Of a DNA stretch of 30,303 bases, positions 1 through 30,303 are shown piece by piece (positions within the stretch are counted from its first letter, which is position 1; each line of letters opens with the position of its first letter). The stretch is from a virus: IMG/VR virus record IMGVR_UViG_3300043499_000163, positions 1 to 30,303 of that record. One strand, written 5' to 3'. The notes beneath the pieces were generated by a model, which had not been told where the DNA came from, made no database searches, and was given only the letters and a program-made list of their open reading frames with translations. Made by a program: the position numbers and the translations under genes.

Positions 1-54
1 CGAACTCGACGTCGTCGTTTTCCACGCTCGAGGACAACGACGACGTCGAGTTCG
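1..54. repeat. Perfect 19-bp inverted repeat with 16-nt spacer
   Basis: Bases 1-19 are the exact reverse complement of bases 36-54, separated by 16 bases (20-35). The repeat lies in coding sequence. The left arm begins at the first base of the window, so the palindrome could extend further to the left. It could be a hairpin or protein-binding site, a by-product of Asp/Val/Glu-rich GC-rich coding, or the reason an assembly stopped here. Confidence 0.75.
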
Positions 55-155
55 AAAACATCGACGAGGCGGCGAGTAAGATCGAAACTGCCGTCGACGA
101 ACTCGAGACGCAGATCAACGAAGCGACGCCCGACGGCGAAGGTTCCGAGGAGTAG
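1..155 (+). CDS. C-terminal end of an unknown acidic protein (partial)
   Basis: The reading frame beginning at base 3 is open from the window edge to a TAG at 153-155 and gives 50 residues. Seventeen are Asp or Glu and only one is Lys, so this is a strongly acidic tail. It ends three bases before the next ATG, and a GAGGAG Shine-Dalgarno for that gene lies inside its last codons, so the two are probably co-transcribed. Acidic tails occur in phage single-strand DNA-binding and other replication proteins, which would suit the neighbourhood, but the body of the protein is outside the window and no function can be assigned. The coding sequence also contains a perfect inverted repeat (1-54). Confidence 0.6.
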   Translation, partial: NSTSSFSTLEDNDDVEFENIDEAASKIETAVDELETQINEATPDGEGSEE

Positions 156-158
156 TCC

Positions 159-998
159 ATGTCCATCGGCACCAAAGTGGAGCTGATGGGAGCGCCTGGG
201 TCAGGGAAGACCCACGCGCTTCGGACGCTCGTCGACGCTGGCATCGAGCCATGCGTTCTTTTCACCGACAATGGCATGGACGTGATGAAGGACCTCCGTC
301 ATGCTTCAACGAAATACAAGGAAGCACTCGCCGCCCACAAGGTCCATTGGCATTACGTTCCGCCAGCTCAAACGAAGTGGTCTGACTTCAAAGCGGCCTT
401 CGATCAATCGGCAGCCTTCGACATTGGGACCTTGCAGAAGATGCCCGCCACGGACAAGCGAGCCTTCCCGCAATTCGGGACCCTCTTGCAGACTTGCGAG
501 AAGTTCGTCTGCGACGAATGCAAGGCGGACTTGGGCAACGTCGATTCATGGGGAACGGATCGGGCGTTAGTCCTAGATGGCCTTTCCGGAACCAACTCGA
601 TGCTTCTTTCTTGGGCCGCTGGATCAAAGCCCGCTGTCTCGCAGCCCGAATGGGGGCAAGCGATGAAAATGCAGCTCGCATTTGTCGAGCGCGTAACTCT
701 CGGCCTTGTCTGCCATACGATCATCCTTACTCACCTCGATCGCGAAATCGACCTAACCGTCGGTTCTGTCAAGCTCATGCCTCTTGCTTTGGGCGCCAAG
801 AATGCGCCGCAACTCGGGAAATACTTCACCGACATTATTCTGGCGGAACGCGTAGCGGACACTTCCGGTAACATGAACTGGAAGTGGCATCTTGCTCGCG
901 TAGACGCTGATGTGAAAGCGCGGAACCTGGATTGGAAGAACAATCAGGAGCCGTCTTTTGTGCCACTAATCGAAACTTGGAGAAAAGCGAATGTTTAG
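159..998 (+). CDS. Sak4-like RecA-fold ATPase (AAA family phage nucleotide-binding protein)
   Basis: This 279-residue protein has a Walker A motif GAPGSGKT at residues 11-18 and a Walker B strand ALVLDG ending near Asp140, followed by a hydrophobic strand with THL near 190 and a conserved-looking GAKNAPQLGKYFTD segment. This is the layout of the phage AAA/Sak4 group, single-domain RecA-like ATPases that promote single-strand annealing or recombination. A CxxC pair (near 118-121) lies in an insert between Walker A and B. The ATG has a GAGGAG ribosome site six bases upstream. Its stop overlaps the start of the next gene, a likely single-strand DNA-binding protein, the usual partner of Sak4-type proteins. 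The exact family is inferred from motifs and context. Confidence 0.75.
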   Translation: MSIGTKVELMGAPGSGKTHALRTLVDAGIEPCVLFTDNGMDVMKDLRHASTKYKEALAAHKVHWHYVPPAQTKWSDFKAAFDQSAAFDIGTLQKMPATDKRAFPQFGTLLQTCEKFVCDECKADLGNVDSWGTDRALVLDGLSGTNSMLLSWAAGSKPAVSQPEWGQAMKMQLAFVERVTLGLVCHTIILTHLDREIDLTVGSVKLMPLALGAKNAPQLGKYFTDIILAERVADTSGNMNWKWHLARVDADVKARNLDWKNNQEPSFVPLIETWRKANV

Positions 999-1440
999 TT
1001 CCGAAGAGTTCTTAAATCAGCAAACCATCGATACCAAACTCGAGACCGCGTTCAGCCCGATCCCTGCCGGCGAGTACGTCGGTATGCTCTCGAAGCTCGA
1101 AGCCAAGGAGCAACCGAAAACCGACGGTACCGGGCACTGGACGATCGTGGACCTGTTCTGGGCGATCGACGACGCACGCGCGAAGGAAGCGACGGGCATG
1201 GAGTCGCCGCAGATCAAGGACTCCGTGTTCCTCGACATGGAGAACGGCAAGCTCGCCACCGGCAAGAACAAGAACATTCAACTCGGGCGCTACTTGGAGG
1301 CGCTCGGCTTGAACGGTGTTCCCGGCAATCCCTTTGCGGCAATGCGCGGCAAGGCGGCGAAGCTCCAGGTCACGGTCGAGCCGGACAAGAAGGACCCGAC
1401 GCGCGTGTTCAACCGCGTCAAGGCCGTCGGCAAGCTGTAG
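991..1440 (+). CDS. Putative single-strand DNA-binding protein (DUF669-like)
   Basis: This 149-residue protein starts inside the end of the ATPase gene (8-base overlap), with GGAGA upstream. It has the N-terminal pattern of DUF669-type phage proteins: an IPAGEY segment near residue 24 leading into an OB-fold-like beta region, then a long helical stretch and a Lys-rich C-terminal strand (VEPDKKDPTRVFNRVKAV). Proteins of this type lie beside Sak4-like ATPases and are thought to coat single-stranded DNA for annealing or recombination. No catalytic motif is visible. The assignment rests on the IPAGEY-type start, the size and the neighbour, so a different small replication factor remains possible. 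Confidence 0.55.
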   Translation: MFSSEEFLNQQTIDTKLETAFSPIPAGEYVGMLSKLEAKEQPKTDGTGHWTIVDLFWAIDDARAKEATGMESPQIKDSVFLDMENGKLATGKNKNIQLGRYLEALGLNGVPGNPFAAMRGKAAKLQVTVEPDKKDPTRVFNRVKAVGKL

Positions 1441-1571
1441 CGGGGAGGAAGATAATTAGCTAACGCTATTCGCGGGTCTCCGAAGCTTAACCCTAACGGG
1501 CTCCGAGCTGATTGGAGATATAAAGAAGTCGCCTTGAGTAAGCGCGCCCGCCTCCTTTTAAGGAACAACAA
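1441..1571 (+). other. Intergenic region with an orphan strong Shine-Dalgarno
   Basis: This is the largest gap in the left operon. It starts with GGGGAGGAAG, a near-ideal ribosome-binding sequence (1442-1451), but no ATG, GTG or TTG lies at a suitable distance. A frame with no canonical start near its beginning is open from 1456 to a TAG at 1575-1577 (about 40 codons). AAGGA near 1560 serves the next gene. No convincing promoter, terminator or tRNA was found. Confidence 0.4.
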
Positions 1572-1886
1572 ATGTTAGTATTCGTATCCGGTCCCTATAC
1601 CATTGGTGATGTTGCTGCTAACGTCCGCAATGCTATGGAGGCCGCTTCGCAATTAATCGACAAAGGGCACCTCGTCTTCGTGCCCCACTTATTTCACTTC
1701 CTCCATATGCATAAGCCTCAGCCTTATGTCATTTGGACGGCGCACGACAATGCCTTCTTGCAACACTGCAATGCACTAGTAAGACTTTCTGGAGTCTCGC
1801 CAGGCGCTGACGACGAAGTCATACTCGCGCGCCAATGGATGATTCCAGTCTATTCCTCCGTCAAAGAATTCCTAAAGGAAGCCTAA
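1572..1886 (+). CDS. DUF4406-type protein (nucleoside 2-deoxyribosyltransferase-like fold)
   Basis: This 104-residue protein has the two signatures of the DUF4406/nucleoside deoxyribosyltransferase-like group: an N-terminal strand ending in SGPYT (residues 6-10), and a C-terminal SPGADDE segment near 76-82 whose Glu would be the candidate nucleophile. Between them a helix contains NVRNAMEAA, and HLFHF forms the next strand, as in related phage proteins. True deoxyribosyltransferases exchange bases on deoxynucleosides; the short phage versions are mostly uncharacterised, so enzyme activity is an inference. AAGGA upstream sets the start, and the gene stops directly before the ParB/methylase gene, suggesting one transcript. 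Confidence 0.65.
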   Translation: MLVFVSGPYTIGDVAANVRNAMEAASQLIDKGHLVFVPHLFHFLHMHKPQPYVIWTAHDNAFLQHCNALVRLSGVSPGADDEVILARQWMIPVYSSVKEFLKEA

Positions 1887-3206
1887 ATGCAAACCATCGT
1901 TTATGATAAGGTCGTCGTTCCGGAGAATCGTCAACGGAAGGAGTTCGACGAGACCGCGATGATCGAGCTTGTCCAGTCGATCTTAAAGCCGATAGGCTTA
2001 ATGCAACCCATAGTCCTTCGCGACGACGGCGTTACTCTCGTCGCAGGCGAGCGCCGCTTGCGTGCCTTCCGCGACATCTACGAGTCCCACCTGCGCGAAG
2101 TCTCCGAGCGCAAAATGGCTCCAGCCGACGGCCTAATCTTCCACAACGGCACGCTCCTTCCGCTCGGCCAAATTCCCTACGTTCGCCTTTCCGATCTTCC
2201 AATCGAACTCATCCGCGAAGCGGAACTGGAAGAAAACGTTCGTCGCATTGACCTGACGTGGCAGGAAAAGGTTGCAGCGCAAGCGCAACTACATGAGCAT
2301 TTGCTTTCCCAGAATCCCGAACAGACGATCACCGCCACCGCTCAGAAGATATACGGAGATGGTGCAAATAAGAGGAAGGTCAATGAAGTTTCTGAAGCGA
2401 TTAACCTCTCGAAGTACCTCGACGATCCAATCGTGGCAACAGCGCCGGATGAGAAGACTGCTCGTCGCGCCATCAAAGATGAGCTTGCGCGACAGGAGCG
2501 TCGAGAACGTCTGGCTTCAATCGACCTTCAGGTATCCAGTCACAGACTATTCCTTGGAGATAGCTTTGTTACAGCAGTCAGTGACTCCGCCGACGTTCGC
2601 TTCGATTGTATCGTTACAGATCCTCCTTATGGAATCGATGCTGACGCCGCAGGACAAACATTCGACTCAGATGCACATGAGTACGACGATAGCGAAGCTG
2701 CGTTCCAACGAGTCTGTGAACATCTCCCACAGCTTTGCTTTAGCCTTTGTCGCGAAAAAGCCCACGTTTATGTCTTTTGCGACATTAGACGCTTTACGGA
2801 ACTCTTTGTCGCTTTTGAGCTCGGAGGCTTCACAGTATGGCGTAAGCCTCTCATTTGGGACAAGGGTACTGTCGGATCGTACGGGAACATTGAGTACGGT
2901 CCACGTGCGTGCTACGATGCAATTCTGTTTGCACGCAAAGGGGACAAACCCGCGCTGGGAGGCGCTCGTGACGTCATCAACATCAATCAAAGAACTGATC
3001 ACGAGCATCCAGCAGGGAAGCCGATTGAACTCTATTCAGAGCTTCTCAAGCGAAGCGTCCTCCCAGGCGATAAAGTTGCAGACTTTTTTGCTGGAAGTGG
3101 CCCCATATTTCCCGCAGCGAAAGCTCACGCCTGCACAGCCTACGGCTGGGAGATGAACCAGAAGTATTTCGAGATGGCGCAAGCATCTTTAGCGACTACG
3201 CTATGA
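1887..3206 (+). CDS. ParB-like domain fused to a DNA methyltransferase (beta-type motif order)
   Basis: This 439-residue protein has two parts. Residues about 1-110 match the ParB/Srx fold, with GERRLRA at 54-60, the conserved nucleotide-binding box. Residues about 215-439 are an amino-methyltransferase: the catalytic motif DPPYG begins at Asp245 and the S-adenosylmethionine motif DFFAGSG lies at 399-405. Motif IV before motif I is the order of beta-class N6-adenine or N4-cytosine methylases, and DPPY fits either. A helical linker resembling the ParB DNA-binding region joins the halves. Such fusions occur in phages and mobile elements and are thought to protect phage DNA by methylation. AAAGGAA precedes the ATG. 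No cognate nuclease is nearby, so it looks like an orphan methylase. Confidence 0.85.
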   Translation: MQTIVYDKVVVPENRQRKEFDETAMIELVQSILKPIGLMQPIVLRDDGVTLVAGERRLRAFRDIYESHLREVSERKMAPADGLIFHNGTLLPLGQIPYVRLSDLPIELIREAELEENVRRIDLTWQEKVAAQAQLHEHLLSQNPEQTITATAQKIYGDGANKRKVNEVSEAINLSKYLDDPIVATAPDEKTARRAIKDELARQERRERLASIDLQVSSHRLFLGDSFVTAVSDSADVRFDCIVTDPPYGIDADAAGQTFDSDAHEYDDSEAAFQRVCEHLPQLCFSLCREKAHVYVFCDIRRFTELFVAFELGGFTVWRKPLIWDKGTVGSYGNIEYGPRACYDAILFARKGDKPALGGARDVININQRTDHEHPAGKPIELYSELLKRSVLPGDKVADFFAGSGPIFPAAKAHACTAYGWEMNQKYFEMAQASLATTL

Positions 3207-3388
3207 TATACGTCGCGATCCTTTTGTATATCGCTGGCGCCGTCATCGTCTGGGAGCTGATGATCGACGAGGCTGCACGCCACGAGCAAGCGCCGGAAAA
3301 GTATTACGGTAGTACCGGATGGGTTTGGACCGTAGTCCTTTGGCCCTTCTTCGCGTCGGCTTCCATCAAGAGGATGTTTCGCAAATGA
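3203..3388 (+). CDS. Small membrane protein
   Basis: This 61-residue protein starts in an ATGA overlap with the methylase stop and ends in another ATGA overlap with the next gene. Residues 2-20 form a hydrophobic helix (VAILLYIAGAVIVW), then a polar middle with EQAPEKYYG, then a second aromatic hydrophobic stretch (WVWTVVLWPFFA, about 41-52) and a basic tail ending RMFRK. Two membrane passes are likely. The shape would allow a holin-like or superinfection-exclusion role, but it lies in the replication arm far from the endolysin and no family is recognised. Confidence 0.65.
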   Translation: MIYVAILLYIAGAVIVWELMIDEAARHEQAPEKYYGSTGWVWTVVLWPFFASASIKRMFRK

Positions 3389-3693
3389 ATCGTAGAGACT
3401 TCTTCAAAGGCTTAGTAGCCTTGGGCTTAGTCGCCACGTTGCCGAAGGCCGAGGCTTTAGTACCATTGGTCGAAGCCCTTCCGAAGAAAACCAGCTTCGC
3501 TGGAAACTACTTCGCCATCTGGAAGGGTCGACATTTCTACCACTATTCAATGTTCGCCGGAGACATTCCAGCTAACGCTGAAGTCTACGAAGTGAACATG
3601 AAAAAGATTCTTTTCTTCCCCGAAGGGGAAGATGAGAAGTACGGAATGGGCTCCGTACCGTCTGGCATGGATGCCTACTGGCATCATCAATAA
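3385..3693 (+). CDS. Exported protein with a twin-arginine (Tat) signal peptide
   Basis: This is a 102-residue protein if it starts at the ATG in the ATGA overlap at 3385, with AGAGG upstream. An upstream in-frame start at 3319 would bury the signal and was not used. The N-terminus reads NRRDFFKG at residues 2-9, a close match to the Tat consensus, followed by a short hydrophobic stretch (LVALGLVATL) and PKAEA as a plausible cleavage site near residue 22. The mature part of about 80 residues is rich in Tyr, His and Phe and matches nothing I recognise. Tat substrates cross the inner membrane folded, often with a cofactor; whether that applies here is unknown. Confidence 0.7.
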   Translation: MNRRDFFKGLVALGLVATLPKAEALVPLVEALPKKTSFAGNYFAIWKGRHFYHYSMFAGDIPANAEVYEVNMKKILFFPEGEDEKYGMGSVPSGMDAYWHHQ

Positions 3694-3706
3694 CTTGGGA
3701 GTTAAA

Positions 3707-4273
3707 ATGAAAAGCTTCATTGCTAGTGTTCTGCTCGTGTTCGTTTCCTTGCTCTCGCTTCCTTCGTATGCAGCCAATAATCTGACTTGTGGAAACGCCG
3801 GTGAGCCGACGCATCCCACTGCAACCACAGGGTGGGCCTGTGTCTACCATCACGACACAGGAAGCGCGTACGAAATCATTTGGCAATTTCCACCCTGGTT
3901 GGAAAGTGATGGCTATAGTCCCTATAGCTACTCGCCGAGTCCTAGTGAGTATTACGCGCTCCACTGCATCGACTACGATGAAAATCTACAGCCACAATAT
4001 GGTGATCATGTAGGGCCGAATACCATCAGACAGCCTGTGCACGTGCAAGTAAAGGACTACTTCCAAGGGTATCCTCTGTACACTTGGCACTACAGTCACT
4101 ACTACTACGACGTGACCTGTACCAGTGTGACGCCGGCGCCGCCGGACTTCGATGAGGAAGACCCAACCTGGTGGGTCTGGGTGGAAAACCCCGTCTATAA
4201 CGGGCTCTGGTGCGAAATCTACCGCTACATGGGCGGTACCTGCAACGGCATCTACTTCCCTCCGAACTGGTAA
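3707..4273 (+). CDS. Sec-exported Cys- and aromatic-rich protein, unknown function
   Basis: This 188-residue protein starts at the ATG at 3707 preceded by GGGAG; the longer frame from 3632 would overlap the previous gene and hide the signal peptide. Residues 1-22 are a standard Sec signal (MKSF, a Leu/Val-rich core, then PSYA before ANN). The mature protein has about seven cysteines, suggesting disulfides and a periplasmic or surface location, and is very rich in Tyr and Trp (for example WHYSHYYYDV and WWVWVENP). No domain is recognised. With its neighbours it forms a run of four envelope-directed genes between methylase and polymerase. Confidence 0.75.
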   Translation: MKSFIASVLLVFVSLLSLPSYAANNLTCGNAGEPTHPTATTGWACVYHHDTGSAYEIIWQFPPWLESDGYSPYSYSPSPSEYYALHCIDYDENLQPQYGDHVGPNTIRQPVHVQVKDYFQGYPLYTWHYSHYYYDVTCTSVTPAPPDFDEEDPTWWVWVENPVYNGLWCEIYRYMGGTCNGIYFPPNW

Positions 4274-4284
4274 GGAGTAACTTG

Positions 4285-4308
4285 GGGCGGCTTCTCACGA
4301 GGCCGCCC
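4285..4308 (+). terminator. GC-rich hairpin, possible weak terminator or mRNA stabiliser
   Basis: GGGCGGC (4285-4291) pairs with GCCGCCC (4302-4308) across a 10-base loop, 11 bases after a stop codon and before a new ribosome site at 4321. No T-run follows, so it is at best a weak terminator; it may divide the envelope genes from the polymerase genes. Confidence 0.35.
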
Positions 4309-4332
4309 TTGGGTACTACCTAGGAGATTCAA

Positions 4333-4473
4333 ATGGAAAGTCTATGGATTGCAGCCTTCATCCTTTGCGGCTTCGGTATCGGCGGCTGGTGCGTCGCCGC
4401 TGCGCGGGAACTTGACCATGCGAAAGTGCGTAAACAACGCGACGAACTTCTCTCGCATATCAACAAGCTGTGA
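4333..4473 (+). CDS. Small single-pass membrane protein
   Basis: This 46-residue protein starts at an ATG with TAGGAG seven bases upstream, and its TGA overlaps the GTG of the polymerase gene (GTGA), both good signs of a real gene. Residues 4-23 are a hydrophobic, Gly-rich helix (LWIAAFILCGFGIGGW), followed by a charged helix (AARELDHAKVRKQRDELL). The likely topology is N-terminus out with a cytoplasmic charged tail. It could be a regulator, an exclusion factor or a tiny holin; nothing in the sequence decides this. Confidence 0.65.
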   Translation: MESLWIAAFILCGFGIGGWCVAAARELDHAKVRKQRDELLSHINKL

Positions 4474-6167
4474 CGTCCTACGTTCCGCAATGTTACTCTC
4501 GCGGTCCGGCTTCGCCGAAGATCCTCATCGTCGGCGAAGCCCCTGGCGAGCGCGAGGTAGCAGCGCGCCTTCCGTTCGTCGGCGCCTCCGGGCATGAACT
4601 CGACAAGATGCTGCGCGATGCGCGCATCAACCCAGACGACGTGCGCTTCACGAACGTCTTACCAATACGTCCCGACAAGAATGACTTCGAGAAAGCGTTC
4701 TTGTTTAGCAGCAAGAAAGCTGCCGGCTCAGAAGGAATATACCATAATGGAGTCTATTGCCGTCCCGTCGTCGTGGAAGGTATCCGAGAATTGTGGAACG
4801 AGATTGACGCTTGTAACCCAAATATCATCGTTCCGGTCGGTAACGTTGCCACATGGGCAATCACAGGCCGTTGGGGAATTACCAAATGGCGCCGTTCCGA
4901 GATTGGAGTTGAGCATAACGCTCGAACATGGAAGGTTGTTCCTACGTATCACCCAGCTGCCGTCATGCGTACGTGGGAGTATCGACCCATTACAGTCCAC
5001 GATTTCCGAATCGTAAGGAGGGAGAGTGAGTCTCCAGACATCAATCGTCCTGATTATGATTTCCTTCTTCGTCCTAACTTTCACGACGTTATGGATTATA
5101 TCGGTGACCTACTGGACCGTCACCAACAATCCCGCCTGCGGCTTTCCGTCGATATTGAAACGCGGAACCGACAGATTGCTTGTATTGGCTTGGCTCGTAG
5201 CGAGCGCCATGCCATTTGTATTCCTATACAGTCTGTCGAATCTCCCGTAGGCTCCTATTGGACCGAGGAGGAGGAACTTGAAATCATCTGGAAGCTGCGC
5301 CCTCTGCTCACTACTGCGCACATCATTGGTCAGAACTTCTCTTACGATAACCAATACTTCGCGCGTGGCTACGGGTTTGCATGTAACCTCGTTGACGATA
5401 CTATGCACATGCAGCATATGGCCTTTCCTGGCCTACCTAAAGGCTTGGACTTTCTATCGTCAATGTACTGCGAGCACCACGTGTATTGGAAGGACGAGGG
5501 TAAGCATTGGGACCCCCGTACGACACACGAGGACCAGCTATGGAATTACAATTGTATCGACGCCGTGGCGGCCTACGAGTCTCGTAGTGTCCTGGCGCAA
5601 GTCCTCTCCGATTTTAAGCTGCTTCCGCAGTACCGGGAACGCATTCTTACGCAGCGCAACGCGTTCACGATGATGCTACGCGGCACTCGTTCCGATACGA
5701 CTGCCAAGTTGCAACTCTCGTCCGACCTCGATATTTCCCTTGCGCACATTCGCAAATGGTGGGACGACGTCGTCGGCTACGACATATTCGGTAAGGATAA
5801 GAAGCACGGGAAAATCCCTGGTGTTTCCTCCAAGAAGTTCAAGACTTTCTGCTACGATGTCTTGAAACTTCCCCATAAGTTCGCCGGTTCCAAAGGAAAC
5901 AAGAAACTCACGGCGAACAAAGAAGCCTGTCAGGAATGGGAGGAAACATGCGATGTTATCTTTCGTCCCTTGCTCGCAGCAGTGCGCCACTACCGCTCTA
6001 TGCTTGTGTTCAAATCAACGTTTGCGGATCAGGAACTTGATTACGATCGTCGCTGGCGCTGCACGAATAACGCCGGGCTCATGGTCACTTTTAGATGGAG
6101 CACTAGCGAAGATGCGTTTGGCTATGGAACCAACTTGCAAAACATTCCCAAAGGAGACGAACGATGA
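4470..6167 (+). CDS. Family A DNA polymerase, N-terminal piece: UDG-like domain, 3'-5' exonuclease, start of polymerase domain
   Basis: This 565-residue protein starts at GTG (GTGA overlap). Residues 1-190 resemble family 4/5 uracil-DNA glycosylase: GEAPG at 22-26, PFVGASG, TNVLPIRP, and TYHPAAVMR near the domain end. Few cysteines are present, so the usual 4Fe-4S ligands look incomplete. Residues about 220-370 are a DEDDy exonuclease with SVDIET (Asp228, Glu230), GQNFSYD (Asp293) and YNCID (Tyr360, Asp364). The rest is the family A polymerase thumb and part of the palm, ending in TNLQNIP (554-560) and a stop five residues later. The polymerase motifs A, B and C are missing here and appear in a separate ORF from 7039. 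It should supply proofreading and possibly uracil recognition to a two-chain polymerase. Confidence 0.85.
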   Translation: MTSYVPQCYSRGPASPKILIVGEAPGEREVAARLPFVGASGHELDKMLRDARINPDDVRFTNVLPIRPDKNDFEKAFLFSSKKAAGSEGIYHNGVYCRPVVVEGIRELWNEIDACNPNIIVPVGNVATWAITGRWGITKWRRSEIGVEHNARTWKVVPTYHPAAVMRTWEYRPITVHDFRIVRRESESPDINRPDYDFLLRPNFHDVMDYIGDLLDRHQQSRLRLSVDIETRNRQIACIGLARSERHAICIPIQSVESPVGSYWTEEEELEIIWKLRPLLTTAHIIGQNFSYDNQYFARGYGFACNLVDDTMHMQHMAFPGLPKGLDFLSSMYCEHHVYWKDEGKHWDPRTTHEDQLWNYNCIDAVAAYESRSVLAQVLSDFKLLPQYRERILTQRNAFTMMLRGTRSDTTAKLQLSSDLDISLAHIRKWWDDVVGYDIFGKDKKHGKIPGVSSKKFKTFCYDVLKLPHKFAGSKGNKKLTANKEACQEWEETCDVIFRPLLAAVRHYRSMLVFKSTFADQELDYDRRWRCTNNAGLMVTFRWSTSEDAFGYGTNLQNIPKGDER

Positions 6168-6394
6168 GTGATTCGATGATCGGTGAGCTGCATCCTCCGG
6201 CGCCATTGCCAAGGGAGGAATTCGAGACTACGATCGTGGCAAAGGATTGGTGGATCGTCGTTTATCCAGCGACCGATCTGCACCACAGGCTGGCTATGAA
6301 GCTGGGCGTTTCAACGAAATGCGGACAGCTCGTCGCGCTAACGCCAGACGAGATGGCACTCTTGTCCGAGTTCATGGTATGGCCGCAGCGATAG
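6164..6394 (+). CDS. Unknown 76-residue protein between the polymerase halves
   Basis: The ATG overlaps the polymerase-half stop (ATGA), and a strong AGGAG lies inside the last polymerase codons eight bases upstream, so translation is well supported. The sequence starts with a Pro-rich segment (HPPAPLPREEF), then a strand-like KDWWIVVYPA and a helix containing LTPDEMALLSEF. No family, metal site or membrane segment is recognised. Its end overlaps the Lon-like gene by 16 bases. It could be a partner or substrate of that protease, but this is only positional. Confidence 0.6.
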   Translation: MSDSMIGELHPPAPLPREEFETTIVAKDWWIVVYPATDLHHRLAMKLGVSTKCGQLVALTPDEMALLSEFMVWPQR

Positions 6395-7038
6395 CCTATG
6401 GCATCATCCTAGTCGATGACGCTGCGCGTCGACTAGCCGTTTCGGCGGAGTTCAAACTCGGCCGAGGAATGTTAATAACTGAATGTCTCGTAACGCAGGA
6501 AATCCGAGTCGTTCTCTATTCCGTAATGGAAGCCATCGCCGGACTCGAATCATACATTGAAGGTTTGTCGTGCACGAAGTTCGGAACGCACGACTTGATC
6601 ATCAAGATGGATTCCAAAATCCCCGTAGGCGGAGAGTCCTACGGACTTCCATTAGCAATGGCAATCGTCGCCGCCATGCTTCGACAGGAACTCTCCGACA
6701 AAACCTGCTTCACAGGCGTTATCGAACCAGGTGGAATCATTCTCCCGGTCGAAGACATCGACAAGAAACGTCACTTTGCCGCGATGTTGGGCTTCCAGAA
6801 GATCGTCCTTCCGTCGCGGCAATTAGATCTCCTCAATTCGGAGATCAACCAATGTCCAGTGGACTCTATCTACGGAGCTGTCGGTGGATACTTCTGGGAG
6901 TGAAGCGCCATAAAGGTGAATCGTACCGTGCTTTTTTACGACGTAAGGCACGGAACAAAGAGCAGCGTTGTGGCTGCTTAGGCTGGTGGTTTCCACACCG
7001 GCGCGGATCTTTAGCTTCGACGTACATGCAAGAAAGAT
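6168..7038 (+). other. Insert separating the two polymerase pieces
   Basis: About 870 bases lie between the stop after NLQNIP and the first usable start of the piece with motif A. In intact family A polymerases these motifs are only about 20-40 residues apart. The insert is filled by the 76-residue unknown, the Lon-like gene and a possible small ORF joined by ATGA/GTGA overlaps. No homing-endonuclease motif, intein motif or clear intron core was seen. Confidence 0.7.
6379..6903 (+). CDS. Stand-alone Lon-type (S16) serine protease domain
   Basis: This 174-residue protein starts at the ATG at 6379; longer starts would run through the preceding gene. It aligns by eye with the proteolytic domain of Lon. 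An N-terminal GRGMLITE segment (28-35) sits where Lon has PGxGxLxLTG, and VMEAI precedes a helix. GESYG at 85-89 replaces Lon's GPSAG, with the nucleophile at Ser87. GIILPVEDIDKK (119-130) replaces GxVLPIGGLKEK, with Lys130 as general base. The Ser-Lys distance of 43 residues equals Ser679-Lys722 in E. coli Lon. FTGVIEPGG and FQKIVLPS also match Lon strands. No AAA+ ATPase or substrate-binding domain is present, so any proteolysis would be ATP-independent or need a partner. It lies between the two polymerase pieces. Confidence 0.85.
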   Translation: MAAAIAYGIILVDDAARRLAVSAEFKLGRGMLITECLVTQEIRVVLYSVMEAIAGLESYIEGLSCTKFGTHDLIIKMDSKIPVGGESYGLPLAMAIVAAMLRQELSDKTCFTGVIEPGGIILPVEDIDKKRHFAAMLGFQKIVLPSRQLDLLNSEINQCPVDSIYGAVGGYFWE

Positions 7039-7145
7039 TTGGAGTACCTGGCTGTGGACGACTTGCGGATTCCCGGATTGGACAAGTGGACAAAGCCGAA
7101 CGTTCGGAAGGTGTTTCTTCCCGATCTGAACCATGTCCTTTTTGA
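6900..7145 (+). CDS. Possible small basic protein overlapping the start of the polymerase C-terminal piece
   Basis: An 81-residue frame opens at a GTG that overlaps the Lon-like stop (GTGA). The first 50 residues look protein-like: a basic helix (RHKGESYRAFLRRKARNK), then RCGCLGWWFPHRRGS, a compact Cys/His-containing segment. From 7039 the frame is antiphase to the polymerase C-terminal piece, so the last 35 residues may be just its shadow. It may be a real small gene, the remnant of an insertion, or the start of the polymerase piece reached by a +1 frameshift. The weak start site keeps confidence low. Confidence 0.3.
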   Translation: MKRHKGESYRAFLRRKARNKEQRCGCLGWWFPHRRGSLASTYMQERFGVPGCGRLADSRIGQVDKAERSEGVSSRSEPCPF

Positions 7146-7869
7146 GATCGACCTAAAGCAAAGCGATGCTCAGGTCATCGCGTGGGACGCGAACGCAGCA
7201 AAGCTTAAAGCAATCTTTCGTGCCGGAGCAGACCTTCACACGGAGAACGCGAAAGCAATCTATGCAACGCAGTCGCCATCGGGGCATCAAAGACAGATGG
7301 CGAAGCACGGAGTCCATGCAACGAACTTGATGAGTTCGACCAAGACGATGGCGAAGAAACTCGACATGACCATCCACCAGGCGCAAGCCTTTCAAAATCG
7401 GTGGTTCTCGATCAATCCTGAAATCCGCCTGTGGCATCAGAAGCTCGAGCGACAAGCCATGACGACGCGAACTGTGGCAAATGCTTTCGGCTACCGGAGA
7501 ATATTCTTCGGCCGGATCGAGAGCATCCTCCCAGAGTTCGTGGCATTCATTCCGCAATGCACGACCGTCAATGTTATCGACAAGATCTTGAATCGAATAA
7601 TGGGCGATGCCCAGAACAACATAGCCCCGGAGGTGCCAGAGGCACAGATACTACTACAGGTCCACGATTCCATCGTCGGCCAGTTTCATGAAAAAGAATG
7701 GCCAACGATCGTTCCTCGTTTACACGCTTGCACACAAATAAAGGTACCATACGATGAGCCACTCATTATCGGAACAGACTTCTCAGCGTCAAGGATATCC
7801 TGGGGGGCAGTCAGGAAATATGCTTGGGAGTCCTTCTACTTCGCCATCGCCCCCGCCCTACCTGACTAG
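7039..7869 (+). CDS. Family A DNA polymerase, C-terminal catalytic piece
   Basis: This 276-residue protein is read from a TTG at 7039; the frame is open back to 7015, and GTG at 7054 is an alternative. It begins just before the KPNVRKVFLPD segment that in intact polymerases follows NLQNIP. Motif A is DLKQSDAQV (catalytic Asp38), motif B is RQMAKHGVHATN (Arg85, Lys89), and motif C is QVHDS (His209, Asp210). Motif B has His93 where E. coli Pol I has Phe762 and Leu97 at the Tyr766 position; motif C has Ser instead of the usual Glu. All nucleotidyl-transfer residues are here, while exonuclease and UDG-like domains are on the first piece, so both chains should be needed. Weak ribosome site (AAGAAAG). 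Confidence 0.85.
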   Translation: MEYLAVDDLRIPGLDKWTKPNVRKVFLPDLNHVLFEIDLKQSDAQVIAWDANAAKLKAIFRAGADLHTENAKAIYATQSPSGHQRQMAKHGVHATNLMSSTKTMAKKLDMTIHQAQAFQNRWFSINPEIRLWHQKLERQAMTTRTVANAFGYRRIFFGRIESILPEFVAFIPQCTTVNVIDKILNRIMGDAQNNIAPEVPEAQILLQVHDSIVGQFHEKEWPTIVPRLHACTQIKVPYDEPLIIGTDFSASRISWGAVRKYAWESFYFAIAPALPD

Positions 7870-8107
7870 ACTGCTAACGCATTGCGACGAGAACGAGAAG
7901 CTTTTGATGGAAGCCGTCGGGCATCTGTCGAACATGCTCGAAGCAATGGGACTCGATCAGGGACCGAATGCGCCCGAAGGACGCCCGGAAGTTTCCGCAC
8001 AGCGCACCGGCTTTCCCGCAATAGAGGAGCGATTGGAAAACCATCGCCGCCTCGCACGCCGTCTGCACCTCTACCTGAACGCGCTACGAGCCCAGGTCGT
8101 TGGCTAG
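7754..8107 (+). CDS. Small protein of unknown function
   Basis: This 117-residue frame starts inside the polymerase end (116-base overlap), with AAAGG upstream. ATGs at 7820 and 7907 are later alternatives, and the Ser/Pro/Gly-rich first 35 residues are less convincing than the rest. The body is helical: a segment ending HLSNMLEAMGLD, then a C-terminal helix rich in Arg and Leu (IEERLENHRRLARRLHLYL). The stop overlaps the TTG of the next gene by eight bases. No family is recognised; a small accessory replication factor is possible. Confidence 0.5.
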   Translation: MSHSLSEQTSQRQGYPGGQSGNMLGSPSTSPSPPPYLTRLLTHCDENEKLLMEAVGHLSNMLEAMGLDQGPNAPEGRPEVSAQRTGFPAIEERLENHRRLARRLHLYLNALRAQVVG

Positions 8108-9416
8108 GAATGTTGCAAATTGGCTCCACGGCTACATGGAGTACACCAAGCATCTGGAAGCACCAGACCTCTTCCATTTGTGGGTTGCCGTCGGGACAGT
8201 TGCTGGAGCTCTCCAGCGAAAAGTTTGGATAGATCAGTACCACTTTCAATGGAGCCCGAATTTCTTCATTGTTCTTGTCGCTCCGCCGGGAGTAGTTAGC
8301 AAATCGACTTCCGCGAACATCGGCATGGACTTACTTCGTAATGTCGAAGGAGTATCCTTTGGCCCAGACTCCGTCACTTGGCAAGCCCTCTTCGATTCTT
8401 TTCAAGACTCTGCAACCGTTGTTGAGGGAGTCGGAACTACCAGCCCCCTTACAGTTGCGGCTTCTGAGTTGGGCACGTTCCTTGACCCTCAAAACAGGGA
8501 GCTCGTCGACGTTCTTAACGATATGTGGGACGGAAAAGAGAGGCCAATTACTAGGCGAACTCGTGGTGAAGGCCTCTCAACAATTGAAAAGCCATGGCTT
8601 AACCTTATTGGCTGTACAACGCCCGGATGGCTCGAAGAACATGTCCCTTCTGTTATGTTTAAGGGAGGGTTCATGTCCCGTACCGTATTTGTCTATCAAG
8701 AGAAGAAGAGATTCTTAACCGCTTATGTTCGCGAAAAGATGGGCCAAGGCGTGGCAGACTTCGCTGTTCTTCGTCAGCATCTTATCAATGATCTACGTAC
8801 CATACATGAAATCAAGGGCGAGTACACTCTTACCCCGGCTGCGATACAGTGGGGAAAAGATTGGTATGAGAGACACTGGACGGACAAGAACCCTCACGGG
8901 CTCGATAAGGAACTCTTTGGTCCGTATTTCGCTCGAAAGCAAACGCACATACATAAGCTTGCGATCGTCCTATCGGCAGCGGAAACAAATCGCCGTGTGC
9001 TTGACGTTTACCACATCGAGCAAGCAGAGAAGCTGGTCACTTCGCTTGAGCCGAACATGAACCGCGTCTTAGGCGCCATCGTCGATACGACGGAAGTTCG
9101 TCAAGTAGCCTTCCTTTGCCGCCTATTTACGATGTCCCAATCCGCAATAGGAAAGCAAGACGCCTGGCGCATTTGTATGCGTCAGATGTCTTTGGAAGAG
9201 TTCTACAATGCTCTTCGCGCTAGTATTGCGGCGGGCTTTGTCCGGGAGCAGGGGACGGGCTCCGACCTGCTACTTGTGCCGAACCTTCCGGAAATCGCTG
9301 CTCAATACGGCGGTACAGCGCCCGAAAGCTATTCTCTGAAGGCACACCATTCTCCCGAAGTGTCGCCCTCCGATAGCGCTGGACCACAGACTGATGGAGA
9401 GCATCTTGACCGATAG
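8100..9416 (+). CDS. Putative replicative helicase/ATPase, DUF3987-like
   Basis: This 438-residue protein is read from a TTG overlapping the previous stop. An N-terminal region (residues 15-55) with FHLWVAVGTVAGALQRKVW is typical of DUF3987-type phage and plasmid proteins. It leads into APPGVVSKST at 61-70, a degenerate P-loop with Lys68. ASELGTFL near 120-130 probably belongs to the Walker B region, and a middle stretch has IGCTTPGWLEE. The C-terminal third has winged-helix-like segments (MSLEEFYNALRASIAAGFV). DUF3987 proteins are usually called helicases or primase-helicases, so this is the likely replicative helicase for the split polymerase. The last 65 residues overlap the opposite-strand gene by 197 bases and look low in complexity. 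Confidence 0.6.
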   Translation: MARNVANWLHGYMEYTKHLEAPDLFHLWVAVGTVAGALQRKVWIDQYHFQWSPNFFIVLVAPPGVVSKSTSANIGMDLLRNVEGVSFGPDSVTWQALFDSFQDSATVVEGVGTTSPLTVAASELGTFLDPQNRELVDVLNDMWDGKERPITRRTRGEGLSTIEKPWLNLIGCTTPGWLEEHVPSVMFKGGFMSRTVFVYQEKKRFLTAYVREKMGQGVADFAVLRQHLINDLRTIHEIKGEYTLTPAAIQWGKDWYERHWTDKNPHGLDKELFGPYFARKQTHIHKLAIVLSAAETNRRVLDVYHIEQAEKLVTSLEPNMNRVLGAIVDTTEVRQVAFLCRLFTMSQSAIGKQDAWRICMRQMSLEEFYNALRASIAAGFVREQGTGSDLLLVPNLPEIAAQYGGTAPESYSLKAHHSPEVSPSDSAGPQTDGEHLDR

Positions 9417-12400
9417 CCAAGACCTTCGACGGAACGACCTTGTTGTACTCCCGAATCTTCTTGGTCGCCAAGTCCACTGCTTCGGGCTCACGGGCCATCT
9501 GGGCGTAGGCATAGCTCTCCATCAAAGCGGCTCGGCGACTGGTCCAGTACTGGCGGAGTTGTTCCTGCGAATACCGAAGCTCCGTTCTTTGATTCAATCT
9601 CGTCGGCGCGAACCCAAGTGCCTGTGCGATATTTTCCATTCTGTGCTGTATATTCTGCGGCTCAAATTCAATGACCTTCCCACCTCCTCGGAATGTTTCG
9701 CCACCCTGCGATCCACGACGGAAGCTCTTGCTAACACTTTGGATGGCGCTGGGCATCGCACGTTCCCAGACTTTCCAGGTATCGGGGTTATCGTCGACGC
9801 TTGCACGCCACAAATTATACCCCATTCCTACGACGGGTCCAAAAGCATCTATGAGGACTTTGCCAATTTTCGCGTCCGGATCTTCGTTTGCGGCGAATGC
9901 CTCACGCAAGCCTGGAATTATGTCTCCGGCGCCAAGACTCCCGCTTACGTCTACGTTGGGAACAGGTACGTCAAACAGGGAAAGGAAGTGCATTGGACCC
10001 AATCCGTAATACCGCGAAAGGCCATGCATGATCATATCCGGCGAATCAGTGATAGTGTTCGCGAGATCACGTATGTCGCCACGGAGATCAGTTCGTGGGT
10101 CCTTGCTCCCCATCAAGTCTTTAACCTCAGTCGCGCCGAAGTCGAAAATGTCCATGAAGTTCTGCGCGAATGGAAGCCCTTCGACGCCCGCTGCGAGAAG
10201 CAATGCCAGCCAGACTCGCATTGCCACCTTGCTCCCTTCACCGCCATAAGCGAGGTATGACAAATGTTGCGCGTAGTTCCAAAAGAGAAAGAACACAGAC
10301 TTTTTACCGCGCATGAACTCCGGGCGATTCCACTTAGCGTATTCAAACATGGTCGTCTGTACAGCCTCGCGCGCTGCACGATAGACCTGTTCGCCCTTCA
10401 TTCCTCTGCTCTTTGCCAGTTCTCGGGCAGCCAGAAAGACGGTCTCACGATTGAACTTTTCGGCGTGCCGGAAAAGGAAACTTCCGTAGTGCGAGAACTT
10501 GTTAACGATCTGACTGCTGGTACTCTGCGGCATCAGCCGTTCAAGAATGTTTCCTTCAGCCAAACCAGCAAGCTCGGTCGCACGACTTTCATCTACGAAC
10601 CCATCCGCTATGGCCCTCGCCAAATCAGCGTCAGTCTCAGCATCCAAGACCTTGCCACCACGACGCATCTTGGCGACATCCGAATAGGCTTTAGCGATAG
10701 CCCCGAACGCAGCCTTGTCGCCGTAGTGGTGGGCGAGATAAGGATAGGCAACCATTGGCACTTGCGTCAGGTTGACCAGTGCGGATTTTACATTGAAGCC
10801 GAGGTACCACATGAACCCTAGGCTTCTCAATCGTGCCCAATCATTCCCCGGATTCATGAGGTATTGAAAATGTCTAGCGAAGTATTCTCTGATCTCCCCA
10901 GCACGCGTGGCATTTATCGGCAGCGAAGCCTCCCGACGGATGTTGCTGAGACTCTCCCCCAAATCCTGATGAAACTCCACACGAGCGAGATGGTTAGCGG
11001 CGTTCATCATGTAGGAAGCGTAAGTACGGATCGCATCGCTACTAAACCCAGCGATATCCTTACGACGAATGAGGTGTTTGAGGAACGCGGCCCCAGGCGA
11101 AAACTTCCGGTAAATTTCCTTGAGCCTCTCTTCCTGTTCACCCGTAAGTCCCAGCTCACCCCGGAGTACCTCGTACAAAGAAGGAGGCATTCCGAGGAAA
11201 ACGAATTCGTTGTCGCTGAGTCGGTCTGTCTTGATCTCGAAATGCGGGTCCTTGCCAAACATCCCCTTGGAAAGTTCCTGGCGCCGTTGAATCTGAGCTG
11301 CCGGACCTTCATGGGTTTCAAACCAAACGACTTCACCAGACTTGCCTTCACGTGGTCCCTTGAAGTCCTGACCGTCAACAGTCACGTCAGCCTTGGCGCG
11401 GACCGTAATCGCATACTTCCCAAACCGCATTCGGGGGAAATAGTTACGATTACGGAGAGCCTGCATCTGCCGTTCGATTTCCAAAAGGCGTCCGCCGAGG
11501 TGCAGATCCTTAAGATCCTTGGAGCTAGCGACCTCGTCGAAGAACGTTCGATGGCTCGCTTCCCGTCGCCAGTTCTTGGCGAGGTCTTCAGCCCGCTTAC
11601 GATTGGTGATTGGGTTGGTGCCTTCGGGTTCGCGAATGGCCTGGCGGATTACAGTAATCTGAAGGCCTTTCTCCATGTCATTAACGATCTGCTGAAAACT
11701 CTGGTCCATATCTCGCCAAATCTCAAATACGTTTCGACTGCCGACATGGCGAGCCCCTTTGGAGGCAGCAGTGGTGGAAGGATCGAGGCCGTTGCGGACG
11801 AAGACAGCTTTGATCTCAGCTTCTGAGAGGCGCTCATTCTTGGCGTCCGACTCTTGAGAAATCTCGACTACTACCTTTGCCAGCTTTTCCGCGTCTCGCT
11901 TGCCAAGCTTGGTCCATTGCTCCGCGATCTCGACGGGGGTGTTCGTCAAGTTTCGCTTGCGCGCCCACCATTGCTGCACGAATTCAAGGTAGGTTCCTGC
12001 GGACGGCAATGTCTTCTTGACATAGGTAGAGTTCGCCATCTGGAGTGGCGTCAGGACGCCATTAAGGAACTTCTGTCCCCAGACCTCTCCCCATTCCTTT
12101 AGACCAGGTAGCGTTTCCGTCGTGAAGGTGTTGTTCCTTCCGATCGCTCGCTCAAATTCGCGCGATCGGAAGGGTTGGGAAACATCCCGTAAGTTACGTT
12201 CCGTAACCTGCGTATTGTTTCTTGACCACGCCCCTACGTCCTTAATCATCGAACGAATTTCCGCGTCGGTGACTTTGAACGTGGGCATTAACCGACGTAG
12301 GACGCGCGAGAAGAATGCGATGATCCGATCCATGAAGCCAGACTTCGGATCTTTCTCGGCCTGCTCAGCAAGGACTTCTTCCGCCTGCTGAAGCATAGCC

Positions 12401-14865
12401 TCGTTGAGCATGTTCCGATTCTTCGGGCTCGGATCATTAATTGTCGCTGCCAGCTCCGTCATATGGAAGTTTTCGACCTTCGCCGTTACTTCCTTGCCGA
12501 AGCGAGCGATCACCATTTCCAGGAACTGGCGCCGCTCCGCGCCATTCATGTAGTTGTAAAAGCCCTTGTGGAACATTTCATGGAGCAACAGTCGCGCCAA
12601 CTGTTGCGTGCTTTGAATCCGATCCGAGAAGATGTAAACGGTATCCGGCTCCTTCTGAAAGAACATGCCGATCGTGTCGTACTTCTCGGCGACCAAGTGG
12701 CGCCGATCCGGAACGTCCCTGAAGTAGCCAGTATTCGGCGTAACGACGAACGTGGGCTTCCTCGGGAAGTTTGCGGACAGCTCCTTTACCGCGGCCGTGA
12801 CCTGTTCGACAGAAAACTTTACCGTCGCAGGACGACGACGGCCACCTTCCGTACGCGTGGACTCACGCGAGCGCATGACGCCCTCGGGAACGCCTTCGGA
12901 GAGAAACTCCTCGGAGCCGATTGCCGTGTTAACCTCGAAGGGCGGAGCTTCTGACAGAGAACGCAATTGATGTGCGCTTAACCGAGCATTGCGCTGCTTC
13001 TTAGGCCTGGCAATCCGCTTCAAATACAACTGCTCGAGAGTCTTCTCTTCCTCGTCCGTAAGGCCTTCTGTGACTTCCTTTTCTTCGAGCTTCGCCACGA
13101 ACTCCTTCTCGCCAGGACTCAAATTCCCCTGCTTCGCCTCGTTGATTTCGTCCGTGTTGAACTTCTGGATTTCCTTGCTCGCATCCTCCTTCAAGTCCAA
13201 ATGCGTAGCAATGGGATTCGGGGCGCCAAGCAACTCCGTAGTTCGCTTAATCCTTGCCTCAACGGCAGCGACCTGCTTCTTGCCAGACTTCGATAATTCC
13301 CCTCCCTTCGTATTCCGAAGCTTCGGATCGGCCAGAATATCATCCCGCGCCATTAGAAGATTCTTAACTTCCGGCGCCACACGAACTTGCTTGTCCTCCG
13401 GCTGGGGCTGAGCAGCGATCTTTTGCCTTCTCTTCTTTCCCGTCTGTATCGTCGAATTTGCAATGACGATTCCATTGTCCGTTGTGGAGCGCATTTCCGG
13501 AGGCAACTTCACCACGCTCTGCGCTAGCAAATCCAGCGAATCGACGCCCTGAGCGGAATTCTGAACTGCCGTGCCGTCGTCCTTAAAGACGGTTGCGGAG
13601 TCCGGAGTATCTTCCTTGTCGGAGTTTAACTCCCGACGAATGGCCGTCCGCAAGTCTGGCGCAGCCTTCGGCTGTAGCGCAAACGGAACGACGTTCTCCT
13701 GCGGAAGGGCAATAATTTCCTTCCCGGCGTCAATCTTCGTGACGTTGCCTTCCGGATCGACTTCGTAAATGATGTCGGACGTTCGCGTTCGTGGACCAGG
13801 AGGTCCAGGCGGACCGGGCGGCGGAGGCGGTAAGCGGCGCTGACCGAGATGCGCGCCTTCCAATGCGAGCGTCGCCATCTCCTCCGGAGGAGGAAGCGCT
13901 AACTTCGCTCCTTTCTGCAAATCGTCGACTTCGTCTTGATCCCTGTCCTCATCCTCGCCACCGGGGTTTGCGCTCGTCCGCATTACGGCGGCGGGAATTC
14001 CGAGGATTGAGAAGGCCGCTGCGCCTGCGGCAGCGTTCTTTAGCTGAGACCATTCATCGTCGGTTAAAGCCCCCCTATACTGCGTATACGCCCTGTTAAG
14101 GGCGATATCCATAGCTTCCTGGGCAACCTCCGTGGGAACCTCGCGGGCGGCAATGGTGCCCATTTCTCCCGCTACGCGAGCGAAGAAGCCGCCCTCGGTG
14201 AGGGTCTTCGCGATAGAGCCTTCGATTAAAGGTCCCAACGGAACCGCCTTCAGCAGTCCAATCCGCTTCGCAACTGTCAACATGGGAACGAAGTCTAAAA
14301 CTCCCTTCCCAATTCCGGTGCCGACTACTCGATAGTCCAAAGGACTTTGACCATTCTGGCGCGCAATCTCTGCGCTCTCCCCCGTTTGCAACCCGGCGTC
14401 AACAAGGAAGCCCGAAACAGCTCCCGCAACTTCCGCACCACGCAACGAAGCACCAGCCAGACCAGCAACCTTCGCGGCGATGCCACCAGGAAGCGCAATA
14501 CTCGCCAATAGTGGAGCGTTTTCGACGAGCGTCTCGACAGCAAACGTTCCCAAGTCTCCAAGATCCTGAATGTCCTCCATGCGTGGCACGCGCCGAGGGA
14601 TTTGATCCCTAGCGTCGGCGAACTCTTGAGCCTTATCATAAAGCCCTTGGGAAACTTCGTCGAAGCCAGCAGCCTGCGCAGCCATACCGGCCACGTTCGT
14701 CATGTCCGCTGCGACGCCTTTCATTCCCCGTTCAAAAGGACCCGATAGAAAGCCGGGCTGCTCCGTCGGAGAAGCTGGACCCGGACGTACCTGCGGGTTC
14801 GGGAAGAGGGCATTGACCTTCTCCCGCTCCTTCGCAATGTACTCGTCAATCGGAATAAGAGCCAT
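9220..14865 (-). CDS. Giant polyvalent ejection-type protein with an HExxH metallopeptidase domain
   Basis: This 1,881-residue protein is the last of the structural operon, where podoviruses encode the large protein ejected with the DNA. Visible parts: Gly/Ala-rich hydrophobic segments (about 90-310) that could cross membranes; a short Pro-Pro-Gly-rich linker near residue 350; a Lys/Glu-rich coiled region (about 480-640); and HEMFH with His762, Glu763 and His766, followed about 70 residues later by AEEVLAE, the pattern of zinc metallopeptidases in large polyvalent proteins. A long C-terminal helical region with FSHYGSFLFRHAEKFNRE and FFLFWNYAQHLSYL resembles the LPD38-type domain. It may degrade a host or envelope protein on entry. 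No lytic transglycosylase motif was seen. Its 3' end overlaps the convergent helicase gene. Confidence 0.75.
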   Translation of the reverse strand: MALIPIDEYIAKEREKVNALFPNPQVRPGPASPTEQPGFLSGPFERGMKGVAADMTNVAGMAAQAAGFDEVSQGLYDKAQEFADARDQIPRRVPRMEDIQDLGDLGTFAVETLVENAPLLASIALPGGIAAKVAGLAGASLRGAEVAGAVSGFLVDAGLQTGESAEIARQNGQSPLDYRVVGTGIGKGVLDFVPMLTVAKRIGLLKAVPLGPLIEGSIAKTLTEGGFFARVAGEMGTIAAREVPTEVAQEAMDIALNRAYTQYRGALTDDEWSQLKNAAAGAAAFSILGIPAAVMRTSANPGGEDEDRDQDEVDDLQKGAKLALPPPEEMATLALEGAHLGQRRLPPPPPGPPGPPGPRTRTSDIIYEVDPEGNVTKIDAGKEIIALPQENVVPFALQPKAAPDLRTAIRRELNSDKEDTPDSATVFKDDGTAVQNSAQGVDSLDLLAQSVVKLPPEMRSTTDNGIVIANSTIQTGKKRRQKIAAQPQPEDKQVRVAPEVKNLLMARDDILADPKLRNTKGGELSKSGKKQVAAVEARIKRTTELLGAPNPIATHLDLKEDASKEIQKFNTDEINEAKQGNLSPGEKEFVAKLEEKEVTEGLTDEEEKTLEQLYLKRIARPKKQRNARLSAHQLRSLSEAPPFEVNTAIGSEEFLSEGVPEGVMRSRESTRTEGGRRRPATVKFSVEQVTAAVKELSANFPRKPTFVVTPNTGYFRDVPDRRHLVAEKYDTIGMFFQKEPDTVYIFSDRIQSTQQLARLLLHEMFHKGFYNYMNGAERRQFLEMVIARFGKEVTAKVENFHMTELAATINDPSPKNRNMLNEAMLQQAEEVLAEQAEKDPKSGFMDRIIAFFSRVLRRLMPTFKVTDAEIRSMIKDVGAWSRNNTQVTERNLRDVSQPFRSREFERAIGRNNTFTTETLPGLKEWGEVWGQKFLNGVLTPLQMANSTYVKKTLPSAGTYLEFVQQWWARKRNLTNTPVEIAEQWTKLGKRDAEKLAKVVVEISQESDAKNERLSEAEIKAVFVRNGLDPSTTAASKGARHVGSRNVFEIWRDMDQSFQQIVNDMEKGLQITVIRQAIREPEGTNPITNRKRAEDLAKNWRREASHRTFFDEVASSKDLKDLHLGGRLLEIERQMQALRNRNYFPRMRFGKYAITVRAKADVTVDGQDFKGPREGKSGEVVWFETHEGPAAQIQRRQELSKGMFGKDPHFEIKTDRLSDNEFVFLGMPPSLYEVLRGELGLTGEQEERLKEIYRKFSPGAAFLKHLIRRKDIAGFSSDAIRTYASYMMNAANHLARVEFHQDLGESLSNIRREASLPINATRAGEIREYFARHFQYLMNPGNDWARLRSLGFMWYLGFNVKSALVNLTQVPMVAYPYLAHHYGDKAAFGAIAKAYSDVAKMRRGGKVLDAETDADLARAIADGFVDESRATELAGLAEGNILERLMPQSTSSQIVNKFSHYGSFLFRHAEKFNRETVFLAARELAKSRGMKGEQVYRAAREAVQTTMFEYAKWNRPEFMRGKKSVFFLFWNYAQHLSYLAYGGEGSKVAMRVWLALLLAAGVEGLPFAQNFMDIFDFGATEVKDLMGSKDPRTDLRGDIRDLANTITDSPDMIMHGLSRYYGLGPMHFLSLFDVPVPNVDVSGSLGAGDIIPGLREAFAANEDPDAKIGKVLIDAFGPVVGMGYNLWRASVDDNPDTWKVWERAMPSAIQSVSKSFRRGSQGGETFRGGGKVIEFEPQNIQHRMENIAQALGFAPTRLNQRTELRYSQEQLRQYWTSRRAALMESYAYAQMAREPEAVDLATKKIREYNKVVPSKVLAIGQDALHQSVVQRYRRATLRENGVPSENSFRALYRRIEQRFPEGSAQVAGRSPSPAPGQSPPQY

Positions 14866-15972
14866 TTACTTCCTCACTTTCTGTTGCAGTTGGCGAATCT
14901 GTGCGATTTCCTCGGGAGTAAAGAAGGACTGCAGTTCATCGTCCCCGTAGTTCATGAACTGATGGATGTCGCCTTCCAGCAGCTTTCCTTGTCCCGCGAA
15001 CGCGGCTTTCAACCTTTGTGCCGAAGAATTCAGGAAAGCATTTCCTGCAAGGTCCGCAGCTGCCTGCTGTCCTTGGCCGCGTGCGAAGAAGCCACTTACT
15101 TTCTCTCCCAAAGGCTGCGCGAATGTCGGATCACGTGCTTGTGGCGCCGCTGAAGGCGCTGGAACTCCCGGCGTCGGCGAAGCACTAGCAGGGGGCGGCT
15201 TACTGCCTCCACCGCCACCGGCAATTCCAGCATCCTTGAGATTTCCCTTCCCGTCATCGATGAACAGATGACCGTTCTGCACAACCATCTGTCCGCCGGA
15301 AAGCATCAGTGCACGCGACATCATGACGGTTTTCATCGCTTCGTTCGTCGCCATCTGGATTTTCTCTTGCGGCGTCAGTCCTTCCTCGAACTCCATGCTT
15401 CCCATGAAGGTGTTTGCCAAGGAAGGAACCATGGCCATCCAGTCTTTCTCGTTCGGCGCCTGCTGGATTTTCTCCAGCTGCAAACGCAACGCGCGATCCT
15501 TCTGTGCTTCCCTCTCGTCGAAGGCCATTCTTCCTTCGAACTGGCTCTGATTCTGCCCGATCTGTTCTTCAACTGCAGCAAGCCTTCCTTCTTCCGCCGC
15601 TGCGCCTCTTTCTTGAACACCAGCTTGACGCTCTTCTACTGCTGTTCTTCGATCAGCCTGCGCCTGTTGGAACGCAGTTTGCTGGCGATCGAGTTGGCGG
15701 CGATAGCCGCCGCTTTCCAATGCGCCCCGGAACGCCGCTGCGCCCGCTGCTCTTTGCATGAACGTTGAGAGTCCGTCTGCTCCATTGGATGGCCTCGGTT
15801 GTGTCAGTGCCGCACCGAATATCAGTGCAGTAGCGATGTTCTTCGGGTCCTTGAAGAACTTGGTAAATCCTCCTTCGGCTCGGTCTTGCGAAGGTGGCGC
15901 CTGCGCATTCGGGGAATTGGGGTCCTGCCCACCCTCCAACTCATACCCGATTTCATTTTGTCCCATCGGCAT
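14866..15972 (-). CDS. Coiled-coil structural/ejection protein, unknown
   Basis: This 368-residue protein lies directly upstream of the giant protein, with no gap between stop and start. The N-terminus is polar (QDPNSPNAQAPPSQDRAEGG), followed by a hydrophobic stretch near 45-58. A long Gln/Glu/Arg-rich helix covers about residues 85-185 (for example QAGVQERGAAAEEGRLAAVEE), likely a coiled coil. A Gly/Pro/Ser linker near 250-285 and an acidic helical C-terminus end the protein. No enzyme motif is visible. By position and composition it should be an internal-virion or ejection protein working with its neighbours. Confidence 0.55.
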   Translation of the reverse strand: MPMGQNEIGYELEGGQDPNSPNAQAPPSQDRAEGGFTKFFKDPKNIATALIFGAALTQPRPSNGADGLSTFMQRAAGAAAFRGALESGGYRRQLDRQQTAFQQAQADRRTAVEERQAGVQERGAAAEEGRLAAVEEQIGQNQSQFEGRMAFDEREAQKDRALRLQLEKIQQAPNEKDWMAMVPSLANTFMGSMEFEEGLTPQEKIQMATNEAMKTVMMSRALMLSGGQMVVQNGHLFIDDGKGNLKDAGIAGGGGGSKPPPASASPTPGVPAPSAAPQARDPTFAQPLGEKVSGFFARGQGQQAAADLAGNAFLNSSAQRLKAAFAGQGKLLEGDIHQFMNYGDDELQSFFTPEEIAQIRQLQQKVRK

Positions 15973-16535
15973 TAGCGCACCCGCGGCATGCTTGCCAGTA
16001 GTTCCCCGAGGCTAGGACCCTTCGGCAACGGACCGAAGGCTCCGGCGTAAGCGTTCTGCGGCATCCCACCGCCAGCGCCAACCGGACGCTGCTGCTTGTC
16101 TTGGTCGAAGCCCAACATGGAGCCGGCGAGCGCCAAAGCCTCAGGAATGCTCGCGATGACATCCCCAATCTCATGCATATCCTGCTGATTCTTCTTCCTT
16201 TTCGGCAAACTCTTCATGTCGATTTCTTGCAGCTGCGAGTCGGCGTTCTGCGTAGTCGGCATCTTCGGCTGCGTCATTTCCGGATTCTTCAATCCGGACG
16301 TGCTCAGCCCTTGTGGCGGCTTCGTCCCTTGCGAACCGCTCATATCGCCTTCGGTGTAGGACGAGAAGAAGTCCGCCATCGGACCCTGTCCCGTCTTTCC
16401 ACCGCCGCTGGCGTTGCCAATGCCAGCAGGAATCTGCTGCGTCATGTCGCCTTTGCCGACAGCATTCGCCAAACCTGCGACAGAGGTTCCGAACTCGAGC
16501 CAAGGCATCACTGCCGCTAGTGCCATAGGTAACAT
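15972..16535 (-). CDS. Small structural/ejection-associated protein, unknown
   Basis: This 187-residue protein has a perfect GGAGG ribosome site seven bases before its ATG, and its stop overlaps the next start by one base. A hydrophobic N-terminal segment (PMALAAVMPWL, then FGTSVAGLANAV) is followed by a disordered Gly/Ser/Thr/Gln-rich middle, a basic patch (SLPKRKKNQQ) and a helix with IGDVIASIPEALALAGSML. There is no recognisable family. It lies in the run that leads to the giant ejection protein and is probably a minor virion protein. Confidence 0.55.
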   Translation of the reverse strand: MLPMALAAVMPWLEFGTSVAGLANAVGKGDMTQQIPAGIGNASGGGKTGQGPMADFFSSYTEGDMSGSQGTKPPQGLSTSGLKNPEMTQPKMPTTQNADSQLQEIDMKSLPKRKKNQQDMHEIGDVIASIPEALALAGSMLGFDQDKQQRPVGAGGGMPQNAYAGAFGPLPKGPSLGELLASMPRVR

Positions 16536-16538
16536 TAC

Positions 16539-17954
16539 TTATCCTCCAATCGGGTGGAACGGTTGCGAGCCCGGCGTGTACGGGGGTACGACGCCAGGGT
16601 AATTCGGATCGTTGCCGGGATACGTGCCAGGCTGCGGTGCATAGGTGCTCGTCGGGCCATTTCCTACGGAGCTTCCGTATCCGCCGGAAACGAAGTTCTG
16701 GAATTGCGCGAGCGATGCAAAAGGCGCAAACTGATTGAACATGTACTTCGCGATTTCCGCATCGATGCCTGCCTGGTCCTGGCCCATCAATTGCAGCCCG
16801 ACTTGATTCTGCATCCCCATCTGGCCCATATTGGCGTTCTGCAATTGCGGAATCATGCCCATCGCTTGGAGCATTTGTGTCACGCCTTGGGCATTTCCAG
16901 TAGAAAGCAAATCTCCCGTTTGCCCCGCAGCGCCAAGCGCTCCTTGCTGTCCTAACTGCGTCCCTCCCATTAGCTGCTGAAGGATGAGGTCAGCTCCCTG
17001 CAAACCCAATCCTTGCTGCGCTTGCTGTCCTTGCTGATTCAACGCAGCTGATTGCAATTTCAACTGCGGATTCTGCGCCGCTGCCGTATTGATCATTCCG
17101 AGGGCGTTTTGTCGCTCCTGATTTCCGGAATCGAAGGCTTGTCCGAAGAGTTTGGCGGTAATATCTCCAATATTGTCTTGGAGATTTTGCGTCGCCATTC
17201 CCTCAGCAATACCTTCTGCTGCGCTGCCGCGTTGGCCGCCAGCCGCGATAGATGCGTCACGTATTCCTGGAACCGTTTGCTGCGTGAACTGCCGATTAAG
17301 GCCACGTGTAGCTCCCTGCAAAATCTGATCCAGGTAGGGATTCATCGTCCCGCCCTGCAAAGACTTCTGCAACTCCCCTGTAATGTTCATGTTGCCGACC
17401 GCATTCTGCGGGGCACCTTGCATATTCAGTCCCGAATATGGCGACGTCGTCCGCGCAATCGCATCCTGCGCGAGGCCGGCGTTCTGCTGTCCGAATTGCT
17501 GCGCAGGATTCATTCCTGACATTAATTGAATCAGCGCATTCTGCATGTTCCCGACCATCGGCGACGCCGCCGTGGAAACGGGATTGTCTTTCGTCGTGGC
17601 GTTCTGTGCCGTCGTCATCAGATTGTTATTTTGATTAACACTCTGATTTGCCTGCGTCGAAATGTTCTGCTGCGATTGCTGGAGAATTGGATTCGTCCCA
17701 GCGACCTGCTGACCAGGATAAGGCGTCGGTGCCGCGACGTTCGGAGAATTTCCAGTCGCAAGCAACTGTTGTGCTGCGTTAAAAAGCGTGTCGATCTGCG
17801 GAATCTGGGTACTCCAAGGACCCGTTGGGACTAATTCCTGCGTGGAATCGCCCTTCGCGTACGCCATTCTTCCAGCGTAAGCCGATTGAACAAAGCCCGC
17901 TTCGCGATAGTGCTTCCCGTCCCAGCGGAAAACGAGCCGTTTGAGAATAAGCAT
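16539..17954 (-). CDS. Gln/Asn-rich virion protein, likely ejection or tail component
   Basis: This 471-residue protein has very high Gln, Asn, Gly and Ala content. The first 30 residues are more ordered (RLVFRWDGKHYREAGFVQ). A Gln/Asn-rich segment (about 90-130) and a central region with QTVPGIRDASIAAGGQRGS (about 240-260) follow; the latter pattern recurs in phage tail or DNA-ejection proteins I associate with podoviruses. The last 60 residues are Pro/Gly/Tyr-rich and probably disordered. It lies between the GNAT-like gene and the other ejection-type genes, with a one-base stop-start overlap upstream. Function is inferred from composition and place. Confidence 0.55.
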   Translation of the reverse strand: MLILKRLVFRWDGKHYREAGFVQSAYAGRMAYAKGDSTQELVPTGPWSTQIPQIDTLFNAAQQLLATGNSPNVAAPTPYPGQQVAGTNPILQQSQQNISTQANQSVNQNNNLMTTAQNATTKDNPVSTAASPMVGNMQNALIQLMSGMNPAQQFGQQNAGLAQDAIARTTSPYSGLNMQGAPQNAVGNMNITGELQKSLQGGTMNPYLDQILQGATRGLNRQFTQQTVPGIRDASIAAGGQRGSAAEGIAEGMATQNLQDNIGDITAKLFGQAFDSGNQERQNALGMINTAAAQNPQLKLQSAALNQQGQQAQQGLGLQGADLILQQLMGGTQLGQQGALGAAGQTGDLLSTGNAQGVTQMLQAMGMIPQLQNANMGQMGMQNQVGLQLMGQDQAGIDAEIAKYMFNQFAPFASLAQFQNFVSGGYGSSVGNGPTSTYAPQPGTYPGNDPNYPGVVPPYTPGSQPFHPIGG

Positions 17955-18379
17955 TAGCTTACCATCCTCTGAGAAATCTTCTTCACAACCACTTCATACG
18001 CTTTCTCGTAGCCGAAGCGCTCGAGTTTCTTTCGAAGACCTGGGCGAACCCAGGCTTCTGCTTCTGTACATCCGAAGGCAAGAGCCCATTGTTCAATGGC
18101 ATCCACGTGCTGAAGCCACTCATCAATGTTCTCGCCACCAAGCAATATCAGCCGAAGCCTCTTAACTGCCGCATAGGTCGAAATCGAAGTAATGGCCCAA
18201 GCTTGCAGCTTTGCGCGCTGGCCATACAACCAAAGCTGATTCCTTTCCGCAACCAGGTTCTGAAAAACGTCGACGATCGCGAGCTCCTGTCCGCGCGTGT
18301 CAATGACTTCCGCAATCATCGGCTCCATCGCAGGCCAGATAACTGGGATAGCTTCCTTCGGAACCAATGAAAGAGTCAT
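17954..18379 (-). CDS. GNAT-like phage protein
   Basis: This 141-residue protein starts at the ATG at 18379, which overlaps the upstream stop (ATGA); a longer frame to 18772 only runs through the preceding gene. The layout looks like a phage GNAT-fold protein: RNQLWLYGQR, then strands with LQAWAITSI and LRLILLGGE, a helix with IDEWLQHVDAIEQWALAFGC, and the typical GNAT end AEAWVRPGLRKKLERFGYEK with a final strand. Similar small acyltransferase-like proteins lie in the tail/ejection cluster of many podoviruses, where their role is unclear. An acetyl-CoA loop is not obvious, so activity is uncertain. Confidence 0.55.
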   Translation of the reverse strand: MTLSLVPKEAIPVIWPAMEPMIAEVIDTRGQELAIVDVFQNLVAERNQLWLYGQRAKLQAWAITSISTYAAVKRLRLILLGGENIDEWLQHVDAIEQWALAFGCTEAEAWVRPGLRKKLERFGYEKAYEVVVKKISQRMVS

Positions 18380-18885
18380 TCTAAATTCGTCAGATACTGA
18401 AGTGTGCCGATCAAGTGCGTCGTGTTCGCTAACGCAGCTGCTTGTAGGATTGCTGCCGCTACGCCCGAACCACATTCGTAAATTCCTCCAGAAAGAAACC
18501 CAGGCGATGGAATACAGACTACCCATGTGTGTCCAGCCGTTAGCGTCAAATTGTTTGAGTAAATTGCACCCGCGAACGGCGCAATCGCTGCGCCTTCGAC
18601 TGGAAACGGAAAGTCCGTGATGACGATATTCCCCGCAGTCGCTCCGTCCTTCGCAGTCATATTCACACGAAAGTGCAGATTGACCGTAAATCCGTACTTC
18701 GACCAACGACCGAACTGCGTCGAGTACGTTTGCGTTCCTGGTGTCGTTGTGCCAGCGATTCTCGGCACCCATACGCCATACTCGACGTCCGACTTCGCCG
18801 CATTAACTTTATTGAACTCTTCCGCCAAATAACGACGCAACAAGGCTGCGTCTGTCGGAACGTTTGATGGAATGAAAAGACTCAT
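18376..18885 (-). CDS. Tail fibre/spike-like protein with a beta-sandwich domain
   Basis: This 169-residue protein has an N-terminal helix (SNVPTDAALLRRYLAEEFNKVNAA, about 7-30), as in short fibre proteins that attach to the tail. It is followed by a beta-rich domain with QFGRWSKYGFTVNLHFRV, DGATAGNIVITDFPFPV and a Gly/Ala-rich end. The pattern of a signal-less helix followed by a jelly-roll or C1q-like domain is common in phage tail fibres. It lies directly after the tail-nozzle gene (ATGA overlap). The receptor is unknown. Confidence 0.5.
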   Translation of the reverse strand: MSLFIPSNVPTDAALLRRYLAEEFNKVNAAKSDVEYGVWVPRIAGTTTPGTQTYSTQFGRWSKYGFTVNLHFRVNMTAKDGATAGNIVITDFPFPVEGAAIAPFAGAIYSNNLTLTAGHTWVVCIPSPGFLSGGIYECGSGVAAAILQAAALANTTHLIGTLQYLTNLE

Positions 18886-20405
18886 GCAGGCGTTTGTCCG
18901 ATCACGTCCATTTCGATATCATACGAGTCAAGCTGCCAATAGCCGTAGGCGGAGTTCTCGAACTTCACGCCAATATACGCGCCAACGACGTCATCGAATT
19001 CGACATAGGGAGCGACTGCTGGATCAAAAAGCTTGAACTCATACGGGTATGCAGCCTTTGGATTGTCCACCGCACCGCAATAGACGTTCAAAGTCTGGCC
19101 GACGCCGCGAAACGTTACCTTGGGCCAAATGCGCGAAACGCGCTTCGTCGTCCTCGGATCACTCTTGGGCGCATTGAATCTGTCAACGCCCGAAACTGTC
19201 AATCCAGTCCTTTCGACTCTCGCCAAGATAGGACCGTAGGGCGCCCCGTCGTCAATACCGCCGTAGTCGCCGAAGTAGAAACCTCCAAGGCCAAACAACA
19301 TTCGCTCTTCTTGCCGAGTCGTATCCTCAAGATTGTACATGTTGCCGACAGCGAAGTTGGCGAAGCCGCCTGGCGGCGTGATGGGCGCGCACGTACCCGT
19401 GCGGAGATCAATGAGTAACGCCTCCGAAGGTTCCACGGCGGCAGCCGTGAACAGCGCAACGTACATTTCATGCCGCGCCAAGCCGACGAAGCTCCGAGAC
19501 ATGTAGGACTTTCCGGTGCGCGCTGCATACCAGCGACGTACCTTATTGTCCAAAATGCTTTCCATGGTGAAGCCGTCATGCATGACGACATCGTCCGGAG
19601 TCGCGATATAGTGTCTCTTGTTGTACTCCACGACACAGTCCATCGCGCGCACGCCAACGCCGAACTTCCTGGCAAACTTGAAGACGTAGACGCCACCGAT
19701 CCAATCCATCGCATGGATCTCGTCGGTTTTGTAGATGAAATTCGTATCTCCGAGCGAACGCATATCGACGATTTCGCCGCCCGTTTCCGCCAGGTCCCAT
19801 TCGCGCGAATCCTTCGTCGCATCCGTCTCGTCCCAAGTCGCCGGCACGAAGCCGATCGGCGCGGACGAGGACCATTTGACGCGTTGGGCATAAACCGTGC
19901 CGGACTCGATTATTCCTCCGGCAACGAGGAAACGTCCGTGAGGTCGAAGCACTCTTGCTTTGGTATTCGCTGGCCAGTTCGTGAGGGCGGAAGAACTTCC
20001 TGCCGCCACATTCCACATCCTGGGGTCGATGTGTACGTTGTTGAAGACGCCAACGCCTCCAAATATTCCGCCAGACCAGCGCTCATCGCGCGTATTTCCG
20101 ACAGCGGCCGCCAGAGATGTGTGGGTAGTTCCACCTGCATTCGTGAATGCGAGAAATCCTGTTCCGGCATAGACCCAATATGGACCATAAGCGGATTGGA
20201 ATCCGGGGAGAATCCACAAGGGTTCTCCCAAAGGAGGAACAACGTCGAGTGTCGATTCCGTGCCGAGGCGTTTGCTAACGCCGCCTCCCTCAATGAAGGA
20301 CATGCCCGTCGAGTCGGTCCAGGCTTCCGGCGGAAGCTCGTAATCCGGCAAGTCTTTAATGACACCGATTGCTCCAACATTGGTAATGGGAACCTTCGTG
20401 GACAT
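18882..20405 (-). CDS. Tail nozzle / packaged-DNA stabilisation protein (gp10-like)
   Basis: This 507-residue protein begins with VPITNVGAIGVIKDLPDYELPPEAW, the opening common in beta-propeller nozzle proteins of podoviruses (P22 gp10-like/tubular protein B-like), cut here to its recognisable parts: GVIKDLP and ELPPEAW. Repeated Trp/Gly-rich blades follow throughout, for example PYWVYAGTGFLAF and RFLVAGG, with an acidic Asp/Tyr-rich C-terminal domain (DDVVGAYIGVKFEN). It follows the adaptor gene, the usual order. Its job would be to close the tail and hold the DNA. The family name is by resemblance. Confidence 0.65.
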   Translation of the reverse strand: MSTKVPITNVGAIGVIKDLPDYELPPEAWTDSTGMSFIEGGGVSKRLGTESTLDVVPPLGEPLWILPGFQSAYGPYWVYAGTGFLAFTNAGGTTHTSLAAAVGNTRDERWSGGIFGGVGVFNNVHIDPRMWNVAAGSSSALTNWPANTKARVLRPHGRFLVAGGIIESGTVYAQRVKWSSSAPIGFVPATWDETDATKDSREWDLAETGGEIVDMRSLGDTNFIYKTDEIHAMDWIGGVYVFKFARKFGVGVRAMDCVVEYNKRHYIATPDDVVMHDGFTMESILDNKVRRWYAARTGKSYMSRSFVGLARHEMYVALFTAAAVEPSEALLIDLRTGTCAPITPPGGFANFAVGNMYNLEDTTRQEERMLFGLGGFYFGDYGGIDDGAPYGPILARVERTGLTVSGVDRFNAPKSDPRTTKRVSRIWPKVTFRGVGQTLNVYCGAVDNPKAAYPYEFKLFDPAVAPYVEFDDVVGAYIGVKFENSAYGYWQLDSYDIEMDVIGQTPA

Positions 20406-21223
20406 TAGTCCTCGCTCCCCATGACGTTATCGTAAGCGTCCGATTCGTCCTGCGCCGTCGTTTGCTTCTTGATCCGATCGTACGCAACCATGTAGCCTTC
20501 GTTGAAGATTTGCAAGGCGTCCTTGTCGCGATAGAAGACGGCAACGGCGCGGCCAGTCAGGTTCATTATCAGATCCGCCCCGTACTTCGTCCACAAGTTC
20601 GTGACGCCTGCGGCGAAGTCCACCGGTTCCTTTCGGTAGTACCGGCAGATATAATTCAAATCCCCCGTGGGCGTCGGTTGCAACGCCAGGGTTCCTTCGA
20701 CATTGCCGTCCCAGAAATACCCTTTCGGAGTCGCTCCGGTTCCAGGATATCTTTGAACCAGCTCCAGCCAGCTCGCATAACGCTTTAGCGGAATGTATCG
20801 CGCGCTCGCCGTGTCGTAGTAGTACAACGCGGGATCGTCGTCTCGTGATAACGGCCGCAGAAAGTTCGGAAGCTTGCTCGTGATGACGATTCCGGAGTGC
20901 GCTCCCACGACGCTGAATGCAACGCCGAGCTTTAGGAAGTTCGGTAAGTAGGGGTCCTGCTCCGCAATGTCGCCCTTTGCGGCGTTCATCTCCACGAGAA
21001 TCTGCGAGTCGACAGCACTTGTAAGCCGACGACTTAGCCGAAATTTGATTCGAGTCAAAATGTCGTCTGTCGATGCCACAGAAGCTACTCCTAACATTGG
21101 ATACACGCCCAACAGGGCGGCCATATCAGCTGAACTGATTTCCCCGTCGGGCAGTGGGACCGTACTCCCAGGCTGCCCGACGCCAAGCGCCGCTCGACGC
21201 TTGCTAATGTCGTCGATTGCCAT
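20405..21223 (-). CDS. Head-to-tail adaptor (tail tubular A-like)
   Basis: This 272-residue protein lies between the adhesin genes and the nozzle gene and starts in a TAATG overlap. Features are RRLTSAVDSQILVEMNAAKGDIAEQ, a helical hairpin typical of adaptor proteins (split here as SAVDSQILVEM and KGDIAEQ), RYIPLKRYASWLELVQRYP, and YICRYYRKEPVDF in the last third, followed by helices with NLWTKYGADLIMNLTGRA. Podoviral adaptors form a dodecameric ring under the portal and carry the nozzle. The assignment rests on this pattern and the order. Confidence 0.6.
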   Translation of the reverse strand: MAIDDISKRRAALGVGQPGSTVPLPDGEISSADMAALLGVYPMLGVASVASTDDILTRIKFRLSRRLTSAVDSQILVEMNAAKGDIAEQDPYLPNFLKLGVAFSVVGAHSGIVITSKLPNFLRPLSRDDDPALYYYDTASARYIPLKRYASWLELVQRYPGTGATPKGYFWDGNVEGTLALQPTPTGDLNYICRYYRKEPVDFAAGVTNLWTKYGADLIMNLTGRAVAVFYRDKDALQIFNEGYMVAYDRIKKQTTAQDESDAYDNVMGSED

Positions 21224-22233
21224 TAGTTGAACTCGCCTCGAGTAAAGGTAGTCCCATTGTCGGTGGTCGGCGCGCAGGCGATATTCGCGGAATCCGCGTC
21301 ATTCCGCATACATTGCTGCGAAACCGTCTGCGTCAGCTTGTTCCGAACCATTGCGAACATCCAGGCGATCTTGTCCAAAGCCGGAGCATTCGCCGCCGGG
21401 ATACTTCCCGGTTCCGCATGAGTTCCGAGCAATTGCGTCGCAGCGTTTGAGGAGTTCGCCACGCCCGCCGTTAGCTGAACCATCGTCGTCGTATCATCCA
21501 CGCCGCCGTTGTTCCAGAAACGATTCTCGTTCTCGACAGCTTGCGCCGTAATAACTTCTTCATTGACTCCGGAGTAACCCACGTAAACGTGGCCATTGCC
21601 GTCCGTCTTCGGAAACACAACGCACGAGATTGGCGAGCCTTCCGTTAGGATAGCGAATGCGTCTGTTGAACCCGGAACGGTATTCAAGCCCGCAACCGTT
21701 GCCGTATCGGTCGATCCGTTGTTCGTGGACGTACAGATAACGCCACGCTCTCCGGTGACTTTGTCGTAGAAGATCATGCCGTTCCACTGACCGGTGGTCG
21801 TGAACGCAGCTCCGACGTTCAATCCCGTTAGTGTACTTCCGGAGGTCAAATTGCCACAATACTTCGAACCGCGCGGGTCCTGTGCCTGCGGGCATCCGTA
21901 GGTTTCGATAAGGAAGCCATTCAGGATTTCGCCTGATACTTCCACTTCGATTCTAGCGGCAGTCAATTGCGCTGCCGTGAGAACGACGGAGTACGAGTTT
22001 CCTTCGTCGACGAAGTCGGCAACGCCTGCGCCCGTCGTAGGAGCGCCCTCGTCCAACTCAATCGCAACTTCGCTTCCACTGTCGGATTCGTCGACGTCGA
22101 ATGTGCCGTCGGCTTTCAGAAGGAAGAAGTCGAAAGTCTTGGGTCCTTCTCCATAAGGAACCCAATGAATTTCTTGCGCTAACGCACTAAAGGCGAACAG
22201 CGAAGCAGAGAAAGCTAAAAGAATCCGTTTCAT
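21223..22233 (-). CDS. Signal-peptide-bearing structural/adhesin-type protein
   Basis: This 336-residue protein starts with a clear Sec signal (MKRILLAFSASLFAFSALA, then QEIHW). The mature part opens with a beta-sandwich (FDFFLLKADGTF and YSVVLTAAQLTAARIEVEV) like those on phage spike and baseplate proteins, followed by Ser/Thr/Gly-rich beta repeats with several Cys (YCGN, GVICTS, SCVVFP). A helical C-terminus contains ALDKIAWMFAMVRNKL, a segment type also seen in phage fibre proteins. It lies in the adhesin block with one-base overlaps on both sides. A signal peptide on a presumed virion protein is odd. Confidence 0.6.
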   Translation of the reverse strand: MKRILLAFSASLFAFSALAQEIHWVPYGEGPKTFDFFLLKADGTFDVDESDSGSEVAIELDEGAPTTGAGVADFVDEGNSYSVVLTAAQLTAARIEVEVSGEILNGFLIETYGCPQAQDPRGSKYCGNLTSGSTLTGLNVGAAFTTTGQWNGMIFYDKVTGERGVICTSTNNGSTDTATVAGLNTVPGSTDAFAILTEGSPISCVVFPKTDGNGHVYVGYSGVNEEVITAQAVENENRFWNNGGVDDTTTMVQLTAGVANSSNAATQLLGTHAEPGSIPAANAPALDKIAWMFAMVRNKLTQTVSQQCMRNDADSANIACAPTTDNGTTFTRGEFN

Positions 22234-22988
22234 CAGCGCTGTCTCCGAAGTAGAAGAGATGAAGATGCCGAAGGAGCCTTATAAATTGCGATCGCTGCGG
22301 CCCAGGCGACGTTTGCTGAAGTCGCAAAGGAAGGATTCTCCGCAGCGATACTTGAAAGAATCTTTGAATCCACGCTTCCGGAGCCTGCGGCTGTTCCGTT
22401 TGTAATTACACAGCGGCTTGAGTATCCGCTTGGTGGATGGCCGAAGCTTGCCGGATTGCCGAAATCGTTCAACGAAACCACTGCGATGGCGATGGAAGAA
22501 GTCGTCGTCGGAGTCGCACTTCCAGTCGTCGGCGTGGTGCTCGTATTGCCAGTATTGCCATTCGTAGCATCCGCCGCAGCATTTTGAATTCCCGAAATCT
22601 CCGCCGCGCATGCGTAGCCGTAGGACGCAAACGTACCCGCGGGATTCGTGCACGTAATCGTGTGCGTTCCGGAGCCGACATTGTGCAAATGAACAATGAC
22701 GACGTAGTTCCAGATGTTGCCGCCGCTGTTGACATTCCTGTAGACGGCCTCCGTATACCCTGTGCCGTCATTGCAGGATACGTGCGTAGTACCACCTGGA
22801 TCGTTACTCGCTCCAAAGGAAGCGACGACGATTGAGTTCGTCGCCGTTATTCCTGTGAAGGTGATAACGCAAGTTGAACCAGCTCCGCCTTGGGGAAAGG
22901 AACAAGTCGAAGAAGTCTGGACAACCGCAGGCGCGCCATGCGCCAACGACGCGCAGGCGAGCAATAGAAGTGCTAATAGCTTCTTCAT
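22233..22988 (-). CDS. Signal-peptide-bearing beta-rich adhesin-like protein
   Basis: This 251-residue protein starts with a Sec signal (MKKLLALLLLACASLAHG before APAV). The mature protein is Ser/Thr/Gly-rich and beta-stranded with about eight cysteines (for example TSSTCSFPQGG, STCVITFTG, YGYACAAEISG), suggesting disulfides after export. A low-complexity Thr/Ser/Asn stretch lies near 135-160 (GNTGNTSTTPTTGSATP). The C-terminus ends in a basic SSLLLRRQR. It overlaps the tailspike stop (ATGA) and the next gene by one base. An outer-surface adhesin or decoration role is plausible, but no family is recognised. Confidence 0.6.
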   Translation of the reverse strand: MKKLLALLLLACASLAHGAPAVVQTSSTCSFPQGGAGSTCVITFTGITATNSIVVASFGASNDPGGTTHVSCNDGTGYTEAVYRNVNSGGNIWNYVVIVHLHNVGSGTHTITCTNPAGTFASYGYACAAEISGIQNAAADATNGNTGNTSTTPTTGSATPTTTSSIAIAVVSLNDFGNPASFGHPPSGYSSRCVITNGTAAGSGSVDSKILSSIAAENPSFATSANVAWAAAIAIYKAPSASSSLLLRRQR

Positions 22989-25180
22989 GGCGCTGTATCA
23001 CATCCTGATGCGACGCTAGAGTAGGACGTTCTGCAAGTCGTGGACAAAGGCGGATTTGTCTGAATCAAATCCAACATACCACCGGTGTTCTGGTCGACCC
23101 AATTCGGAGGCGCTGCTCCCCACCACTGGTTCGCGACGTTGCAGAATTCATGCTGATCGACATACCAGAGGAACCAAGTCGGTTGAACAGCAGCGATGCC
23201 TGCGCTAGCATTTCCCACCATCGCGTGATTCAGGAACTGCGTCATCGTGTAGTTGTTGTTTGCGTCGGCGTTAGGCTTGGAGTCCTTAGCATCGCACAAT
23301 TCCGGCGATTCAACTTCTGAAATGAAGGGAGTGATCGGCCGATAGTCGGTACCGCCAAATTCTCCAACATACCCAGAGTTGGCTTGAATGTTCTCGTGCG
23401 GAATCGTATCCGGTCCGCCGATAGCGACAGCGGAGTTCGCCGCCATCGAAATCTCGGACGTCATTCGCGCATTGTTATCGATGTAATTCAGCGGCAGACG
23501 AAGGTTCGTGTGCGGGAATGCCGCGCGCATCGCAGGAAGGATCGTGCTTAGCTGCGTTTCCACGCCAGCATACGAGAAGCCACCGGTGCCGCCCGTTATG
23601 TTGAACGAGCTCTCCCAAGCAATCTCAACCATCTCCAGCCAGCGTTGGCCGTCGAAGGCCGCGCCATATGCGGCATAAAGATCCTTCAAGGCATTCGCGG
23701 TCGCCGAAGTCCAGATCCTCGGATACATCGCATAGTATCCGGGCGTTCCGTCGATCACGCCATAAGTCCCGGTGTTGTCCGTTCCGCCTTCGGCGGTCGC
23801 CACCAAGTACGCAGGCCAGACCGTCAGACGCGAAGGCACGCCACCGGCGTAGCCGACAAGCGGTCCGCTCAAAATCATGTACTTGCGGCCGCCAGGGCAG
23901 TTCTCTAGGATATTTCCTAAATTCTGAACTCTGGCAATACCTGCAGCGTAATCACCCTTGATGTCGCCTTCCAATGCAGCCCAGGTGAAGAAGATCCGAG
24001 CGCCCTTGACATTCGGATTGGCGCAAACAGTGTCTTGCAAGAAGTCGGCTTCCTCTGCAAGAACCGCCGGAACGTCCATCCAGAATCCTGCCGACCCAGG
24101 AACTTGCGGATGGTACCAGGCGTAGTGTCCGGAATGGACGCGAATCAACGCGCCATCATTGTCCTGAATCGTATTGATTTGGGATTGCGGCGAGCCGAGC
24201 GAAACGCCCATTGCCGTGCCGAGCGTCAGATCCAAATGGCGCGACGTTTGAACGCCAACTCGGTCGGCAATCACCAAGTTGATTGTCTTGTCTGATGTTT
24301 CACCGCCGCTCCAGTTCAAAGTAACCGGAAAGGGAGGATCAGTGTAGTCCGTACCTGCATTCGCGTTGGACGAGCCAGCACGAGAAACTATGACGGAACC
24401 AGCACCTGAATTTCCGCTCGCGCGCGAGACGCTAACTACGAAGGGAGTAATGTTCTCCGCTTGCGCTTGATTCGCTGTTGTGAACTGCACCGTACCGGGC
24501 GATCCGCCGACAGCCGTCAGCGTCGGCATACTCATCGTCGCCGTCGCCAGTGCTTCCGTCGGGCCGCCACTCGAAATGGAGACGCCGAAGAACTTGGTTC
24601 CGCTAAAGGGAATTGCAGCCGAACCGACTAGAACGTTCGCCGTTGCGCACGTTGTTCCGATATAACCAGAACAGGTTCCTCCGGATTGAACAATTCTGAA
24701 CGCGTACGGAAGGACGGCGGAAACGTCGGAATGTTCGTCGAAGAAGTCCGCCGGATCATCTTTCCATTGGAAACGTGCCATGTTGTTTCGATCGGCACGC
24801 ATCCAGCAATATCTTGCGTCTTCCGTTGGTCCCAAATCGCGAATGCTTGGGCCAGCAGCAGCATAAACGGAATCGCCAACGAGTTCCGAAACAACGCTGC
24901 AAACTTCGAAATCGCTCGAGGATTCCTGATAGATCTGGTGCCCGGAGTCGACATCATTGTTGATATCTCCTGCGCCCTTGATCGTTAGCGTGTTCCCAAG
25001 GGAGAACGCCGTCCCGACGAACGGCGGAGTTCCGATGTCCGTTTGCAACCACGGGGACGCTAACGAAGGTGGCGGCGGAGCACCTCCGGACGAAATGACG
25101 CCTCGGACCAATCCGATCGTTTGCGCGTTAACGCTCGCGGCAAACGGGAGTAGAAGTAGCGGTAAATGGCGCTTCTTCAT
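22985..25180 (-). CDS. Large tailspike-like protein: signal peptide, lectin-like domain, Calx-beta domain, glycosidase-like domain
   Basis: This 731-residue protein is read from the ATG at 25180, one base after the upstream stop; a start at 25240 would place an Arg-rich stretch before the signal and overlap that gene. Residues 1-19 are a Sec signal (MKKRHLPLLLLPFAASVNA). Residues about 45-220 look like a concanavalin-type beta-sandwich. About 229-342 is a Calx-beta domain ending TIQDND. The remaining 390 residues have a glycosidase-like TIM-barrel pattern: GARIFFTWAALEGD, KYMILSGP, WLEMVEIAWESS and ISEVESPEL, with several acidic residues that could be catalytic. It is the best candidate for a capsule or polysaccharide depolymerase. 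Confidence 0.7.
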   Translation of the reverse strand: MKKRHLPLLLLPFAASVNAQTIGLVRGVISSGGAPPPPSLASPWLQTDIGTPPFVGTAFSLGNTLTIKGAGDINNDVDSGHQIYQESSSDFEVCSVVSELVGDSVYAAAGPSIRDLGPTEDARYCWMRADRNNMARFQWKDDPADFFDEHSDVSAVLPYAFRIVQSGGTCSGYIGTTCATANVLVGSAAIPFSGTKFFGVSISSGGPTEALATATMSMPTLTAVGGSPGTVQFTTANQAQAENITPFVVSVSRASGNSGAGSVIVSRAGSSNANAGTDYTDPPFPVTLNWSGGETSDKTINLVIADRVGVQTSRHLDLTLGTAMGVSLGSPQSQINTIQDNDGALIRVHSGHYAWYHPQVPGSAGFWMDVPAVLAEEADFLQDTVCANPNVKGARIFFTWAALEGDIKGDYAAGIARVQNLGNILENCPGGRKYMILSGPLVGYAGGVPSRLTVWPAYLVATAEGGTDNTGTYGVIDGTPGYYAMYPRIWTSATANALKDLYAAYGAAFDGQRWLEMVEIAWESSFNITGGTGGFSYAGVETQLSTILPAMRAAFPHTNLRLPLNYIDNNARMTSEISMAANSAVAIGGPDTIPHENIQANSGYVGEFGGTDYRPITPFISEVESPELCDAKDSKPNADANNNYTMTQFLNHAMVGNASAGIAAVQPTWFLWYVDQHEFCNVANQWWGAAPPNWVDQNTGGMLDLIQTNPPLSTTCRTSYSSVASGCDTAP

Positions 25181-25181
25181 T

Positions 25182-25469
25182 CTAGTACCAGCAGACGATG
25201 CCAGTCGCCGTCGACGTCGTGCGGATGCGAAACGGAACAAACTCGAGGAATTGTCCAGCGATCACTGCGTACGTGATCTGTATGTTCAAGTCGTCTTCGA
25301 TCACGAGGTTTCCGGCGCCTGTGACGTAAAGCCTTTGGCAATTCGTCTGCTGAACCGTATCGGACGGCGTCACAGTGCGATGGCGCGAGAAGGAAACTCG
25401 AACCCGCTGCTGTGCCATCGCAGGCGCAATGAGAGTGATGGCAAGCGCCAAAGCAAGTAATTTCTTCAC
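25182..25469 (-). CDS. Spike base-like protein with a signal peptide
   Basis: This 95-residue protein starts at GTG with AGGAG eight bases upstream. Residues 1-19 form a Sec signal (MKKLLALALAITLIAPAMA before QQRV). The mature part has TPSDTVQQTNCQRLYVTGAGNLVI, then a strand pair and IRTTSTATGIVCWY at the end; in shorter form, RLYVTGAGNL and TSTATGIV. This matches the pattern of the small spike base protein family found in phages and gene transfer agents (RCAP_Rcc01079 type), which connects a spike to the virion. Such proteins normally have no export signal. It lies just before the large tailspike gene, fitting a base/spike pair. Confidence 0.6.
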   Translation of the reverse strand: MKKLLALALAITLIAPAMAQQRVRVSFSRHRTVTPSDTVQQTNCQRLYVTGAGNLVIEDDLNIQITYAVIAGQFLEFVPFRIRTTSTATGIVCWY

Positions 25470-25478
25470 TTCTGTCTC

Positions 25479-25973
25479 CTATCTAATGAATTCACAACAA
25501 CGGTTAATCCAACCAGGAAGGAACTCCGCGTCTGGATCGTTCTCCTGATCCGTAGCAATCTTCGCCAGGAATTTGAATCGGCTCTGCAGGACTTTCGGAT
25601 ACACATCCTTCTGACCGTTCACGGCTATCCTCGTTAACATCCCTGCGATTCCATCCGGAGCAGTACCAGCGGCCAGCTGAATCCATCTTATACTCCGGGC
25701 CTTCGAGTGAAGAATGGCACAATCGATGACGAGATCGCACAAGTCGTCATCGGTTATCCACTCAAATTGCGTTATATACTCCAATTGATAAAAGCTTCGG
25801 GCTTCGCTTTCATCAATTTCCTCAACATTCCTCTTCATGCCCTCGCGACGATAGCCAGTCCACGCAAGTTGCGTAATGCCAAACTTCGTGGCACCGCCTC
25901 GATCGTTCTTACGATTGGAGAATTCGGAGCCTTCGCGCCGAATAATGTTATCGAGTATCCAGTCCCGATCCAT
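25479..25973 (-). CDS. GH108-type endolysin (peptidoglycan hydrolase)
   Basis: This 164-residue protein has the GH108 signature: IIRREGSEFSNRKNDRGGATKFGIT, read here as REG with catalytic Glu14 and DRGGATKFGIT at 24-34. A C-terminal PG_binding_3-like domain follows (CDLVIDCAILHS and TAPDGIAGMLTRIAVN). GH108 enzymes cleave the glycan backbone of peptidoglycan as N-acetylmuramidases. There is no signal peptide, so release should need a holin. AGGA lies five bases before the ATG, and a strong terminator ends only about 12 bases upstream. No holin or spanin lies next to it in this window. Confidence 0.85.
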   Translation of the reverse strand: MDRDWILDNIIRREGSEFSNRKNDRGGATKFGITQLAWTGYRREGMKRNVEEIDESEARSFYQLEYITQFEWITDDDLCDLVIDCAILHSKARSIRWIQLAAGTAPDGIAGMLTRIAVNGQKDVYPKVLQSRFKFLAKIATDQENDPDAEFLPGWINRCCEFIR

Positions 25974-25985
25974 TTCTGTCCTGCG

Positions 25986-26024
25986 AAAACACCCCGGAAG
26001 TTACTTTCCGTAACCTCCGGGGTG
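25986..26024 (-). terminator. Intrinsic terminator after the capsid gene
   Basis: On the - strand a 15-bp stem (26024-26010 with 26004-25990; one G-U wobble) with a GGAAA loop is followed at once by TTTT (25989-25986). It lies 31 bases after the capsid stop and about 12 bases before the endolysin ATG, whose ribosome site follows the T-run directly. It should end or attenuate the capsid transcript. Confidence 0.85.
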
Positions 26025-26054
26025 AATGCTACCGCACAGAAAAGCGATAAGCGA

Positions 26055-27290
26055 CTACGCGACGCTCGCGAAGTTGCCGTGGTAGAACTGAGTCAGACCG
26101 CCGCGTTGGACTTCGATCGAGATTTCGCTCAACCATTGTCCCTTGTGCGTATCCGAATCGTTCGCCTGGATCTCGTCCTCGCTCCGCGTATCGCGCAAGT
26201 AGCGATACTTCAACGAAGCGAAGTCGACGCCGAACGCGCTGTACGTGTAGAACGGATGCCGCGACATCAGCGGGTGACGACGGATCAACAGCCGGCCTTG
26301 CGGGAGGATGAACTCACGCAATTCCATGCCGTAGGCCTTGATCGTCTCGCCGAACTGGATATTGCCGCCCGCATTGGCCAGCAAATTCAGCGTGTTCGCG
26401 TAACCGTTTCCGCAGAACAGAATCCGTTCGTCGCCGGCCGGAGTGTCGAAGTTGAAACACGGAGCCACTGCTGCGAGGTACTGATCGAGCGTTACGTTGG
26501 CGCCGAAGGCCGTCGTATTGCTCGGCGGAATGAAGTCCCGCAGACCTCCCATGAAACGCAGCGGCTTGCCGTTCGCACCCGTTGTCTCGAACTTCTGACC
26601 AAGCAGGATCGAAAGTTCGATGTCGCGAGCGTGATCGAAGATCTTCCGCTTCTTGTCGTTCGCCCGCACGTTGCCGGTCCGCGCGTAAGTCTCGTCCGCC
26701 GTGCCCGTGACTTCGTACGAAGTCTTGAAGATCTGGCACAGATTCGAGTACTTGATCGGATTGCGCGACACGGCGTTCGGCGACGCCGTACCTTCGGCGT
26801 ATGCCGAACCGATCTTCGTCAAGAAGCCCGCGTTCGCGATCGCCGCTGCCGTCGAACCTGCAGCGCCGCGCGAGATCGTCAGCGCCGTCGCCGACGCAAC
26901 CGCCGTGACCTGCACGATTTCCGCCTGCCAGCTCGCGGCCACTTCCGCGCCCAGCACCGGCTCGACCAACAGAAGGTCGCCCGGCTTCAGGTGCGTTGCG
27001 AGTCCATACAGCAATCCGGGGTCCGTCGCGTCCGGATCGGGGGAGTTCACGACCAGTGCCGTCGCCGTCGAGTTCAAACCGCCGTTGACCTGCAATCGAA
27101 TCAAGTCGTTCGGCTCGTCCCACCAGGCGAATTCCGGATCGTTTACTGCTTCTTCAGCGATCTTGCTCGTCAGAGCGAAAATCGGCGCGGAACCGTTCGG
27201 GTTCCGGAACATGATGAGCTCCCGAAAGTTCTTCGGACGCTCGTCGGTGCCCCAATCTCCGGTACCCCGGAGGCCTGCTACTGCTGCCAT
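26055..27290 (-). CDS. Major capsid protein
   Basis: This 411-residue protein begins with GTGDWGTDERPKNFRELI and a following PIFALTSKIAEEAVNDPEFAWW, openings I recognise from a family of podoviral/siphoviral major capsid proteins of the HK97 fold (short pieces: WGTDERPKNFRE and LTSKI). Other parts are a beta-rich Thr/Ala segment (about 75-145), RDFIPPSNTTAF near 250, and a C-terminal strand with SIEVQRGGLTQFYHGN. Size and place after the scaffold-like gene fit. TAAGGA lies about nine bases before the ATG, and its transcript ends at the strong terminator just downstream, consistent with high-level expression. Confidence 0.8.
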   Translation of the reverse strand: MAAVAGLRGTGDWGTDERPKNFRELIMFRNPNGSAPIFALTSKIAEEAVNDPEFAWWDEPNDLIRLQVNGGLNSTATALVVNSPDPDATDPGLLYGLATHLKPGDLLLVEPVLGAEVAASWQAEIVQVTAVASATALTISRGAAGSTAAAIANAGFLTKIGSAYAEGTASPNAVSRNPIKYSNLCQIFKTSYEVTGTADETYARTGNVRANDKKRKIFDHARDIELSILLGQKFETTGANGKPLRFMGGLRDFIPPSNTTAFGANVTLDQYLAAVAPCFNFDTPAGDERILFCGNGYANTLNLLANAGGNIQFGETIKAYGMELREFILPQGRLLIRRHPLMSRHPFYTYSAFGVDFASLKYRYLRDTRSEDEIQANDSDTHKGQWLSEISIEVQRGGLTQFYHGNFASVA

Positions 27291-27302
27291 GTTGAAATTT
27301 CC

Positions 27303-28253
27303 TTACCAGTCTGAATCGAGCGCCAGCTCCTCAAAGGGATTGGCGTTCGGCTGTTGCGTTTGTGCGGGCGCGGCTCCTCCAGACTGAGCAGGCAGGAAAG
27401 GCATTTGCGGCTGCTGGCGTTGCTGAGGCTGTTGCCTCTGCTGCTGCGGCGCTTGTGCCTGTTGTGACGACGACAGGCTCACCCGGAGCTTTGCCGCCGC
27501 CATTTCTGCTGCTTCCCGCATAATCGTGTTTCGATCCGCCTGGGGGTTCAAGTGTTTCGCGAACTTCAGACACTGAAGTACGGTCCCACGGAACTCCTGA
27601 CGCTGCAATGCGGGGTAACTGGAGAAGAACGTCTGCTCGGCTTTGAACGCTCCCATCTGTTTGTTCATCGCCTGGAGCGCTACTTGAGGAACGGATTCCT
27701 TGAGCACCTGGCTAAGAACTTGCTGGAAATGCTGACCCAGCTGGGAGGCAATCTGCACGTGCATACGCGCTGCGAGTTGGGGAATCGCCACATCCGGTTC
27801 CGATACCAACTGACGTTTTTGCTCGTCCGACATTTTATAAGTCGTGTTCAGCAAGTAGTCGGCAGCCTGCGACATGAGCGCATTCTGATCGACCGGTTGC
27901 TGTTGCGACTGCGGCTGAGCAGGAGCTTGGCCTAGTTGCTCCATTTCCGTTTGGGCAATTGCCGCCTTCTGCTCAGGCGTTAGTTCCCCAGGCTGCGGCT
28001 GCGGCGCTTGACCGTTCGGAGCTTGTCCGTTCGGCTGCGCCGCGGGCGCTTGTGGTTGCTGCGGGCTCGAATCGATATCATCCATGCCCATCGCAAGCGC
28101 GGCCCAGTCGATCTCGGGCGACGGAGCTTGCTGCTGAGCCGGTTGTTGAGAATTAGTCGCGTTTTGCGGCGACTGCGCCTGCGCGGCGCGATGCTGAGCT
28201 GCAATTTCAGGGTGAACCGGAATCTGGGGGTTCCCCTGTGCTGCGTTCGTCAT
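27303..28253 (-). CDS. Gln-rich scaffolding-type protein
   Basis: This 316-residue protein has a Gln/Pro/Ala-rich N-terminal half (QPNGQAPNGQAPQPQ and similar), a helical middle (about 120-235) with LSDEQK-like and QLGQHFQQVLSQVLKESVP segments, another Gln-run region and an acidic end NPFEELALDSDW. Scaffolding proteins of tailed phages are usually helical, Gln/Glu-rich, lie between portal and major capsid genes, and have a short C-terminal capsid-binding motif. GGAGG lies about ten bases before the ATG. It lies 12 bases before the capsid gene. Confidence 0.65.
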   Translation of the reverse strand: MTNAAQGNPQIPVHPEIAAQHRAAQAQSPQNATNSQQPAQQQAPSPEIDWAALAMGMDDIDSSPQQPQAPAAQPNGQAPNGQAPQPQPGELTPEQKAAIAQTEMEQLGQAPAQPQSQQQPVDQNALMSQAADYLLNTTYKMSDEQKRQLVSEPDVAIPQLAARMHVQIASQLGQHFQQVLSQVLKESVPQVALQAMNKQMGAFKAEQTFFSSYPALQRQEFRGTVLQCLKFAKHLNPQADRNTIMREAAEMAAAKLRVSLSSSQQAQAPQQQRQQPQQRQQPQMPFLPAQSGGAAPAQTQQPNANPFEELALDSDW

Positions 28254-28500
28254 TGATGAAAGTCCTCCATTCCTCGTAAGCTACTGTTTCTAACACTTTT
28301 GGCATCGAAAGCGCGAATCGAATCCCATGAATGATGCCAGTTTCATAGTTCTGTTTCAGTGCGTCGTCGTTCGATGATAGCGCCTTTCCATAAGCCGTCT
28401 GCGCTCTCGTCTTTAACTGCCCCTTCATTACCTCAAGCAGCAACACCCATCCCGGGTGCGCCTGCAACGACTGGAGCAGTTCCAGTCTCTCTCGAACCAT
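28207..28500 (-). CDS. Small head-region protein, unknown
   Basis: This is a 97-residue protein if read from the ATG at 28500 (MVRERLELL); the same frame extends to an ATG at 28593 deeper inside the portal gene. It overlaps the portal end by 68 bases and the scaffold start by 47. The sequence is helical (QAHPGWVLLLEVMKGQL, ALKQNYETGIIHGIRFAL) and ends in a polar tail. Proteins of similar size lie between portal and scaffold in several podoviruses, with unknown roles. A GAGG lies very close to the chosen start, so the start is uncertain. Confidence 0.5.
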   Translation of the reverse strand: MVRERLELLQSLQAHPGWVLLLEVMKGQLKTRAQTAYGKALSSNDDALKQNYETGIIHGIRFALSMPKVLETVAYEEWRTFINDERSTGEPPDSGSP

Positions 28501-30303
28501 TGCCTCGTTGTTGTCGTCCACCTCCGCCTCCGATTGGTACCACGTTACCAGCGGCTTGCTGCTGCTGGATTGCTGTTGGGGACATAACATCAATCTTGAA
28601 CTGGTTGATGTTCTTCAGTCCGCCCAACTGGGCGACAAAGGCAAAGATTTTGCCCAAGTCGTACGATTGCAAAACTTGAGGAGCCTGGGCCATTTGAGAA
28701 AGCATTTGGCTCCACAATGCTACTTGCGCCATTCGGTCGATCGGCAAGGTGCCGTCGACGGGAACGAAGTCGTAAAAGCCTGCGATGTCCTGCGGACTCA
28801 CTTGCAAGAAGCTTTCCACTGAACCTTGGTGCTGAAAAGCATCACCTGCGATGCGGATTTTCATGGAATCCTGCATCATTTGTTGCGTACTTTGGAGCAG
28901 AATTTGCGATAGGTCCGAGAAACCAGTCGCGGACATCCACTCCGAAGCAGTTTTCAATCGGTTGATACCAAACGTAGAAGAAGTACGGACTTCGGTAGCT
29001 GTCTTTCTCCCGCCAGAATTGACCACACCCATGATGGAGTCGTTCACTCCAGTCACTCTCTGGATCAAACCAGACACTACTTGAGCATCCTGCATGTGCA
29101 TCTGGGTCACATCCTGGACCTGGAACTGCGTGAGCGCCGTTCTCACATCCTGCCCGTACATCTCCTCTTTCAAACGGATGATCTTGCCAGGCCTGGGGTC
29201 CAACAGGTCCTTCATGACAATCTTCGACGGATCGACGATGAACATATCGTTCAAAGCTTTCCGCGTATTGTAGAAATGTGCGTTGAACAGCCATGTCATT
29301 ACATCCGTTAGTGGGCCGGCGAGCTCAAGCATGCTGCGCTTGAACAGTGCGTAACCTTCCGGTTCGCTTTCGAGCAGAGCGAACGGGAATTTATTGTGGT
29401 AATGCCCCATCGGCTGGCAGCCGACGATGACAGAATCATTCGCTATCGCGAAGGCCCACTTTTCCGGGTAGCTTCCTTCTCCCAATCCCCATTCCCTGGG
29501 AATGAGTTCAATATAGAATTCGAGGAGATCCAGACCATTGAGGTTGATTTGCCGACCAGTGTGCGACCAGCCACCTTCTCCCGGGCGCACCGGATACGTG
29601 ATAATTGGGCTGCCTTCTTGCGAGCCGATCGAGCCAGATCGAGCATCGCGCGCAGCGTCGAGGTTGAAGTAGAGTCCTCTTGCGGCTCCTTTAACCATAT
29701 AGTTCCATGAGACTTGACAAAGTCTTCCACAGAATTCACCCTTCTGCAAATTGGTGAAGGTTACTCTCGGATCGGGATAGAAGTCATAGGGCCGGACGTT
29801 ATATAATTCATTCCCTTCGTAAGCTGTAAGGACTTTCTGACGCATCTCTTTGTGCGTCGTACCGAGACCAACCCCTAGGAAATCGTCCTCAACGTCGATT
29901 TCCTCGGAGATAATCATTTGATCCTTGCACCAGTAGTTGCCAAGGATTCCGACTCCGTATTTCCCGGAGTCCAATAACCATATGTAGAGGTTGGGCAACA
30001 TGCGCCCAACTTGGACTTGGTAGTCCATGACGGATTCGACGGCCATCGTCGCATTCTGCCCTTGGCCGTTGCGACCGGAATATTGAAGAATTGGATTCCG
30101 GCCGAGAAACACACTCGTTACGTAAGTGTGATAAGACATCAAGACGGCGTAGTCGAAGGGAATCTTCAGCGTCGTGAACTGGGGATCACCCTGCTCGCGC
30201 TTCGCCCGACGCCGCGCATCCACTTCCTTCTCTGGCATGTACGCCAAGAAAGCCTCGTCGTTCTTAATCCATTGATTATAACGACCCTGCATGGTCTGCT
30301 GAG
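28433..30303 (-). CDS. Portal (head-tail connector) protein, 5' end possibly outside the window
   Basis: The frame gives 619 residues from an ATG at 30292 and is still open to the window edge (three more codons: Gln, Gln, Thr), so the real start may be upstream. The first part has TLKIPFDYAVLMSYHTYVTSVFLGRNPI, typical of podoviral portals (short form: YHTYVTSVFLGRNP). The middle has NVRPYDFYPDPRV and FNAHFYNTRKALNDMF. The later part has a long helix with ARTALTQFQVQD-like sequence, GVNDSIMGV and RKTATEVR, which matches the stem/helix part of portals. It forms the ring through which DNA is packed and released. The terminase gene should lie further right, outside the window. Confidence 0.8.
   Translation of the reverse strand, partial: QQTMQGRYNQWIKNDEAFLAYMPEKEVDARRRAKREQGDPQFTTLKIPFDYAVLMSYHTYVTSVFLGRNPILQYSGRNGQGQNATMAVESVMDYQVQVGRMLPNLYIWLLDSGKYGVGILGNYWCKDQMIISEEIDVEDDFLGVGLGTTHKEMRQKVLTAYEGNELYNVRPYDFYPDPRVTFTNLQKGEFCGRLCQVSWNYMVKGAARGLYFNLDAARDARSGSIGSQEGSPIITYPVRPGEGGWSHTGRQINLNGLDLLEFYIELIPREWGLGEGSYPEKWAFAIANDSVIVGCQPMGHYHNKFPFALLESEPEGYALFKRSMLELAGPLTDVMTWLFNAHFYNTRKALNDMFIVDPSKIVMKDLLDPRPGKIIRLKEEMYGQDVRTALTQFQVQDVTQMHMQDAQVVSGLIQRVTGVNDSIMGVVNSGGRKTATEVRTSSTFGINRLKTASEWMSATGFSDLSQILLQSTQQMMQDSMKIRIAGDAFQHQGSVESFLQVSPQDIAGFYDFVPVDGTLPIDRMAQVALWSQMLSQMAQAPQVLQSYDLGKIFAFVAQLGGLKNINQFKIDVMSPTAIQQQQAAGNVVPIGGGGGRQQRGNGSRETGTAPVVAGAPGMGVAA

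Follow-up and report, generated by a model that had tools for sequence, protein, structure and literature searches.

A stand-alone Lon proteolytic domain between the halves of a split family A DNA polymerase in a metagenomic phage

The 30,303-base IMG/VR record IMGVR_UViG_3300043499_000163, analysed here at its full length and referred to as the window, encodes a Lon (S16) proteolytic domain (P-domain) as a gene of its own, located in the gap that separates the parts of a split family A DNA polymerase. On balance, we favour the reading that its product is an ATP-independent Ser-Lys peptidase encoded at a cargo site in the split polymerase. Judging by gene content (profile matches), the window is a tailed-phage genome, with a Sak4-like ATPase, a ParB-methyltransferase, the polymerase and a DUF3987 primase on the plus strand and the portal, major head protein and endolysin genes on the minus strand. 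The minus strand also carries a gene (9220–14865) for a 1,881-aa protein with 35–41% identity to its counterparts in both Lon-bearing relatives described below, which is probably a large virion protein. The features relevant to the Lon gene are as follows.

159–998, plus strand: Sak4-like AAA_24 ATPase
4470–6167, plus strand: polymerase N half, with a uracil-DNA-glycosylase domain, a 3'-5' exonuclease and the start of the family A polymerase up to NLQNIPKGDER
6150–6156, plus strand: AAAGGAG inside the codons of the N-half KGDE tail, placed to be the next ORF's Shine-Dalgarno site (candidate)
6164–6394, plus strand: 76-aa ORF, whose start overlaps the N-half stop (ATGA)
6379–6903, plus strand: stand-alone Lon (S16) proteolytic domain, 174 aa (ORF call, Pfam, PDB profiles, AlphaFold2/Foldseek, HMMER)
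7039–7869, plus strand: polymerase C half (palm/fingers, motifs A, B and C), TTG start
8100–9416, plus strand: DUF3987 primase/helicase-like gene of the replication module, downstream of the polymerase (profile match)

Identity and fold of the Lon domain

An earlier note, made from the sequence alone, had read the ORF with ATG at 6379 and TGA at 6903 as a Lon domain without an ATPase or substrate domain; the coordinates were right, and Pfam and PDB profiles and a full-length model agree with the assignment. The 174-aa protein matched Lon_C (1.1e-5) and ChlI (2.9e-6), both exceeding the curated cut-offs, and when the PDB was searched with a profile built from the three phage Lon proteins, Lon P-domains were hit at about 1e-14. 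The AlphaFold2 model (pLDDT 86.9, pTM 0.87) matched Lon P-domains over residues 1–174 in Foldseek (E about 1e-12). Structural alignment with VIA gave Z scores of 24.4 to 6on2 and 23.5 to E. coli 3wu6, the whole length being aligned with E. coli and Yersinia Lon at Z 23–24, and the Lon domains of RadA and ComM scored slightly lower (22.9 and 22.8). Because the profile matches and the end-to-end alignment of the model coincide, the protein is a single Lon P-domain with no other part. No ATPase match was obtained for it with Pfam profiles or structure comparison; the P-domain fills the whole ORF, leaving no AAA+ module in the same chain such as defines the ATP-dependent LonA and LonB proteins. 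The profile of VP4, the Birnavirus S50 Ser-Lys protease, matched one relative (L006) only, at 19.8 bits and thus under the 24-bit cut-off.

Active site and state of the window copy

Ser87 (codon 6637–6639) lies within GESYG, and Lys130 (codon 6766–6768) follows 43 residues on. The proposal that this pair corresponds to Ser679 and Lys722 of E. coli Lon was borne out by the HMMER alignments, in which both residues fall on the catalytic positions; the GESYG serine is aligned to the Lon catalytic serine that is Ala in the 1rr9 mutant. Both residues are kept in the two relatives, and the 43-residue spacing, counted on the sequences, is intact in all three phage proteins; in the window protein, the dyad accompanies a P-domain fold that extends through the full chain, as in S16 proteolytic domains. 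The three proteins share 33 invariant columns, including G85, S87, G89 and K130. GESYG does differ from GPSAG, as was pointed out earlier, but the deviation is less odd than it seemed, since the LonA-like GPSLG occurs in one relative and GDS in archaeal-type Lons.

Between the window and L006, the differences at codon positions 1, 2 and 3 are 0.45, 0.35 and 0.67, highest at the third position, and no stops interrupt the frame, suggesting that the Lon gene is probably maintained under purifying selection. As two relatives keep the gene in place and third positions differ most, the ORF is not due to chance. Of the three proteins, that of the window has diverged furthest (Lon_C 25.5 bits, compared with 64.8 and 41.7), and it has lost the GG preceding the catalytic Lys segment (LPVEDIDKK vs LPVGGIKDK). 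For these reasons the window copy may be weak or inactive, and with the GG absent its predicted activity is less sure than that of the L006 copy. When taken out of ATP-dependent Lons, P-domains generally show poor enzymatic activity.

Lon-bearing relatives and descent

Two other metagenomic phages (IMG/VR 3300027872_000027 and 3300045996_001573; L006 and L016 below) have a Lon gene in the same place. The window protein is 42% and 27% identical to the two relatives, whose Lon_C matches are stronger (1e-17 in L006 and 1.2e-10 in L016). Among 181 distinct related polymerase loci, only these three, all of them metagenomic contigs, carry Lon, and in each the gene is located between the polymerase halves; no Lon was found outside the polymerase gap when 50 phage records, fragments included, were searched. 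In a tree of 101 polymerases, those of the three carriers form one clade (SH-aLRT 100), and most genes are common to all three phages. Because their polymerases form one supported clade, the Lon gene was probably acquired once and then passed on by vertical descent, which would explain its common position.

The gene preceding Lon varies: the window has the 76-aa ORF there, L006 has a hydrophobic ORF of 68 aa that is unrelated to it, and L016 has none. A partnership between Lon and its 76-residue neighbour, which the earlier note had entertained, was therefore dropped, since that ORF is not conserved in Lon-bearing relatives.

Single-protein and alignment scans of IMG/VR recovered only L006 and L016, and a scan of 84,980 bacterial and archaeal genomes found no Lon relative beyond the two already named; these scans are pattern-based, and distant relatives can escape them. 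No stand-alone Lon gene was recognised in 50,697 phage records (INPHARED), whose matches were examined in part. One INPHARED candidate for a phage Lon (H1) was a bacterial RadA on a faecal contig, and a second (H2) matched in like manner; later matches were Lon/RadA-like proteins from bacterial records or from short contigs that lack annotation. When the methyltransferase and primase of the Lon clade were used as queries instead, no additional Lon carrier emerged.

The split polymerase loop as a cargo site

Both flanking polymerase halves, between which the earlier note had placed the Lon gene, are real by profiles and by motifs A, B and C, and the two ORFs jointly cover one family A polymerase. 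The C half has a 19-residue lead before PNVR, as it does in L006. The same loop is split in 52 of the 181 distinct related UDG-exonuclease-family A polymerases, with the N half stopping a few residues past NLQNIP and the C half beginning just before LPNxRxxF. The gaps range from 0 to 2.3 kb; in several phages the halves overlap or almost touch (0–30 nt in 9 of the 52), and 49 have a possible next start that overlaps the N-half stop or is at most 10 nt away from it. In the polymerase tree (n = 101), about 10 changes between split and whole forms, in either direction, are needed, at least 5 of them on well-supported branches.

The KGD/E tail of the N half is often encoded as AAAGGAGAY, which resembles a ribosome-binding site. 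Such a Shine-Dalgarno-like tail was present in 38 of 51 split and 47 of 117 whole polymerases (Fisher p 5e-5, a value that is too optimistic because the sequences are related). Based on the start/stop overlaps and this tail, the halves are probably separately started chains of a two-subunit polymerase. Promoter and terminator patterns occurred at chance level only.

Depending on the clade, the gap holds a dUTPase, a methyltransferase, an HNH endonuclease, an exonuclease, Lon or nothing, and the split ends are alike in Lon and non-Lon phages. A special tie between Lon and the polymerase, as first suggested, agrees with the position of the gene in all three carriers but is weakened because the same split occurs in the 52 loci with many other cargoes or none. 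As the gap may be empty or hold unrelated cargo, Lon is one passenger at a cargo hot spot and would be expressed with the replication genes.

A pair of loci with 87–90% DNA identity, L164 and L165, differs exactly at this junction; the halves of L165 overlap as ATGA, and L164 has an additional ORF there.

L164, 4562–5002: HNH/AP2-like ORF at the junction
L165, 4060–4085: the matching junction

This junction is possibly the site of a free-standing homing endonuclease, gained in L164 or lost in L165.

Comparison with known systems

With the P-domain of E. coli and Yersinia Lon (S16), the phage protein shares the full-length fold, the spacing of the Ser-Lys dyad and the order of strands and helices; unlike these Lons, it has no AAA+ and no N-terminal substrate domain, and its motif is GESYG or GPSLG. 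LonC (MtaLonC, PMC3391209) serves as the working model, namely Lon-type proteolysis without an ATP motor. However, the N-terminal region of LonC is large and includes an AAA-like part (PMC3391209); the phage protein lacks such a region and is thus not a LonC. The Lon domains of RadA/Sms and ComM have the same fold, form rings and are linked to DNA processing, but they are fused to an ATPase, whereas the phage protein is the domain alone. It also differs from RadA/Sms in having neither a fused RecA-like ATPase nor Ala/Arg at the dyad, the residues found at these positions of RadA in the alignment made here and likewise in the literature (PMC5512693).

The polymerase arrangement has a published precedent. 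In the OM43 phages MEP401/402 (Zobellviridae; PMC10580990), two ORFs encode a family A polymerase and are separated by a small ORF that was reported to have no known homologues (PMC10580990); the cut lies ~13 residues further on, after NLQNFDGEIKTLFLSRYGE (checked here). Vibrio phage vB_VspS_VS-ABTNL-3 (PVS_29/28/27) has a polymerase of the same family cut at the same loop, and its cargo, unlike the Lon of the window, is a 184-aa protein without a Pfam match. The earlier note knew of no described phage system with an isolated S16 domain inside a split replicative polymerase. A split polymerase with a small internal ORF is already published; for the protease, neither open-licence papers nor the collections searched yielded a free-standing Lon domain described from a phage or from a site of this kind. 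The combination of a stand-alone Lon with a split polymerase appears to be undescribed.

Proposed function and alternative explanations

As an ATP-independent peptidase, the Lon protein would assemble from six P-domain copies into a ring, with Lys130 activating Ser87 inside the ring chamber. Lon P-domains form hexamers by themselves (PMC5512693), and LonC cuts unfolded proteins without ATP (PMC3391209). By analogy, the phage ring might cut unfolded or flexible polypeptides, or alternatively a host AAA+ protein might deliver the substrate. The polymerase would be produced as two separately translated ORFs, split in the loop that links NLQNIP to the palm motif, as the start/stop overlaps suggest, and the AAAGGAG in the tail codons of the N half could serve as the ribosome-binding site for the next ORF. 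The junction cargo differs between lineages, being Lon in that of the window, and from its position at the polymerase junction, Lon would be made together with the replication proteins. A host protein or unfolded protein in general is more likely to be the substrate than the polymerase itself; direct action on the polymerase is possible, a suggestion drawn from position alone.

The domain could instead be a non-proteolytic, RadA/ComM-like ring scaffold that helps the Sak4-like ATPase or the DUF3987 primase/helicase load on DNA. The similarity of the model to the RadA and ComM domains almost equals that to Lon, the window does encode a Sak4-like ATPase, and the Lon gene lies within the replication module, but all three members keep the Ser and Lys that are Ala and Arg in RadA, and related phages have similar replication genes without Lon; we regard this explanation as unlikely. 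Alternatively, a protease could act on the replisome, trimming or regulating the polymerase halves or the primase. The occurrence of Lon between the halves in all carriers and nowhere else in the 50 searched records, in a position kept although the small neighbours turned over, is consistent with this. Nevertheless, 49 of the 52 split polymerases have no Lon at the same site, the split ends are similar with and without it, and a single acquisition followed by vertical descent accounts for the position, making such a role rather improbable. The same low probability applies to the idea that the motor-less ring functions within the replisome, where it would cut or remodel replication proteins at the fork, or a host factor there.

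Whether the window copy is a decaying relic of a formerly active protease has to be weighed against its own sequence. Its profile score, the lowest of the three, and the lost GG fit decay, but the open frame, the dyad, the 33 invariant columns, the excess of third-position changes and the confident full-length model make this highly unlikely. Introns are common in phage polymerases, and the insert might likewise be a self-splicing intron or an intein remnant, with the polymerase rejoined and the Lon-like ORF as an intron passenger. For OM43 phages, whose polymerase is similarly split, an intron was proposed (PMC10580990), and HNH genes are present at the split site. However, no known Rfam family matched within 5900–7300 even at E up to 1, and the short gaps and overlapping halves, together with possible next starts on or near almost every N-half stop, also argue against it, so we consider it most improbable.

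If the preferred reading of an ATP-independent peptidase is correct, this phage S16 domain, having an intact dyad but no ATPase, would amount to a minimal Lon enzyme and would be useful for asking what a P-domain achieves in the absence of the motor. More broadly, many phage lineages have the family A polymerase split at one particular loop, which acts as a docking place for unrelated genes; this offers a testable model for how phages build two-subunit polymerases and where cargo sits.

Other observations at related polymerase loci

Six loci form a clade with a dUTPase-like gene between the halves (L117, L141 and L142 by Pfam; L154, L157 and L159 by similarity); the polymerase that this gene adjoins includes a uracil-DNA-glycosylase domain. 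In L146, positions 3480–4979 between the halves are taken up by a di-haem oxidoreductase-like gene (DHOR, 3e-36), which is odd for a phage. The C half of L087 (5941–7629) contains an in-frame insertion of ~280 aa that is intein-like by appearance (ends ...NGEISVTGN-S). A second recurrent break, at the exonuclease/polymerase boundary (profile position about 348/351), was observed in L022, L041, L048, L064 and L071; that of L064 holds a 139-aa ORF resembling an HNH-type endonuclease by eye.
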